A DNA stretch of 64,000 nt from Vulcanimicrobiota bacterium. Its GTDB lineage: Bacteria; Vulcanimicrobiota; Xenobia; Xenobiales; JADMJV01. Positions 1-64,000 of the stretch are shown in pieces. Made by a program: the position numbers and the translations under genes. The stretch lies in assembly GCA_019637395.1 (NCBI GenBank), contig JAHBVR010000003.1, positions 372,001 to 436,000 on the forward strand. Reading direction: 5' to 3'. Position 1 is the stretch's first letter; every line of letters begins with the position of its first letter. The notes beneath the pieces are model-generated. The model saw only the letters and a list, made by a program, of their open reading frames with translations, had not been told where the DNA came from and searched no databases.

Positions 1-1
1 G

Positions 2-988
2 GGGGGGCCGATGGTAATTTTGATGGTGCTGGCCATGCTGCTTCTGCTGGTGGTATTCGGATTTCAACTGAGCGACTCGGCCGGGGCCCTGCACAAACTG
101 GAAGACCGGGTGCGCCAAAGGGAGCAGAACTACCAGGTGGCCCGTTCCGCCGTCGAGTTGGCCATTGATCTCTTGAAAGTCGACGAAATGGACGTTGACT
201 CGGCCCGCGACAGCTGGGCGCTGGGCAGCCAACGCCTGCGCTGGGAAGGACGCGACCTTTATTTGGAAATCCGCGACGAAGAGAGTCGCTTTCCCATCAG
301 CCAACTGCCCGTTCCCGGCAAAGACGAGCCGGATCGAGTGCTTTATGCCCAGGCCCTGGAGCGGCTGCTGAACAAATCCGGCCTGGCCGGAGCCACCGCT
401 CTGGCCAGTCTGCAAGACTGGACCGACCTGGACGACGACGTGCGCAGCAACGGCGCCGAACAAGGAAGCTACCCCCAATTGACGGTCAAAAACGGGCCGC
501 TGGATAGCGTGGATGAATTGGAGCGCCTCAAGGGCTGGGGCCCCCCCCAGGTGCCGCCGCCCGCCCCTCTGGATCCCTCCAGTACCCGGCTGGATGAATT
601 CAAAAGCATGTTCCAGAGCGAAGGTGGCAAAACGGGAGCCGCCAATTGGGGGGACTTCCTCTCCGCCTACGCGCAGGGCAAGATCAACGTGAACACCGCG
701 CCCAAAGAGGTTTTAGGCAGCCTGGATGAGGCAATGAGCGATAGCATTGTCACCGAACTCATCGCATTTCGGTCGCGAAATGTTCTCCGGAACCAGGAGG
801 ACTTGAAGAAAATTCCAGGCATAGACAATGACCTTGCCTTTCGATTGAACAAGGTGATGGGCTATGCCAGCCAGGTGTTTCGCGTGCGGGTCATCGTGAC
901 CAGCCGAGAAATTCCGCTGGAATTGGAAGCCATGTTAGAACGAAAAAGCCAGAGGGAAATTGTGGTCCGCTATTGGAGGGCGCGCTGA
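2..988 (+). CDS. gspK: Type II secretion minor pseudopilin GspK (5' end cut by window)
   Basis: GspK forms the tip of the periplasmic pseudopilus of the type II secretion system. A hydrophobic stretch (MVILMVLAMLLLLVVFGF) opens the readable protein, as expected for a prepilin N-terminus, and the motif KINVNTAPKEVLGSL near residue 220 is typical of the GspK helical domain. The frame is open to the window edge (codons for Gly-Gly-Pro precede the first ATG at 11), so the true start and the prepilin peptidase site probably lie upstream; gspG-J are presumably there too. The 3' end overlaps gspL, which points to translational coupling in one operon. Confidence 0.88.
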   Translation, partial: GGPMVILMVLAMLLLLVVFGFQLSDSAGALHKLEDRVRQREQNYQVARSAVELAIDLLKVDEMDVDSARDSWALGSQRLRWEGRDLYLEIRDEESRFPISQLPVPGKDEPDRVLYAQALERLLNKSGLAGATALASLQDWTDLDDDVRSNGAEQGSYPQLTVKNGPLDSVDELERLKGWGPPQVPPPAPLDPSSTRLDEFKSMFQSEGGKTGAANWGDFLSAYAQGKINVNTAPKEVLGSLDEAMSDSIVTELIAFRSRNVLRNQEDLKKIPGIDNDLAFRLNKVMGYASQVFRVRVIVTSREIPLELEAMLERKSQREIVVRYWRAR

Positions 989-2319
989 GTTTTTACAGCG
1001 TAGGCAAAGATTTCGGGAGCACCGGCACACGCGCGGTATCTCTGGGTCTTATCGGGGGTTCTGTTATTCCCCTGGACAAGGGTGGGCGGCCCGTAGCGGT
1101 CGCCCCCAGCCACTGCTTTACCTATCGCAAAGTGCGTCTACCCCAGGCCGGCGCCAAGGCCTGCCGCCGCATCGTTCAGGAAGAATTGACCTTCGGGCTA
1201 CCGCTCCCCCTGCACCAGTGCGTCTGGGACTATTACCTGCAGCCCGGTCCGGAAGCTTTCGCGGTAGTGGCGCAGCTCAGCAAATGGCAAGAGCTGAGCG
1301 GCCGCTGGGGAGCGATCCAGGGAGCGGATCCGGAGCCGCTTTGCTACCTGCGGGTAGCGCTCCACATGAACATCAGCGACGCCCTGATCGTGGACTTCGG
1401 CGCCTCCCACACCACCTGGGTTTCGATTGCCGGGGGCAAAATCGATTGGGTACGCACCATGATGCGCGGCGGTCAGGCGATGTCGCAACACCTGGCCGAC
1501 CAGGCGCGGGTGAGTCTGGGTGAAGCCGAGGACCTGAAACGCCGGCGCGGGGCCGAACTGCCTGAAGTGAAGGCTTTTCTGGGCGAACTACTGGAAGAGG
1601 CCCTGCTGCCCCGTCCGCTAACCCAGCGGCGCGTGTTGCTCTGCGGTGGGGGCGCCAACATGCCGGGTTTGCGCGCCTTTTTGCATGGCCAGCTGGGTAT
1701 CGAACCCGAGCCATTCCCTATGCCACCGCTGCTCAGCCCTCACGAACACGTCTCCGCCCTGGGGGCGGCCCTGAGCGCCCGCTTTGGCCAGCAACGTCTG
1801 AACCTGCAGTCGAGCACCCCCATGAGCAACGAAAGTAACCTGAATGCCGTGCTGGCGGTCGGCTTTGCCTGCCTGGGTCTGTGGATCGTCGGGCTGGAAA
1901 TTCGTTACCAGGGCCTGACCCGGGAGCAAGCCGGTCTGCGCGGCCAGTTCCGCAAGTCGGCGGCGGCCATGGGCGTGAATCTTCCGGCCAACCTGGATAG
2001 CCCGGCCCAGGCCGAGAAGTGGCTGGCCCAACAGCAGATTTTTCGCCAGAGCGTACGTGCCCACTCGGTGGCCACCGTCACCGACGGCATCGCCCGGGCA
2101 GCCCAGGCATTGCGTGAAATCGGGGATTGCTCGCTCTATAGCATTACCTATGACGAAGGCAAACTGCTGCTCGAAGGCGAGGCGCCCAGCAACCTGAAAG
2201 CCCAGCAATTGCGCCAGAAGTGGAAACAAGTCTTCCCCGATCTACAGCAAAAGAAGTTGCAACCGGGTGTGGGCGGGCGCTTCCGCTTTGAATTCCAGGG
2301 GGGTCTTCCCAAGGTATGA
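973..2319 (+). CDS. gspL: Type II secretion inner-membrane protein GspL (PilM/PilN-like)
   Basis: GspL links the cytoplasmic ATPase GspE to the inner membrane platform. Residues 1 to about 270 look like the actin-like (PilM/GspL) fold: an early GKDFGSTGTRAV phosphate-1-type loop, DFGASHTTWV around residue 140 and LLCGGGANMPGL around residue 225. One membrane helix follows (VLAVGFACLGLWIV, about residue 295), then a periplasmic PilN-like part. The start is uncertain: the TTG at 973 has no good ribosome site, while a CTG at 985 sits 4 bases after GGAGG (976-980 region) and overlaps the gspK stop as CTGA. The gene ends in an ATGA overlap with the next one. Confidence 0.8.
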   Translation: MEGALSFYSVGKDFGSTGTRAVSLGLIGGSVIPLDKGGRPVAVAPSHCFTYRKVRLPQAGAKACRRIVQEELTFGLPLPLHQCVWDYYLQPGPEAFAVVAQLSKWQELSGRWGAIQGADPEPLCYLRVALHMNISDALIVDFGASHTTWVSIAGGKIDWVRTMMRGGQAMSQHLADQARVSLGEAEDLKRRRGAELPEVKAFLGELLEEALLPRPLTQRRVLLCGGGANMPGLRAFLHGQLGIEPEPFPMPPLLSPHEHVSALGAALSARFGQQRLNLQSSTPMSNESNLNAVLAVGFACLGLWIVGLEIRYQGLTREQAGLRGQFRKSAAAMGVNLPANLDSPAQAEKWLAQQQIFRQSVRAHSVATVTDGIARAAQALREIGDCSLYSITYDEGKLLLEGEAPSNLKAQQLRQKWKQVFPDLQQKKLQPGVGGRFRFEFQGGLPKV

Positions 2320-2765
2320 CCGCCCCGCAACGCGCCCTCACCGCCATGCTGGCGGTTTTGCTGCTCTTCGGCCTCTTCCGCCAGAGTTCGCTCAATCAAT
2401 TGCGCCAACGGGTGCGGGAGGAGGAAAGCGGTCAGCGCCGTTTCCTGGCCACGCTGGCCAGCGCCGCCGAGGACAATCAACCGCTGCCTCCTGATCCCAA
2501 GCCGGACCCCCTGCAGTGGCTCTCCATCAATGTCTTCAAGGGCGGGTTGGATCGCCATATCCTCACCAACAGCATCACCCTGGGTGGGGCCGGAGCGGAA
2601 GTCAAGATGCGCAATCTCAAGCCGGAAGAAGTGCGCTTTCTGCTGACCAAAATGACCAAGGTCAACCTGATCTTTCGCCGCCTGGTGCTGTCCGACGTGG
2701 GCAGTCGCTCCGTCTGGGATGTGCATATGATCGTGGAGAACCCGAAAGCGGAGGCGACACCGTGA
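2316..2765 (+). CDS. gspM: Type II secretion GspM-like protein
   Basis: This 149-residue protein has an N-terminal membrane helix (LTAMLAVLLLFGLF), a short heptad-rich segment after it, and a small periplasmic alpha/beta domain containing FLLTKMTKVNLIFRRL. That layout, the size and the position right after gspL match GspM, which dimerises with GspL through ferredoxin-like periplasmic domains. Sequence similarity to the family is weak, as is usual for GspM, so the call leans on context. The start codon overlaps the gspL stop (ATGA) and the stop overlaps the GTG start of the next gene. Confidence 0.7.
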   Translation: MTAPQRALTAMLAVLLLFGLFRQSSLNQLRQRVREEESGQRRFLATLASAAEDNQPLPPDPKPDPLQWLSINVFKGGLDRHILTNSITLGGAGAEVKMRNLKPEEVRFLLTKMTKVNLIFRRLVLSDVGSRSVWDVHMIVENPKAEATP

Positions 2766-3478
2766 TCGGCCGTATTCTCCTCTTCCTGGTCATCTTCATA
2801 GCCACCCTGGTGTGGCGTTTCCCCTACGAGCAAGCCATCGCCGATCGCATTGCCCGCCTGGAAGGGCGCACCGGCGTGCAGGTCGACTACACGCCCGAGT
2901 CGGCCTCGGTCACCGGCGTGGAGTGGAAAGACGTGCGCGTGACCACCCGTAGCGGGGTTAAAGTGCAGTTCGACCAGGCCAAACTGCGCCCCACCTTCAG
3001 CGGCATGTCGGCCTACGCCACCCAGGGCAAAGGTCAGGGCCGCATGCTGGTCGGTCCCACCGGGGACCTCAACCTGCGCATGGATCAACTGAACATCGAC
3101 TCTGGCTCCAAAGTGTTCGGGGAAATGAACGTGACGGGCAACATCACTCACAGCTTCGCCAAACGCAGCGGCGAGGGCAACCTGCGCCTGGTGCTGACTC
3201 ATCATCAGATCCCGCTGCCCATCGAAATCGAGACCTTTGAAAGCGGCAACCGGCTCTTCTGGCAGGACCGCGGCCAGGGCTACGAACTGCGCATCGAGGT
3301 CAAAGTGCTGGGAGGCGCAGAGTTTTCCGCTGACGGTAATATCTTGTTAGAACCGCAGCCCGGCCAACCCCACAAGCTTAGCGGCAATCTCAACATCCAG
3401 ACCAAACTTGGGAAAAGGCGTCTGATGCCCACGGGCACCTGGAAAGATCCGCATTGGACGATGGTATCTGATTCATGA
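2762..3478 (+). CDS. gspN: Type II secretion GspN-like protein
   Basis: The 238-residue product starts with GTG (overlapping the gspM stop as GTGA) and has one N-terminal signal anchor (ILLFLVIFIATLVWRF) followed by a beta-rich periplasmic region with repeated short strands (LNLRMDQLNI, EMNVTGNI, GNLRLVL, SGNLNIQTKL). This resembles the AsmA-like bridge fold of the T2SS N family. It lies directly upstream of gspD, an order also known from Xanthomonas xps loci (N then D). GspN is optional in many systems; its role in guiding the secretin is not settled. Confidence 0.65.
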   Translation: MIGRILLFLVIFIATLVWRFPYEQAIADRIARLEGRTGVQVDYTPESASVTGVEWKDVRVTTRSGVKVQFDQAKLRPTFSGMSAYATQGKGQGRMLVGPTGDLNLRMDQLNIDSGSKVFGEMNVTGNITHSFAKRSGEGNLRLVLTHHQIPLPIEIETFESGNRLFWQDRGQGYELRIEVKVLGGAEFSADGNILLEPQPGQPHKLSGNLNIQTKLGKRRLMPTGTWKDPHWTMVSDS

Positions 3479-5889
3479 AAAAGCTTCTTCTTGGGATTCT
3501 TCTCTTATGCGCGCCAGTTTGGGCTCAACCGCCCACTCCCTCCGGCCCCTTAATGAAGACGCCGGCCCGCGGTCCCATGCGCATGAACTATGAAAACCTG
3601 GACATCAAGGTGCTGGCCAAACTGGTTTCGGAATTGAGTGGGCGCAACATCGTGCTGGATGATCGCGTGCAGGGCAAGGTCACCTTGCTTTCCAGCCGTG
3701 AGATGAGCGGCGCGGAGATTTACGACCTCTTCGTGCTGGCCCTGGAGCGTTACGGCTATACGGTCAAATCCAAAGGCGGCTACGACGTGGTTCTGCCCAT
3801 GGCCGACGCGCGCAAGCAAGCGCCTTACGTGGTCAGGCCGGGCAACGGCCCGCAGCCGGTGCTGGGCTTGATTCTGCTCAAGAACGCCGACGTCACCCAG
3901 CTGCTCACGGCCCTCAAGCCGCTGGCCAGCGATCAGAATCTGATCCAGGCCTACCCGAATGCCAAGGCCATCGTGCTTATCGACAAACCGGCCATCATTC
4001 GCCATATCGGGGCCCTGGCTCGCCAAATGGACAAAGCCACCCCCAGCAGTCGCGTGCAGGTGCTGCGTCTGACCTATGCCGAGTCGGACAAACTGGCTCC
4101 GGTGCTGCAGCAAGTCATGTCCAAGAGCCTGCAGGTCCCGGGAGATGCCCCTCCGCCCAAAGTCGGCTCCTTTGCTCCCGCCAACTCGCTGGTCATCCAG
4201 GGCAGCGAAGAGCAAATCGCCACCGCGCTACGGCTGGCCAAACGCCTCGACCAGCCCCGCTCCGCTCCCGACCAGATCGAAAAACCCCAATTCTACGTAA
4301 AATTCCTCCAATACGCCAAAGCCGAAGACACCGCCAAGGTGCTGGTCAACCTGCTCAGCGACAGCCAGGAGGCCCAGCGCAAGCAGCAACAGTTGGACGC
4401 CAACAATCAGAACGCCGCCAATCAGCAGAACGCGGTGGTCAACCTGATTCAGTCCCAGCAAGCCTATCCGAAACTGGCCGACAGTTTCGTCAACCCGCCC
4501 GATCAGACCGGAGCCGACCAGGCCAATCAACAGATTGCCTTTGTCTCCTCCAAAGTCTCCTTCGACGCCGAAACCAACTCACTGGTCTTCTTTATGTCTC
4601 CCTCGGAGTACGCCAAAATCGAGGACCTGATCGCCGAGATCGACGTGCCCCGTAAACAGGTGCTGGTCCTGGGTATGGTGGCCGAAGTTTCACTCAGCAA
4701 AGTGATGGCTCAAGGAGCCAAGCTACAGGTGGCCAGCAGCAGCGGCCTGCTCTCCTCCTTCCGCGGCGGTCTCACCGAAGAAGGCCTGCTTTCGGCGCTG
4801 GCCTCGGGCTCCTTCACGGTGGGCACCCTGGGCAGCGGCGCCACCCGCACCATCAACGTGGGCGGCCGCGACGTCAAAGTGCCGACCTTCTTCGCCCTCA
4901 TCAACACCATCACCAACACCACCGACTTTAACCTGATCTCCTCGCCGCGCATCCTGACCTCGGATCACAAAGAAGGCATCGTGGAAGTGGGCGACGTGGT
5001 GCCCTTCGCCACCGGGGCCCGTTTCGACAATTTCGGCCAACCCCTGATTACCTACGATTACAAAAAAGTCGGTATCAAGCTGACTTTTACGCCCCATGTC
5101 AGTCAATCCGACACGCTGCGCATCGAACTCGATCAGGAAGTCCAGGAAGTCACCGACTATCTGCGCCAGAGCCTGGGCGCCACCGGCTACGTCATCCCCT
5201 TGATCTCCAACCGCAGCGTAAAAACGCAACTGCAGCTGAAAGAAGGCGAGACGCTGCTGATCGGCGGCTTGATCTCCAAGCGCACTCTGGACGTGGTCAC
5301 CAAAGTGCCCATCCTGGGCGACATCCCCTTCATCGAGAATCTTTTCAAAGAGACCAACAAAGAACAGCGCAAAACCACTCTCTTTATCGCCCTGACACCC
5401 TATATCATTCAGCATCCGGACGAAGTCGCGCGCCTCGACCGCTCCTACGAAAAGTATCTCAAGGATGAAGGCAAGCCCTCCGATTCCCAGCATGAGCCCC
5501 GCCCGCCGGCGGAACGTCACGCTGTGCCCGAGCCTTATGGGCCCAGTCGCAGCATAGCGCCGCCCGAAGGCTCGTTGGTGCTGGAAAATCTGGTGGTGAG
5601 CCCGCCGGACAGCAGCGACAATCTGCGTCAGGCCCGTATCCACATTCGCAACCGCAACCCCTTTGAGGTAGAAGTGATCCTGCACCAGCAGGTGCGCGCT
5701 CCCGGGGGCGTGGCCGTCGACACCCGCACCGAGCCGCAGCGCCTGCAGCCCAATGAGGAGCGCGAGATCATTTTGCCGCCCTACCGTTTTCCCAGCAAGT
5801 CGGGCGACTATTATTTCGATGTGTCCGCCTGGATCGGCGACCAGCAAGTCAGCCGCCTGCCCCTGCCGCGTAAGGTGGAGTTGAAATGA
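3475..5889 (+). CDS. gspD: Type II secretion secretin GspD with C-terminal extension
   Basis: GspD forms the outer-membrane channel. A clear signal peptide (MKKLLLGILLLCAPVWAQ) is followed by an N0 domain (about 35-110), N1-N3 ring domains (about 125-400, with a Gln/Asn-rich insertion near 305-325) and the secretin pore domain (about 400-650; VPILGDIPFIENLFK is the characteristic C-terminal secretin motif). Residues from about 660 to 804 form an extra beta-rich domain after a Pro-rich linker, beyond the usual secretin end; it could be a fibronectin-like or pilotin-binding module. It overlaps gspN and gspE by 4 bases at either end. Confidence 0.92.
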   Translation: MKKLLLGILLLCAPVWAQPPTPSGPLMKTPARGPMRMNYENLDIKVLAKLVSELSGRNIVLDDRVQGKVTLLSSREMSGAEIYDLFVLALERYGYTVKSKGGYDVVLPMADARKQAPYVVRPGNGPQPVLGLILLKNADVTQLLTALKPLASDQNLIQAYPNAKAIVLIDKPAIIRHIGALARQMDKATPSSRVQVLRLTYAESDKLAPVLQQVMSKSLQVPGDAPPPKVGSFAPANSLVIQGSEEQIATALRLAKRLDQPRSAPDQIEKPQFYVKFLQYAKAEDTAKVLVNLLSDSQEAQRKQQQLDANNQNAANQQNAVVNLIQSQQAYPKLADSFVNPPDQTGADQANQQIAFVSSKVSFDAETNSLVFFMSPSEYAKIEDLIAEIDVPRKQVLVLGMVAEVSLSKVMAQGAKLQVASSSGLLSSFRGGLTEEGLLSALASGSFTVGTLGSGATRTINVGGRDVKVPTFFALINTITNTTDFNLISSPRILTSDHKEGIVEVGDVVPFATGARFDNFGQPLITYDYKKVGIKLTFTPHVSQSDTLRIELDQEVQEVTDYLRQSLGATGYVIPLISNRSVKTQLQLKEGETLLIGGLISKRTLDVVTKVPILGDIPFIENLFKETNKEQRKTTLFIALTPYIIQHPDEVARLDRSYEKYLKDEGKPSDSQHEPRPPAERHAVPEPYGPSRSIAPPEGSLVLENLVVSPPDSSDNLRQARIHIRNRNPFEVEVILHQQVRAPGGVAVDTRTEPQRLQPNEEREIILPPYRFPSKSGDYYFDVSAWIGDQQVSRLPLPRKVELK

Positions 5890-7325
5890 TTCCCGTCGAG
5901 TTCTGGCAGCGCCATCGCATGCTGCCCATGGAAGACACGCCCACGCGCCTGGAGGTGGGCATCTTACCCGAGACGCCGCGAGAATTACTGGAAGACATCC
6001 GCCTGCAAGCGGGCAAAGACGTTAAGCCCATTCTGCTCACCAAAGAGCAACTGGAAGACGGCCTGCGCCGCCTGGTTCTCAAGGAGTCGCTGGACACCCG
6101 GGGTGGGCACATCGAGGAATCCGACTCCGAGTCGGCCGTGTTGGACCTGCTCCACGACGTAGGCGGCGCGCCCACCGTGCGCCTGGTCAACCAGCTCTTT
6201 CTGGAAGCGATGGAGCTGGGCGCCTCCGATATTCACATCGAGCCCTTCGAAAACGAGACGGCCGTGCGCTTGCGCGTGGACGGCGTGCTCCACGAGAAGC
6301 GGCGCGTGGCCCAAAAGCAACACGCCGAAATCAGCGCCCGCCTCAAGGTGCTCAGTCGCCTGGATCTGGCCGAGAATCGCCGCCCTCAGGACGGCCGTTT
6401 GCAGGTGCGTAGCGGCTCGCGTGTGATCGACGTGCGTCTTTCGATCGTGCCCACCCTCTATGGCGAGCGCCTGGTCATGCGTCTCCTGGAGAAGAACGCC
6501 AAGGCCCTTTCGCTGGAACAACTGGGCACACTGGACAACATCCAGAGAAGCCTGATGGCGGCCCTGGAACACACCTACGGCATGATCTTGATCACCGGCC
6601 CCACCGGCTCGGGTAAAACCACCACGCTCTACTCGCTGCTGGACAAGGTGAAATCACCCCAAACCAATGTGCTCACGGTGGAAGACCCTGTCGAGTATCG
6701 TATGCACGGCGTGGGTCAGATCCAGGTCAACGAGCGCATCGGGCTCAGCTTTGCCTCAGGTCTGCGCTCGATCCTCCGTCAGGACCCGGACGTGGTAATG
6801 ATCGGTGAAATTCGCGACGCGGAAACGGCCAATATCGCCGTCAACGCCGCCCTCACCGGCCACCTGGTGCTCTCCACCCTGCACACCAACGACGCGCCTT
6901 CGGCCGCCACCCGCCTGCTCGATCTCAAGGTGCCGGCTTTTCTGCTTTCCTCGTGCCTGCTGGGTGTGCTGGCCCAACGATTGGTGCGCCGCCTCTGTCC
7001 GCAATGCGCCAAAGCCTACACTCCGGCCGACAACGAGTGGCCCAAAATCGGCCTGGAGCGGGCCCCGGCCCAGTTCGACTGCCGTCTGCCCCAGGGCTGC
7101 AAAGCCTGCTTCGACACCGGCTTCCGCGGCCGTTTCGGCATCCACGAATGGCTGCCCGTGACCATGGACATCAGCCGCCTGATCGCCCAGGAAGCCGACG
7201 CCCGTAAACTGCGCGAGCAGGCCCGTCTGGTGGGCATGAACTCGTTGTTGGAGGACGCCGCCCGCAAGGTTTGCCTGGGCTGGACCAGTCTGGATGAGGC
7301 AGCCCGAGCTGCCCGCTCGATGTAA
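5886..7325 (+). CDS. gspE: Type II secretion ATPase GspE
   Basis: Hexameric cytoplasmic ATPase that powers pseudopilus assembly. After a shortened N1 domain, the core shows the SDIHIEP motif (about residue 114), Walker A GPTGSGKTTT (about 238-246), the Asp box DPVEY, Walker B LRQDPDVVMIGEIRD and the His box LVLSTLHTNDA. A C-terminal tetra-cysteine zinc element is present (CPQC and CKAC pairs), as in GspE and PilB. At 479 residues it is slightly short at the N-terminus. It sits between gspD and gspF with stop/start overlaps on both sides, so it is dedicated to this system. Confidence 0.93.
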   Translation: MIPVEFWQRHRMLPMEDTPTRLEVGILPETPRELLEDIRLQAGKDVKPILLTKEQLEDGLRRLVLKESLDTRGGHIEESDSESAVLDLLHDVGGAPTVRLVNQLFLEAMELGASDIHIEPFENETAVRLRVDGVLHEKRRVAQKQHAEISARLKVLSRLDLAENRRPQDGRLQVRSGSRVIDVRLSIVPTLYGERLVMRLLEKNAKALSLEQLGTLDNIQRSLMAALEHTYGMILITGPTGSGKTTTLYSLLDKVKSPQTNVLTVEDPVEYRMHGVGQIQVNERIGLSFASGLRSILRQDPDVVMIGEIRDAETANIAVNAALTGHLVLSTLHTNDAPSAATRLLDLKVPAFLLSSCLLGVLAQRLVRRLCPQCAKAYTPADNEWPKIGLERAPAQFDCRLPQGCKACFDTGFRGRFGIHEWLPVTMDISRLIAQEADARKLREQARLVGMNSLLEDAARKVCLGWTSLDEAARAARSM

Positions 7326-8500
7326 TGCCGCTCTACGAGTATCGCGCCCACGACGCCGCCGGCAAGGAACAGAAAGGTTTCGAGGATGCCCCCTCTTCCT
7401 CGGCCGCCTATCAACAGCTCAAGGCGCGTGGGCTCTTTCCCAGTCATTTACAAGAAAACTCCGGCCAGGGCTCGCGCGGTATCGGCGACGAGGGCCTGGC
7501 CCATCTGGTGACTCAGTTAGCCTCCCTGCTCAAATCGGGGATTCCCGTCGACGAAGCGCTGGAGTCACTTTCCCTCAGCGAAGGTAATCCCAATGTGCGC
7601 TCAGGCCTGCAGCGCGTGCGCGTGCGCTTGCGCGAAGGCCAGACGCTGGCCGGAGCGCTGGCTCAAGAGAACCTCTTCCCACGTATCTTGCTGCGCATGG
7701 TGGAGGCCGGTGAGGAATCCGGCAAGCTCCCCATGATTTTGCAGAAATTCGCCGACTATTTGCAGCGGGATCTGGCCAATCGCCAGGCTCTGGCCGGAGC
7801 GCTCACCTATCCCATCATCCTGGTCTCCATATCGATCCTGTTGCTGGGCGGACTGCTCTACTTCCTGACCCCGGTGCTGCGCGAAATGTATGGTTCGCTG
7901 GGCATCGACCCACCCATGTTTACCAAGGTCATGCTCTGGGTGGGCGGTTGGATGGTGGACTACGGCGCCTATGTGTTGCCCGCCGTGATTCTGCTGGCTC
8001 TGGGCATTTTTCGCTGGATTCCGGCCGGATTGCGCCAGAGCATCACCCTGCGTCTGCCCCTGTGGGGCCAAATGCTGCTGGCCGCCTTGTTGGAGCGCTG
8101 GTGCTCCACCCTGGCCATGTTGCACGGCGCCGGTGTGCCCCTGGTGCGGGCCCTGCAGCTCAGCCGCGAGGTGATGCAGAGCCCGACTCTGGACCAGGGA
8201 CTGCAGCAGGTCGAGCGCGCTGTGGAGCGCGGCGACGGTATTTCCAACTCGGTTTCCCGTCTGCCCTGGATGCCACCGCTGCTGCAGCAATTTCTGCGCA
8301 CGGGGGAACGCACCGGTGACCTGGAGGCCATGCTGGAGTCCGCTTCGCACTACTACGAGCGCGAACTGGAGCGACGCCGCTCGCTGGTGCTCCGCTTTCT
8401 GGAACCGGCTTTGATCACGGCCATGGGCGTGGTGGTAGGATTCCTCGTACTGGCGGTGCTGCTACCCCTTTCGGATGTCTCCTCCCGCCTGAATATCTGA
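7325..8500 (+). CDS. gspF: Type II secretion inner-membrane platform protein GspF
   Basis: Polytopic platform protein of the T2SS inner membrane complex. It has two tandem GspF domains (about residues 60-180 and 260-380), each carrying the family pattern (LASLLKSGIPVDEALE and LAMLHGAGVPLVRAL), and three hydrophobic segments, ending with AMGVVVGFLVLAVLLPL. The length of 391 matches GspF/PilC proteins. The start overlaps the last base of the gspE stop. It ends the operon; no clear terminator follows in the 66 bases before the PilZ gene. Confidence 0.92.
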   Translation: MPLYEYRAHDAAGKEQKGFEDAPSSSAAYQQLKARGLFPSHLQENSGQGSRGIGDEGLAHLVTQLASLLKSGIPVDEALESLSLSEGNPNVRSGLQRVRVRLREGQTLAGALAQENLFPRILLRMVEAGEESGKLPMILQKFADYLQRDLANRQALAGALTYPIILVSISILLLGGLLYFLTPVLREMYGSLGIDPPMFTKVMLWVGGWMVDYGAYVLPAVILLALGIFRWIPAGLRQSITLRLPLWGQMLLAALLERWCSTLAMLHGAGVPLVRALQLSREVMQSPTLDQGLQQVERAVERGDGISNSVSRLPWMPPLLQQFLRTGERTGDLEAMLESASHYYERELERRRSLVLRFLEPALITAMGVVVGFLVLAVLLPLSDVSSRLNI

Positions 8501-8566
8501 AATTACCAGGCACAATCCCTCAGATCGCCTATAGTCAAACGTCTTCCCTCAGGTTAAAAGAGTAGA

Positions 8567-8929
8567 ATGAACTTTCGATCGCGCTTCCTCAACTGGCTGC
8601 GTGCCTGGCAAGGCCCCACTCTAAGCGAAATGGAGCGGCGCCAGCCGGGGCCCCGCCAACCGCTCACCATCGCCGTGCACTGCCGGCACAACGGCAAGGA
8701 GTTTCAGGCCCGCGTGCTCGACTTTTCTCCGCAGGGTCTGAAGCTCGAGTGTTCCCGCCGCCTCCAGGTCGAAGACACGCTCGAAATCGACTCGCTCGAT
8801 CACCGCCAGCACGTATCAGGCCGAATTGCCTGGGTCCAAGGTGCACAGGTAGGAGTTCAGTTCAATCCCTCCGACGAGAATATCATCGGGGATTGGCTCA
8901 CACTGGCGGCCATCTCTCAGTCCGCTTAA
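8567..8929 (+). CDS. PilZ-domain protein
   Basis: A 120-residue protein with a PilZ-type beta-barrel over roughly residues 20-115. The D-x-S-x-x-G element is intact (DFSPQG, about residue 49) and is preceded by an Arg-rich segment (MERRQPGPRQ) in the place of the RxxxR loop, so cyclic-di-GMP binding is plausible. It follows the secretion operon in the same direction and may tune it; several GGDEF proteins elsewhere in the window could supply the ligand. No membrane segment or signal peptide is present. Confidence 0.75.
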   Translation: MNFRSRFLNWLRAWQGPTLSEMERRQPGPRQPLTIAVHCRHNGKEFQARVLDFSPQGLKLECSRRLQVEDTLEIDSLDHRQHVSGRIAWVQGAQVGVQFNPSDENIIGDWLTLAAISQSA

Positions 8930-8962
8930 AGGATTGGGCTAACCGACTTTTAAGTTACGCCT

Positions 8963-9490
8963 ATGCGCAGGCTCCTTGGCGTGCTGCTCCTGACCACACT
9001 GGTGGGCGGCGAACCGCCGCCCACGCAGTTGATGTATCTTTCCGCTGATGAGGAACTCAAGCTGGCCGTGGCCATCAAGCGCGAGTACTATCCCTGGCCC
9101 GCCATGAAGGTGGGCATCGGACAATTCCGCGGACGCGCCTTCGGTCAAATTCGCTTCTTTGTAGCCCCCGGGGCCGGTCGCGCCCAGGTGTTGCGCCAAT
9201 GCCGTCAGGCCGCCCTGCTGGCCTTCCGTCTGTTTCCCCAAATGGTGCACCTGGATATGGATTGCAGTCCTCGCGATGACTCGCCGGAAGCCAAGGCGGT
9301 CCCTTGGTTCGCGGCCAGCCTGGAGCGAGAAAAAGCCTTGAGGACTCCCCTGGATCTGCCCCCGCAACGTTGGTTCGAAGTGCAGGGGCCCTTGACGTTG
9401 CGCGACGACTTGCACAAGGAGGGCAATCCGCCCGACAGCCTTTCCCAGCAACTGCTGATAAATTGGAACAGACCGCTTAAAAAGAATTAG
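8963..9490 (+). CDS. Exported protein of unknown function
   Basis: A 175-residue protein with a short signal peptide (MRRLLGVLLLTTLVGGEPP). The mature part is mixed alpha/beta and contains one Cys pair region (RQCRQAALL and LDMDCSP), which could form a disulfide in the periplasm. I do not recognise the family. The C-terminus overlaps the convergent FmdB-like gene by 14 bases. The weak hydrophobic core of the signal and the nearby secretion operon make an envelope role likely but undefined. Confidence 0.55.
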   Translation: MRRLLGVLLLTTLVGGEPPPTQLMYLSADEELKLAVAIKREYYPWPAMKVGIGQFRGRAFGQIRFFVAPGAGRAQVLRQCRQAALLAFRLFPQMVHLDMDCSPRDDSPEAKAVPWFAASLEREKALRTPLDLPPQRWFEVQGPLTLRDDLHKEGNPPDSLSQQLLINWNRPLKKN

Positions 9491-9770
9491 AGTCGATAAT
9501 GCGCTCCCCCTTAGGCGCCGTGGTTTCTTCATACACTCCGCTGTCGCGGCGTTCCAGGCGCTTAAACCCACTATTCTTATAGTCGCTGGTGAATTGGGAG
9601 ACGGAAGTGGCCACCGGCACGATCAGTCGCTCCACCTTTTCCTGAAGGTCGCGGCTGCCCGGTTCGAGACCGGCCACCTCGCAGAGTTCCCCCCACGTCT
9701 GCGGATCATGAGACATCTTGTGGCTCACTTCCAGTTTTTCACCGGCCACTCGGTAGACATAAACGGGCAT
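9477..9770 (-). CDS. FmdB-like small protein lacking the zinc-ribbon cysteines
   Basis: The start MPVYVYR and the segment SDYKNSGFKRLE match the opening and closing pattern of FmdB/YgaC-type regulatory zinc-ribbon proteins (usual start MPIYEYRC). The four zinc-binding cysteines of that family are absent: only one Cys is present (ELCEVAG). A strong AAGGAG ribosome site lies 7 bases before ATG. It is followed by nothing in the same direction, and OsmC lies upstream on the same strand 26 bases away, so the two may be co-expressed. Function unknown. Confidence 0.55.
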   Translation of the reverse strand: MPVYVYRVAGEKLEVSHKMSHDPQTWGELCEVAGLEPGSRDLQEKVERLIVPVATSVSQFTSDYKNSGFKRLERRDSGVYEETTAPKGERIIDSNSF

Positions 9771-9796
9771 AATTTTCTCCTTAACGATATTGAAAC

Positions 9797-10222
9797 TCAG
9801 AGGAGTTCGGCTTCCAGGCTGATGTTGGTGCCGGTCAGAGCTCGCGAAACCGGACAGTTCTTCTTGGCGTTCTCGGCGAACTCCAGGAACTCGTCCTGGC
9901 CCAGGCCAGCGACTCTGGCCCTGGTGGAGAGTTCGATCTTGGTGATGAGAAACTCGCCGTTAACCATCTCCTGGGTCACCCGGGCCACCGTGTTGATCTC
10001 TTCGGGAGGCTTGCCGGCCTTGGTCAGGAGGGCGCTCAGCATCATGCTGTAACAGCCCGAGTGGGCCGCCCCGATCAACTCTTCCGGGTTGGTGTTGGAA
10101 GTATTTTCGGAGCGCGATTTCAGGGAAAACGTGACGTCGATAGCCCCCGTCTGGCCCACGATATGGCCGGCTCCGTGCATCAAGTCACCTTTCCAGGTGG
10201 CGGTCGCTTGATTGACTGGCAT
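9797..10222 (-). CDS. osmC: OsmC-family peroxiredoxin
   Basis: A 141-residue OsmC/Ohr superfamily protein that reduces organic hydroperoxides with a pair of redox cysteines. Both are visible: Cys57 in AAHSGCYSM and Cys123 in KKNCPVSRAL, the latter being the OsmC-type CPVS motif. TNPEELIGAAHSGC is diagnostic. An AGAGG ribosome site precedes the ATG. OsmC rather than Ohr is favoured by the CPVS spacing and the N-terminal ATATWKGDL. It is divergent from the methyltransferase at 10315. Confidence 0.9.
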   Translation of the reverse strand: MPVNQATATWKGDLMHGAGHIVGQTGAIDVTFSLKSRSENTSNTNPEELIGAAHSGCYSMMLSALLTKAGKPPEEINTVARVTQEMVNGEFLITKIELSTRARVAGLGQDEFLEFAENAKKNCPVSRALTGTNISLEAELL

Positions 10223-10314
10223 AGTAAAAACCTCTTTCTAATGTTTGAGTTGCGGGAGCTGAGCCCTGCTCGACTGGGAGGTCCGCATGCCCGCCGGTCG
10301 AATCCGCCCAAGCT

Positions 10315-11070
10315 TTGCATTCGTCCCTCGAACTGAAGCCTCTACGCCGCCGAGTCTTCTCCCACCCCTGGCCCATCGACGATCATCTCACCCAAATCGT
10401 GCGCGGCCAGCCCGGAGGCTGGCAGTTTCTGGCCAATCCCAGCGGGCAATTGCCCTATCAATACCTGGCTCACTATGTAACCACAGTGGCCAGCCATTGG
10501 TTTGTACGACCCCTGGCCGATTTGAGAATGCTCGATTGGGGAGCCGGTAAGGGTCACTTCACTTATCTGCTGCGCGAGGCGGGAGCCGAGGTTACTCCGG
10601 CCGACGTAAATCCGGCGGAAGGGGAGAAAATCTTGGGACGCGTGGAGGCGTTGGACCATCCCTACCGGCTGCCCTTTGCAGGCGGAAGCTTCGACGTGGT
10701 CATCAGCATGGGAGTATTGGAACACGTGCCTCAAGAAGTAGAGTCATTAAAAGAAATCCAGCGCGTTTTGCGGCCGGGGGGACTCTTTTTCTGCTTTAAT
10801 CTGCCCTACCACCTGTCCTGGGTGCAATGGGCCGCCCGCCTGCTGGGCAACCACTATCATGACCGATTCTACGGCCGCCGGCAGACACAGGCCCTACTGA
10901 CCGGCCAGAACTTTCAAATTCTAGACCTCTGGCTGCGCCAGCTATTTCCCAAAAATCGTGTTTGGGTTCGCAACTTCAGATTGGCCGAACAAATCGACCA
11001 GTGGCTGGTCGATCACACCCCGCTAGGCCTGCTGGCCACCAGCCTGGAATTTGTGGCCCTGCGACCGTGA
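10315..11070 (+). CDS. Class I SAM-dependent methyltransferase
   Basis: A 251-residue UbiE/Methyltransf_11-type protein. Motif I is LDWGAGKGHFTYLL (about residue 77), the acidic post-motif is PADVNPAE, and motifs IV/VI appear as FDVVISMGVLEHVP and VLRPGGLFF. The substrate is unknown; the C-terminal hydrophobic and aromatic part could bind a lipid or sugar acceptor. It begins with TTG and its last 48 bases overlap the convergent pdxT. No linked glycosyltransferases are present to suggest a pathway. Confidence 0.8.
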   Translation: MHSSLELKPLRRRVFSHPWPIDDHLTQIVRGQPGGWQFLANPSGQLPYQYLAHYVTTVASHWFVRPLADLRMLDWGAGKGHFTYLLREAGAEVTPADVNPAEGEKILGRVEALDHPYRLPFAGGSFDVVISMGVLEHVPQEVESLKEIQRVLRPGGLFFCFNLPYHLSWVQWAARLLGNHYHDRFYGRRQTQALLTGQNFQILDLWLRQLFPKNRVWVRNFRLAEQIDQWLVDHTPLGLLATSLEFVALRP

Positions 11071-11640
11071 GCGGCAAGTGGCCACGAAGGACTTGTGCAA
11101 TCTCAAATCTCCCGATAGCTCCGGATGAAAAGAACTCACCCATACGTTTGCCTGGCGGGCCGCCGCCACCTGCCCGTCGACCTCCGCCAATACCTCGACC
11201 CGGTCGCTGAGCGGTTCGGCCAGCGGGGCGCGGATAAAGACCGCCGGAATCGGCTCGGCCAGATTGGACAACTCCAGCGGAGCGGTAAAGGAGTCGGCCT
11301 GGCGACCGAAGGCGTTACGCGTGACCCGCAAGTCGATCCGATCGAGAGCCAGCTGATCGGGGAGTCCGCCACGAATTTCCCGGGAAAGGAGGATCATCCC
11401 CGCGCACGTGCCCCAGATCGGCCTGTCAAAGCGACGCAACGGCTCCTCAAAGCCAAAACGGCGCAGCAGCTTGCCGATGGTGGTGGATTCGCCGCCCGGC
11501 AAAATCAGGCCGTCCAGCTCCTCCAGCTGGTCGGGCCGGCGCACCTCCACCGCCAGAGCCCCCGCGCGGCGCAGATAGTCCTCGTGTTCCGCAAAGGCCC
11601 CTTGCAGGGCCAGCACACCGATGACCGGCTTAGCGGCCAC
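11023..11640 (-). CDS. pdxT: Pyridoxal 5'-phosphate synthase glutaminase subunit PdxT
   Basis: Glutamine amidotransferase that feeds ammonia to PdxS in DXP-independent PLP synthesis. The sequence shows [14 protein letters not shown] at the start, the LPGGESTT oxyanion segment, the nucleophile Cys in GTCAGMILL and the His-Glu pair in FHPELSGD. I set the start at the GTG at 11640, which overlaps the pdxS stop, rather than the longer upstream frame, which is the pdxS shadow. At 205 residues it fits the family. Its 3' end overlaps the methyltransferase gene by 48 bases. Confidence 0.92.
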
Positions 11641-12517
11641 GGCCCTGCACCAGCTCATGCTGGGGAATCGAGGCGATGTCCAGACCGCGCATGGGCTCGC
11701 CCAGGCCGCGCGAACATTGCACCAGCTGTTTGGGATCGGCGAAGTGGGTGGTGGCCTCCACGATGGCCCGCGCCCGAGAAGCGGGGTCACTGGAGCCGAA
11801 GATCCCGGAACCGACGAACACTCCGTCACATCCCAAGCGCATCATCAGGGCCGCGTCGGCCGGAGTGGCGATGCCCCCCGCCGCGAAAGTGACCACCGGC
11901 AGCCGGCCGGCCTTGCGCGCCTGCTTGAGCAGGTCGATGGGCACTCCCAGATCTCGGGCGTAGCTCATCAATTCTTCTTCGGGCATGAGCTTGGCGCGGC
12001 GAATCTCGGCGTTGAGAGTGCGCATGTGGCGGACAGCTTCCACCACGTTGCCCGTGCCTGCCTCACCCTTGCTGCGAATCATCACGGCGCCTTCTCCGAC
12101 GCGGCGTAACGCCTCGCCCAGGTTGCGGCACCCGCACACGAACGGCACTTTAAAGTGACTCTTTTCAATATGGAATTCTTCATCGGCCGGAGTCAAGACT
12201 TCCGACTCATCGATGAAGTCAACTCCCAGGGCCTGCAGGATTTCGGCCTCCACAAAGTGTCCGATACGCACTTTGGCCATCACGGGAATGGTAACGGCGT
12301 CCATAATGCGCTGGATCATGGCCGGGTCGGACATGCGCGAGACGCCACCCTCCTTGCGGATCTCCGAGGGAATCCGCTCCAGCGCCATCACCGCACAGGC
12401 GCCAGCTTCTTGCGCGATAACCGCCTGTTCGGGGGTGCTCACGTCCATGATCACGCCGCCTTTGAGCATTTGGGCGAGGCCACTTTTGACTTGCAGGGAA
12501 CCTTTTTCTTTGGACAT
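11630..12517 (-). CDS. pdxS: Pyridoxal 5'-phosphate synthase lyase subunit PdxS
   Basis: Builds PLP from ribose 5-phosphate, glyceraldehyde 3-phosphate and ammonia, in a 12-mer with PdxT. The family is unmistakable: [19 protein letters not shown] at the N-terminus, the Schiff-base Lys in [13 protein letters not shown] and the second Lys in [11 protein letters not shown], and [16 protein letters not shown] near the C-terminus. Length 295 is standard. AGGAG lies 8 bases before the ATG. It is the first gene of a pdxS-pdxT operon with an 11-base overlap. Confidence 0.97.
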
Positions 12518-12770
12518 GTCGAACTCCTGAGCAAACTTTAGAATTGACCCCGATAATCCACTTTAAGCCAGGTGTGGGCGGTCGAAAAGGCACAGTTTTC
12601 CCAAAAAACTTCGACCAGTCAGCTATCGATGATCCTGGCCCGGCGCACGAATTCCAACGTGGCCGCCATCTATAGCAAACCTCCGGCCTGGCTCTGGATT
12701 CCCGGTGGCCGCAACTGGTCGAGATGGAAAAGGCTGTGAACCGGCCCTCGAGAACTGGCGTAAGCACTCT

Positions 12771-12926
12771 ATGACTGAGATGCTTACTTACCCACAACGC
12801 GTGCAACTGGCTCTGCTGGTGCTTTTTGCCAGCCTTTGCCTCAACTTCGGCAGCCTGCTGGGACACCTCAAGCAGTCTCCGACCCCTCAGTTCTCTTCCG
12901 CCCGAGCGTCTTTACCGCGCGGGTGA
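12771..12926 (+). CDS. Possible small single-pass membrane protein
   Basis: A 51-codon frame in the 394-base stretch between pdxS and the phosphatase gene. It encodes one hydrophobic helix (VQLALLVLFASLCLNFGSLL) with a polar C-tail. The ATG has no convincing ribosome site and the last 15 bases overlap the convergent phosphatase gene. It resembles the N-terminal anchor of a ComEA-type protein, but no helix-hairpin-helix domain follows. It may be a real small protein or chance. The rest of 12518-12770 shows no gene. Confidence 0.3.
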   Translation: MTEMLTYPQRVQLALLVLFASLCLNFGSLLGHLKQSPTPQFSSARASLPRG

Positions 12927-13670
12927 TTTCTTCTCGTTCCAATAACTCTCGAAATCACGCACGAACTGCTCCTGCTTGAGCGTGCCATACTGCGAATTGA
13001 TACGCTCAGCTTCGAGCGCCTCGTCGGCCGTCATCCCCTGGGAAATACGCCAGCAGGCCGTCATCACGCCGGTGCGGCCGACCCCGGCCTTGCAGTGGAC
13101 GTAGACCGGCTGGTTGGCCGGGTCGTTGACGATTTGAATGAATTCTTCCACCTGGGGAAAAGTGGGCGGCTGGAAATCCTCGACGGCCACGCGGATGACC
13201 CGGAGCGGATATTCGGTGGGCGGGTCCCAGGCGTTATCGCGGTCGGACCCGCGCAGATCCACTTCCGTCTTGATGCCCTGGCCGGCCAACCAGTGCAGGC
13301 CTTCCTGATCCGGTTGCCCTCCCCGCAAATAGTTGGGGCTGATGATCTGAAAGTTGGCCACTTCGCAGGCCGGCGGGTGAATGGTGTAGAGCGTGTGCGG
13401 ATAGCTGCTGTCCAGAGCCAGATTGCGCAGCTTTTCGTAGCTTTGGCGCAATTCCGGGCAACCATCGGGCGCGTTGCGGCGGATGTCCCAGAGCAACTCG
13501 CGCACGTCCTTCTTGGTCTCCCCCAGGGTCTCGGGAGTGGCCTGATTGATGGTGTCGAGCAGGTTCTGGGCGATTTCCTTTTCGCAGGCGGGGGCATGGG
13601 CTTGAACCTGCCGGCCCCATTTCTGCATGTCGGCTAGAGTTCGGTTAAAGTTCGTCTGGATATTCGCCAC
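12912..13670 (-). CDS. Dual-specificity/tyrosine phosphatase-like protein
   Basis: A 252-residue protein with an N-terminal helical segment (residues 1-95) and a cysteine phosphatase domain. The P-loop HCKAGVGRTG (about residues 192-201) carries the catalytic Cys and Arg, and the WPD-type region is represented by VAVEDFQPPTFPQ. YLRGGQPDQEGLHWLAGQGI is typical of the SiwA/DSP-like bacterial subgroup. The substrate could be a phosphoprotein, phosphoinositide or nucleotide. The N-terminus NIQTNFN resembles those of two other proteins in this window (24416, 24978). No signal peptide. Confidence 0.82.
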   Translation of the reverse strand: MANIQTNFNRTLADMQKWGRQVQAHAPACEKEIAQNLLDTINQATPETLGETKKDVRELLWDIRRNAPDGCPELRQSYEKLRNLALDSSYPHTLYTIHPPACEVANFQIISPNYLRGGQPDQEGLHWLAGQGIKTEVDLRGSDRDNAWDPPTEYPLRVIRVAVEDFQPPTFPQVEEFIQIVNDPANQPVYVHCKAGVGRTGVMTACWRISQGMTADEALEAERINSQYGTLKQEQFVRDFESYWNEKKSPAR

Positions 13671-13746
13671 TCAGAAGAGAGATACGACGGCCGGCTGAAA
13701 TTTCCCTGATCAAAGGACCGCCGCGAGTGACGAAGAACTTTCAACC

Positions 13747-16146
13747 ATGCTGCATCCCCGCCGGCTTTCGATCCGGCCCACTCAACCCGAACAGGCACGC
13801 GCCCTGGCCCAGGCCCTGGACGTTCCCGAAGTCATCGCTCAGTTGCTCATCCAGCGCAATCTGCACGACCACGACGCGGCGCGCAGCTTTCTTCACGATG
13901 ACGCCTCCCAAGTCTGCTCGGATCCGATGCTTTTCCGCGACATGGCCAAAGCCGTCGGCCTGATCGAGGCAGCCATCGAACAAGGTCACTTGATTTTTAT
14001 TCATGGCGACTATGACGTGGACGGGATTTGCTCGACCGTGTTGCTGGCCGAGGGCCTGCAAGAGTTGGGCGCCCGGGTGGAACACCATGTGCCCTGCCGC
14101 TTCAGCGAAGGTTACGGCGTTTCCCTGAAAGCCGTGGAAGCGGCCGCCGCCCGCGGCGCCAGAATGCTGCTCACCTGTGACTGCGGTTCGAGCAGCCACA
14201 CCGCCATCGAAAAGGCCCAGAGCCTGGGGATGACCGTGATCGTAACCGACCACCATCATCTACCCGCTCAGTTGCCCACTCCCGAAGCCCACCTGAATCC
14301 GCAGTTAGCCGACTGCAGCTATCCCTTCAAGCCCATGTGCGGCACCACCGTCGCCTACAAACTGGTGTGCGCTCTTCATCAGCAGCGCGGCCTGGCCTGG
14401 CCCACTCATTTCCTCGACCTGGTGGCGGTGGCCACCATCGCCGATGTCATGCCCCTGGTCGGTGAAAATCGGGCTCTGGTGCGCAGCGGACTGCGCCAGC
14501 TGGCCTTGCTGGAACGCCCCGGGTTACGGGCGCTGGCGCAAGTTTCCGGACTGGAAGAGGGACCCTGGGGCAGTTTCGCGGTGGGCTTCGGCCTGGGGCC
14601 CAGGCTCAACGCGGCGGGCCGTCTGGAGCACGCCCGCCTGGGCGTGCAGCTGTTGATGACCCGGGAGGATGAGCCGGCCCGGCAACAAGCTTCCTACCTG
14701 GACAAACTCAACCAGCAGCGCCGCGATCTGGAAGCCGGCATGCGCGCCCAGGTCGAGCAACGCCTGACCCAGGACCCTTCCTTGCTGGACCTGGGCGTGG
14801 TGGTGGAAGCCGGGGAAGACTGGCATCAAGGCGTGGTCGGCATTACCGCCAGCCGGGTGGTGGACCGCTTCGGGCTGCCCGCCTTCATCATGGGCCGGGT
14901 GGGTGAGATCTGCAAAGGCTCGGCACGCGCCCCCGAGAACGTGAGTTTACACGCCGCCATGCAAAGATGCGCCGATGTCTTTGTAAAATTTGGCGGGCAC
15001 GCGCGCGCCGCCGGCTTCACGGTGGCCTGGGACCGGGTCGATGAGATGCGCCGGCGTCTGGCTGAGGCGGTGGCCGAGGTACGCCAGGGGCCGGCTCCGG
15101 TGCATGTCGACCTGGAAATTGACCTCAAAGCGGCCAACGTCGAGCTGGCGCGCAGCTTGAAAATGCTGGAACCGCTGGGCGAGGCCAACCGCACCCCCAT
15201 CTTTCTGGCCCGCCGCGTGCGCCTCGACAATCTCAAAGTGATAGGCAAAACCGGTGAGCACCTGCGCTGCCGCCTGGTGCAGGGTAACCTGGAACGCAAA
15301 GCAGTGGCCTTTCGGATGGCCGACGACCGGCCGCACATTCTGGATAAACACCTCTACTATGACGTGATCTTCGAACTGGAGGAAGAGAGCTGGGAAGGCA
15401 ACTCTTACGCCAGCCTGAGGGTGCAGGCGGTACTCGAGCCCGAACCTCAGGTCTTTGCTCTACTCCAAAACAAGGCTCAATGGAACCAGCCCAACGGCGC
15501 CCCCATCCTGGTGGACGGCCGCAACGTGGTCAGCCGGCGAGCCTATCTAGAGGCGCTATTGCACCAGGGGCACACCCCGTTGGTGGTGGTGCACGATCAG
15601 GTGCAGCGGGAAAAGGTCCAGGGGGCTCTCCCTCAACATCTGTTGAGCATCGAGACCTACAGTAGTTTACGTTCCGGCTTCGACGACGTGGTGCTGCTCT
15701 ATCCGCCTTCCAGCCGCCAGGATCTGCTTCAACCCGCCCTGCAACAAGCAGCCCGCGTGCATGTGCTCTTCGGCGGGCGCGAATTGCGCCAGGAAATCCA
15801 ACGGCAATCTCAACTCTGGCTGGACCGGCCCCGCCTCGAAGGAGTGTGGAAGTCGCTGCGCCGCCACGCCCGGGAAGGGCGTCTGGAAGTGCGCCAGTTT
15901 CCTTCGGTCGAAGAAGATATCCGGCCACTCCGGGCCTCCTTGCAACAGGCCGTGCAGGTCTTCGAGGAGCTTCAACTTGTAGAACGAACTTCTGACTCCT
16001 GGATCATTCGCTCCTCCGGCGGTCGCAAGCTGGAGGAGTCCAGGCGTTATCAAGAGATGTGCCAGGGGCGGGAGCAATTTATGCAGTTGGTGCAAAGGTT
16101 TGACGAGCGGCATCTCCGCCTGGAGGAACATTTGGTCCGGGCGTGA
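13747..16146 (+). CDS. recJ: Single-stranded-DNA exonuclease RecJ
   Basis: 5'-3' exonuclease for recombination and mismatch repair. The DHH domain has FIHGDYDVDGICS (about residue 84), TCDCGSSS and the VTDHHHLP motif (about residue 168); the DHHA1 domain includes CKGSARAPENVSLHAAM and FGGHARAAGFTV with the GGHxxAAG signature. An OB domain and a C-terminal extension of about 230 residues follow (total 799; E. coli RecJ has 577), the latter resembling the extra domain of Bacillus-type RecJ. The stop overlaps the GTG start of the next gene (GTGA). Confidence 0.92.
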   Translation: MLHPRRLSIRPTQPEQARALAQALDVPEVIAQLLIQRNLHDHDAARSFLHDDASQVCSDPMLFRDMAKAVGLIEAAIEQGHLIFIHGDYDVDGICSTVLLAEGLQELGARVEHHVPCRFSEGYGVSLKAVEAAAARGARMLLTCDCGSSSHTAIEKAQSLGMTVIVTDHHHLPAQLPTPEAHLNPQLADCSYPFKPMCGTTVAYKLVCALHQQRGLAWPTHFLDLVAVATIADVMPLVGENRALVRSGLRQLALLERPGLRALAQVSGLEEGPWGSFAVGFGLGPRLNAAGRLEHARLGVQLLMTREDEPARQQASYLDKLNQQRRDLEAGMRAQVEQRLTQDPSLLDLGVVVEAGEDWHQGVVGITASRVVDRFGLPAFIMGRVGEICKGSARAPENVSLHAAMQRCADVFVKFGGHARAAGFTVAWDRVDEMRRRLAEAVAEVRQGPAPVHVDLEIDLKAANVELARSLKMLEPLGEANRTPIFLARRVRLDNLKVIGKTGEHLRCRLVQGNLERKAVAFRMADDRPHILDKHLYYDVIFELEEESWEGNSYASLRVQAVLEPEPQVFALLQNKAQWNQPNGAPILVDGRNVVSRRAYLEALLHQGHTPLVVVHDQVQREKVQGALPQHLLSIETYSSLRSGFDDVVLLYPPSSRQDLLQPALQQAARVHVLFGGRELRQEIQRQSQLWLDRPRLEGVWKSLRRHAREGRLEVRQFPSVEEDIRPLRASLQQAVQVFEELQLVERTSDSWIIRSSGGRKLEESRRYQEMCQGREQFMQLVQRFDERHLRLEEHLVRA

Positions 16147-17429
16147 CCGTCTGGGACCCGTTTACCCACAACCCCTACCGGTTGCTGGGAATCCCTCGCG
16201 AGCAAGGCCCGCCGCGCAGTCGCGAGACAGCTGTGGTCCTGCACGTAATGGACCTGGCCTCGATCGAAATGACCGACGAGCTCTTCGAACAGTGCCTGAG
16301 GGAACTCGCAAGCGAGCGCCAGCCGCTACACCGGGCCACCTGGTTCGATTCCACCCGGCCCCTGGACCAACTGGCCTGGTTGGACATCTGTGAAGGCCGC
16401 CCCCTGGACGCCTGGCGGCGCTGGAGCTCGGAAACCCATCTTCTATCGGCTCACAACCTGGCCGTGCTGGCTCACCTGCGTTGGCTTAAGAAGCCCGAAG
16501 ACCTGGAGTTGGCCAAAGACGTCAGCCGGCGCTGGAAAGAACTGGCCGAGGTAACGCAGGAGCCCGGCTACTTGCAGGTGATCGGAGCCTTACGCCAGGG
16601 TCTGCGCCAGCGTGCCGCCGAACTGGTAACCCGGGGCCAATCCGGCCCCTTGCGGGCCATTTGGAATCTGACGGTGCTGCTCACCTCGGTGCCCGAAGTC
16701 CAGGCCGAGCAAATGGAAATGCTGGCCACCGATTTAGAACGCTGGAATCTGGATATGGCCCAGTTGCGCCAGGCCCTGCTGGACGGCCAGCCGGTCGATC
16801 AGATCACCCGGAAGTTCGAAACGGTTCTGCTGCCGCAGTCGCAGTTTCTCTTGCAGTGCACGGCCGACAATCTCGAATTTGCCGGCAAGTTCCGCCACCA
16901 ACTGGCCATGTTCTACCATCAACTGGCGCGCGGCTGGTGGGATGTGGGCGAAGACGCCGCCCGCGACTACGCCGAATCCTGGCTGGAACAAGCCATCGGC
17001 CTGGCCGGCCCGGAACTTCAAGAAAGTTGGCGTGCCGACCTGGACCACTGGCGCGTCAGCCGCCGTCCCAGCCTGGCCAAACCGGCTGAAATGACGCTCA
17101 TCCCGGGCGAGGAAGCACGAGCCCCGCAACGCCGCCTGGGAATCGTGATAGCGACTTTGTGCTGCCTGGCCCTGGGTTGGGCCTTCACCCACCGGCCTCG
17201 CGACCCGATGGCCACTTTGACTCGACCGGCGGCCCAACAGCGAGCCGACCAGATCGTGGCCGAACTCTCTCCGCTGGCTGAGAAGCTTGCGCAAATGCCC
17301 GGCAAAATCCAAAAGGCTCCCCCCGCCCAACGCAAAGAAATGGAAGAGGAGCAGGAACGCCTGCAACAACGCTACGGCGCCCTCAAGGCAGAGTTGGTAC
17401 GCCTGCAGCGCTGGTTAGACGTACATTAG
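16143..17429 (+). CDS. Membrane protein with DnaJ-like N-terminus and helical repeats
   Basis: A 428-residue protein of unrecognised family. It opens with DPFTHNPYRLLGIPREQG, like the first helix of a J domain, but I see no HPD tripeptide. Residues 40-320 are Leu/Ala/Trp-rich paired helices similar to TPR units. One membrane helix follows (LGIVIATLCCLALGWAF, about residue 335) and then a coiled coil rich in Glu, Gln and Arg to the end. Coupled to recJ by a GTGA overlap. Possible scaffold; no function can be assigned. Confidence 0.6.
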   Translation: MTVWDPFTHNPYRLLGIPREQGPPRSRETAVVLHVMDLASIEMTDELFEQCLRELASERQPLHRATWFDSTRPLDQLAWLDICEGRPLDAWRRWSSETHLLSAHNLAVLAHLRWLKKPEDLELAKDVSRRWKELAEVTQEPGYLQVIGALRQGLRQRAAELVTRGQSGPLRAIWNLTVLLTSVPEVQAEQMEMLATDLERWNLDMAQLRQALLDGQPVDQITRKFETVLLPQSQFLLQCTADNLEFAGKFRHQLAMFYHQLARGWWDVGEDAARDYAESWLEQAIGLAGPELQESWRADLDHWRVSRRPSLAKPAEMTLIPGEEARAPQRRLGIVIATLCCLALGWAFTHRPRDPMATLTRPAAQQRADQIVAELSPLAEKLAQMPGKIQKAPPAQRKEMEEEQERLQQRYGALKAELVRLQRWLDVH

Positions 17430-17473
17430 ACATAAGCAAGACATTCGCGCGCGGCAGCGAACGGCATGCAACC

Positions 17474-19726
17474 TTGACCACCTTAGAAGGAGAAATCTGC
17501 CAGAAAGCCATTGAGCTTGGCGGGCCGGAATTGGAAGGCTTGCTGCGCCGGCTCTCGGCTTTTTATGGAACCGAGGATCTGGAATTGGTAGCCCGCGCCT
17601 TTTTGCTGGCCGAAGAACGCCATCGTCCCCAACAGCGCAGTTCAGGCGAACCCTACATCACCCATCCCGTGGCTGTGGCCCACATTCTGGCTGATTACCG
17701 GCTGGATGCCCCCACCCTGGCAGCCGCCCTGCTGCACGACGTGGTCGAGGATACTCCCACCACTTTGGAAGAGGTTTCCACCACCTTCAGTCCCGAGATC
17801 TCCATGCTGGTCGATGGCGTCACCAAGCTGACCTCGATCAGTTCCCGCCAGGGCCGCGACGCTCCCACGCCACGCAGCAAACAGCAGGCGCAAGCGGAAA
17901 ACCTGCGCAAGATCTTCCTGGCCATGGCGCGCGACCTGCGCGTCATCCTTATCAAACTGGCCGACCGGCTGCACAATCTGCGCACACTGGGGGCGCTGCG
18001 CCCCCAAAAACAGGAGGCCATCTCCACCGAGACCCTGGAGATTTTTGCACCGATTGCCTCCCGGCTGGGCGTATTTCAGATGAAAATTGAGCTGGAAGAT
18101 CTCTCTTTCCGCTACCGTTACCCTAAAGAATACGAGGAACTGACCCATGGATTGGGCCGCCTGAGACCGGTTCTCGAGCGAGCCATCGAAGAGGCCCGCA
18201 ACGCTATCGAGAAACGCCTGGAGGCGCTAAAAATCAAAGCCCGGCTGGAATGGCGGGAAAAGCATCTTTACTCCACCTTCAAGAAAATCCAGCGTACCCA
18301 CCGCCCTCTGGAGGACGTCTACGACCTGCTGGCCCTGCGCATCATCGTGGACAAGGTCGAAGACTGCTACAGTATCCTGGGACTGATCCACTCCATCTGG
18401 GTGCCTATGAAAGACCGCATCAAGGACTACATCGCGGTTCCCAAGAGCAACAACTACCGCAGCCTGCACACCACCGTCTACGGTCCGGGCGACCATCCTC
18501 TGGAAATCCAGATTCGCACCTGGGAAATGCACCAGGTCAACGAGATGGGTATCGCCGCCCACTGGGCCTACAAAGAAGGCAAGGCGCCGCCTTCTAAAGA
18601 TACGGCCATGTTCAAAGAGATCTATCCCTGGATCCGGGCCATTCTCGACTGGGATGCGGAGACGCGCGACGCCAAAGAGTACGTCGACAATCTCAAGGTG
18701 GACCTGCTCTCCAACGAAGTTTTTGTGTTCACTCCGGGCGGCGACGTCATCGACCTGCCCACCGGTTCGGTGCCGATCGATTTCGCCTACCGGGTCCACA
18801 CCCAGGTGGGGCACCGCTGCATCGGGGCCAAGGTCAACGGCAAGATGGTGCCGTTCGACTACAAGCTGCAGAACGCCGACGTGGTCGAGGTCATCACCAG
18901 CAAGAACGGCACTCCCTCGCTGGACTGGCTGCGCATCTGCGGCAGCAACCAGGCCCGCAACAAGATTCGCAACTGGTTCAAAAAAGAACGTCGTGAGGAA
19001 AACGTGCTGCGCGGGCGCGACATTTTGCGCCGCGAATTGACCAAGCAGCGCATGGACGGGGTCCTCAACGACGAAGATTTAATGACCCGCATCGCCAAGC
19101 AGCTCAACTTCGAGAAAGGCGACGATTTATTAGCCTCTTTGGGCTTCGGTGAGACTTCACTGGCTCAGTTCTTGGGGCGGTTACGCGAAGAGCTGCCTCA
19201 GGAATCCTCCCAATCGTTGCTGCCGGCTCCGCGCCGGCCGGCCGGCTCCAAGAAAAAATCCGGCCAACCGGTGCGGGTCAAAGGCATCGAAAACATCCTC
19301 ATCCGCTTCTCAAAATGTTGCGCTCCTGTGCCCGGCGATGAAGTGATCGGCTACATCACGCTGGGCAAGGGAGTTTCCGTGCACGTGGTCGACTGCCCCA
19401 ACCTGGCCACCATGATTGCCAAGGCGCCCGAACGCGTCATCGAGGTCGAGTGGGAGGCCGCCAGCGAAAGCGGCAGCTACCCGGTGGAGTTGGAAATTGA
19501 CGCCTGGGATCGGGACGGATTGCTCTCCGAGGTCATGGGCATCCTCAACGAGGCCCGTATTCCCACCCGCTCGTGCAAGGCCTGGGCCAAGAAGGACCGG
19601 GCCTTCGTCAAAGTGGCCGTCGACATTCTTCACAAGCGCCAGCTCGAAGACCTGATCAAGCGCCTGAAAAAGGTGCGCGAAGTCATCAGCGTCTCGCGTA
19701 CCCACACCCAGGCCGGACACCATTGA
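17474..19726 (+). CDS. rel: Bifunctional (p)ppGpp synthetase/hydrolase Rel/SpoT
   Basis: Controls the stringent response. Domains in order: HD hydrolase (about 40-200; YITHPVAVA and LLHDVVEDT motif with metal-binding His-Asp), synthetase (about 235-350; [19 protein letters not shown]), TGS (about 405-465; [17 protein letters not shown]), a zinc-finger/helical region with [14 protein letters not shown] and a C-terminal ACT domain (about 670-745). Both catalytic halves look intact. The TTG start at 17474 is the first in frame; no clear ribosome site precedes it. Only 44 bases separate it from the previous gene. Confidence 0.95.
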
Positions 19727-20175
19727 GAGCACTGATCCAGAAAGTTTCCCGAGCAAACGTCAAGGTCCAGGGAGAGGTGCGCGGCGCCATCGAGCGAGGC
19801 TTTCTCATTCTGCTGGGAGTGGGCCAGCACGATACGGCCAAAGAAGCCGAATGGCTGGCCGACAAGGTGGTGAACCTGCGCATCTTTGAAGATCAGGCCG
19901 GCAAACTGAACCTGTCCTTATTGGAAGTGGGCGGCTCCGCCCTGGTGGTATCCCAATTCACGCTCTTCGGCGATTGCCGGAAGGGACGCCGGCCTTCCTT
20001 TATCGGCGCAGCCCGCCCGGAGCTGGCGGTTCCTCTTTACGAGCATTTCGTAGCCCGGCTCAGAGCGGTCTTACCACGGGTGGAGACGGGGGTTTTCCAG
20101 ACTCACATGGACGTCTCGCTGGTCAACGACGGTCCAGTGACGCTCTGGCTCGATACCGACGATTTACGCAACTAG
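19723..20175 (+). CDS. dtd: D-aminoacyl-tRNA deacylase
   Basis: Removes D-amino acids mischarged onto tRNA. The DTD signatures are present: [15 protein letters not shown] at the start, [17 protein letters not shown] and the cross-subunit loop [12 protein letters not shown] start it at the TTG at 19723, overlapping the rel stop (TTGA), which gives the usual 150 residues; the longer upstream frame runs through rel. The rel-dtd pairing is common in bacteria. The last 4 bases overlap the convergent methyltransferase. Confidence 0.93.
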
Positions 20176-20981
20176 ACCGGGCGGCGAGCGACCACCAGCA
20201 TACCGTGGCGCAAACTCGGGATCCATTGGGCGATGCGGTTGGTTAGCAAAGCGTAGACCAGTCCGATGGGCATCTTCCAACCCCCAAAGCGCCGCTGGAA
20301 CTCCACTTTCCCGCTGTCTTCTTTTCTCTCGAAAGGACCTGACTTCAAGTAGAAGTCGATCCCGTCCCAATACATGTGCGGACCGCCCAGCTCCAAAATG
20401 AAGTTCTCACGGCTGAGCATATTGCGAATTTCTGGGAAAGTATACTCGCGCATATGCCCTCCCCACCACTCAGGAGGTCCGATCTCCGGCACCGGGGAGC
20501 GTCCCAGCAACAACTTGACCCGGTTGATCAGGCGGCTCAAATTGGGAGTGGTGAGCAACAGACGGCCCCCCGGTCTCAAACATTCGCGCAAGTGGCGCAA
20601 AGCCCGGCGGGGATTGCCTTGCAGGTGCTCGATCACTTCGCTAAAGATAATCAGGTCATAATAGTCGCGGGGAGCGGGGAGCGGCTCGAGGATGTTACCG
20701 CAGTGAAATGTCACCCCGGCGGCCTCGGATACTTCTCTCTGACTGGGTCCCAAATCGAGGGTGTGCACTTCCCAATGGGGGCACGCCCTCTTTAACTGGC
20801 GAGAGAAGCGGCTGGTTCCGATTTCCAAGACGGTTTGGGGCTCGGGCAGGGCGGCCATCGTCTCCACCAGGGCTTGAAATTTGGGGCGGGTGACGGTGTA
20901 GTAGACCTTGTCGTGCAGGTCGGTGTCGCCCCGCATGTCCTGGTCAAAGATAGCCAGGAACTGGGCGGACTGGATATGCAT
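20172..20981 (-). CDS. Class I SAM-dependent methyltransferase
   Basis: A 269-residue methyltransferase with motif [14 protein letters not shown], a motif II aspartate in HTLDLGPSQ, and [13 protein letters not shown] plus [14 protein letters not shown], as in Methyltransf_11/23 proteins. GTSRFS replaces the usual GxGxG, so SAM binding may be altered. The acceptor is unknown; the C-terminal region with an amphipathic, basic stretch is typical for enzymes acting on lipids or glycans. It runs opposite to dtd. Confidence 0.75.
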
Positions 20982-21014
20982 GGCGGCCGGTTCGTCCCGT
21001 CCTCAGCCAGTCCT

Positions 21015-22148
21015 TTACCACCAGGGGCCGTAGCCACCCCAGCGCCCGTAGCCCGGATAGCCCAGGCCGAACGTAAAGCCGCTGCGGTAACCACCCCAAT
21101 CACTGCCGTAATAAGCCGGCGAAATGCGATGCTGATATGTCATGCGCACTTTGCCGGTGAACTCGGTATCGGCCGTGCGTTCCGCTTCGTTGTCCGGGTT
21201 CTGGGCGTAGAGGGTAAACCTCGCCTCCAGGTCAATATCGCTGCGCCGGGTTTCCGATTGATTCAAATCCATGTTGAAGGCAAAGACGCCCTTATCATCC
21301 GCCTGGACAGACCAGTCGGCGTCATAATCGCTGTAGCCGATAAAAAGAAAACGTCCCATATCGATGTGGCATTTGGCTTTGACCAGGGCGCGCGGAGGAG
21401 CGGTGCCGCTGACTCGATAGATATCGCTGCCCAGGGCCTCGATGGCGGTTATCTGAGGTGGAACCCAACCGATCGCCTGAAAATGGCCGACCGGTTTGTC
21501 TTCACTGACGCCTCTGGCGCTGGAAAAGTGGGCGATCAGGGCGATATCGCCCTTCTCCTCGGGTTGCACCACGTATTCTCCCTGATAAAGACCTCCGCCC
21601 GCCTCCGGCAAGGTCAGGGTCCGGTTGGAGGAACTATTGAGCAGGGTGGTCCCTCCACTTTCGGCCTGGACCGTGACCAACACTTCGGCGCCAATCGGCA
21701 GCGGCTCGTTCAACTCCGGCACCACCGTTACGGCTCGAATCAGGGGGAGGGGCGGTTGCAGGGCCACTCCGTTGGCTTCGGCCCAACGTTTCACCAACCG
21801 ATCTCCGCTGGCCACCGGGTCACTCACCTGCTTTTCCACAAAATCCGGGTAACCCACCAGACCCAACAGCTTGCCGCTGCCGCTGTAGCGGGCTACTCCC
21901 GCCAGGGGCAAATCGCGGGCCAGAATGCCCAGTTCCTGGTAGCGTCGGGGCGACCATCCCTGGGCCAAAACCCGGCGCACCTGCAGTTGGTTCTCGCTCA
22001 GGTGGGCCCGGTCGCGGGCGGCTATTAACTGGGTCGAAAGACTTTCCGCTCCGGCCCGGTCGCGTGCGACCACCAGCAGAACACCGCGCGGGCTTTGGGC
22101 GAGTACGGTCGAAGTGAGTAGCAACAGGCAGCAAAACAGAGATCTCAT
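21015..22148 (-). CDS. Exported protein with Gly/Tyr-rich C-terminus
   Basis: A 377-residue protein with a signal peptide (MRSLFCCLLLLTSTVLAQ). Residues 20-115 are alpha/beta; the middle (about 130-300) reads as two or three Ig-like beta domains; the last 35 residues are dominated by Gly, Tyr and Trp (YRSGFTFGLGYPGYGRWGG), like a surface or repeat-adhesion tail. I do not recognise the family. On this strand the next gene downstream is the methyltransferase at 20981, 33 bases away. Confidence 0.6.
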   Translation of the reverse strand: MRSLFCCLLLLTSTVLAQSPRGVLLVVARDRAGAESLSTQLIAARDRAHLSENQLQVRRVLAQGWSPRRYQELGILARDLPLAGVARYSGSGKLLGLVGYPDFVEKQVSDPVASGDRLVKRWAEANGVALQPPLPLIRAVTVVPELNEPLPIGAEVLVTVQAESGGTTLLNSSSNRTLTLPEAGGGLYQGEYVVQPEEKGDIALIAHFSSARGVSEDKPVGHFQAIGWVPPQITAIEALGSDIYRVSGTAPPRALVKAKCHIDMGRFLFIGYSDYDADWSVQADDKGVFAFNMDLNQSETRRSDIDLEARFTLYAQNPDNEAERTADTEFTGKVRMTYQHRISPAYYGSDWGGYRSGFTFGLGYPGYGRWGGYGPWW

Positions 22149-22170
22149 CTCTATTTAATTCCAAGGAAAG

Positions 22171-22647
22171 TCAGGTTTCCTGCAGGCCCCATTCTTCGCG
22201 CAGTGCGTTGGCCTCTTTGAACAGATCGAAATGCCCGGTTCCCCGGGCCATCTCCACCGCATCGAGCAGCATGGAATTGGCTGAAGGCTGCCAGCCGGTC
22301 AGCGCAAAAAAGCGCGCTCGCTCCAGCATATAGCGCAGCCAGGCGCGGTGTTTGGCGGGGATCTCCCGGGTGTCCCGCTGGGCTGCTTCAATCAGCACAA
22401 AGTCGGCCTCGTTCAGGGTCTCACGGGCGGCTTCGAAGGCTCCTTTGCGCGTCTGCAAGGTTCCAAGGTGAGAAAGCAAATGAGCGAGAAGATAAGGATT
22501 GCCGGTCGCTTTGACCTTGAGCTTGAAAGCGGTCAGTTGGTGGATACTCATTTCCAGATCCTCCGGCCGCACCAGAGCTCGAATGGACTCTTCGTCGATC
22601 GAGTGGTGAGAATCAGGTGCAGGTGTGGAATCTATCGAGTTTGACAT
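22171..22647 (-). CDS. TPR-like cytoplasmic protein
   Basis: A 158-residue, all-helical protein with regular paired helices such as LLAHLLSHLGTLQTRKGAFE and AARETLNEADFVLIEAAQ, consistent with two or three TPR units. No signal peptide or catalytic motif. It lies 22 bases upstream of the exported protein gene on the same strand, so the two may form an operon. Its first 23 bases overlap the start of the divergent gene at 22625. Confidence 0.5.
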   Translation of the reverse strand: MSNSIDSTPAPDSHHSIDEESIRALVRPEDLEMSIHQLTAFKLKVKATGNPYLLAHLLSHLGTLQTRKGAFEAARETLNEADFVLIEAAQRDTREIPAKHRAWLRYMLERARFFALTGWQPSANSMLLDAVEMARGTGHFDLFKEANALREEWGLQET

Positions 22648-23269
22648 CGGAAGTGGCTACGCAAGCAGCTCTAAGGTTCCTCCCCTGGCGGTCGGCCACG
22701 AAAGCAAGTGGCAGCACTATAGCCGGGAACTCACCTGCCTGCCCCTGCGGGGCGCCTGGCTGAGCCGCTTTCTCGAGAAAATCTGCGCCCCGCCCTGCCA
22801 TCCCTCCCCCTTGCCGGTAGAAGGCTGGAAGCTGATTTTGCCGTGTCTCAAACAGGCCAGCGATTGGGACCTGCCGGTGGCTTGCTGGAACGAAACCGAG
22901 AAGGCATTGCGCAATCCACAGAAATGCCCGGCGATTCTGCGCGGTCTGGCTTGCTTGCGCCAGCAATGCCCGGAAGAAGTGGCTCGTTGGCTGCGATTCT
23001 CCCCGCACAACCTGTGCCGCACCGCCCGCCGCCTGGGAATGTTCAGCCCGGAAAGAGCCCTTCAGGTCATCGCCCGGGCCCGGCGCCACCCCACCTTTGA
23101 CGAGCCGGGCGAAGGAGCTTGTTTCGAACGCTGGCTGAAACAGTGGGGACCGCTACGCGCGCCCGATTGGCTGAGTGAGGGGGTGTCGCGCGAGCAAATA
23201 GCTCGCGAGTTTCGCAAGCACCAACCGGTTCTGCAGTTGGACCTGCTCTATCGTTTGCTGAAGTCGTAG
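22625..23269 (+). CDS. Unknown protein, helical and Cys-rich
   Basis: A 214-residue frame with coding-like composition and nine or so cysteines scattered through helical segments (KICAPPCHPS, LRGLACLRQQCPEE). No known motif. The GTG start at 22625 lies inside the start of the divergent TPR-like gene, so the true start may be later. The 3' end overlaps the convergent gene at 23248 by 22 bases. Confidence 0.45.
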   Translation: MESIEFDIGSGYASSSKVPPLAVGHESKWQHYSRELTCLPLRGAWLSRFLEKICAPPCHPSPLPVEGWKLILPCLKQASDWDLPVACWNETEKALRNPQKCPAILRGLACLRQQCPEEVARWLRFSPHNLCRTARRLGMFSPERALQVIARARRHPTFDEPGEGACFERWLKQWGPLRAPDWLSEGVSREQIAREFRKHQPVLQLDLLYRLLKS

Positions 23270-23556
23270 GGTTCGCCCAAAATGCGCGCCAGCTCCACGA
23301 ACACCGATTGTTCCCAAGGAACGAACTTCTCTTTGTATATGTCTTCCCGTTCCAGCACCAGGCTTGAGCCGATGCGATCGAGCAACAACGGAATCGTCCA
23401 TAAACGGCGAATCAGCTCGCGGTCAATGCCCTCTCCGCGCGGGTGGATCTCACTCAGGATCTCCAAAAAACGGTGGGCCGAAGCCGGGTCGAAACGCATG
23501 TCCAGCAGCGGGTCCAGCAATTCTTCCCAGCCCTGGTCCAAATCGGTCAGCAGCAC
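23248..23556 (-). CDS. Unknown protein, paralogue of the head-to-head neighbour
   Basis: A 102-residue protein starting with GTG at 23556. Its core aligns with the divergent product of 23569-23862: GWEELLDPLLDMRF against GWERFMEPLREGRF, RRLWTIPLLLDRIG against RWIWLIPFTLNWYG, and a shared LGEP near the end. By eye about one third of aligned residues are identical. No known family. Only 12 bases separate the two start codons. Confidence 0.5.
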   Translation of the reverse strand: MLLTDLDQGWEELLDPLLDMRFDPASAHRFLEILSEIHPRGEGIDRELIRRLWTIPLLLDRIGSSLVLEREDIYKEKFVPWEQSVFVELARILGEPYDFSKR

Positions 23557-23568
23557 GCGGGGCCTTTC

Positions 23569-23862
23569 TTGACGGCCTTCGACCTGCCCTCTCAGTTAGC
23601 CATGGGCTGGGAGCGCTTCATGGAGCCGTTGCGGGAAGGCCGCTTTCTGCCCGAGGAAGGCGAGGGCTTCTTGCGCACCCTGGAATCGCACGATCCTCCA
23701 GCGGACAAGCTACCCTACGACGTCGTCCGTTGGATCTGGCTGATTCCCTTCACCCTCAACTGGTATGGCAAGAATCTGCCCGAGGAAGTGGACGAAGATC
23801 ACTTTCGTCACCTGGAAGACCGATTCTATACGGAGGTCTCGCGCTGGCTGGGGGAGCCTTAG
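23569..23862 (+). CDS. Unknown protein, paralogue of the head-to-head neighbour
   Basis: A 97-residue protein if it starts at the TTG at 23569, where the alignment with the product of 23248-23556 begins; an ATG at 23602 is the alternative. A longer frame reaches back to 23443 but would run antisense inside the neighbour. Acidic, Trp-rich, ending DRFYTEVSRWLGEP. Function unknown; the pairing suggests a duplicated regulator or an immunity-like small protein, but nothing in the sequence decides it. The 3' end overlaps the next convergent gene by 4 bases. Confidence 0.5.
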   Translation: MTAFDLPSQLAMGWERFMEPLREGRFLPEEGEGFLRTLESHDPPADKLPYDVVRWIWLIPFTLNWYGKNLPEEVDEDHFRHLEDRFYTEVSRWLGEP

Positions 23863-24416
23863 TCCTGCATCAGCAGGAGCAAAGCGGCCCCGCCTTTCTC
23901 CACCTGTTCCAGGCGTCCGGAATCCTCGCCCTGCACCAAGCCGACCTTGACTCCAAAGTTATTGCGTATCGTACCATCCGGCTCTATACGTCCCTTTTGA
24001 AAAAACTCGCCCCAGGCGTAAACACGTCCCTGGTCGTCCACCCGGCCTTTGGGGATAAGGCCCGCCGGCCCGGTAATGGTCCCATCCGCTTTCACCTTGC
24101 CTACCGGCCAACCGATCGGGTTGCGGATAGTGCCGTCACTGTCCACTTTGCCCTTGGGTAAGACCAGTCCGGTCACTTTGCCCACGTCTTGCTTCGCGGG
24201 GGTCGTTTGCGCTTGAGCCTGAGCGGCTTGAGCGCCGCCGGCCACACCCATGACGGCCAGACCCGCCAGAGCCAGGCCCTTCCAACCCAAGCCCGATTCG
24301 GGTGGGCTGCTCTTTTCGAAGCGGTCGCTTGGGAGAGTGGGGGCCGGAGCTGCTTGCTTCCTGGACCCAGAGATGGGGCTGGCACTGGCCAGCCGGGATG
24401 TGGTTGAGGTCTGCAT
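23859..24416 (-). CDS. Beta-flower/beta-fan-like repeat protein
   Basis: A 185-residue protein with a Ser/Pro-rich N-terminus (MQTSTTSRLASASP), a hydrophobic segment (WKGLALAGLAVMGVAGGAQA, about residues 45-65) and then five short repeats of the form G-K-V-x-x-D-G-T-I (GKVDSDGTIRN, GKVKADGTITG, GRVDDQGRVYA, GRIEPDGTIRN). This periodicity resembles the 4- or 5-fold beta-flower families, whose function is largely unknown. An alternative TTG start at 24422 adds two residues. It shares N-terminal style with the next gene upstream. Confidence 0.6.
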   Translation of the reverse strand: MQTSTTSRLASASPISGSRKQAAPAPTLPSDRFEKSSPPESGLGWKGLALAGLAVMGVAGGAQAAQAQAQTTPAKQDVGKVTGLVLPKGKVDSDGTIRNPIGWPVGKVKADGTITGPAGLIPKGRVDDQGRVYAWGEFFQKGRIEPDGTIRNNFGVKVGLVQGEDSGRLEQVEKGGAALLLLMQD

Positions 24417-24451
24417 CCTCAAATTTTAGCCGAGAGGACTGAAAGAAACTG

Positions 24452-24476
24452 AAAAAGCCCGGCGTTGGGACCGGGC
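24452..24476 (-). terminator. Intrinsic terminator of the glycine-zipper gene
   Basis: A perfect 6-bp stem (GCCCGG at 24457-24462 with CCGGGC at 24471-24476) and 8-base loop, followed on the minus strand by five T residues (24456-24452). It lies 23 bases after the stop of the gene at 24499-24978. Confidence 0.8.
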
Positions 24477-24498
24477 CTTTCTAGAGGTCTCTGGCTAC

Positions 24499-24978
24499 TT
24501 AGAAGAGGAGGCTGAGGCCCGCGCCGACGCCGGCCGCGGCCAGGTAGCCACCACCCAGAGCGTTGGTCAGAGCCATGGTGACGGCACCTTTGACGGCTCC
24601 ACTAACACCACCGACGGTGGCTCCGATGGCTCCACCGGTCAGGGCGCCCACACCGGGCCGACCGGCGGCTCCGCCGACCACGGCCCCGCCGATGCCGCCG
24701 ACCACACCGCCGAGGGTAGCGCCTACACCGCCACCGATGAGGGCGGCGTTGCCGATGCTGCCACCGGCCAGCCAGTTGCAGGCCATACCGTTGACGGCGC
24801 CGCCGAGGACGCGGGTGATCAGTTTGCCGCCCGAGAAGTGGCCGCCGCCGTTGTCGTCGCCCTTAGTGGCTTTGAATTCGTCTTGCGGGGCCTGCTGAAT
24901 TTGAGGAGCGGCCGCTTTGGGGGCCGAGGGCAGGCTGCGAGTTGCAGGTACGAGGTTGCTGGAAGTTTGAATGTTCAT
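24499..24978 (-). CDS. Glycine-zipper protein, bacteriocin-like
   Basis: A 159-residue protein whose residues 50-155 are an almost continuous Gly/Ala/Val glycine-zipper region (GGGVGATLGGVVGGIGGAVV), typical of membrane-inserting glycine-zipper proteins and class II bacteriocins. The N-terminal 45 residues are polar (MNIQTSSNLVPATRSL) with no classical signal peptide. GGAGAC lies 8 bases before the ATG; the upstream leader is A/C-rich and almost lacks T on the coding strand. Single-gene unit with its own terminator. Could be a pore-forming peptide, or an envelope protein; undecided. Confidence 0.6.
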   Translation of the reverse strand: MNIQTSSNLVPATRSLPSAPKAAAPQIQQAPQDEFKATKGDDNGGGHFSGGKLITRVLGGAVNGMACNWLAGGSIGNAALIGGGVGATLGGVVGGIGGAVVGGAAGRPGVGALTGGAIGATVGGVSGAVKGAVTMALTNALGGGYLAAAGVGAGLSLLF

Positions 24979-25079
24979 GTCTTCTGTCTCCGTTTCCGTG
25001 TGTTTTGTGTGTTCTCTGTGTTTAACCTCGGAGAATGAACAGGAAATGAACGAGTTGTTGCCAGGCCGGAAAACCCGGT

Positions 25080-26177
25080 TTACAAACCGCGAGCCGGCCG
25101 GCCCAGCGAATCGGAAGCGCGACTTTCAGGAGTCACCGTGAGTTTCAGGCTGCGGCCCTGGCGCCAAATGTGCAGGTCCAGGGGCTTGCCGATCGGCAGG
25201 GGGGCCAGCAGGGTGCGAAACTGGCGCTCATCCCGAACCGGCTTCCCATCCAGCTCCAGAATGACGTCAAAAGCCTGGACGCCGGCTCGACCGGCGGGTC
25301 CAGAACGGTAGCCGCCCTGAATCAGCACTCCCTGACAGCGAGGCAGATGCAATTGAGCGGCCAGGGCAGGCGTGACCGGCTCCACCCACATGCCCATCCA
25401 GGCCCGATCGACCCGTCCTTTTTTCACGATGTCCTGGAAGACGGAACGGGCCAGTTGGCTGGGGATGGCCAGACCGATGCCCTGAGATCCGCCCGTTTTG
25501 GAGAGCATGGCGGCGTTGATGCCCACCACTTCGCCCTTGAGATTGCACAGCGGGCCACCGCTGTTGCCGGGATTGATGGCCGCGTCGGTCTGGATGAAAT
25601 TCTCGAAGTCGGCAATCCCCAGATCGTGCCGGCCTTTACCGCTCACAATGCCGTGGCTGACCGAGCCGCGCATGCGAAAAGGCGAACCGAAGGCCAGCAC
25701 AAACTCGCCGGCCTTCAGTTCATCGCTATCACCCCAGGCAAGGGCCGGCAGAGAGCCGGCCGACACCTGCAAAACAGCCAGATCACTGGCGGGGTCGCTA
25801 CCCACCCAGCGCGCCGGAGTCACCCGATTGTCGGAGAGGGTCACGCGAATCTCGCGAACCCCGTTGACCACGTGGTGATTGGTCAGGATATAGCCATCGG
25901 AGCCCACGGAAACTCCCGAGCCGACGCTGGGGATCCGCTGCTCCTGGGTAAAGACCTCATCCTGCACCAGAGTGGAAAACGGATCGGAGAAGGGGTGGTG
26001 AAACCCATCCACCACCTGGATGGCGTCGATACTGACAACGGCCGGAGAAACCTTGCTCACTACCGCCACGAACTGGTCGGATACGTCTTGCAGACGGGGG
26101 CTGCGCTCAGCTTGAGCTGGAGCAGGCGGGGACACCTCGATCTTCAGGCGTCCCCCCCACAGGAGGACCCCCATCAA
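25080..26177 (-). CDS. HtrA/DegP-type periplasmic serine protease
   Basis: S1C protease for misfolded envelope proteins. The triad is visible: His102 in TNHHVVNG, Asp132 in DPASDLAVLQV and Ser206 in NPGNSGGPL; one PDZ domain follows (about 265-350; GPAGRAGVQAFDVILELDGKPV), as in DegS-like enzymes. The first TTG/ATG codons (26177/26174) leave a truncated membrane anchor; reading the frame upstream gives INKRALVLTATLMGVLLW, a good signal anchor, but only ATT and CTG codons are available as starts there. Immediately downstream of trxB on the same strand. Confidence 0.9.
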   Translation of the reverse strand: MMGVLLWGGRLKIEVSPPAPAQAERSPRLQDVSDQFVAVVSKVSPAVVSIDAIQVVDGFHHPFSDPFSTLVQDEVFTQEQRIPSVGSGVSVGSDGYILTNHHVVNGVREIRVTLSDNRVTPARWVGSDPASDLAVLQVSAGSLPALAWGDSDELKAGEFVLAFGSPFRMRGSVSHGIVSGKGRHDLGIADFENFIQTDAAINPGNSGGPLCNLKGEVVGINAAMLSKTGGSQGIGLAIPSQLARSVFQDIVKKGRVDRAWMGMWVEPVTPALAAQLHLPRCQGVLIQGGYRSGPAGRAGVQAFDVILELDGKPVRDERQFRTLLAPLPIGKPLDLHIWRQGRSLKLTVTPESRASDSLGRPARGL

Positions 26178-26205
26178 CGTCGCCGTCAGGACCAGCGCCC
26201 GCTTG

Positions 26206-27168
26206 TTAATGCCCCGCCACCGCCTCCGCTTTGCGTTCCGCCAACATGTGCTCGGCGTCCATAGCCGCCTTGCAGCCCATTCCGGCGGCCGTGATGGCCT
26301 GGCGATAGCGCTTGTCGACCACGTCGCCGCAGCCGAAAATGCCCTGGACGTTGGTCTTCACGTTTTCACCATTGGTCTTGCCGAGGTGGGTGAGCAGGTA
26401 GCCTTCCTCATCCAGTTCGCAAACGCCGCGCAAAAATTCCGTGTTGGGGATATGTCCTATGCCTAAGAACAAACCGGCCACGGTCAGTTTCTCAGCCTTT
26501 CCGTTAACCGACAACTGGAGGTACTCCACGCCTTTTTCGGGAGTGCCGTGCACACTCTCCACCACCGTGTTCCAATGCACCTGAATCTTGGGATGGGCCA
26601 GCAGGCGATCCTGCATAATCTTGGAGGCACGGAAGCTATCGCGGCGATGCAACAGGTGGACTTTGGAGGCAAACCTGGTCAGGAAGAGCGCTTCCTCCAT
26701 GGCCGAGTCCCCACCGCCCACCACGGCGATTTCCATATCGCGGTAGAAGGCGCCGTCGCAGGTGGCGCAGGAGGAGACGCCTCGTCCGAAGAGCTCATCC
26801 TCGCCCGGGACCCCCAGGCGACGGGCGCGCGCCCCGGAGGCCACGATCAAAGCATCGCAAGTGATTACCTCACCACCGTCGGTGGTGCAGCGGATGGGTG
26901 TGCCGGGCTCCACTTTGACGATAAAGCCGTACTGATAACGAGCCCCAAACTTTTGAGCCTGCTTCTTCATATTTTCCACCAGGTCAAAACCATTGATTCC
27001 TTCCGGAAATCCTGGAAAATTTTCCACATCCGAAGTCAGGCTCAACTGACCGCCCGGCTCGTTGCCTTCCAGCACCAGAGGCTTGAGATCGGCGCGGGCG
27101 GCGTAAATGGCAGCGGTGTGCCCGGCGCAACCGGAGCCGGCCACCAGGACGGGAACGTGTTCAGACAT
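26206..27168 (-). CDS. trxB: Thioredoxin reductase
   Basis: FAD/NADPH enzyme that reduces thioredoxin. The redox pair is in SCATCDGAF, the NADPH loop in VVGGGDSAMEEALFL, and the FAD-binding C-terminal motif in GIFGCGDVVDKRYRQA. The first dinucleotide loop reads GSGCAG where GxGPAG is usual. I start at the ATG at 27168, 11 bases after a strong GGAGG, giving 320 residues; a longer frame upstream looks non-coding. Divergent from the ATPase gene at 27254. Thioredoxin itself is not adjacent, but a thioredoxin-like gene lies at 39051. Confidence 0.95.
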   Translation of the reverse strand: MSEHVPVLVAGSGCAGHTAAIYAARADLKPLVLEGNEPGGQLSLTSDVENFPGFPEGINGFDLVENMKKQAQKFGARYQYGFIVKVEPGTPIRCTTDGGEVITCDALIVASGARARRLGVPGEDELFGRGVSSCATCDGAFYRDMEIAVVGGGDSAMEEALFLTRFASKVHLLHRRDSFRASKIMQDRLLAHPKIQVHWNTVVESVHGTPEKGVEYLQLSVNGKAEKLTVAGLFLGIGHIPNTEFLRGVCELDEEGYLLTHLGKTNGENVKTNVQGIFGCGDVVDKRYRQAITAAGMGCKAAMDAEHMLAERKAEAVAGH

Positions 27169-27253
27169 CGAAACTTGGACCTCCAAAAAAGCTTTTCCAC
27201 CTTTCCGTGTCTCGCTCTCAAGGCCCTTTTTCGTGGACGGCGAAACGGCTCGG

Positions 27254-28468
27254 ATGCAGCCGCAGGCCATTCATGATCACTTCCTGGACGAATTCCAGGA
27301 CATGGACATCAGCAACTTCGAGAGCTACGTGATCGCCGCTTTTCGCAAGGGCTCCAGCGACGTGCATTTCGAGCCGCTGCCCGCGGAAATCCGTATCCGC
27401 TGCCGAATCGAAGGCGATCTTTACGAGATGGCCCGCCTGCGCCACTCGCCCGGACCCAAGAAGCCTCACCCCATCACGGTTCAAATCAAGGCGCGCAGCG
27501 GCTTGCAATTGCAGGCTCGGACTCCCGAGGATGGGCGTTTCGAGATGGTGGTGGATGAGCAGCCCTTGAACCTGCGCGTTTCCTCGATCCCCCAGGTATT
27601 CGGCGAGAAGCTGGTGGTGCGCATCTTCAACGTCAATCGCATTACCGATCTACGCACCCTGGGCTTCCGCGACGTCAACCTGAAGCGCCTGCGCCAGATC
27701 GTGGTGCAGAAGGCCGGCCTGATCCTGATTTCCGGTCCCACCGGCTCGGGCAAAACCACTACCCTGTATTCGATTCTCAACTACCTGAATGACGCCCGGC
27801 GCAACGTGGTCACCATCGAAGACCCGGTCGAGTACTTCTTCCACGGCATGAATCAGATTCAAGTCGATGGCACCGCCATGACCTACGACATCGCCCTGCG
27901 CTCGATTCTGCGCCAGGACCCGGACGTGATCATGATCGGCGAGATCCGGGACAAATACACGGCCGAGATGGCTTTCCACGCTTCTATGACCGGCCACCTG
28001 GTGCTCTCTTCCGTTCATTCCAACGACACCGTGGGCGCCGTCCTGCGCCTGCTCGACCTGGGCGTGCCCCCGGTCATCCTGGCCCAGGGCCTCAACGGCG
28101 TCGTCTCCCAGCGGCTGGTGTCCAAATTATGCTCCGAGTGCGCCGTGGCCGATAGCCATCCCCCCCTGGACGCCATCCGCACCTACGCACCCATCGGCTG
28201 CAGTAAGTGCAGCGGGGGCTTCCGCGAGCGCGTGGGGGTTCAGGAAATCTTGATCCTGACCGACACCCTGCGCAAAATGATCATCTCCAACTTCGACGAG
28301 GAAGAATTCTCCATGCTGGCTCTTTCCGAAGGCATGGAGACCTTAAAGGAAGATGCCATCTTCAAATCCATCGAAGGCAAAGTGAGCTACCGCGACGCGC
28401 TGGGCATCACCAGCGAGAGCATCGCGCGAATTTTAGCCGACATCAATCGGATTCTGAAAGATATCTAA
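27254..28468 (+). CDS. GspE/PilB-type secretion ATPase, short form
   Basis: A second type II/type IV pilus ATPase, 404 residues, lacking the long N-terminal domains. It has SDVHFEP (about residue 40), Walker A GPTGSGKTTT (161-170), EDPVEY, Walker B RQDPDVIMIGEIRD, the His box SSVHSNDT and a tetra-Cys zinc element (CSEC, CSKC). It is an assembly- rather than PilT-type motor by its Cys element and C-terminus. No other pilus genes are adjacent; a GspF-type gene at the right window edge is one possible partner. The 3' end overlaps srkA by 26 bases. Confidence 0.88.
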   Translation: MQPQAIHDHFLDEFQDMDISNFESYVIAAFRKGSSDVHFEPLPAEIRIRCRIEGDLYEMARLRHSPGPKKPHPITVQIKARSGLQLQARTPEDGRFEMVVDEQPLNLRVSSIPQVFGEKLVVRIFNVNRITDLRTLGFRDVNLKRLRQIVVQKAGLILISGPTGSGKTTTLYSILNYLNDARRNVVTIEDPVEYFFHGMNQIQVDGTAMTYDIALRSILRQDPDVIMIGEIRDKYTAEMAFHASMTGHLVLSSVHSNDTVGAVLRLLDLGVPPVILAQGLNGVVSQRLVSKLCSECAVADSHPPLDAIRTYAPIGCSKCSGGFRERVGVQEILILTDTLRKMIISNFDEEEFSMLALSEGMETLKEDAIFKSIEGKVSYRDALGITSESIARILADINRILKDI

Positions 28469-29414
28469 GTTGCTGCTCTAATTCGTCGAGCTCCCGGCGC
28501 CAGAAAGCGTAGCTGTCCACGTCCGAAAAGCGGCGCTGAAAGGCCGGGTCGTTGCGGCGCCTGGCCAGCCAGGCGGCATAGTGGACGAACTTCAAGGCGC
28601 GCAACGGCTCGATCAGCTCCAGTTGCTTGCGATCGAAAGGATGGACGGCCTGGTAGCCTTCCAGCATCAACTCGCGCAGTTCCACCGCCTCCGCATCGCG
28701 GCCGGAGACCAGCAGCCACAAGTCCTGCACGGCCGGCCCGGTGCCGCAATCATCCAGATCGACGATCTTGAGGCCCAGCGAACTGCTGAGCAGGTTGCCC
28801 TTGTGCAGGTCACCATGGATGCGCAGGCTGGGGGCCTGGACAAAGCCTTTTTCCACCCGCTGCAGCAGTTGCCGGACGGTTTTCTGGTAGCGCGGCCACA
28901 GGGTCTCGGGCACGACCCGTTCTTTTTCCAAAGTCTGCAAGGCCTGGCCGGCCCAATACTGCGGCCCCAGCACGGGCCGATGACGAAAACGGCCGGCCTG
29001 ACCGAGGCGGTGCAGGCGACCGATCAGATGGCCCACTTGATAGGCCAGCGCCGGGTCCACTTCATCGCAGGGCCGACCCAGGTGGTAGGGAAAGACGCAG
29101 AACCAGATACCCTCGATACTGTCTAAAGTGGACCCGCCCCGCAGCGGCACCGGAGCCACCACCGGCAGATCTTCGTCCAGCAACTCCTGCAGAAAGTCGT
29201 GCTCCTCCAGCAGGGCCGCTCTGGTCCAGCGTCCGGGACGATAGAACTTACCCACCCAGCGCTCTCCCTCCACGTCCTGAACCCGGACCACCCGGTTTTC
29301 CAGGCTGTTGAGAAAGGTGATGGTCGGCTCCAGCTCCAGGCCCGCCGATTCAAAAGCGCGGTGGATACAACCGGGAGTAAGATCGTAGAAAGTGTCGGTC
29401 TGGCTTTGGGGCAT
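28443..29414 (-). CDS. srkA: SrkA/YihE-like stress-response kinase
   Basis: A 323-residue aminoglycoside-phosphotransferase-fold kinase, very close in length to E. coli SrkA (328), a Ser/Thr kinase that protects against stress-induced death. Visible motifs: RVQDVEGERWVGKFYRPGRW (N-lobe Lys), the catalytic loop IHGDLHKGNLL and the metal-binding IVDLDDCGTGP. The ATG at 29414 is chosen because homology starts at PQSQTDTFYDLTPG; the longer frame upstream passes through a repeat array and is not coding. Its promoter must lie in or near that array. Confidence 0.88.
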   Translation of the reverse strand: MPQSQTDTFYDLTPGCIHRAFESAGLELEPTITFLNSLENRVVRVQDVEGERWVGKFYRPGRWTRAALLEEHDFLQELLDEDLPVVAPVPLRGGSTLDSIEGIWFCVFPYHLGRPCDEVDPALAYQVGHLIGRLHRLGQAGRFRHRPVLGPQYWAGQALQTLEKERVVPETLWPRYQKTVRQLLQRVEKGFVQAPSLRIHGDLHKGNLLSSSLGLKIVDLDDCGTGPAVQDLWLLVSGRDAEAVELRELMLEGYQAVHPFDRKQLELIEPLRALKFVHYAAWLARRRNDPAFQRRFSDVDSYAFWRRELDELEQQLRYLSESD

Positions 29415-29450
29415 GGGAAAGCCCTTACCGATCGGTGGCGGAGTTCCTCG

Positions 29451-29744
29451 GGAGCCGAGTTGCCACAAATTTGGCAAGAGTTGCCAAAAAACCGGCAAGT
29501 CCGGTTTCCCGGGGGCCAAGTTGCCACAAATTTGGCAAGAGTTGCCAAAAAACCGGCAAGTCCGGTCCGCCAGGGGCCAAGTTACCACAAATTTGGCAAG
29601 AGTTGCCAAAGACCGGCAAATCCGGCACGCCGGGGCCGAGTTGCCGCAAATTTGGCAAGAGTTGCCAAAAACCGGCAAATCCGGCACGCCGGGGGCCAAG
29701 TTGCCACAAATTTGGCAAGAGTTGCCTGAAAGCCGGCAAGCCGG
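29451..29744. repeat. Five ~60-bp tandem units, each with two palindromes
   Basis: Five direct repeats with spacings of 61, 61, 59 and 60 bases. Each unit holds TTTGGCAA-GAG-TTGCCAAA (perfect 8-base arms in units 1-4, e.g. 29531-29549; decayed in unit 5), overlapped upstream by TTGCCA-CAAATT-TGGCAA, and a second palindrome ACCGG-CAAGT-CCGGT (7-base arms in unit 1). The array fills the divergent interval between srkA (minus) and the small ORF/mce operon (plus). The spacing is not a multiple of three throughout, so it is unlikely to be coding. Confidence 0.95.
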
Positions 29745-29786
29745 ACAGGAGGAGGAGCAGGGTCGGCATAAAAGGCTCCCGGTACT

Positions 29787-29942
29787 ATGGAACATCATGT
29801 TGCGGGCTACGGCCCGGTTGCTAACTCCTGGATCGTTTTCAAATGGGTCATGATCTGGCTTATGGCCTGTGGCCTTCCGATTGTCGCCTCACTGGCTCTA
29901 CCCCAGTGGGTCAAGACGGATAGTCACGCCGAACATCATTGA
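29787..29942 (+). CDS. Small single-pass membrane protein coupled to mce
   Basis: A 51-codon frame missed by length-limited gene finding. It starts with ATG at 29787 and encodes MEHHVAGYGPVANS, then a Trp/Met-rich hydrophobic helix (WIVFKWVMIWLMACGLPIVA) and a short polar tail ending SHAEHH, so both ends are His-rich. The stop TGA (29940-29942) overlaps the TTG start of mce. The ribosome site is weak (AAAAGG, 11 bases upstream). The coupling argues that it is translated with the methylmalonyl-CoA genes; function unknown. Confidence 0.55.
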   Translation: MEHHVAGYGPVANSWIVFKWVMIWLMACGLPIVASLALPQWVKTDSHAEHH

Positions 29943-30352
29943 TTCGTCAACTCGATCACGTCGCCATAGCCGTCCCCAACCTGGATGAGGCGGTACCGTT
30001 TTATCGCGATGTGCTGGGATTGCCCTTTCTCTATTTCGAAGAGGTCACCGACCAGAAGGTCCGGGTGGCCTGTTTCGATCTAGGGGGAATGCGGCTGGAG
30101 TTGCTCCAGCCCAGCAGCGAGGACTCCCCCATTTCCAAGTTCCTGGCCCAGCGCGGCCCCGGGCTGCACCACCTGGCCTTTCGCAGCGACGACGTCGCCT
30201 CCGAGTTGGAGCGCGTACGCGGTCACGGGGTGCGCTTAATCGACGAATCCCCGCGCTCGGGCGCCGGGGGAATGCAGATCGCTTTCCTGCATCCCAAATC
30301 CACCCAGGGAGTTTTGATGGAGTTGACCCAACCCGGTGAGCATGTGGAGTGA
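29939..30352 (+). CDS. mce: Methylmalonyl-CoA epimerase
   Basis: Converts (S)- to (R)-methylmalonyl-CoA. A 137-residue glyoxalase-fold protein with metal ligands in QLDHVAIAVPNL (His), RLELLQPS (Glu region), GLHHLAF (His) and GVLMELTQP (Glu), all in the family order. The neighbouring mutA, mutB and meaB genes support the call over other VOC proteins. It starts with TTG, overlapping the upstream small ORF, and overlaps mutA by 17 bases. Confidence 0.93.
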   Translation: MIRQLDHVAIAVPNLDEAVPFYRDVLGLPFLYFEEVTDQKVRVACFDLGGMRLELLQPSSEDSPISKFLAQRGPGLHHLAFRSDDVASELERVRGHGVRLIDESPRSGAGGMQIAFLHPKSTQGVLMELTQPGEHVE

Positions 30353-31865
30353 ATTTTCCGTCCCCAGCCTGGACGAATGGACGGCCCTGGTGGCCAGGGA
30401 AGCCGGAGGAAAGACAGAGTCCCAACTGGCCAGTCGCAGTTGGGAAGGTCTGAGCTACAGGGCCTGTTGCGATGCCGCGCTGGCCACCTCGGCCAGCGGC
30501 GTGTCCGCTCAAGACCTGAAAATTTGCCAGCTGCAGCCGGACCAGAAGCCTTCGCAAATCTCACCCCAAGCGGTCCTGCGCGGATCTCTGGGGCTGCCGG
30601 CTCTGATCGCCCTGGCCAACCGATTTCCCGAAGTCCAGGCGGTGGAAATCGACCTCTGGCAGTTTCTCCAGCAACCCGATTATGCTTGCTTCGCGCGAGC
30701 CAAAGCCGGGTTGGAAATCCGCTTCAGCAGCCAGACCTGGGTGCAGCAGGGGGCCGACGGAGTCCACGAGCTGGCCTGGAGCATGGCCGGCCTGATCGAG
30801 CTCCTGAGAAACCTGGAAAGCCCGCCGGCCGGGACCATCGCCTTGAAATTGAGCGCCGGACCGCGCCTGCTGCTGGAGATCGCCCGCTGGCGGGCCGCCC
30901 GCCAGTTGTGGGACACCGTCTGCCGGGGCTTTTCACTGGACTGGCCGGCCCGCATCCACCTGGTGCAGGACGCCCGCTTTCTCACTCACCAGGATGTCCA
31001 CAACAACCTGTTGCGCTCCACCACGGCGGCCGCCGCCGGTTTGCTGGGGGGAGCGGCCAGCATCGAACTGCTGCCCTGTGACTCCAGTCCGGACGCGGCC
31101 CGCTGGGCCGACAACGTGCTCCATCTTTTACGCCACGAATCCAAGCTGGGGGGAGCCACCGATCCGCTGGCCGGCAGCGGCCTCATCGAAGACCTGACCC
31201 AGCAGTTGGCCGAGAACGCCTGGAAAGAGACGCAGCGGCTGGAAGCGGCCGGTGGGCTGGCTCAGCAAAAAGACCTGTGGGCGCTGGCCCGCGACCAACG
31301 GCTGCGCTACGAAGATCAACTGCGCCGGGACCAGCAGGGCCTGGTGGGGGTCAACCGCTACGTGGCCAACACCGAATTCGCCAGCGCTCCTCCGCAATTG
31401 AGCTACGCCAGCGGCACTTCGGTGAACTACGAACAAGCCGTCCAGCTTTTGGACCAGGATCGAGCGCTTCACCACCTGGGCTTGCTGCCGCCCCTGGAAA
31501 AACTGCGCTGGAGCGAAGCTTTCGAGGAAGTCTTCCGGCGTGGACATGGCAAGAAGCTGGACGTGCTGGTGCTCGGCAAGCCGACGCCCGAACTCAAAGC
31601 ACGCCAGAGCTACGTGCGCACCTGGTTGGGCTTGGCCGGCATCGAGGGTCGCTTTCAAGCGATGGAGACCCCCGACGGCTTCTCCGCCCCCTCCGTCTGG
31701 TTGCTGTGCTGCGAAGATGCGGTCGAGGGCGGGCCGGACTACAAGGTCACCATGAAGCCGCCGGCCCTGGTCGGCAAGCCTCCGCACAATTATCAAGGAG
31801 TAGCCGTTCATCAGGGCTGCAACCGTGTCTATTGCCTTGAACAACTGCTGGATCTGATGCCATGA
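30336..31865 (+). CDS. mutA: Methylmalonyl-CoA mutase small subunit
   Basis: Beta chain of the adenosylcobalamin-dependent mutase that interconverts succinyl-CoA and methylmalonyl-CoA. The barrel shows [19 protein letters not shown] and the segment [21 protein letters not shown], as in small subunits. At 509 residues it is shorter than the usual 600-640, and the C-terminal B12-like domain appears reduced (no DxHxxG), as expected for the non-catalytic chain. It starts with GTG within the end of mce and its stop overlaps the mutB start (ATGA). Confidence 0.88.
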
Positions 31866-33907
31866 AACACGTCGATTTCAGTAAAACCGATTTGGTCAGA
31901 GTGGCCGGGGGAAGGGCCGACTTCGAACAGGTGGGTTTTCGCTCCGGTCTGGCCCCTTTCTTGCGCGGACCTTACGCCACTATGTACCTGCAAAAACCCT
32001 GGACCATCCGCCAGTATGCCGGATTCTCCACGGCCGAGGATTCCAATGCCTTCTACCGGCGCAACCTGGCCATGGGCCAGAAGGGACTGTCCATCGCCTT
32101 CGACCTGGCCACCCATCGCGGTTACGACAGCGACCACCCGCGCGTAGCCGGCGACGTGGGCAAAGCCGGAGTGGCGATCGATAGCATTCTGGACATGCGC
32201 ATCCTCTTCGACCGCATTCCACTGGATCAGATGTCGGTGTCCATGACCATGAACGGGGCCGTCATCCCCATCCTGGCTCTCTACATCGTGGCCGCCCGGG
32301 AACAGGGCGTGCAGCCGGCTCAACTGACGGGCACCATCCAGAACGACATCCTCAAAGAATTCATGGTGCGCAACACCTACATCTACCCGCCGGCCCCATC
32401 CATGCGGTTGATCTCGGATATTTTCGCTTATACTTCGACCCACATGCCGAAGTTTAACTCGATCTCGATCTCCGGTTACCATATGCAGGAAGCCGGGGCC
32501 ACCCCCGACCTGGAGCTGGCCTACACCCTGGCCGACGGTCTCGAATACCTGCGTTCCGGACAGAAGGCCGGCCTGCCCGTCGATAAATTCGCGCCGCGCT
32601 GCAGCTTCTTTTTCTGCATCGGCATGGATTTTTGGGCGGAGGTGGCCAAGTTGCGTGCCGCCCGCATGCTCTGGGCCAAGCTGGTCAAAACGCTGAACCC
32701 GCAGGACACCCGCTCGCTATGCCTGCGCACCCACTGCCAGACTTCGGGTTGGTCGCTGACCGCCCAGGACCCCTTCAACAACGTGGCCCGCACCTGTATC
32801 GAAGCGCTGGCCGCCGCCCTGGGACACACTCAGTCGCTGCACACCAACGCACTCGACGAAGCCATCGCTCTGCCCAGCGATTTCTCGGCCCGTATTGCCC
32901 GCAACACCCAGCTTTTCTTGCAGGATGAAACCGACGTGACCCGCAGCGTGGACCCCTTCGGGGGTTCCATCCATCTCGAGAAAATAACGGCGGAAATGGC
33001 CGCCCAGGCCTGGGGTTGGATTCAGGAAAGTGAAGAACTGGGAGGCATGGCCGCGGCCATTTCGGCCGGCCTGCCCCAGCGGCGCATCGAGGAGGCGGCC
33101 GCCCGCCGCCAAGCCCAGATCGACGCCGGTGACGACGTGATCGTGGGATTGAATCGGTATCGCCTGGAAAACGAGGCTCCCCTGGAAGTACTGGAAGTCG
33201 ACAACGACAGCGTGCGCCGGGCGCAGATCCAGCGCCTGGAAAAGCTACGTTCGGAACGCGACGCCCAGGCGGTGGCCGCCGCCCTGGAGGCTCTCCAGAA
33301 CGGCGCCGCCAGCAACGGCAACACCCTGGAGCTGGCCGTGGCCGCGGCCCAGGCAGGAGCCACCGTGGGCGAAATGTCGCTGGCTCTGGAGAAGGTTTTC
33401 GGACGTCACAAAGCCGTTCCGGCCGCCGTCAGCGGCGTTTACCTGAGGGAGGCGCAAAAGATGGAGAGCGTGCAGCAATGCCTGCGCGAAACGGCCGCCT
33501 TTGAGCAAGAGCACGGGCGCCGGCCGCGCATTCTGGTGGCCAAGATGGGTCAGGACGGTCACGATCGCGGTGCCAAAGTGATTGCGGCCGCCTTTGCCGA
33601 CCTGGGTTTCGACGTGGACATGGGCCCGCTTTTTTCGGTGCCCGAAGAAGTAGCCCGCCAGGCCCTGGACAATGACGTGCATATCGTGGGGATTTCCACC
33701 CTGGCCGGCGGCCACAAAACCCTGGTGCCCCAGTTGATCGAAGAGCTCAAGCGCCTGAACCGGCCGGAGATCCTGGTAGTGGCCGGCGGCGTCATCCCCC
33801 CCGGCGATTTCTCCAAATTGCTGAAAGCCGGCTGCGCGGCCGTCTATGGTCCCGGCACCGTCATCCCTGATTCGGCCCTGCAACTGCTTTCGCTGCTGCG
33901 CCAGTGA
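31862..33907 (+). CDS. mutB: Methylmalonyl-CoA mutase large (catalytic) subunit
   Basis: Catalytic chain, 681 residues. The TIM barrel includes [20 protein letters not shown] and the [13 protein letters not shown] active-site strand; the B12 domain carries the cobalt-ligand motif [10 protein letters not shown] (DxHxxG) near residue 560 and [12 protein letters not shown]. It is somewhat shorter than typical 710-730-residue mutases because the N-terminal extension is short. Forms the mutA/mutB heterodimer with the upstream gene and needs MeaB downstream. Confidence 0.96.
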
Positions 33908-34821
33908 ACGCCGAGCAGATCCTGGCCGGCGACCGCGGCGCGCTGGCCCGCGCCCTTACCCTGATCGAAAGCCTGCGTCCCGACCATCAGGCCCAGGCTC
34001 GGGCTCTTTTGCGCCAGCTGCCGACCCGCCAGACCCAGCGGGTGGGAGTGACCGGACCTCCAGGCGCCGGCAAGAGCACTCTGATTGAAAGCCTCGGCCT
34101 GCTGGCCATCAAAAACGGCCGGCGAGTGGGTGTGCTGGCCATCGATCCCAGCAGCCAACGCACCGGCGGCAGCATTCTGGGCGACAAAACGCGTATGGAG
34201 GAACTCTCCCGGGACGAGCGCGCTTTTGTGCGCCCCACTCCAGCCGCCGGGGCCCTGGGCGGCGTGGCCCGGCGCACTCGCGAGGCCATTTTGTTGCTGG
34301 AAGGCGCGGGCTATGATCTGATCTTGGTGGAAACGGTGGGCGTGGGTCAGTCCGAGGTGGCCGTCTCTCATCTGGTCGACACCGTGCTGCTGGTGGCCCT
34401 GCCCGGGGCCGGCGACGACCTGCAGGGCATGAAACGCGGCTTGATGGAGACGGCCGACGTCATCTGGGTCAACAAGGCCGACGGCGAGCGCCTGCCGGCC
34501 GCCCGCCAGGCGGCCAATCAGCTCTCCCTGGCCCTGCGTCTGCTGGGCAGCCGCACACCCGACTGGCGGGTGCCGGTGCTGACCGGGACCGCTTTGGAAC
34601 CGCCGGTAGCCCTCTGGGAAGCCCTGCAGAGCCACTTTACCCCCGGCGTGCTGGAAATGCGGATGCAACAGGGACTCTACTGGCTGGAACGCGGGCTGGA
34701 AGAACGCCTGCTGGCGAGGTTTTTTGCCGAACCCGGGCGGAGCGAAGTCTGGCAAGAGCTGAGAGCCAGCGTGGCCAACGCGCGGCTGAGCCCGGAAGAA
34801 GCCCTGGAACAGCTCTTCTAG
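33904..34821 (+). CDS. meaB: MeaB/ArgK G-protein chaperone of the mutase
   Basis: P-loop GTPase that loads and protects adenosylcobalamin in methylmalonyl-CoA mutase. Walker [10 protein letters not shown] (about residue 49), the switch region [22 protein letters not shown] and the NKAD base-specificity motif are all present. Length 305 is standard. It begins with GTG overlapping the mutB stop, completing the mce-mutA-mutB-meaB unit used for propionyl-CoA breakdown. Confidence 0.94.
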
Positions 34822-34906
34822 AAGGACTGAGCCGATTTTTGCATCGTATGCATTCCTTCCCACCCCAAAAGGCAGGGACGCCCACTTTGAAGCCGAAACG
34901 CGGGCC

Positions 34907-35863
34907 GTGACCGAGCGCGTCTTGATAGTCGATGATAGCACGGCGAACCGATTTATGTTGGCCCAGTTGGTGCGGGCTCGAGGCTGCGAGGTGGTCGAAG
35001 CGAGCGGGGGGCGGCAAGCCATCGACATCGTCCAGATCCAGGCGATCGACCTGGTCCTCCTGGATATTCGCATGCCCGATGTGGACGGTTTTGGTGTGCT
35101 GGAATTCATGAAAGGGCGCGAGGACACGCGCCACATTCCCGTGATCGTGGTCTCTTCCCTGGATGACCTGAACGCCACCGTGCGCTGCATCAGTCTGGGC
35201 GCCGAAGATTACTTGATGAAGCCCTACGAACCCACCCTGCTGGGAGCGCGCTTGCGGGCCAGCCTGGAAAAGCGCCAGATGGTGCAGGAACTGATCGATC
35301 TGAAGCAAGATCTGCAGCGGCGCAACGAAGAACTTCAGGACTTCAATCGCCGGCTGGAAATCATGGCTTTCAGCGACACTCTGACCGGCCTGCCCAATCG
35401 GCGCTTCGCCCTGCAAGAATTAGGTTGTCATTGGTCGAGCGCCCACCGCACCGGCCGGCCGCTCAGTTGCATCATGGTCGACCTCGACCACTTCAAACGC
35501 TACAACGATACCTATGGGCATGACACCGGCGATGAAGTCATTCGGCACGCGGCCGAGATTTTGCGCGCCACCGCCCGAGGTTCCGACTACCCGTGTCGAT
35601 TTGGAGGAGAAGAGTTCCTGGTCATTTGCCCGGACACCGACGCTGACGGCTGCGTGGATTTTGGCCAGCGAATTCTAACCACCATGTCCGAGCGCTCACT
35701 GACCTGCGGTCAGGATGTTCATCACATTACAGCCAGTCTGGGTGTAGCTCAGCGCGAGCCCTGGATGCAGACCTGGAATGACATGTTGGTGGCCGCCGAC
35801 CAGGCCCTGTATAACGCCAAACACGCCGGGAGAAACTGCGTGAAGGTTTACATCCGGGCGTGA
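34907..35863 (+). CDS. Response regulator diguanylate cyclase
   Basis: A PleD-like protein of 318 residues: receiver domain with phospho-acceptor Asp53 (LLDIRMPDVDG) and Lys in LMKPYEP, a short helical linker, then a GGDEF domain with GGEEF (about 233-237). The inhibitory I-site RGSD lies exactly five residues before it, so product inhibition by cyclic-di-GMP is likely. It starts with GTG and its stop overlaps the GTG start of the hybrid kinase, its probable partner. No gene in the 85 bases before it, only a 20-codon frame that I do not count. Confidence 0.92.
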   Translation: MTERVLIVDDSTANRFMLAQLVRARGCEVVEASGGRQAIDIVQIQAIDLVLLDIRMPDVDGFGVLEFMKGREDTRHIPVIVVSSLDDLNATVRCISLGAEDYLMKPYEPTLLGARLRASLEKRQMVQELIDLKQDLQRRNEELQDFNRRLEIMAFSDTLTGLPNRRFALQELGCHWSSAHRTGRPLSCIMVDLDHFKRYNDTYGHDTGDEVIRHAAEILRATARGSDYPCRFGGEEFLVICPDTDADGCVDFGQRILTTMSERSLTCGQDVHHITASLGVAQREPWMQTWNDMLVAADQALYNAKHAGRNCVKVYIRA

Positions 35864-38800
35864 CCAGGTGGCTGGCCAGGCTACCACTTGTCAGCAAACT
35901 CACGATACTCATCGTAGCTGTTTCTACTTCAGGGCTGATCCTCGCCTGTCTTCTGATCTACTCCCTGTGGAGCGTGCAGCTGCTGGAGGTTACCGAGAAA
36001 AACCTCCAGGGCATGTCCGAGGCCAGTGCCGAAACGGTCGCGTCCTCCCTGCTTTTTGACGATGCCAAAGCGGCCGAAGACAGTTTGAGCCCCATTCTCT
36101 CCAAGACCGAGATCGTCGGTGCCACCGTTTTCAATGCGAAAGGCAAAGTCTTTCTTAAAATCGGCCACGGCACCACCGGGGAGTATGGCGTACCGGGCGT
36201 CACCGTGCAGCTTCCTCAGTCTCTGGCTATCTGCAATGTGACGGCCAAGCAGGGTGGAGAAATCGTCGGCTACCTCAGCCTGGCCATGAGTCTGGATAGC
36301 TACCATCAGCAGCGCCGCAACTTCGCCTATCTGGCCGCCGGAGTCACCATTCTCTGCATCTGCCTGTGCGTGCTGGCCAGCCTGCGCTTCCAAACGTGGA
36401 TCACCGGACCCATTCTGCAACTCGCGCGCATCGCCAAGTCCGTGGCCGAAGACAACGACTACTCCCGGCGCGCTCATACTCTGAGCAAAGACGAACTCGG
36501 CTCGCTCTACAGCAGCTTCAACCGCATGCTGCACGAAATCGAAGTGCAGACCAAGGCGGTGCGCTCCAAGACGGAGCTGGTGTTCCTGATGGAATCGGTC
36601 TCGCGCGCGGCCAACCAATCACACAGCCCCGAGGAAGTGCTCAAGCTGGGCGCCGAGCTGGTTTGCACCCACACCGGCTGGCCGGTGGCCCACGCCTGGG
36701 TGCAGGATCCCGAGGACAAGGAGGTGCTGATTTCGGCCAACCTTTGGAAGAATCGCAGCGATGCGGATCTGACTACTTTTCAAGAAGCCACCCGGGAATT
36801 GCGTTGCCGCCGCAAACAAGGTTTGGCCGGTTTGGTGCTGGCCACCGGCGAGCCGGTCACCATGAATGACGTCGGTCCCGATTCCCGCTTCTTGCGCACC
36901 GAAAGTGCCGAAGCCGTCGGCATCCGCTCCGCCTTCGCCTTCCCGGTGCTGACCGGCGAAGAGGTGGTAGCCGTGCTGGAATTCTTCAGTCCGCAGGTGG
37001 AAATGCCCGATAGGGGCCTGCTTGAGGCCCTGGCCCAAATCGGCACGGCCATGGGCCGCGTCTTTGAGCGGCACAGCTCCGGCCACGAACTGGTCAAGGC
37101 GAAAGACGACGCCGAACAGGCCAACCGCAGCAAAAGCGCCTTTCTGGCGGCGATGAGCCACGAGATCCGCACGCCCCTGAACGCCGTGCTGGGCATGACC
37201 GGCTTATTGCTCGACACTTCTTTGACCACCGAGCAACGGGACTACGCGCGCACCGTGCAGTCCAGCGGCGAGGGATTGCTGGGCATTATCAACGACATCC
37301 TGGACTTCTCCAAAATCGAAGCCGGCCATATGGAGCTGGAAAGTGTTCCCTTCGAGCTTTTCGAGTGCGTCGAAGGTGCCCTCGATCTGGTGGCCAACCT
37401 CGCCTCCAACAAGGGATTGGAACTGGCCTATTCGATTGATCCAATGGTTCCAGCAGGTATTATCGGAGACAGCACCCGGCTGCGCCAGATTCTCATCAAT
37501 CTGCTCAGCAATGCCATCAAGTTTACCTCGGAAGGCGAAGTGGTGCTGAGCGTCAGTTCTCCCAGCCGCAAGGGCCATATCCACGAGATCCAGTTCTCGG
37601 TCAAAGACTCGGGCATCGGTATTCCTCCTGATCGGGTCAATAGCTTGTTCCAGCCTTTCAGTCAGGTGGATTCTTCCATCACGCGCCGTTTTGGCGGCAC
37701 TGGTCTGGGACTGGCCATCAGCCGGCGCTTTGTGGAGGCCATGGGAGGCAACATCTGGGTCACCAGCGAGGTAGGGGTAGGCTCGGTTTTCTCCTTCACC
37801 GTCATGGTCCAGGACACACCCGTGCCCAAACGCCACTACGATCAGAGCCCCGAGCAGTTCCTGGGCAAACACCTGCTCATCGTCGACGACAACGACACCA
37901 ATCGTTGCTTACTGCGCAAACGAGCGGAAGGCTGGGGATTTTGCGTGCGCGACACGGCCTATCCCAAAAAGGCCTTGGAATGGCTGCAAAAGGGAGAAAC
38001 ATTCGATGTAGCCGTGGTCGATATCCAGATGCCCGAAATGGACGGAGTGGAACTGAGCCGGAAGATCCGTGAGTTCGGCCCTATCTTCCTGATAGCCTGG
38101 ACTTCTTTAGGCCGCAAGGAGCCCGGCTCGGAAAAAGTCTTCGACGCCTACCTGCATAAGCCACTGCGTCCCGGCCTGGCCTTTGACGTGTTGGCCAACC
38201 ACTTCTCGGGCAATACCAACAAGTCGGCCATGCCCGGGGAATCGCTCTTTGATGAGACCCTGGGCAAGCGCCACCCGCTCAAGGTTCTGGTGGCCGACGA
38301 CCTGTTCGTCAATCAGAAGATGATGTTGATCATGTTGAAAAAGATGGGTTACCAGGCTGACTCGGTGGGCAATGGCCTGGAAGTTCTCGATGCTCTGGAG
38401 CGGACCCGCTACGACGTCATCCTGATGGACGTCAACATGCCGGAAATGGACGGATTGGAGGCGACTCGCCAGTTGATCCGCATTTATCACGACGATCGGC
38501 CGCGAGTGGTCGCCCTCACCGCCAACGTCACCCTGAGCGAGCGGGAAGCCTGCGTGCAGGCGGGCATGGACGATTTCATCGCCAAACCCATTCAAATCGA
38601 AGCCCTGTGCGCCGCTCTGCTGCGCTGTGAAAGCCATCCCGTTGCGGCTGAGGAAGCCGAGGGCGTGGCGCTAGAGTCCGAGCAGCCCGCGGCGGAGTGG
38701 CATCAATTGCCGGTGCTGGATCCCGATTCCATGGGCAACATCAACGAGATTCATTCCTTTGGGGGCAATGCGGCCGTGCAGGAGTTGCTGGTCATTCTCG

Positions 38801-39063
38801 ATTCCGAGTATCAGGAGCTGCGCGCCAAATTCGCCACGGCCGCCGCCCAGGGCGATACCGCGGCCGTGGGATTGGTAGCTCATACCTTAAGAGGCTCCGC
38901 CGCCAACTTTGGCGCCCGCCGTCTGGCCGCCCTTTCCGGAGTCATCGAGCACGCCGCCAAGAACGGCGAAGAGGATCAATGGGGCGGGTGGGTGCAATAT
39001 GTCGAGGACGAATGCGTGCGAGCGCTCGAAGCTTTCCGAAAGGCCTTCCCGTGCGAATCTTAA
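35860..39063 (+). CDS. Hybrid sensor histidine kinase with two receivers and Hpt
   Basis: A 1067-residue phosphorelay kinase. Two membrane helices (about 10-33 and 150-173) bracket a periplasmic CHASE8-like sensor; HAMP (about 174-228), GAF (about 245-405), HisKA with His434 (MSHEIRTP), HATPase (GTGLGLAI near 617), receiver 1 with Asp721, receiver 2 with Asp857 and a C-terminal Hpt with His1008 (AHTLRGSAANFGA). Every phospho-acceptor is intact, so a BarA/ArcB-type relay to the coupled cyclase regulator is plausible. The next gene starts 12 bases before its stop. Confidence 0.94.
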   Translation: MTRWLARLPLVSKLTILIVAVSTSGLILACLLIYSLWSVQLLEVTEKNLQGMSEASAETVASSLLFDDAKAAEDSLSPILSKTEIVGATVFNAKGKVFLKIGHGTTGEYGVPGVTVQLPQSLAICNVTAKQGGEIVGYLSLAMSLDSYHQQRRNFAYLAAGVTILCICLCVLASLRFQTWITGPILQLARIAKSVAEDNDYSRRAHTLSKDELGSLYSSFNRMLHEIEVQTKAVRSKTELVFLMESVSRAANQSHSPEEVLKLGAELVCTHTGWPVAHAWVQDPEDKEVLISANLWKNRSDADLTTFQEATRELRCRRKQGLAGLVLATGEPVTMNDVGPDSRFLRTESAEAVGIRSAFAFPVLTGEEVVAVLEFFSPQVEMPDRGLLEALAQIGTAMGRVFERHSSGHELVKAKDDAEQANRSKSAFLAAMSHEIRTPLNAVLGMTGLLLDTSLTTEQRDYARTVQSSGEGLLGIINDILDFSKIEAGHMELESVPFELFECVEGALDLVANLASNKGLELAYSIDPMVPAGIIGDSTRLRQILINLLSNAIKFTSEGEVVLSVSSPSRKGHIHEIQFSVKDSGIGIPPDRVNSLFQPFSQVDSSITRRFGGTGLGLAISRRFVEAMGGNIWVTSEVGVGSVFSFTVMVQDTPVPKRHYDQSPEQFLGKHLLIVDDNDTNRCLLRKRAEGWGFCVRDTAYPKKALEWLQKGETFDVAVVDIQMPEMDGVELSRKIREFGPIFLIAWTSLGRKEPGSEKVFDAYLHKPLRPGLAFDVLANHFSGNTNKSAMPGESLFDETLGKRHPLKVLVADDLFVNQKMMLIMLKKMGYQADSVGNGLEVLDALERTRYDVILMDVNMPEMDGLEATRQLIRIYHDDRPRVVALTANVTLSEREACVQAGMDDFIAKPIQIEALCAALLRCESHPVAAEEAEGVALESEQPAAEWHQLPVLDPDSMGNINEIHSFGGNAAVQELLVILDSEYQELRAKFATAAAQGDTAAVGLVAHTLRGSAANFGARRLAALSGVIEHAAKNGEEDQWGGWVQYVEDECVRALEAFRKAFPCES

Positions 39064-39488
39064 TCTGCTTCTTTGTATTAGCCGGTTGCGCCTGGGCGGC
39101 CCCCTGGGGAGCCGCCGGCGTGGCCAGACCGCCCATGCGTTCGATGCCTCAAATGCGCATTCTGAACGCGGACAGTCCGGGCCAACCCCTCGACCTGAAG
39201 GCGGAACTGACCGCGGGAAAATTCAACGTCGTCGACTTCTACGCCGACTGGTGAGCCTGCGAAGAAAAGGGCTTCCAGTTGGAGGTCTTGATGAACAGGC
39301 TGCCCGGCATCACCTGGCTGAAGGTGGACATCGGCGAGTCCACTTCGCCGCTAGCCAGAGAATATAAGATCTTGCAGGTGCCCTACCTGCAGATTTACGG
39401 GCCCGACGGACAACTGCTGGCGGACGGCGAGGCCGCCCTGCAGTGGATTGACGACCGCCTCATAGGAAAACCGCTCAGCTCCCCTTAA
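39051..39488 (+). CDS. Exported thioredoxin-like protein with in-frame TGA at the active site
   Basis: Reading through the TGA at 39252 gives 145 residues: a signal-like N-terminus (ILICFFVLAGCAWAAP), the thioredoxin strand NVVDFYADW, TGA exactly where the first redox Cys belongs, then Ala-Cys, and an intact C-terminal half with WLKVDIGES and the cis-Pro loop QVPYLQIYGPDG. The downstream 77 codons contain no other stop. Either TGA is read as selenocysteine, or a 3-base deletion in a WCxAC motif created a stop and this is a fresh pseudogene. It starts with GTG inside the kinase gene. Confidence 0.5.
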
Positions 39489-39996
39489 GGATCGCCAGCT
39501 TCAACAGATTGGAACTGGCCTTCAAGTCAGCAGCGGCCAGGGCTTCCGTATTGACGATGAAGCGAATGCGATTGCGCTCGGCCGTGAAGCCGATCTGCCC
39601 ACCGTGATCCACAAAAGACGGAAGGTCGCTGATGGTCAAAACCGGAGTGCCTTTCAGTGCCGCCAGAGTTCCATCCAATTTGTCCGCCTCGGTGCTGCTG
39701 ATAAAAACGACGTCCAGGCCACGGGCCTCCTTGGCGGTTTTAATGGCGCGCACGCTGATGGTCTTGCCGGCCAGGGGCTTGCGTTGAAACTGCTCCAGCC
39801 CACCATCGAAAGGATCCTCGCCCAGGATACCCACCGTATAAGCACTCTTGTTGGAGGGCCACTCGATGTAGCGCAGGAAGTTATAGATAAAAGCCGCTTT
39901 GATTTCGTATTCGCGACTGGCTGGCCAGGCCAGCGGGGCAAGCACTCCGCCAACCAGGACGATCGCCAGGATTCGTTTTAAAACGTCCAATTCCAT
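39475..39996 (-). CDS. YfiR-family periplasmic protein
   Basis: A 173-residue DUF4154/YfiR homologue with a signal peptide (ILAIVLVGGVLAPLAWPAS) and the diagnostic EYEIKAAFIYNFLRYIEWP. In Pseudomonas, YfiR represses the membrane diguanylate cyclase YfiN from the periplasm; here no YfiN-like gene is adjacent, but the window holds several cyclases and this gene ends next to the kinase/cyclase pair. It overlaps the thioredoxin-like gene by 14 bases at the 3' end and its start overlaps the upstream porin-like gene by 19. Confidence 0.85.
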   Translation of the reverse strand: MELDVLKRILAIVLVGGVLAPLAWPASREYEIKAAFIYNFLRYIEWPSNKSAYTVGILGEDPFDGGLEQFQRKPLAGKTISVRAIKTAKEARGLDVVFISSTEADKLDGTLAALKGTPVLTISDLPSFVDHGGQIGFTAERNRIRFIVNTEALAAADLKASSNLLKLAILKGS

Positions 39997-41063
39997 GCAC
40001 CCCCTAAACGCCAGGCTTCGCGAATTTGCGGTCCGTTGAGATTCTGATAAATGGGCAAACCGCCTTCTATCGAGAAACGATGACCGCGGCCCTGATCGTC
40101 CAAACCGGCGGCGAAGTTCAGACCAAAGAGCAGGTTGATCTGCTCACCACCTTGCAAATTAGGATCGGACTCGGGATTGGCTCGGGGATTCAGGCGAACG
40201 TCCCGCCCGACCACGTTGCCCCACTTCAGAGCGTCGATGCGCAAACTGGGCGAGAAATTGTCAGAAATCTTAGGCGACACCCAGGCCGTCAGCTCGATCA
40301 TATTGCCCTGCCGATAACCGGCGCTGTTAGTTCCCAAGCGCAGGGTTCCGCGGGCCTGGGCGCCCCAGTTGAGGTCTTCGTTCTGGCCCAGGTAAGTCAG
40401 GGCCGGTTGCAGGTCGACCGTGCCCGAGCCCGTCTGCATTTTGTATTCCAGTTGGCTGAAGCCGGTGGGAGTCAGGTCTTTTTTGTTGACCGAGCCCGTG
40501 GGCAGGCTCAGACCCGCTTCCAACTGGATGCGGTGGGGATACTCGTCAAAGAGGGAAACAATAGGCGCGACACGGATGTCGCCAAAGCCCTGAGACTTGA
40601 CCTGAAAGCTCGAACCGGTTCGAGTCAGATGGTTCATGGTCATGTCCATGTAGGGAACCATCACCATAAGGGTGACGTCATCGCTGGGGCCATACATGGC
40701 CATCAGCATATGCATGTCCATGGTCATGCTGGTGTGGATATTGTTGTAGTTACCGCCGCGCAGCACATTCTGATCAGAGACCCTCTGAGTGCCGACGTTA
40801 TAGCCCTCATTCTGCACCCGCATAAACTGATAACCGACCATCCAATCATCTTCCCAGTGCCAATGGGCGCCTGGAACGGTGGTTTGGATGAGTTCCATGT
40901 GCATCAACTGCTCGATGTCCATCTCGAGCAGCGGGTTATCGCCGGCCGCTTCGCTGGCGGGGGGCGGAGTGGGAGCCGGTTCATCGGGAACGACCCGGTC
41001 CGCCAGGGCCATTCTGGGACCGGCGGCCAGCAACATGGCAAGAGCCAGGTGGGACGCTTTCAT
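39978..41063 (-). CDS. Outer-membrane beta-barrel protein, Met/His-rich (MetA-type)
   Basis: A 361-residue exported protein (signal MKASHLALAMLLAAGPRMALA). The mature part alternates short strands ending in aromatic residues and finishes with GAWNWTF, an outer-membrane-type C-terminal Phe. Residues about 110-145 are strongly Met-rich (MTMDMHMLMAMYG and MVMVPYMDMTMNH), suggesting copper or other soft-metal handling. Similar to proteins annotated as MetA-pathway phenol-degradation transporters. GGAGGGG lies 14 bases before the ATG. Operon with yfiR. Confidence 0.65.
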   Translation of the reverse strand: MKASHLALAMLLAAGPRMALADRVVPDEPAPTPPPASEAAGDNPLLEMDIEQLMHMELIQTTVPGAHWHWEDDWMVGYQFMRVQNEGYNVGTQRVSDQNVLRGGNYNNIHTSMTMDMHMLMAMYGPSDDVTLMVMVPYMDMTMNHLTRTGSSFQVKSQGFGDIRVAPIVSLFDEYPHRIQLEAGLSLPTGSVNKKDLTPTGFSQLEYKMQTGSGTVDLQPALTYLGQNEDLNWGAQARGTLRLGTNSAGYRQGNMIELTAWVSPKISDNFSPSLRIDALKWGNVVGRDVRLNPRANPESDPNLQGGEQINLLFGLNFAAGLDDQGRGHRFSIEGGLPIYQNLNGPQIREAWRLGGAWNWTF

Positions 41064-41143
41064 CGGCGCTTTTTACCCCTCCCACCCACACACAAACCTG
41101 TGCGCGAAAGGGAAGCCCAGGTTTCTGAGAAAGCTTTGAACTT

Positions 41144-42049
41144 GTGAGTGAACCAGCTCCTCTGCCGGCCAACGAAAGCGAGCGACTGAGCAGCCTGCGC
41201 CGCATGAACCTGCTGGATACGGCTCCGGAATCGCGTTATGATCGGCTGACCCAGCAGGCTCGTGAAATGGTGGGAGCCCGTTTTAGTATGCTCACCCTGG
41301 TTGATAAAGAGCGCCAGTGGTTCAAGTCCGTGCAGGGCCTGGTGGTGACGGAAACGCCCAGAGCCATCGCCTTCTGCGCCCATACTATTCTTTCCAAGCA
41401 GCACTGCGTGGTGGAAGATGCGCGCGACGACGAACGTTTTTCCAACAATCCCTTTGTGAAAGCCGAGCCGGGAATCCGCTTTTACGCCGGCATTCCTATC
41501 CGTAACTCCGAGGGCCACACCATCGGCTCCTTTTGCGTAGCCGACACCGAAACCCATCATCTTTCCGAAGCGGACCTGGAGGCATTGACCCGGCTGGCCG
41601 CCGACGTGGAGGACGAACTACAGCGCCCGGCCAGCTTGCTGCAAGGCCAGCACTATTTGGATCTGGAGGCCCACTGTTACAACCGGCCGGGGCTTCAACA
41701 ACTCTTGCAGGCCCATGACTTTCCTTCCGCGCTCCTGCTGGAACTGGATGGCCTGCCTGAAGTCCGCCAGGCTTTCGGAAGCGAGGCTGCCGCCCTGCTT
41801 TTGAAAGAAACCATCGACTGTTGCCGCCAGGGGCTGCGTCCGCAAGATGAAATTGGGCGGCTTTCCGAGCAGCGCTTCCTGATCCTGTCGGGCTGCCCAC
41901 CCAGTCACCTGGCCGCTTATGGGGCCGACCTGAAGCGCCAGCTAGAAGAAATGCCCGGTCTGCACCGTAATTTGCGCCTGAAGCCTCAGCTCGGCACGGC
42001 CGCCGGGCCGGCCGACCCCCTGGCCTGGGGAGATCAGCTCAACTTTTAG
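41144..42049 (+). CDS. GAF-domain protein with degenerate GGDEF domain
   Basis: A 301-residue cytoplasmic protein: GAF domain (about 25-165; AIAFCAHTILSKQHCVVEDA is typical of the bacterial GAF/EAL-associated type) and a GGDEF-like domain (about 185-285) in which the active-site loop reads LSEQRF and the metal-binding sites are lost. It cannot make cyclic-di-GMP but may sense small ligands or act through protein contacts. GTG start; stop overlaps the convergent DUF6882-like gene by 4 bases. Confidence 0.78.
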   Translation: MSEPAPLPANESERLSSLRRMNLLDTAPESRYDRLTQQAREMVGARFSMLTLVDKERQWFKSVQGLVVTETPRAIAFCAHTILSKQHCVVEDARDDERFSNNPFVKAEPGIRFYAGIPIRNSEGHTIGSFCVADTETHHLSEADLEALTRLAADVEDELQRPASLLQGQHYLDLEAHCYNRPGLQQLLQAHDFPSALLLELDGLPEVRQAFGSEAAALLLKETIDCCRQGLRPQDEIGRLSEQRFLILSGCPPSHLAAYGADLKRQLEEMPGLHRNLRLKPQLGTAAGPADPLAWGDQLNF

Positions 42050-42723
42050 GTAGAGGCCGGGATTCGCGAGGACAACTTGGCCAACCGGTGGAGATGGTCA
42101 AACTGACAGATCACCCGGACCCCGTCGCTAGCTACCACTTCAAGCACGTCTCCTTGCCAATGCCGGTTCCAACCTAGCTGCTCGACGAACTTCTCCACCG
42201 CGAAGCGGTGGTTGGGGATCTCACAACCGGAGACGGCGTCGCCCAGAGTAGCCAGAAGTTCGGTGCCCTTCAACGCAATGGGAGCGGCAAACTTGGGATC
42301 GGCGATAGCCACCAGCAAATTGGTTTTCTCCATGGCGCCCCGATAGTAACCGGGCAGTCCCAGCAGCCCGAGGGCCACCGGGCCCAACGTGTGGGCGGGT
42401 AATTTCTCTCGGGGCAATTCGGGAGTGGTGAACTCCTCGATGCCCAGTTCCTGGCCTAGAGTTCGCAACTGCTCGGCCGCCTGCAGTTGCTCCGGCGGGA
42501 TCTGCGAGGCGGTATTGGCCCAGGCCCACAGCCAGGTGTTGGAATCGGCCGCCTCGGTGCCCAAAACCTGCACCTGATAGGTGGGCCCCGGCGAGAAGGC
42601 CATGGTGCCCGCGGCCTTATCGTAGTGCCAGGTATGCTGGCCGATGACTTCGGCCAGGTGACGCTGTTTGCGCATGCCCATCAGGATGTGCGTTTCATAC
42701 AATTCTTGAAGCTTATTCGTCAT
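42046..42723 (-). CDS. DUF6882-like cytoplasmic protein
   Basis: A 225-residue protein with the pattern seen in DUF6882 members: a helical start (LQELYETHILMGMRKQRHLA), a beta strand GPTYQVQVLGTE, the signature TWLWAWANT near residue 63 and PGYYRGAME near residue 123. No catalytic residues are known for the family; it may bind a cofactor or act in an immunity or stress context. Convergent with the GAF gene, divergent from the next one 38 bases away. Confidence 0.6.
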   Translation of the reverse strand: MTNKLQELYETHILMGMRKQRHLAEVIGQHTWHYDKAAGTMAFSPGPTYQVQVLGTEAADSNTWLWAWANTASQIPPEQLQAAEQLRTLGQELGIEEFTTPELPREKLPAHTLGPVALGLLGLPGYYRGAMEKTNLLVAIADPKFAAPIALKGTELLATLGDAVSGCEIPNHRFAVEKFVEQLGWNRHWQGDVLEVVASDGVRVICQFDHLHRLAKLSSRIPAST

Positions 42724-42761
42724 GTGGGCGGGATTCGCAGCTGGCGGGAGAAGGCCTGCGG

Positions 42762-44291
42762 GTGATAGCTCTGCGCGCTTTTTACTGTCCCTGCTGCGGC
42801 GCTCGCCTGGATCCGCCCGGCTCCCGCCGGGTGCAGTGCGCCTATTGCGACGCTCAACTGCAGGCCGAACCGGAGTTCATCAGCGAGAGCCAGCCTCAGC
42901 GCAACGAATTCTCTTCGCGACTCAGTCAGAATCGCACGGGTCGATTCGAAATGTCCTGGCTGCATCAGCGCGTCTGCGAACACGAACTGGATTTGCTGCA
43001 TTTCGAGCCGCTCGGCCCGAAACACAGCGCGCTGATCTATTTGCGCCGCTGCGACGGCGATGGGCGCAGTCAGGCGGGAAGCTTGCCGCTGCAGCCCGTG
43101 CTGGAGAGTTTACGAGCCTATCGCGACCCGGGCCTGGCCGCGCACCAGGCCTTGGAATGGCTCTGCGAGCAGCCGCAGGGCTTCAGCCACAAACTGGAGT
43201 GCGCCATCTGTCTGTTTGACGAAGAGCGCTCACGGGCAACCGTTTATTCAGCCGGCTGCCGCGAGACCATCTACTGGCTTTCTAACGAACAGGCCAGCGT
43301 GACCGATCTGGCCGGCTACCAGGGACCTTTGGAACGCAAGATGCTGGCCGAGGAGCGCGACAACTTCTCCAACGGCCGGTCCTGTGAACTGGCCGCCATG
43401 GACGCCGTGGTGATCGTCTCGGCCGGTTACGCGGGCCGTGGCGATGGTCCCTATGCCAGCGGCACGTCGGTACTGGTGCAGGAGCTGCGTGAATTGCTGG
43501 GCGAGGACCCCCTGCGTCTGGTCACGCTGGCCAAAAACGCCTTCTGGGAGAAACGCTCGCCGGCCGCCTACGAGCAGGACCCGAGCAATTCGCTGCACGT
43601 GGTGGCTGTGCAGACTCGCCCCAACCAGGTCAGGTCGCCGGCCGCCGCTTTCCCGCTGCAGTCCCTGGGCACAGTCACCTTCGAACTGGCCTGCTGGAGC
43701 GGCCCCGACGATTTTCTCGAATTGCTGCCCTTGCATGATGAGCGTCAGGTGCTGGTCTGGGCCAGCAATGACGGGTTGCCCTGGACTCCTGAGCACAGCG
43801 ACTTATTGCGGAGCGCGGTGTTGGAAGTCCTCGACCGCCCACAACATGGCGACAATGAAAATCCGCGGGTAGCCGGGCGCCTGGCTCAGCAGCGCCTGCC
43901 CCTGACCCGCCTGGTGATCATCCAATGCTTCGACCGCTACCGGCGCGTCAAATATTACCGCGTGCACAACCCCCACCCGATCTTCCTGGCGCCGCGCCAG
44001 GGTCAGCACGGCAGCAACATCATGGCCTACGACGAGGGCGGAGAAGCCACCCTGGACCCGGGCGCGCGCCTGCTTTTCTTGGGCTGTTCCAGTGTCGGCC
44101 AACCCCTGAGTATGAACGACCTGGCTGGCGTCTGGCCAGGCGGGAAAGCCTCGGCTCTACACCTGAGCTTGACCAAGCTGTGGACCACCCCGCCGAGCCA
44201 GGCGGCGCTCCAGAAAGTGCTGGGCGCCGTCGTGAGCGACGGAGTCAGGACCGAACCAGGTTATTTTCTGGTGACTTCGCGCCCGGAGTAA
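42762..44291 (+). CDS. Zinc-ribbon protein with SpoIIE/PP2C-like phosphatase region
   Basis: A 509-residue protein with an N-terminal zinc ribbon (FYCPCCGARLD and VQCAYCDAQL). Residues about 75-245 resemble a SpoIIE-type PP2C domain: the ELDLLHF strand, ALIYLRRCDGDGRSQAG with acidic residues in the metal-site position, and AAMDAVVIVSAGYAGRGDG near 213, where known phosphatases have a YTDGV-type loop. The remaining 250 residues are unassigned. I infer a signalling phosphatase; the metal ligands need alignment. GTG start. Confidence 0.5.
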   Translation: MIALRAFYCPCCGARLDPPGSRRVQCAYCDAQLQAEPEFISESQPQRNEFSSRLSQNRTGRFEMSWLHQRVCEHELDLLHFEPLGPKHSALIYLRRCDGDGRSQAGSLPLQPVLESLRAYRDPGLAAHQALEWLCEQPQGFSHKLECAICLFDEERSRATVYSAGCRETIYWLSNEQASVTDLAGYQGPLERKMLAEERDNFSNGRSCELAAMDAVVIVSAGYAGRGDGPYASGTSVLVQELRELLGEDPLRLVTLAKNAFWEKRSPAAYEQDPSNSLHVVAVQTRPNQVRSPAAAFPLQSLGTVTFELACWSGPDDFLELLPLHDERQVLVWASNDGLPWTPEHSDLLRSAVLEVLDRPQHGDNENPRVAGRLAQQRLPLTRLVIIQCFDRYRRVKYYRVHNPHPIFLAPRQGQHGSNIMAYDEGGEATLDPGARLLFLGCSSVGQPLSMNDLAGVWPGGKASALHLSLTKLWTTPPSQAALQKVLGAVVSDGVRTEPGYFLVTSRPE

Positions 44292-44724
44292 GGCGTTTTT
44301 CCAACTGCAAATGGGGGCCGTTCTTTTTGTGGCGCACCCCCACCAACTCAAAGCCGCTGAGCAAATTCAAGATCAGCATGCGTCTGAACTGATTGCGCGT
44401 GCCCGTGCGCACCAGGCGATAGCCCAGCGCGGCCAGATGCTCATGCTGCAGTTCCATCAAGCGACGGCCGATGCCGTTACCCTCCCGGGCGGCCGCCACC
44501 GCTCCCAACCAGCTATTAAAGACCCCGGGCCGTTCGCAGAAACCTAATTTGAAGCCGGCCACACCCCGGACATCCCGAGCCGCCACCAGCAGACGCTTCT
44601 TGTGCAGCTTCAAGGTCTTGAGCACGCGGCTCGACCGGCACACCCCCATCCGCTCCCGAGCCACCTCCAGACAAGCCTCCAACAATTCACGATGATCCAA
44701 CGGATCGACAAGTTCGAAATGCAT
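44245..44724 (-). CDS. GNAT-family N-acetyltransferase
   Basis: A 159-residue GNAT protein. The acetyl-CoA loop is AAREGNGIGRRLM (consensus R/Q-x-x-G-x-G/A) about residue 78, followed by the beta-5 bulge region YRLVRTGTRNQFRRM and the final strand GFELVGVRHKK. The substrate is not apparent. The 3' end overlaps the upstream convergent gene by 47 bases; its start lies 10 bases before a predicted promoter for the next plus-strand transcript. Confidence 0.82.
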   Translation of the reverse strand: MHFELVDPLDHRELLEACLEVARERMGVCRSSRVLKTLKLHKKRLLVAARDVRGVAGFKLGFCERPGVFNSWLGAVAAAREGNGIGRRLMELQHEHLAALGYRLVRTGTRNQFRRMLILNLLSGFELVGVRHKKNGPHLQLEKRLTPGAKSPENNLVRS

Positions 44725-44734
44725 GCTCGAAGGC

Positions 44735-44764
44735 TTGGCCGCAAGTCCGGCCAGGTCCTATAAT
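44735..44764 (+). promoter_or_regulatory. Sigma-70-type promoter
   Basis: A consensus -10 TATAAT (44759-44764) with TTGGCC (44735-44740, 4 of 6 matches) 18 bases upstream. The start of transcription would be near 44771, two to three bases from the ATG at 44774, so the message would be nearly leaderless. Confidence 0.55.
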
Positions 44765-44773
44765 CGGAAGAAT

Positions 44774-45125
44774 ATGTGGCTCCGCGATTTCCGCAGCCCC
44801 CCGAAAGGCGTTGGCCCTCTTTCAGGTCTACGACCGCTTCGCCCCGCTCACGGACTTTCGAGGGCTCACCTGGCGCATCCAGGCTTTTCTCGTGGGCGGT
44901 CCTTCTCAGGGGAGTTTCCCGCACGTGCGCCGGGGTCCGACTTTTCAAGTGGAGCCTCCGCTATGCGCATCGAGGGCCACAAGCTCCCCATCCAGTCCTG
45001 GATTGCCCTGCTCAACGGATAACCGCCTACCCCGTCATCTCATTGGATGGAGTTTCACTCCCAACACCCGTTGCGGCGACTCCAAAAACTTCTCAAAAGG
45101 TAGCTTTCCGATCCGGTTCGAACCA
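44774..45125 (+). other. Unexplained 350-base leader, possibly a frame-broken small gene
   Basis: The ATG at 44774 opens MWLRDFRSPPK in one frame. Coding-like sequence then continues in another frame (ALFQVYDRFAPLTDF to RRGPTFQVEPP, 44814-44962), and switches back to MRIEGHKLPIQSW, ending at a stop at 45022. The segments read like parts of one ~80-residue protein split by two frameshifts. From 45023 to 45125 I see no coding signal. No known riboswitch motif was found. Confidence 0.35.
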
Positions 45126-47291
45126 GTGGAGGTGCTCTCCGCTATCGCTCTGCGCCGTCTTCGCCTGCTCTCTACCGCTCCCTCAGGAGTGGATCTGCAA
45201 AGCAAGCTGACTTTCCTGGCCCAACTGGCCGGTATGGGTTATCGGGTGGAAAATCCCGAGGCTTACAATGATTCCGTCCTTTACGACTTTGCGCAAACGG
45301 TGGAGGTGCTGAAGGAGATGCGCGGCGGGAAAGTGGACTACACGCCGCTTTTCTCCGGCTTTCCCGACAAGGTGCCGGAAGATCGGGCTTACTTCATCGA
45401 CCGCTTGATTGGCTTTCTGGTGCGCGACTGCCTCACCTATCCCCAGGGAACTCGGCTGGAGAACGGTCTGGTGGTGCCCGACTGGTTGTTTGACCTGAAG
45501 GAGTTTGGCGCCGACCCGATCGCTCAGATGCAGGACCCCAAGCTCCGGGCGGCCGCCAAGGAACAGCAGGCCGGGCGAAAGCAGGACACCCATGTGGAGT
45601 GGGTCAGCCTGCGCCTGGCCGACTTCGCCGAGCTCGAAGAGCGCGCTCTGGACTACCTGCGTGGCAATCTTTACGCCAAGTCCTCGATCCAGGAGATGCT
45701 GCGCCCCGACCTGGAGTGGCTGCTCGGGCACTTTTCCGCCGAGCAAGTCGACCCGGCCCAGGTGGTCTTTCGCGAGACCAGGACCTATCTCAGCAAATAT
45801 TACTGGGAGCGAGCGGACTACGTGATGGTGGCCCGCCTGTGCGACACCCCCACCGATTTTCTGCGCCTGTTCGCGGCCCTGACCGGGGGCGACATCTCGT
45901 TGGCCGAAAAGACCAGCTATCCCAAGTTGAAGCGGGCCCAGCGACGAGTGGTGTTAGCCGGCTTGGAACGAGCCGCCAACCTGGAAGAAGATCTGCGCCG
46001 CTACCGGGGCCTGTGGCTGGCGGTCGGGCGCGGCCTGCACCCGGGGGCCGAGGCCCGAGACTTCCCCAGGGCGGCGGCCGCTTTCCAGATACTGCGTAAC
46101 GGCACCATCCGCAGCTTCAATTCCCATATCGAAATGGCTTTTCAATCCGGCGCCTCCATGCAGGTGTTGGAAAAGCTGGCCGAGCGCCCCACCCTGCTGG
46201 CTCGCCGCTTGCAGCAATTGCTCAAAGCCAATCCCGGCCGGGAAGAGGCGATTTTCAGCCAGTTCTCTCGGGTGGCCGGGCAGGTGCCGCTCAAGATTCT
46301 CCTCCAGTTGGAAAGCTACTTTCGCAATCAGTGGCGTTCCGACTACCGCACCATCCTCAACAAGAAAGGCAAGCTGCGCGTGGTTCGGCGCCCCTACATC
46401 CTGCACGGCGGCGTGCTGGAGCGGGTGGCCGACCTGCTGGCCGGCCAAGCGCGCGCTCAGGTGGCGGCCCGGCCTTCCTGGTCGGGCAAAACCTGCTGGA
46501 TCGATGCAGCCCTGAGCAAATACACGGTGCCCTTCCAACTGCGCAAGGCCTCGGAGGGAATGTTGGTGTTGGGCCGAGGCACGCGCCTGCCGCTGGACAC
46601 CGGCAAGGTCCTGCGTCTCTTCGTCTATTGGAAACAGCGCCAGCACCGAACCGACCTCGATCTCTCGCTGCTCAAGTTCGACGAAAAGATGCACAGCACG
46701 GGCAACGTCAGTTACACACGACTGGCTTCGGAAGGCATCGTGCATTCCGGCGATTTGCAGGATGCTCCGCTGGGCGCGGCCGAGTTCATCGACGTGGAAC
46801 TGTCGGTGGTGCGTAAGCTTCCCGATTGCCGTTACCTGGCTCCCCAGATCAACCGCTTCTGCGGCGATTACTTTGCTTTGATGGACTGCCACAGCGGCTG
46901 GATGATCCGTGATAAGGTGGACGCCCGCTACGAAAGCTTCGACCTCAAAACGGTGCAGAACAAATTCGATCTGACCGGCACCTCCGGATATTGCCTGCCC
47001 ATTCTGGTCGACCTTCAAGAATCCGAGATCCTCTTCATCGACCTTTACGTTACCGGGCGTAGCCAGCACAATACCGCCGAAGCAGCCGTCCACGATGTCT
47101 CCATCCTCTGCCAACAAATGGTTCTACTCGGCCAGATGCTACCCAATCTCTATGACCTGGCCGTTCTGCATCAGCAGGCGCGCGGTGCGGTACGGGTGCA
47201 CCGTCCCGAGGAGGCCGAGATCACCTTCGGCCTCAGCGGTCAGACTTATTCCGCCGACCGCATGGAGAAAATTCTCTCCGATCTGTGTTAA
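45126..47291 (+). CDS. TerD-domain protein (tellurite/stress family)
   Basis: About 721 residues. The N-terminal half (LFSGFPDKVPEDRAYFIDRL and following helices) matches the helical domain found in large TerD-family proteins; the C-terminal part is TerD-like (LVLGRGTRLPLDTG, HRTDLDLSLLKFDE, VSYTRLASEGIVHSGDL, FIDVELSV), a calcium-binding fold. TerD proteins serve in phage defence and stress responses, often with other ter genes, which are absent here. The GTG start is uncertain: a longer frame to 44811 exists but its first 100 residues have out-of-frame composition. Confidence 0.75.
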   Translation: MEVLSAIALRRLRLLSTAPSGVDLQSKLTFLAQLAGMGYRVENPEAYNDSVLYDFAQTVEVLKEMRGGKVDYTPLFSGFPDKVPEDRAYFIDRLIGFLVRDCLTYPQGTRLENGLVVPDWLFDLKEFGADPIAQMQDPKLRAAAKEQQAGRKQDTHVEWVSLRLADFAELEERALDYLRGNLYAKSSIQEMLRPDLEWLLGHFSAEQVDPAQVVFRETRTYLSKYYWERADYVMVARLCDTPTDFLRLFAALTGGDISLAEKTSYPKLKRAQRRVVLAGLERAANLEEDLRRYRGLWLAVGRGLHPGAEARDFPRAAAAFQILRNGTIRSFNSHIEMAFQSGASMQVLEKLAERPTLLARRLQQLLKANPGREEAIFSQFSRVAGQVPLKILLQLESYFRNQWRSDYRTILNKKGKLRVVRRPYILHGGVLERVADLLAGQARAQVAARPSWSGKTCWIDAALSKYTVPFQLRKASEGMLVLGRGTRLPLDTGKVLRLFVYWKQRQHRTDLDLSLLKFDEKMHSTGNVSYTRLASEGIVHSGDLQDAPLGAAEFIDVELSVVRKLPDCRYLAPQINRFCGDYFALMDCHSGWMIRDKVDARYESFDLKTVQNKFDLTGTSGYCLPILVDLQESEILFIDLYVTGRSQHNTAEAAVHDVSILCQQMVLLGQMLPNLYDLAVLHQQARGAVRVHRPEEAEITFGLSGQTYSADRMEKILSDLC

Positions 47292-47312
47292 ACTGATCCT
47301 TGAGAAAGGCCT

Positions 47313-47335
47313 GGGAAGTGCTTCCTTCTTTTTTT
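47313..47335 (+). terminator. Weak intrinsic terminator after the TerD gene
   Basis: A short hairpin (GGAAG at 47314-47318 with CTTCC at 47321-47325, really a 4-bp stem with a 4-base loop) followed by a run of nine T and one C to 47335. It is 22 bases after the stop of the TerD gene. Small stem, so modest confidence. Confidence 0.45.
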
Positions 47336-47373
47336 GGCATTCAGCGCTTCCGATTTCCTTTCTCCTTTACTTT

Positions 47374-47781
47374 TTAGCGAATGCCGGCTAGCCTGGCCAG
47401 AAAGGCGCCCGGCTCAGGAAGGCAGCCCTTGCCGTAGTTGTGGTGCCCGTCCCGGGTCACACCGCAGAAGTAGGTGCAAGGCAGATCGTCCAGCATGTCT
47501 TTGCCCATTTCCAAGGTATACACCTGAGGCTCATCCCCAATTACGGCCAGAAAATAGGCCTCGGGCGGTTCCGTAGGTACAGGCATGGTAATCAAGAGCA
47601 CCTCACCAAACGTCTCCAGACGAGGCGGTGGAGGAAGTTCGCGCACGCCCAGGTGCAATCCGGCGTGCACCCACAATTTGCGCAGAAGCTCTTCTTGCAG
47701 CAAGGCCTGCCGCGTGCGCGCCGGATCCGAATGCAAAAGGCGGGGCAGAAGGCGGAAGGCCAGCAGATAACCGGGGGTCAT
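47374..47781 (-). CDS. Unknown cytoplasmic protein
   Basis: A 135-residue alpha/beta protein starting at the ATG at 47781, which overlaps the stop of the upstream gene (ATGA). Features: a helical N-terminus (LLAFRLLPRLLHSDPARTRQ), strands around EVLLITMPVP and FLAVIGDEPQVYTLEM, and CTYFCGVTRDGHHNYG. The strand pattern resembles SUKH/immunity-type small proteins, but I do not recognise the family. Second gene of a two-gene operon. Confidence 0.5.
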   Translation of the reverse strand: MTPGYLLAFRLLPRLLHSDPARTRQALLQEELLRKLWVHAGLHLGVRELPPPPRLETFGEVLLITMPVPTEPPEAYFLAVIGDEPQVYTLEMGKDMLDDLPCTYFCGVTRDGHHNYGKGCLPEPGAFLARLAGIR

Positions 47782-48278
47782 GGGTAGGCCGCCAGGGCCG
47801 GGCCGGTGGCAAAGTAAAGTTCGCCCTTGTCGGTCAGCAACACGTCGTGGAGACGCCCGCCCAGCCATTCGCAGGTGACCTGCTTGACCCTGGCCTCGAG
47901 CGCTCCGGCCACGTAGTGGACTTCATCCACGCTGGTTACCTGGTAGGGCCGCCGACGCGAGCCGTCGCCGCTGTCCAGCAAAAACTTGCGCACCTGCTGG
48001 CAGAAGTAGAACTCGAACTGCTCCCCGCGCTCGTCGCCTTTCTGGCCATGCAGATAAGCCAATCCTAGATGGGCGCGTGGGTTCAGTAAGAAGGTAGGCA
48101 CCAGGCGGGTGGAGATTTTCTCGGCCTCTTCCAACTGCCCGGCATCCAGAGCCCGCCAAAGCTGGTCGACCGTATCCAGGTCGGGCCGGTAGTTTGGACT
48201 GGTCAGCACGAGCTGGCGCAAAACCTGGTAGGTCTCGGGACTGGGCCCGCTCAGGAAATTTCCCACCTCTTGGCGCAC
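47778..48278 (-). CDS. DUF4919-like protein
   Basis: A 166-residue protein: a TPR-like helical first part (residues 1-95) and a beta part with PYQVTSVDEVHYVAGALE and DVLLTDKGELYFATG, which resembles the DUF4919 family. The start at GTG 48278 is uncertain because the frame stays open upstream. Coupled to the following gene by an ATGA overlap. The 95 bases between it and the divergent gene at 48374 are AT-richer than their surroundings and should hold both promoters. Confidence 0.5.
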   Translation of the reverse strand: MRQEVGNFLSGPSPETYQVLRQLVLTSPNYRPDLDTVDQLWRALDAGQLEEAEKISTRLVPTFLLNPRAHLGLAYLHGQKGDERGEQFEFYFCQQVRKFLLDSGDGSRRRPYQVTSVDEVHYVAGALEARVKQVTCEWLGGRLHDVLLTDKGELYFATGPALAAYP

Positions 48279-48373
48279 TTCGCCCCATTCGGCCCCCTTC
48301 TGGACCTGCCTGTCTGACGGTAAGGCAATAACATGGTCATTTTTCTGTAACCTTTTCAGAATAGTTTGAGTCC

Positions 48374-49978
48374 GTGATTATCGGCGGCTCCAAACGACCC
48401 CCATCCCTGAACCCTCAGCCCCGCGCCCGTGGGCTCGAAAAGGCGGTGTCCGAACCGCGGGACAGCATGGTTTTCCAGCTACCCGGCCAGGCCGGCAGCG
48501 TGCGCGGCCATCTGGCCAACGACCCTCAGCACGCCCTCAGCCCATCCAGCCAGTATCCTCTGCGCACTTACATGCTGACCGGCGACAACCAGGTGGCCGC
48601 CGTGGACTTCCGGGACCTTTTCGAGAATCTCAAAGCCCGCGCCTATCCCAGCCAGAACTACAAGATCACTCAGAAGCGACTGGAAAAGGTAATCGCCAGG
48701 TCCACCGAGGAGCGCGAGCAGCGGCTCCAAGACCGTTCCCCGACCGGCCTGCGCGCTACTCCCAAGGACAACTCGCTCAATCCCACCACCGTCACCATGT
48801 TCACTGACAGCCTCAGCGAAGTCAGCGGCGTCTACGCCCAGCAACTGGCCCAAATCGGTCAGGTCGAGGGCTTCCAGGTGGTCCTGGCCGGCCATGCCGG
48901 GCAGATCGAAGACATCGAGGCCGAGCTGGACAAGAAACGGGTCAAAAACATCTCGTTTATGTCTTTGCCCGAGGGTGAAGTGTGGGTGGAAGACTATGGC
49001 GAGCCGCTGTTGCAGAAGGGCTGGGTGACTCCGGCCATGTTCGAAGGCGACTGGATTCGGGGAGCCATCGACGACGCCCGCAAGCAGCGCTTTCCCAAGG
49101 AAGTGCCGAGCAATTTCGGACAATTGGGTCAGGTGCACGCCTGCCAATTGCAGCCCACCGCCCTGGGCCAGGCCGCCGCGCTGGGCGGCCAAGCCATTCA
49201 GGGGCTGGCCTACCTGGAAGGCGGCAATACCCTGACGGGCACCCGCAAAGACGGGGAAGCCTATGCCCTGGTCGGTCAGGACAGCCTGGCTGTCACCAAG
49301 AAGCTGCTCAAAACCAAAAGTGACCGGCGGGTCAAGGAAGCGGTCGCCAATGACCTGGGGCTACCCGCCAGTTCGGTTTTCGCTGTCGAGCAGCCCGGCG
49401 AATTCCACCTGGACATGCGCATGATGCCCGTGGCCCCGGGTGAGATCGCCATCAATGATGCCCGCGCCGCCGCCGAGCAGCAGATTCAGTGGCTGGACGC
49501 CCAGTTACAAAAGGACCTGCAGGATCCCGCCAACCACGCCGAGGAGCTGCGCGCGGAGTTTGCCGAGCGTTCTAAAAATCTGCGCGAGGAAGCGGACAAG
49601 CGAGCCAAATATGAAGCCCTGACCACTCGCGACCTGGAAGCCGCCGGCATGAAGGTGCACCACCTGCCCGGCGTCTTCGTCGATCCCGACTCCCCGGCCA
49701 CCGATACCTCCAACTTCTTTAACGCGCGCCACGGCGTCAACGAGGCCGGCGAGCGTTTTTCCATCTTCATGGGCGGTAAACCCGAAGAAGAAGCCTTCGT
49801 GGCCGAGAAGCTGCTGCACGCCGACCTGGGCCTGACCCGCCTGCACTTCCTGGACCCGGCCCAGACCGCTTCCACCCTCAGCCTGCAGGGCGGTCTCAAG
49901 TGTCGCACCAAGCCGGACGGGGAATTGGTGCCCCAGGCCGAGCTGAACCACCCTGTGTTGAACAGACTCAGTGTCTAA
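48374..49978 (+). CDS. Guanidino-group-modifying (arginine/agmatine deiminase-like) protein
   Basis: A 534-residue protein whose C-terminal half shows the catalytic order of the arginine deiminase superfamily: acidic EGGN at 282-285, FHLDM with His345, and a terminal GGLKCRT with Cys510. VEDYGEPLLQKG and AINDARAA are similar to those enzymes. The N-terminal 190 residues are unassigned and there is no signal peptide. Substrate unknown: free arginine, agmatine or a protein arginine are all possible. The downstream ArsC-like gene overlaps its stop. Confidence 0.6.
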   Translation: MIIGGSKRPPSLNPQPRARGLEKAVSEPRDSMVFQLPGQAGSVRGHLANDPQHALSPSSQYPLRTYMLTGDNQVAAVDFRDLFENLKARAYPSQNYKITQKRLEKVIARSTEEREQRLQDRSPTGLRATPKDNSLNPTTVTMFTDSLSEVSGVYAQQLAQIGQVEGFQVVLAGHAGQIEDIEAELDKKRVKNISFMSLPEGEVWVEDYGEPLLQKGWVTPAMFEGDWIRGAIDDARKQRFPKEVPSNFGQLGQVHACQLQPTALGQAAALGGQAIQGLAYLEGGNTLTGTRKDGEAYALVGQDSLAVTKKLLKTKSDRRVKEAVANDLGLPASSVFAVEQPGEFHLDMRMMPVAPGEIAINDARAAAEQQIQWLDAQLQKDLQDPANHAEELRAEFAERSKNLREEADKRAKYEALTTRDLEAAGMKVHHLPGVFVDPDSPATDTSNFFNARHGVNEAGERFSIFMGGKPEEEAFVAEKLLHADLGLTRLHFLDPAQTASTLSLQGGLKCRTKPDGELVPQAELNHPVLNRLSV

Positions 49979-50318
49979 GCCACGTATCTATCACAATCCG
50001 CGCTGTTCCAAAAGTCGCGGTTGCCTGCAGATCCTGGAGGAGCGGGGCCTGGCTGTCGAGCAAGTCCGCTACCTCGAGGAGAGGCCCGATCGGGGGGAAC
50101 TGGAGTGGCTCTGGCAACGTCTGGGCCGAGACATGCTCCGCCAGGGCGAAGCTCTCTACAGAGATCTCGACCTGGCTCAAGCCTCCGTCGAGAGAATCCT
50201 GGACGCCCTGGTGCAACATCCGATTCTCATCGAGCGCCCCATTGTCATTCTGGGCGACCGGGCCGTGGTGGCGCGGCCGCCTGAAAAGGTGCGCGAATTG
50301 CTCATGGAACGGCAATAA
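49971..50318 (+). CDS. arsC: ArsC/Spx-family glutaredoxin-fold reductase
   Basis: A 115-residue protein with the active-site YHNPRCSKSRG near the start (catalytic Cys with the CxxxR-type pattern of glutaredoxin-linked arsenate reductases) and the C-terminal IERPIVILGDRAVVARPP, where the arsenate-binding Arg lies. This fits ArsC (YfgD type) better than Spx, which has a CxxC. No ars operon is near, so the physiological role is uncertain. GTG start overlaps the previous stop. Confidence 0.85.
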   Translation: MSKPRIYHNPRCSKSRGCLQILEERGLAVEQVRYLEERPDRGELEWLWQRLGRDMLRQGEALYRDLDLAQASVERILDALVQHPILIERPIVILGDRAVVARPPEKVRELLMERQ

Positions 50319-50394
50319 AATCCCGATTTGGTAGTAATTTGGGAGTAATCCTGGGAGCAAGATGACCTCATGCAAAAGAAATGAGGAACCCATC

Positions 50395-50649
50395 ATGCGT
50401 AAAGTCAGCAGCCGTCAACTAAAAGTTCTCCAATTTCTAAATGATTACACCCGGCTCTACCATTGTCCGCCCAGTTATCGAGAAATCGCCCATCACTTCG
50501 GTTGGGCCAGCCCGCAGGCTTCCCTGGGGCACTTGCGCGCGCTGGCCCGGAAACATTGTGTGACACCGATTCTAGGAGCCAACGGCACCGCCCGCGGCTA
50601 CCGCCTGACCTCGGAAGGCGAGCAACTGCTGCACAGCCTTTCGGCCTGA
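50395..50649 (+). CDS. LexA-like winged-helix regulator without peptidase domain
   Basis: An 84-residue protein that corresponds to the LexA DNA-binding domain alone: RQLKVLQFLNDYTRLYHCPP, SYREIAHHFGWASPQASLGH (recognition region) and a wing ending GYRLTSEGEQLL. The self-cleavage domain is missing, so it is not a SOS repressor. GAGGAA lies 6 bases before the ATG at 50395. It sits 62 bases before the large lipid enzyme gene and may regulate it. Confidence 0.8.
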   Translation: MRKVSSRQLKVLQFLNDYTRLYHCPPSYREIAHHFGWASPQASLGHLRALARKHCVTPILGANGTARGYRLTSEGEQLLHSLSA

Positions 50650-50711
50650 GAAGGGGAGTTAGCGCCCCGCGCAAAGGCCACTAGTAGACCTGGGATAAGG
50701 GGGACACCAAC

Positions 50712-53407
<2,696 letters not shown>

Positions 53408-53429
<22 letters not shown>

Positions 53430-53608
53430 TCCAGTTTCCGGACCGAGAAAAATCTCGCCAGAGCGCTGTCGTAGCAGTGGTTGGGTGGAGAAGGCAAATT
53501 CACTCTTGCCAGTTGACCCAGGCTGATCTGCTCCTGATCAGCCTGACGCTGAAGTTCCGCCTTCTCTTCAGACGAAATCCGAATCGACAAATGCAAATCG
53601 CGTGCCAT
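53408..53608 (-). CDS. Ribbon-helix-helix-type small protein
   Basis: A 66-residue protein: strand LHLSIRIS, helix SEEKAELQRQADQEQ, and SLGQLARV, as in the Arc/CopG ribbon-helix-helix fold or an antitoxin. The Arg-rich C-terminus (DYSRRRR) could touch DNA. No toxin gene follows. It overlaps the end of the lipid enzyme gene by 22 bases and lies 18 bases from trpF on the same strand. Confidence 0.5.
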
Positions 53609-53626
53609 GAGAGGATGGTAACGTAC

Positions 53627-54214
53627 TCAACAACCACGTACCCGCTTGACGAAGGCACGTAGACGGGATTGGCATTTGAGCCCGGGCGCTTCTTCTACAC
53701 CGGAAGAGACGTCCACTCCCAGTGGCGCCACGCGAGCGATGGCTTCGGCCACGTTATCCGGGGTCAATCCGCCGGCCAGGAAGAACGGCCTGGCCGGTCT
53801 TCTTTCCCGCACCCAGGACCAATCGAAGGGTTGGCCGTGGCCAGGACGGGCACCGTCCAGCAGATACTCGTCGGCCGGCAGGTCTACTTTCAGGTGATCG
53901 GGATGAGCCACCCGCAAGGCTTTGACGAGACAGGCCCGGCCTCGGTAGGCCGAGAGCATCTCGGCACTCTCGCCCCCGTGGAACTGCAGACAGGGGCACC
54001 CTCGTGCCAATAGCTCCTCCACCAGTTGCGCACCGGGATCGACCAGCACCGCCGACCAGAAGAAAGGACCGCGCTCGAGCAGATCATCCAGTTGGGCCAG
54101 AGTGATCTGCCGGGGAGAAGGAGCGAATACGAAGCCAAGGCGCTCGACCCCCAACTCCAAACACAAGTCCACATCGCCAGGACGAGTCAGCCCGCAGACC
54201 TTGATCTGGGTCAA
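53627..54214 (-). CDS. trpF: Phosphoribosylanthranilate isomerase
   Basis: Third common step of tryptophan synthesis. The 195-residue (beta/alpha)8 protein starts TQIKVCGLTRPGDV (catalytic Cys in KVCGLT), has LGFVFAPSPRQI, LQFHGGES and the phosphate loop FLAGGLTPDNVAEA, and ends with VDVSSGVEEAPG. It stands apart from other trp genes, as often seen. A single ATG start. Confidence 0.95.
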   Translation of the reverse strand: MTQIKVCGLTRPGDVDLCLELGVERLGFVFAPSPRQITLAQLDDLLERGPFFWSAVLVDPGAQLVEELLARGCPCLQFHGGESAEMLSAYRGRACLVKALRVAHPDHLKVDLPADEYLLDGARPGHGQPFDWSWVRERRPARPFFLAGGLTPDNVAEAIARVAPLGVDVSSGVEEAPGLKCQSRLRAFVKRVRGC

Positions 54215-54217
54215 GGG

Positions 54218-54592
54218 CTACTTACGCTTGAGTTGTTGGCGGATCTGCCGGATTTCGGCGTTCTCGGCCAGTTCTAGGTGGTTGTTGAGGGCACGCACGC
54301 CGTCGACGGTGTCCCAGAAGGCCAGAGCCACCAGCCCCAGCGTCAACCCCAGGACGCCTGCCCAGTAGGTGGCGCTCTGCATGAGCACCTCTTTAGCTAC
54401 CGGGGCCTGAGGCAAAGGCCCGTGCGAAATCAGCGCACCCAGCACGCACAGGAGAGTGGCTCCCACCAGGCGGCGCCGCGTGCGCCGCACCAGGCCCGCC
54501 AGACGAATCGGGTTGCGAATCTCGCGGATACCCAGGGCCAGGCCGACCGCGATCAGAAATCCCCCAAAGCAAAGCAACGTGATGTGATGCAC
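54218..54592 (-). CDS. Small integral membrane protein
   Basis: A 124-residue protein with three predicted membrane helices (ITLLCFGGFLIAVGLALG, LVGATLLCVLGALISHG, YWAGVLGLTLGLVALAFW) and a charged C-tail (EIRQIRQQLKRK). I do not recognise the family. It lies 3 bases upstream of trpF on the same strand, so the two are probably co-transcribed; the kinase gene upstream is 40 bases away. Confidence 0.6.
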   Translation of the reverse strand: MHHITLLCFGGFLIAVGLALGIREIRNPIRLAGLVRRTRRRLVGATLLCVLGALISHGPLPQAPVAKEVLMQSATYWAGVLGLTLGLVALAFWDTVDGVRALNNHLELAENAEIRQIRQQLKRK

Positions 54593-54632
54593 AGTACTTA
54601 CCAGGTTACTCTCCGCGGCTGGGGAATGTCAA

Positions 54633-56117
54633 TCAGCCAGCGGTGAGGACGCGATAAACCTGAATCGGTTCGCGACGCCCGCGCACGAACAGCGAGCGCA
54701 AGGGCTCAGTGGTGAGGTGCGAATTCGTGCCCAAAGAGGTTTCACTGACCAGCGTATCGTCGGGGAGCTTGCGCGACAGACGCTCCAGACGGGCGGCTCC
54801 GTGCATCAGCTCCTGCTTGGCCATCTCTTCCCAACTGTCTCCGGCCGCCCGCTTGGGCAATTCGCCGCCGAACACGCCGGCCGAAACGGTAGGCGAGGTG
54901 ATCAAGCTGTAACGGCTGAGCACGGCCTGCACCCGGGAACGCATGGTCTGGGCCGACTGCACCGCCCGGCTGCCGTGATCGTGACCGCAAAAGGCGGCCA
55001 CGATGCGGGTGCCATACCGGTCCAGCAGCTTACCCGCGTGGTCGCGCACGCAGTGCTCGAGTTCATCGATGAGCACGGATTCCAGCTCGGTCGTTTCCAA
55101 CGGGTTGCGATCACGGGTAAAGAGCGTGAAGTTCGGGATGTCCGCGGCCAGCACGCTGACGGCGTCGCCCTCGGCCGGTTCGGAGTTGGAAGCCATGGAA
55201 GGCATCTGCAGCAGCATCGGAACCGCGGTGGCCGCCGGCAGTTCATTGACACTGGCCAGCTTGGAAACGGCATCCATAATGGCCGTCTCTTCGCCTTTGA
55301 GGGAGCGTCTCACCTGAACCACCAGGCTCTTGAGAACCCGCGCGTTGGCGGGCCGTTGAGCCGGCTTCTTCTCCATCAACTGCAGCACCAGGCGCTCCAT
55401 CTCGACAGGGATGTCGGGATTCAGCGAACGGGGCGGTTTGGGCGCCTCGTGCACGTGCATGTAGAGAATGGAGGCCGGCTCGTCGGCCGTGAAAGGAATG
55501 CTGCCCGTCAAAGCTTCATAGAGAATCACGCCGATGGCATACAAATCGCTGCGTTCGTCGGCCGGCTTGCCGGCCGCCTGCTCCGGGGCCATGTAAGAGC
55601 ACGTTCCCAGAGCCGAGCCGGAACGCGTCAGGTGGGAAATTTCAGGAATGCGCACCCGGGCCAGACCGAAATCGAGAATCTTGACGCGACCTTCGGGAGT
55701 GACCACGATATTATCCGGCTTCAGATCGCGATGCACCACCCCGCGGTCGTGGGCATGGGCTAACGATTCGCAGAGCTCGTCACAGATTTCCAGCAAGCGG
55801 AACGAATCCGGCCGCTCACGGCGTATGTAACGGCGCAACGAGACTCCATTGATCAGCTCCATCACCAGATAAGGCCGGGCCTCATCCACAAAATCCATGG
55901 TACGCACGATACCGGGGTGATTGAGCATTCCCGCCGCCCGCGCCTCACGGGCAAAACGACGCCGGGCGTGCTTGGACTCGGCCAGGTCACGGCGCAAAAT
56001 TTTTACGGCTACGTCTCGGTTGGTAGCCAGATCGAGAGCTCGGTATACCGAGCCCATGCCGCCTTCACCCAACTTGAGTTCCAGCTGATAGCGTTCGTTA
56101 AGAACTTTTCTGGACAT
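54633..56117 (-). CDS. Ser/Thr protein kinase fused to a cyclase-like domain
   Basis: Residues 1-270 are a PknB-type kinase: GEGGMGSV loop, VAVKIL Lys, HRDLKPDN, DFGLARV and SYMAPEQ are all present. There is no membrane segment. Residues about 320-490 resemble a class III nucleotide cyclase (VSVLAADIPNFTLFTR), but the second metal-binding Asp is replaced (RYGTRIVAAF where GDxxxxxF is expected), so it is probably inactive or only ligand-binding. A GAGG site precedes the ATG. The kinase may phosphorylate its own sensor domain. Confidence 0.9.
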   Translation of the reverse strand: MSRKVLNERYQLELKLGEGGMGSVYRALDLATNRDVAVKILRRDLAESKHARRRFAREARAAGMLNHPGIVRTMDFVDEARPYLVMELINGVSLRRYIRRERPDSFRLLEICDELCESLAHAHDRGVVHRDLKPDNIVVTPEGRVKILDFGLARVRIPEISHLTRSGSALGTCSYMAPEQAAGKPADERSDLYAIGVILYEALTGSIPFTADEPASILYMHVHEAPKPPRSLNPDIPVEMERLVLQLMEKKPAQRPANARVLKSLVVQVRRSLKGEETAIMDAVSKLASVNELPAATAVPMLLQMPSMASNSEPAEGDAVSVLAADIPNFTLFTRDRNPLETTELESVLIDELEHCVRDHAGKLLDRYGTRIVAAFCGHDHGSRAVQSAQTMRSRVQAVLSRYSLITSPTVSAGVFGGELPKRAAGDSWEEMAKQELMHGAARLERLSRKLPDDTLVSETSLGTNSHLTTEPLRSLFVRGRREPIQVYRVLTAG

Positions 56118-56147
56118 TCATCAATCCTCGCGGCGAGGTTCGGCTAC

Positions 56148-56176
56148 AAAATAGAAAATCCTTCAATTTAACACAA
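56148..56176 (-). promoter_or_regulatory. Possible promoter of the kinase gene
   Basis: On the minus strand TTGTGT (56176-56171) and TATTTT (56153-56148) are separated by 17 bases in an AT-rich patch, 31 bases before the kinase ATG. Matches to consensus are 3/6 and 4/6, so this is only suggestive. Confidence 0.3.
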
Positions 56177-56240
56177 CCAGAATCCAGCCTCTGAAGGTCT
56201 CGTAGGAACCCTTGGGCGGCGTGTGGTATCCCTGGGCTCC

Positions 56241-57563
56241 GTGAGCTTTCATCCATGCCGAGACAAGATGCGCGCAGCCGGTCTGCCAGAGTGGCAGATC
56301 GACCGCTTCGCCGCGGACTTCGCCCGTCTGGAAGCGGGTGCCGGAGGAACCCTGGCCGAGGAAGTTCTGAGGCCGCTGGAAGACCTGCCGCGCCTGGTCG
56401 ACTTAGCCGGCGCGGAGGCGGACGCCGCCCTCGGCCAGACGGTGGTGATCAAACTCAACGGTGGTTTGGGCACCAGCATGGGTCTGGAGACACCCAAGGG
56501 GCTGCTGGAAGTGCGCCAGGGACGAAGTTTTCTCGACTTGGCCCGGAGTCAGGTGGAAGCTTGGAGGGCGAGCAGTGGCAGCCGGCTACCGTTGCTCCTC
56601 ATGAACAGCTTTCATACCCGCGGCCCGAGTCTGGAAAAACTGGCCGGATTCAGCAACGGCGCCCTGCCCCTGGATTTTCTGCAATCGAAGGTGCCCAAAT
56701 TGCGCCAGGACAATCTGCAACCGGTGGAATTTCCAGCCCACCCGGAATTGGAATGGTGCCCGCCCGGTCACGGCGAGATCTACGCCGCCCTGCGCGGGGA
56801 AGGCATGCTGGATCATTTGCTGGCGGCCGGATTTCGCTATGCCTTCGTGTCCAACATCGACAATCTGGGGGCCACCCTCGACACCACCCTGTTAGACTGG
56901 TTCAGCCAGAGCGGCCTGGACTTCGCCATGGAGGTGACCATCCGCACCGAACAGGACAAAAAAGGCGGGCATCTGGCGCGGCTGGCTTCGGGACAACTCA
57001 CTTTGCGCGAGCGTTCGCAATGCGCTCCCCAGGATCTACCCGCCTTCGAAAATATCGGAGTTCACCGCTATTTCAATACCAACAACCTGTGGCTGCGCCT
57101 GGAAGCCCTGCGCGAGCAGCCTGTGCCCAACCTGCCGCTGATCGTCAACCGCAAAACGGTCGACCCCACCGATCCCGGCTCCACCCCGGTCTACCAATTG
57201 GAATCGGCCATGGGCGCGGCCATTTCCACCTTCCCGCGAACCCAGGCCATCGAAGTCACGCGGCGGCGCTTCCTGCCCGTCAAAACCTCCAGCGATCTGC
57301 TCTTGTTGCGCAGCGACCTCTACCGGTTGGACGAAAAGAGCCAGCTACAGGCCGTCACTCCAGGGCCGCTCCCCAACATCCGTCTCGACCCAAAATTTTA
57401 TTCGACCTACGCGGACTTTGCGCGGCGCTTTGCCAGTCTGCCCAGCCTGCTGGAATGCCGCTCGCTGACGGTGGAAGGGGATGTCCACTTCGGGGCGGGC
57501 GTGTGCCTGCAGGGGGTTGTGGAAATCCAAAATCCCGGCCCCGACCCGGTCTGGCTGCCTTGA
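56241..57563 (+). CDS. UTP--glucose-1-phosphate/UDP-sugar uridylyltransferase (UDPGP family)
   Basis: Makes UDP-glucose or a related UDP-sugar. VVIKLNGGLGTSMGLETPKG is the nucleotide-binding signature of eukaryote-type UDPGP enzymes, and GHGEIYAAL, SNIDNLGATLD, NTNNLWLRLEAL and KTSSDLLLLRSDLY follow in order. The protein of 440 residues fits the family. Starts are possible at 56223 (GTG), 56241 (GTG) and 56268 (ATG); I use 56241. It would supply precursors for polysaccharide or lipid glycosylation. Confidence 0.88.
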   Translation: MSFHPCRDKMRAAGLPEWQIDRFAADFARLEAGAGGTLAEEVLRPLEDLPRLVDLAGAEADAALGQTVVIKLNGGLGTSMGLETPKGLLEVRQGRSFLDLARSQVEAWRASSGSRLPLLLMNSFHTRGPSLEKLAGFSNGALPLDFLQSKVPKLRQDNLQPVEFPAHPELEWCPPGHGEIYAALRGEGMLDHLLAAGFRYAFVSNIDNLGATLDTTLLDWFSQSGLDFAMEVTIRTEQDKKGGHLARLASGQLTLRERSQCAPQDLPAFENIGVHRYFNTNNLWLRLEALREQPVPNLPLIVNRKTVDPTDPGSTPVYQLESAMGAAISTFPRTQAIEVTRRRFLPVKTSSDLLLLRSDLYRLDEKSQLQAVTPGPLPNIRLDPKFYSTYADFARRFASLPSLLECRSLTVEGDVHFGAGVCLQGVVEIQNPGPDPVWLP

Positions 57564-57587
57564 CAAAAATCTCAATTTGTTTTTGAG

Positions 57588-57593
57588 TACAAT
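57588..57593 (+). promoter_or_regulatory. -10 element for a leaderless coaD message
   Basis: TACAAT lies 7 bases before the coaD ATG, placing the transcription start at or next to the A of ATG. No Shine-Dalgarno sequence precedes coaD. A TTGACA at 57560-57565 is 22 bases upstream, too far for normal -35 spacing. Confidence 0.45.
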
Positions 57594-57600
57594 TCAAGCT

Positions 57601-58089
57601 ATGCGTGCATGTTACCCTGGTAGCTTTGATCCTGTCACGCTGGGCCATCTCGATATCATCGAGCGGGCAGCGCCTTTGTGCACCCATTTGACGGTGGCCG
57701 TCATTCACAATCCCGCCAAGAAGACTCTGTTTACTCTGGAAGAACGCCGCCACATCCTGGGCCAGCAACTGGCTCACCTCGGCAATGTATCGGTGGACCA
57801 TTTTTCCGGACTGCTGGTCGATTTCGTGGCCCGGAACGAGTTCCAGGCGGTGATTCGCGGCCTGCGCGACAGCTCCGACGCGCCCATCGAATTGCAAATG
57901 GCCCGCCTCAACCGCGAAATGAATCGCCGGTGTGAAACGTTATTTTTAGCCTCAGCCGGAAAATTTTCCCACCTGAGCTCCTCCTTTGTGCGCGAAATCG
58001 CGCGCCTGGGGGGACCGATCGAGCAGCTGGTCACCCCGGAGGTGGCTGCTCAGTTGCAGCAAAAACTCACTTCGAAGGAAGCCTCATGA
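57601..58089 (+). CDS. coaD: Phosphopantetheine adenylyltransferase
   Basis: Converts 4'-phosphopantetheine and ATP to dephospho-CoA. The nucleotidyltransferase signature is complete: YPGSFDPVTLGHLDIIERA, plus VIRGLRDSSD and SHLSSSFVREIARLGG (the SSxxR loop). I start at ATG 57601, giving 162 residues; the longer frame from 57481 is the tail of the previous gene. Overlaps the coiled-coil gene by 4 bases. Confidence 0.95.
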   Translation: MRACYPGSFDPVTLGHLDIIERAAPLCTHLTVAVIHNPAKKTLFTLEERRHILGQQLAHLGNVSVDHFSGLLVDFVARNEFQAVIRGLRDSSDAPIELQMARLNREMNRRCETLFLASAGKFSHLSSSFVREIARLGGPIEQLVTPEVAAQLQQKLTSKEAS

Positions 58090-58607
58090 ACATCTACGCG
58101 GTGCTGGAAAGCCTCCAACGGGAAGTTACCGAAAGCAAGCCCCTGCCCTGGCCCCTCCAGGAGAAGTCGGTGGTCGATCGCGAGCGCCTGCTCAAAATCC
58201 TCGACAAAACCAGAGACTCTCTGCCGGAAGAAGTGAAGCAGGCTCGTTGGATCTCGCGCGAGACCGAGCGCATCGCGGCCGAATCCAGCAGCAAGGCCGA
58301 TCGAGTGGTGCGCGAGGCGCAGTCTAAAGGTCGCGAAATTCTGCGCGCCGCCGAAGACGAGATGGAACGATTGGTCTCGAAAGAAGAGGTCTATGTGCGG
58401 GCTCGCGAAGAAGCCCAAAAGGTCATTGAGGAAGCGCGTCAGGAAGCGCGGCGCACCCGGGAGGACGCCGACCGTTACGCGCGCGAGACTCGTCAAGACG
58501 CGGAGCGATACGCAATGAAGGTGCTCAACGGCATGGAGGGAGAGCTCAACCGCATCCTGGCCATCATCAAAAAGGGCCAGGCCTCGCTGGGCGCAGCCGG
58601 AGAATAA
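58086..58607 (+). CDS. Coiled-coil protein (ATP synthase b/DivIVA-like)
   Basis: A 173-residue, almost entirely helical, charged protein. From residue 70 it is a continuous coiled coil (EAQSKGREILRAAEDEMERL, AREEAQKVIEEARQEARRTR), similar to the ATP synthase b stalk and to DivIVA-like proteins often found beside coaD in other phyla. There is no membrane segment, so it is not a true subunit b. ATGA overlap with coaD suggests coupled expression. A role in cell division or envelope scaffolding is a guess. Confidence 0.7.
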   Translation: MNIYAVLESLQREVTESKPLPWPLQEKSVVDRERLLKILDKTRDSLPEEVKQARWISRETERIAAESSSKADRVVREAQSKGREILRAAEDEMERLVSKEEVYVRAREEAQKVIEEARQEARRTREDADRYARETRQDAERYAMKVLNGMEGELNRILAIIKKGQASLGAAGE

Positions 58608-58654
58608 GCGGGCAGCTCAAGCTGATCGTCCGCGGCCTGCTCCTCGGACTTTGC

Positions 58655-59581
58655 GTGGGAGTGGTGGCCTGGTTACCGATCCCCAATCACACCATTCTGT
58701 TGCCGGGTCCCGCCGTCAATACGGCCGACCAGGTCGACGTCGAAGGCCATTCCCGTCCGGAAGATCGCGGAGAATACTTGATTTCCACCGTATATCAGCG
58801 CCCCGCTACCACCTGGTGGGCGCTACGGGCCCTGCTGCAAAGCGACTGGAGCCTGGTGGCTTCCGATCCCGAACGGCCGCGCAGCCAGACCAGCGTCTAT
58901 GAGGATCCGGAACACCAGATTCTGCGCCGAGTGGTCTACCATACCTGCGGTATCGAGCCATCGGTGATAGTAAGCGTGTTGGACTTGACCGCCGACAGTC
59001 CTTTGAAAGGAAGAGTGGAGCCCGGCGACCGGGTGATCAGCGTGGCCGGCGTGCCCCTGCGGATGGTGCGCCAGGTTCGAGAAATTGTGCAAAGCCAGCC
59101 ACACGGCGAAAAAATTCCGGTAGAATTCCGGCATCCCGACGGTCAAACCTACCGTGTGGAGACCGTAGCCCGGCCGATTCAAGGACTCTCGGGAGAGCGG
59201 GGTCTGGGTCTGCTGCTCTCGGGCCACGAAGATGACGACAATCTTCCCAAGATTCGCTTCCGCTCCGGTTCCTACGAAGGCAACTCGTCGGACCTGGTGC
59301 TGGGGCTTGACCTCTGCGAACGCCTGCTGAACCTGAACCTGCGCCGGGGGCGGCGCATCTCGGGCAGCGGGGGTCTGGACATGGAGGGTAGTCTAACCTC
59401 GGTGCGCGGCCTGCGCCAGAAATTCAGTTGTGCCCGCCAGGCCAAGGCAGACCTCTTCTTCGTGCCCATCGAGGACGCCGGGCAACTGCAAGGAATGGAT
59501 TTTCAGGCCAGTCATCCGCGAATTGTACCCATTCGTAGCCTGAGCGAGGCTATCTACTGGCTACAAAGGGCGAAGCCATGA
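58655..59581 (+). CDS. YlbL-like PDZ/S16-fold secreted protease homologue
   Basis: A YlbL-family protein: N-terminal signal anchor, a PDZ domain (about 105-180; GRVEPGDRVISVAGVPL) and a C-terminal Lon-type S16 domain. SSDLVLGLDLCERLLNL and RISGSGGLDMEGSLTSVRGL match the fold and the K in RQKFSCARQAKADLFF the region of the catalytic Lys. The usual catalytic Ser motif (PSAG) reads GNSSD, so activity is uncertain. From GTG 58655 the anchor is short; reading upstream gives a longer anchor that would need CTG 58622 or ATA 58604 as start. Confidence 0.75.
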   Translation: MGVVAWLPIPNHTILLPGPAVNTADQVDVEGHSRPEDRGEYLISTVYQRPATTWWALRALLQSDWSLVASDPERPRSQTSVYEDPEHQILRRVVYHTCGIEPSVIVSVLDLTADSPLKGRVEPGDRVISVAGVPLRMVRQVREIVQSQPHGEKIPVEFRHPDGQTYRVETVARPIQGLSGERGLGLLLSGHEDDDNLPKIRFRSGSYEGNSSDLVLGLDLCERLLNLNLRRGRRISGSGGLDMEGSLTSVRGLRQKFSCARQAKADLFFVPIEDAGQLQGMDFQASHPRIVPIRSLSEAIYWLQRAKP

Positions 59582-59604
59582 GGAGCGGCAGGGAATTGTT
59601 TGTT

Positions 59605-59686
59605 CGGGAGGGAAACCTGACTTGGTATGAGAGGCGGGCCCCGCTCGCGGGAAGAGCCTCAGGAAACCTGTGGAACCAAGTACAGA
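59605..59686 (+). promoter_or_regulatory. Foldable RNA leader before the GAF-GGDEF gene
   Basis: The 105-base gap can fold into a closed structure: a 7-bp stem (ACTTGGT 59620-59626 with ACCAAGT 59675-59681) encloses a hairpin (GAGGC 59631-59635 with GCCTC 59656-59660, and an inner CCCG/CGGG) and a second small hairpin around AGGAAACCT. It ends 5 bases before the GTG start. It matches no riboswitch I know. Confidence 0.4.
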
Positions 59687-62116
59687 GTGAGTAATTCAGA
59701 AAGAACGCCCAACGTCTTGTTGGCGGTCGGAGCGCTGGCCATTGCCGGTGCGGGCGCCGGCTTGGCTTGGTGGTGCCTGAATTTGAGCGGCCTGCTGGTG
59801 CCGCTGCTACTCCTGGGCGTTCTTGGCATGGTCGTCCACCTGATGACGATGGAAGACCTTTCTCACTACGGGTTTCTCAATCTGGCTTTCTACCTGGCCA
59901 TCATGGCCGCCCTGGCCCCGGATTCCGTGCTGCCCATCAAGCCTGCTCTCGCGGCGCCCCTGGTCGCCGCCGGCCGCTGGGGTCTGGGTGCCTGCGCCCT
60001 GGTGCTGGGAATGCTGCCTCGTCTGCTGCGCGGCGGCCTGGCCGAATCGGTCGCCTACATCGGTGCCAATAGCCTGCGCTGGCTGACCGTGGGCACGGCC
60101 ATGGTAGCCGTCCACCAGTTGATGCTCAAGGGTCCGGTTCCGCTCGTAGCCGAGGCGATTACCGGCGTCATTGTCTACGCCCTGGTAGACGCCACTGTCG
60201 TCAACAAAATGATGGACGGGGCGGAAGAATCGGATCAACGGAACTGGACCGCTCTGCTGAACAATAGCCGCTTCGCCATGGCCTTCCAGGTCGTGCTGGG
60301 CGTATTGGCGGCGGGTTTTGCCGGAGGCTTGCAAACGACTTTTTCGGCTCCCTGGCTACCCCTGGCGATTGCGGCGATTACTGCGGCTCCCATGGTAGTT
60401 TTCGCTAACTACGCACTTAAGTATACGGTCCTCAAAGTCGATATGGAAGACGTCGAAGAGCTCAGCCTCAAAATTCGCGGCACCGAGTTCGAAACGAAGA
60501 AGCTTCGCGATGAGAAAGAAAACCTCAGCGACGACGTCAAGAAAAAGAACGAAGAGCTGAACATCATCTACGACCTGGCTCGCTCGCTGGGCGCCTCCAC
60601 CAACCTGTCGGAAACGACGGCCCTGGTGCAGTCGATGATCCGACGCTTGCGTATCCCCTATCAATCTTGCGTAATCTTCCTGTCCAAGCCTGGCGGCGGC
60701 CTCGATCCGGCCCTGGCCGATACTCCCTATCAAGAGGTGCTGGGAATGTCCGGCCTGCTGCAACTGCAGGAACCCTTCATCCTGCAGGTGTTACGCGACC
60801 CGCGGCCCTACATGAATAACGAAGTCAGCCCCACCACTTCGGAGCAGCGTATCTTCAAAGACGAGCGCTCCCTGTTGGTGGTGCCCTTGATGGTCAGCAA
60901 GGAGAACGTCGGCATCATTTACCTGGGGTCGGTCAACGCCCGCACCCACAAGGACGAGCATCTCGAGAAGCTGAAGATGTTGGCCGCCTTCGCGGCGCCC
61001 TCCATCAAGACGGCCCTTCTCTTTGAACATAAAGAAAAGGAAATGCAGTCGGAGCGCGACATCCGCCTGGCCGTGGAGGCCAAGAATCACCAGCTCAACG
61101 GTCTGCAGCAGCTCGGTGCCGCCATCGGCGCCTCCTTGAAAATCGACAATACTTTCCGAGTGGTGGCCGAGAACATCAAGCAGATGATCCCCACCGGCCA
61201 GAGCGTCATTCTTTTCGGCGTCAGCCACGCCGACCCCCATGTCCTCAAAGCGGAGCTGATCAACAGTCCATACTCTGATTACGTGCGCAGTCTGGCGGTA
61301 CGTAATGATGAGGGCATTCTGGGCAAAGCCACCGAGCTGAACCGGACCCTGCTGATTCAGGACACCGAGCAGTACGAATTGCAGAACCTGATTAACAACG
61401 AGCGCTCCGTGATCGTGGCTCCGTTGCGCGCCGAAGAAGAAATTCTGGGGCTGCTTTATGTCGGTGGCGCCAAAGAACGAGCTTTCACGGAAGAGCACCG
61501 CAGCCTGGTGGAAACGGTTTCTTACCAGGCCTCCATCGCCGTCAAGAACGCCCTGCTTTATGAGCAAACCCAGCAGATGGCCTTTACCGACGGTCTGACC
61601 GGTCTCTACCTGCACCGATTCTTCCAGGTGCGCCTGGTCGAGGAAATCGCCTGGGCCGACCGTTACAAAAAGAGCATCTGCCTGGTGATGGTCGACGCCG
61701 ATAAGTTCAAACAGTTCAACGATACCCTGGGTCACCCCGCCGGCGACGCCCTGCTCCAGGAAATTGCCTCGCTGCTCAAAGACAAAGTGCGCACCACCGA
61801 CATCGTGTGCCGCTACGGTGGTGACGAATTCGCCTTGATCTTAAAAGACACGCCCAAGGACGAAGCCATTCGCACCTGTGAGCGGATCCGCGAAACCTTC
61901 CAACTTCGTTTCGCGGCCGCGGTGGTGCAGGTCACCTCCTCCATCGGTCTGGCTTGTTACCCGACCGACGCCCTCAACAAGAAGGATCTGGCCAAAGCCG
62001 CCGATGACGCGCTCTATGTTTCGAAACGAGAAGGTCGTAACCGGGTCACACCCGCTCCCACCCTGGAAGAAAAGAAACTGTTGCCGGAGATCGTTCAGGA
62101 AACGCTGCCGCGCTAA
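59687..62116 (+). CDS. Membrane GAF-GGDEF diguanylate cyclase
   Basis: An integral membrane cyclase of about 809 residues. Several membrane helices fill residues 10-260 (including VVHLMTMEDLSHYGF and an MASE-like layout), then a coiled coil (about 285-320), two GAF domains (about 330-470 and 500-640) and a C-terminal GGDEF domain (GGDEF intact, about residue 712). The I-site RxxD position reads TTDIVCRYGG, so an RxxD is absent and feedback inhibition may be lacking. I use the GTG at 59687; an ATG at 59627 adds 20 residues but lies inside the foldable leader. Confidence 0.85.
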   Translation: MSNSERTPNVLLAVGALAIAGAGAGLAWWCLNLSGLLVPLLLLGVLGMVVHLMTMEDLSHYGFLNLAFYLAIMAALAPDSVLPIKPALAAPLVAAGRWGLGACALVLGMLPRLLRGGLAESVAYIGANSLRWLTVGTAMVAVHQLMLKGPVPLVAEAITGVIVYALVDATVVNKMMDGAEESDQRNWTALLNNSRFAMAFQVVLGVLAAGFAGGLQTTFSAPWLPLAIAAITAAPMVVFANYALKYTVLKVDMEDVEELSLKIRGTEFETKKLRDEKENLSDDVKKKNEELNIIYDLARSLGASTNLSETTALVQSMIRRLRIPYQSCVIFLSKPGGGLDPALADTPYQEVLGMSGLLQLQEPFILQVLRDPRPYMNNEVSPTTSEQRIFKDERSLLVVPLMVSKENVGIIYLGSVNARTHKDEHLEKLKMLAAFAAPSIKTALLFEHKEKEMQSERDIRLAVEAKNHQLNGLQQLGAAIGASLKIDNTFRVVAENIKQMIPTGQSVILFGVSHADPHVLKAELINSPYSDYVRSLAVRNDEGILGKATELNRTLLIQDTEQYELQNLINNERSVIVAPLRAEEEILGLLYVGGAKERAFTEEHRSLVETVSYQASIAVKNALLYEQTQQMAFTDGLTGLYLHRFFQVRLVEEIAWADRYKKSICLVMVDADKFKQFNDTLGHPAGDALLQEIASLLKDKVRTTDIVCRYGGDEFALILKDTPKDEAIRTCERIRETFQLRFAAAVVQVTSSIGLACYPTDALNKKDLAKAADDALYVSKREGRNRVTPAPTLEEKKLLPEIVQETLPR

Positions 62117-62119
62117 ATC

Positions 62120-62980
62120 TCAAACCAGCAACCGCTGGCAATGCGAACATCGGTCACCCTCCGCGCATTCCTTCAAGCAGGCCAGGCAGAGACGCTTCTC
62201 ATCCCAATCCTGTTCGCCGCACTGCGGGCAATAGCGATATTCGCTGCGGCCCAGACCGTGGCAGGCGCGGCATTCGCGCACCAACTGACTGCTCGTCTGG
62301 CGACGCGAGCTGGTAAAATACGACTCTTGCAGGCGTTGCCGAAAGATGATCACCAGACCCCCGAAGACCAGCAGCGCCGCCCAGGGCCATCCCTGCGTCA
62401 GGCACCAGTCGTAGAGACCATGGAAAATGGCAGCCCAAACCAGCGCTTCCAGCACCGTGCCCCAGCCGGCTCCCCTCCCCTGGGGGCTGACGCGCCCCCC
62501 ACTTTGCTTGCGCAGTCCCAGCGCAAATCCCCAGATTCCCGACATGGCCACGTGCGCGAAGGTAGCCGATAGCGAGCGGCTGAGCAGCACGCCGGCGTCT
62601 TGATAGTTCATGACGTAGTGAAAATTCTCAGCCGTAGCAAAACCCAGGGCGGCGGCGCTGGCGCAGCCCACGCCGTCCCAGGCCTCGCGAAAGTCCCGGC
62701 GCGGCCAGCCGGCAACCAGCACGGCCAGCATTTTGCACGATTCCTCCAGGCCACCCACTATCACGCAGAAGAAGACCAGCGAGCCCAGCAGGCTCTCCGG
62801 CTGAACCGGATCATAAACCATGTGAAAGAGTTGAACCCCGAACACCGACAATCCGCCAGCCAGGAAAGTCAGCACCAGGCGGCTCCAGATCAGCGGCTGG
62901 GGCGAGCGCGACTCGACGTAAGCCAGCCAGAAGAGACCCGGCAACCAGCTGAGAACAAAGGCCTGGGCGAGAAAATTCAA
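62120..62980 (-). CDS. PrsW-family membrane protease with zinc-ribbon tail
   Basis: A polytopic membrane protein with PrsW signatures: EE in GGLEESCKMLAVL, the ExxH-like GFATAENFHYV and HVAMSGIWGFALG, and the late HGLYDW. Residues from about 230 to the end carry a zinc ribbon with three CxxC pairs (CRACHG, CPQCGE, CLACLK, CSHC). PrsW proteases cleave anti-sigma factors; the ribbon may recruit partners. I start at TTG 62980, which overlaps the previous stop (TTGA). Confidence 0.75.
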   Translation of the reverse strand: MNFLAQAFVLSWLPGLFWLAYVESRSPQPLIWSRLVLTFLAGGLSVFGVQLFHMVYDPVQPESLLGSLVFFCVIVGGLEESCKMLAVLVAGWPRRDFREAWDGVGCASAAALGFATAENFHYVMNYQDAGVLLSRSLSATFAHVAMSGIWGFALGLRKQSGGRVSPQGRGAGWGTVLEALVWAAIFHGLYDWCLTQGWPWAALLVFGGLVIIFRQRLQESYFTSSRRQTSSQLVRECRACHGLGRSEYRYCPQCGEQDWDEKRLCLACLKECAEGDRCSHCQRLLV

Positions 62981-63465
62981 ATGGGAACCCAACAGAGGCG
63001 AGTGCCCCGGTTCAGGAAGGGTAGATAGCCGGCCACCAAACATCCACCCCAGTGGCGCCAGCCCAAACTCTGGCCCTGCGGACCCAGGCGCTTGAGAGAA
63101 AAGACCTGCTGGCCCGGAGTGGCCGAATCGGCCGCTTCCCAGAGCGAGGCCCAGAGCGGCAACAGCACCAACCAGAGCCAGTCGCTCACTTCCGGGAAAA
63201 AGCAGGAAGCGATCAGGGAAAAGGCCAGGCTGTCAAAGAGCAGAGCACCCAGACGGCGGCGCCAAGAAGCGGGGCGCATCTGGAGCGGGCTGCTCAAAGC
63301 CGGCTGTTGCACCAGAGAGTGGCGGCAGTGCCCGCACAGACGGTCGCCGGGGGAGACTTCGCCGTGACAGGACGGGCACTCCAATTTACGCAGCAGGGCA
63401 CCGTCCAGTCCGCAACGGGTGGCATTACCGGCTACGCGCACCCCGCAGGCCGGGCAAAACGGCAA
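62977..63465 (-). CDS. Zinc-ribbon RDD-family membrane protein
   Basis: A 162-residue protein: N-terminal double zinc ribbon (MPFCPACGVRV, CGLDGA, LECPSCHGEV, LCGHC) followed by an RDD domain of two or three membrane helices (ASWRRRLGALLFDSLAFSLI, LLPLWASLWEAADSATPGQQ). A TTG start at 63465 is preceded by AGGAG at an 8-base spacing, so the longer upstream frame is not needed. Co-transcribed with its neighbours; the PrsW gene overlaps its stop. Confidence 0.75.
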   Translation of the reverse strand: MPFCPACGVRVAGNATRCGLDGALLRKLECPSCHGEVSPGDRLCGHCRHSLVQQPALSSPLQMRPASWRRRLGALLFDSLAFSLIASCFFPEVSDWLWLVLLPLWASLWEAADSATPGQQVFSLKRLGPQGQSLGWRHWGGCLVAGYLPFLNRGTRLCWVPI

Positions 63466-63470
63466 AGAAT

Positions 63471-63893
63471 CTACTCCTGGTCCCGCCTCTGGGCCAACCA
63501 GAAGCCCCCGACCGCCAGAAAGAGAAAGACGATCAGAGCGGCCCAAAGAGGAGTGGCGCTGCCTGTCGACACCGGCGCGGGAGCCAGCGGTTCCAGCGGC
63601 CGGGATTCACCAGTATTCGAAGGGTCCGTACTGTTATGATCAGAAAAAGCTCCGCCCGAAGTGGGAACGGCCACCTGGGCCGGCTCGCTAACCGCTCCCG
63701 CCTGCGCCGGCGTCGCCGATGAGCCGGACTTGGGATGAGAAGGCACTCGACCCGGCACCGGGCTATGTTTGGCGGCCGGGTCCGCGCTCGGTAGGCGCGG
63801 GGCGCCGGCGTCCGGCTCCACCACCGAAGCATCCGGAACGACAGCCCCCCAGGCCGCCAGGCAAAGCAGCAACCAAAGCAGACCAGACTTCAT
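63471..63893 (-). CDS. Exported Pro/Ser-rich protein with C-terminal anchor
   Basis: A 140-residue protein starting at ATG 63893 with a signal peptide (LLWLLLCLAAWGAVVP), a low-complexity Pro/Ser/Ala region and a C-terminal membrane helix (LWAALIVFLFLAVGGFWLA) with a short basic tail. GGAGG lies 4 bases before the ATG. I do not recognise the family; bitopic envelope protein. It follows the GspF-type gene by 13 bases. Confidence 0.6.
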   Translation of the reverse strand: MKSGLLWLLLCLAAWGAVVPDASVVEPDAGAPRLPSADPAAKHSPVPGRVPSHPKSGSSATPAQAGAVSEPAQVAVPTSGGAFSDHNSTDPSNTGESRPLEPLAPAPVSTGSATPLWAALIVFLFLAVGGFWLAQRRDQE

Positions 63894-63906
63894 GCACCCT
63901 CCTCGA

Positions 63907-64000
63907 TCAAAATTGTTGGACCAGGCTATAGACAGGGGTGAACACGGCCAGCAGCACAAATCCGACCACGATACCCATCCCCAGTATCATAACGGGTTCC
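63907..64000 (-). CDS. GspF/PilC-family membrane protein, C-terminal end only
   Basis: The last 30 codons of a gene entering from the right window edge. The peptide EPVMILGMGIVVGFVLLAVF, followed by a short tail ending VQQF, is the conserved final helix of GspF/PilC platform proteins and closely matches the end of GspF at 8500 (AMGVVVGFLVLAVLLPL). It points to a second type II secretion or type IV pilus locus just beyond the window, possibly the partner of the ATPase at 27254. Confidence 0.75.
   Translation of the reverse strand, partial: EPVMILGMGIVVGFVLLAVFTPVYSLVQQF

What the first reader, a model, noticed from the sequence alone, without database searches (positions are those of the whole stretch)
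29451..29744. Five-unit array of paired palindromes between srkA and the mce operon
Each ~60-base unit carries TTTGGCAA-GAG-TTGCCAAA and a second CCGG-type palindrome, in the only interval from which both srkA and the methylmalonyl-CoA operon can be transcribed. The conservation of arms with decaying flanks suggests protein binding or a REP/BIME-like element. An operator array for a dimeric regulator is one reading; a mobile palindromic repeat family is the other.
Basis: partly seen in the sequence, partly recalled or inferred. Interest (0 to 1): 0.7.

Follow-up and report, generated by a model that had tools for sequence, protein, structure and literature searches.

The report
Dispersed REP-like palindrome tandem arrays
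The five repeats between srkA and the methylmalonyl-CoA genes are a recent copy of a dispersed, palindromic ~61-base repeat that sits in tandem arrays at many intergenic sites (mostly between genes that run toward each other) in a few related Eremiobacterota species; they are not a dedicated control switch for these two genes.

Summary
The array is real: five units spaced 61, 61, 59 and 60 bp, with the palindrome TTTGGCAA-GAG-TTGCCAAA perfect in four (0 expected by chance). It is not a dedicated operator. About 49 units of this family (A) lie at about 10 loci in the window's genome and about 45 at 8 loci in one congener; none were found in three other congeners. At srkA/mce that same congener and two others lack the array (gap 85-111 bp against 374), so it is a species-specific insertion. 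A sister family B (GGTAA-NNN-TTACC) shares the layout TTGCC-N7/8-GGYAA-N3-TTRCC-N7/9-GGCAAG and a 59-62 bp period; an exact layout search hits 3 of 149 genomes of the phylum, all in this genus. Across 37 loci of all families, 21 lie between convergent genes (expected ~17%, P ~1e-7), often within 40 bp of both stop codons, as reported for REPs. Units are homogenised within arrays (80% identity against 65% between). No GTAG/CGTC tag adjoins the stems and no RAYT is linked. Best reading: a REP/BIME-like non-autonomous repeat, a new variant of a known kind. How it spreads, and any function (3'-end hairpin, gyrase or other protein site), are inferred, not shown.

The parts
29451..29744 (+). Family A tandem array, five ~61-bp units
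29454..29514 (+). Unit 1 (61 bp)
29515..29575 (+). Unit 2 (61 bp)
29576..29634 (+). Unit 3 (59 bp)
29635..29694 (+). Unit 4 (60 bp)
29695..29744 (+). Unit 5, decaying at its right end (TTGCCTGA, then unique sequence)
29470..29488 (.). Central palindrome TTTGGCAA-GAG-TTGCCAAA, perfect (again at 29531-29549, 29592-29610, 29651-29669)
29711..29729 (.). Central palindrome of unit 5, 2 mismatches
28443..29414 (-). srkA-like kinase (NF008738 346 bits; APH family PF01636), starts 37 bp left of the array
29787..29942 (+). 51-aa small ORF MEHHVAGYGPV..., conserved in three congeners, first ORF right of the array
29939..30352 (+). methylmalonyl-CoA epimerase (TIGR03081)

Best explanation
A non-autonomous, dispersed palindromic repeat of REP/BIME-like behaviour. 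The unit is ~61 bp and carries four alternating inverted half-sites (two to three possible hairpins). It is seeded at new intergenic sites, then expands and is homogenised locally by duplication of one to three units. It is tolerated, or favoured, mainly between convergent genes; here it entered a divergent promoter interval after the species split. SHOWN: dispersal, empty orthologous sites, layout shared with a second family, convergent bias, within-array homogenisation. INFERRED: that seeding is by a transposition-like or template-switch process, that expansion is by slippage or unequal recombination, and that any function acts through the dyad (a hairpin at mRNA 3' ends, or a binding site for gyrase or another dimeric protein). 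At srkA/mce the likeliest effect is incidental: it moves the two divergent starts from ~95 to 374 bp apart.
For: Copies: 35 hits at <=2 mismatches in the genome, 0 in the reversed-pattern control; about 49 units at about 10 loci here and about 45 at 8 loci in G002, with only weak hits elsewhere. Empty sites: srkA/mce in G002, G001 and G004; the C12 site (L075:12361-12791) empty in G002 and G001; the G002 C53 array absent in G000, G003 and G004. Two sites filled in both G000 and G002 (L076/L081, L077/L082). Sister family B with the same layout and period; A and B consensus cores align better than 2000 of 2000 shuffles, and spacing modes are 61 (A) and 60 (B). Layout pattern: 49, 74 and 8 hits in G000, G001 and G002, 0 in 146 other genomes of the phylum, 0 in the reversed control. 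Position: 21 of 37 loci convergent against 15-18% background, P 1e-8 to 9e-8. Homogenisation: within-array identity 0.80, between 0.65, 0 of 1000 permutations; adjacent units tend to be most alike, and some arrays show 2-3-unit higher-order periods. Published REPs in REP-rich genomes also lie mainly between unidirectional and convergent ORFs, conv-REPs mostly within 20 bp of both 3' ends (PMC3733652). Flanking genes are unrelated to each other.
Against: No linked transposase: PF01797 finds only a split, stop-containing gene in G000 and none in G001-G003; no A or B core near any hit. No GTAG/CGTC next to the stem. Array insertion boundaries are blurred and no target-site duplication was recognised, so transposition is not shown. 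Within family A no compensatory base change was seen, so hairpin formation is not supported there; conservation is of sequence. Family A alone splits evenly between convergent (7) and divergent (7) sites; the convergent bias comes largely from family B (12 of 17).
Confidence: 0.78

Rival explanations
1. Dedicated operator array: a dimeric regulator binds each TTTGGCAA-GAG-TTGCCAAA and controls srkA and the methylmalonyl-CoA operon together.
For: Perfect dyads in the divergent promoter interval; strict conservation of half-sites without covariation, as expected for protein sites.
Against: Same sites at many unrelated genes, mostly at gene 3' ends for the wider set; array absent from this interval in three congeners that keep both genes.
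Confidence: 0.05
2. The dyads are genome-wide binding sites of a nucleoid, topoisomerase (gyrase) or partition protein, kept by selection at many places, with arrays acting as high-occupancy sites at gene 3' ends. (A possible function of the repeat; not exclusive of the best explanation.)
For: Convergent bias, rigid ~61-bp period in families of different sequence, near-invariant half-sites. Gyrase cleaves E. coli BIME-2 in vivo (PMC6379681).
Against: Sites differ between close species and half-sites differ between families A, B and C; no binding data.
Confidence: 0.3
3. RNA-level 3'-end elements: the hairpins stabilise or terminate the transcripts of both convergent genes. (A possible function of the repeat; not exclusive of the best explanation.)
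For: Arrays often abut both stop codons; the window array folds better than shuffles as RNA (z -5.7); two terminator-like sites on the minus strand (0.9 +/- 0.9 expected).
Against: No covariation in family A; some arrays lie beyond ordinary terminators (L084, L085); the single-strand DNA fold gives a similar z (-5.9), as any inverted repeat would.
Confidence: 0.25
4. Chance tandem slippage at a single locus.
For: Local unit duplication clearly occurs.
Against: The same unit occurs at about 18 family A loci in two species.
Confidence: 0.01

Closest known systems
REP / BIME elements (GTAG and CGTC superfamilies; E. coli BIME-2)
   Same: Intergenic palindromes in alternating orientation, tandem clusters, dispersed, species-variable, convergent sites next to 3' ends (PMC3733652).
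   Different: No GTAG or CGTC tag adjoining the stem; no linked RAYT; mostly long regular arrays of period 59-62; sequence confined to one genus as far as searched.
REPINs of Pseudomonas (REP doublets mobilised with RAYTs)
   Same: Two hairpin-forming units in inverted arrangement as the basic entity; ordered clusters are tandem repeats including flanks (PMC3116915).
   Different: REPINs in P. fluorescens SBW25 are mostly single, with a largest ordered cluster of four, and clusters adjoin RAYT genes; here arrays reach 14 units and no RAYT is found.
CGTC REPs lacking a dedicated transposase
   Same: 8-9-bp stems, dispersed, no dedicated transposase known (PMC3733652).
   Different: 3-nt loop here against 4-5; no CGTC tag next to the stem (a GCGTCAAG string in some A units is a variant of the outer half-site); clusters are rare in CGTC REPs and the rule here.

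Membership tests
REP/BIME | Short palindromic extragenic repeat, many dispersed copies | tested here: met
REP/BIME | Regularly spaced palindromes in alternating orientation (BIME) | tested here: met
   Four alternating half-sites per unit, tandem units
REP/BIME | GTAG or CGTC tag at one end of the stem | tested here: not met
   Bases flanking the central stem are ACAAA/GGAAA and AAACC/AAAGC in family A
REP/BIME | Associated RAYT (Y1 tyrosine transposase, PF01797) | tested here: not met
   Only a split gene in G000, none in G001-G003; no A or B core near any hit
REP/BIME | Bias to 3' ends / convergent intervals | tested here: met
   21 of 37 loci, background 15-18%
REP/BIME | Binding by gyrase, IHF or Pol I | not testable with these tools
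   Needs binding or cleavage mapping
Dedicated operator array | Sites confined to, and conserved at, the regulated promoter | tested here: not met
   Dispersed; absent at orthologous interval in three congeners
Known structured RNA | Match to an Rfam family | tested here: not met
   No match in window, L262 or L082

The most novel reading that the evidence does not exclude
A genus-specific superfamily of dispersed palindromic arrays whose ~61-bp period and four-half-site layout persist while the half-site sequences change (A: GGCAA/TTGCC; B: GGTAA/TTACC; perhaps C: CGGGGAA/TTCCCCG). It would be spread and homogenised by a RAYT-independent process and kept preferentially between convergent genes, implying a protein or replication process that measures about six helical turns.
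Probability: 0.25. Interest if true: 0.65.

Novelty: new variant of a known kind. Interest (0 to 1): 0.45.

Why it matters
It gives a clean case of REP/BIME-like elements without a detectable RAYT or REP tag, in a phylum (Eremiobacterota) for which I found no paper mentioning tandem repeats in the library searched. The filled and empty sites among five congeners make spread, expansion and homogenisation of such repeats directly traceable. The conserved period across families of different sequence is a testable hint of a physical constraint. It also warns against reading perfect dyads in a promoter as an operator.

Tried and rejected
Dedicated operator: rejected by dispersal and empty orthologous sites. 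RAYT/IS200 link: PF01797 search, nothing linked. Known RNA: no Rfam match. RNA structure by covariation: none in family A; family B pair counts are uninformative because unit orientation was chosen to fit a reference. Sigma-70 promoters in 29380-29960: none found. Sigma-54 site: the GG-GC spacing in the unit is 8 rather than 10 (read from sequence; consensus from my own knowledge). Viral origin: the one viral-contig hit (L099) is a lone match in an apparent coding sequence, taken as chance.

Full report
WHAT IS THERE. The window array is real and far beyond chance: period 61, 4.9 copies, spacing 61, 61, 59, 60, the 19-mer perfect four times and with 2 mismatches once, none expected. Aligning 44 units from all loci shows a conserved core TTGCC-N8-GGCAA-N3-TTGCC-N8-GGCAA with ten invariant columns, and a more variable G+C-rich remainder (information 1.55 bits per column over positions 6-33 against 0.75 over the last 16).

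IT IS DISPERSED. With up to 2 mismatches the 19-mer occurs 35 times in the window's genome and its reversed control 0 times. BLAST and a profile of the unit find six arrays (5-11 units) plus at least four single units in that genome, and eight arrays in one congener, G002. G001, G003, G004, G005 and G006 have no convincing family A match. The genes beside the arrays have nothing in common: Omp85, TPR protein and M14 peptidase, mechanosensitive channel, acyl-CoA oxidase, ankyrin repeats, glutamine cyclotransferase, SLH protein.

EMPTY SITES. The srkA/mce interval exists in G002, G001 and G004 with both genes and the small ORF, but without the array: 95, 85 and 111 bp against 374 bp here. So the array entered (or, less parsimoniously, was lost three times) after the species separated. 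At the C12 site (L075:12361-12791) G002 and G001 are empty; at the C53 site the array is in G002 and not in G000, G003 or G004. Two sites carry arrays in both G000 and G002 (L076/L081, L077/L082). At the second of these, G003 has an array of another palindrome (family C). Between-array similarity does not always follow orthology: L076 is closest to L072 of its own genome and L082 to L084 of its own genome, consistent with exchange or re-seeding within a genome; this last step is inference.

SISTER FAMILIES. Family B (GGTAA-NNN-TTACC centre, TTGCC and GGCAAG outer half-sites) forms arrays of 59-62 bp period in G000, G001 and G002, up to 13-15 units. Consensus cores of A and B align with a score reached by 0 of 2000 shuffles. 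The combined layout pattern has 49, 74 and 8 matches in G000, G001 and G002, none in 146 other genomes of the phylum, none in the reversed control. That pattern is an exact one, so diverged relatives elsewhere would be missed. Family C (CGGGGAA/TTCCCCG; G003, G001; periods 60-61, one of 72) has alternating half-sites too, but homology to A and B is not shown. In a sample of 464 kb of G000 and about 1.2 Mb of relatives, most strong tandem repeats have periods divisible by 3, as coding repeats would; periods near 60 recur among the others.

WHERE IT SITS. With array sequence masked and ORFs called by a simple rule, 21 of 37 loci are convergent, 8 divergent, 8 co-directional; background from 1.2 Mb is 15-18% convergent; binomial P between 1e-8 and 9e-8. 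L082 was scored co-directional, but the protein search places a plus-strand gene next to it, so the count is if anything low. Caveats: heuristic ORFs, two orthologous sites counted twice, related species, and loci chosen because a search found them; family A alone is 7 convergent, 7 divergent, 4 co-directional. The window array is one of the divergent minority.

HOW IT CHANGES. Identity is 0.80 within arrays and 0.65 between (0 of 1000 label permutations). Some arrays show 121-123 and 184 bp higher-order periods, and similarity tends to fall with distance along three of four long arrays. This is the signature of local duplication and homogenisation.

MECHANISM. Best supported: a non-autonomous REP/BIME-like repeat, seeded at new intergenic sites and then amplified locally. 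The seeding step is inferred; no transposase or target duplication was found. A function is possible but not shown: published data link REP/BIME to 3' ends (PMC3733652) and BIME-2 to gyrase cleavage (PMC6379681). The absence of covariation in family A favours a DNA-sequence constraint over an RNA one, weakly. The protein-site and RNA-hairpin rivals are possible functions of the repeat, so their probabilities overlap with that of the best explanation.

VERDICT. Observation confirmed; operator reading not supported; mobile-palindrome reading supported in behaviour, with two defining marks of classical REPs (tag, RAYT) tested and not met. It works like a REP/BIME element; membership in that family is not claimed. 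Filed as a new variant of a known kind.

Noticed in passing
window 29787-29942 (+): 51-aa conserved small ORF MEHHVAGYGPVANSWIVFKWVMIWLMACGLPIVASLALPQWVKTDSHAEHH in front of methylmalonyl-CoA epimerase, present in G001, G002 and G004; no Pfam or NCBIfam match; hydrophobic centre, likely a small membrane protein.
   Followed up: partly
L262:3755-4633 (G000 C17), L257, L258-L261, L271: Family B arrays, at least eight in the window's genome, up to 13-15 units, mostly between convergent genes.
   Followed up: partly
L128:545-837 (G001 C62): A different 58-bp tandem array (5.1 copies) in the interval orthologous to the G000 C6 family A array.
   Followed up: no
L079:8111-8487 (G002 C186): A family B-like array of 3 units directly beside a family A array of 3 units in one interval.
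   Followed up: no
L164:1293-1389 (G000) and L224:18523-18630 (G004): A 46-bp repeat with GGGGGGCTAACGCGCCTCCCCC, ~2 copies, shared by two congeners; another palindromic repeat type.
   Followed up: no
G000 C17:499-854 (L089/L092): A Y1 transposase gene split over two frames near a contig end; no repeat core nearby.
   Followed up: partly
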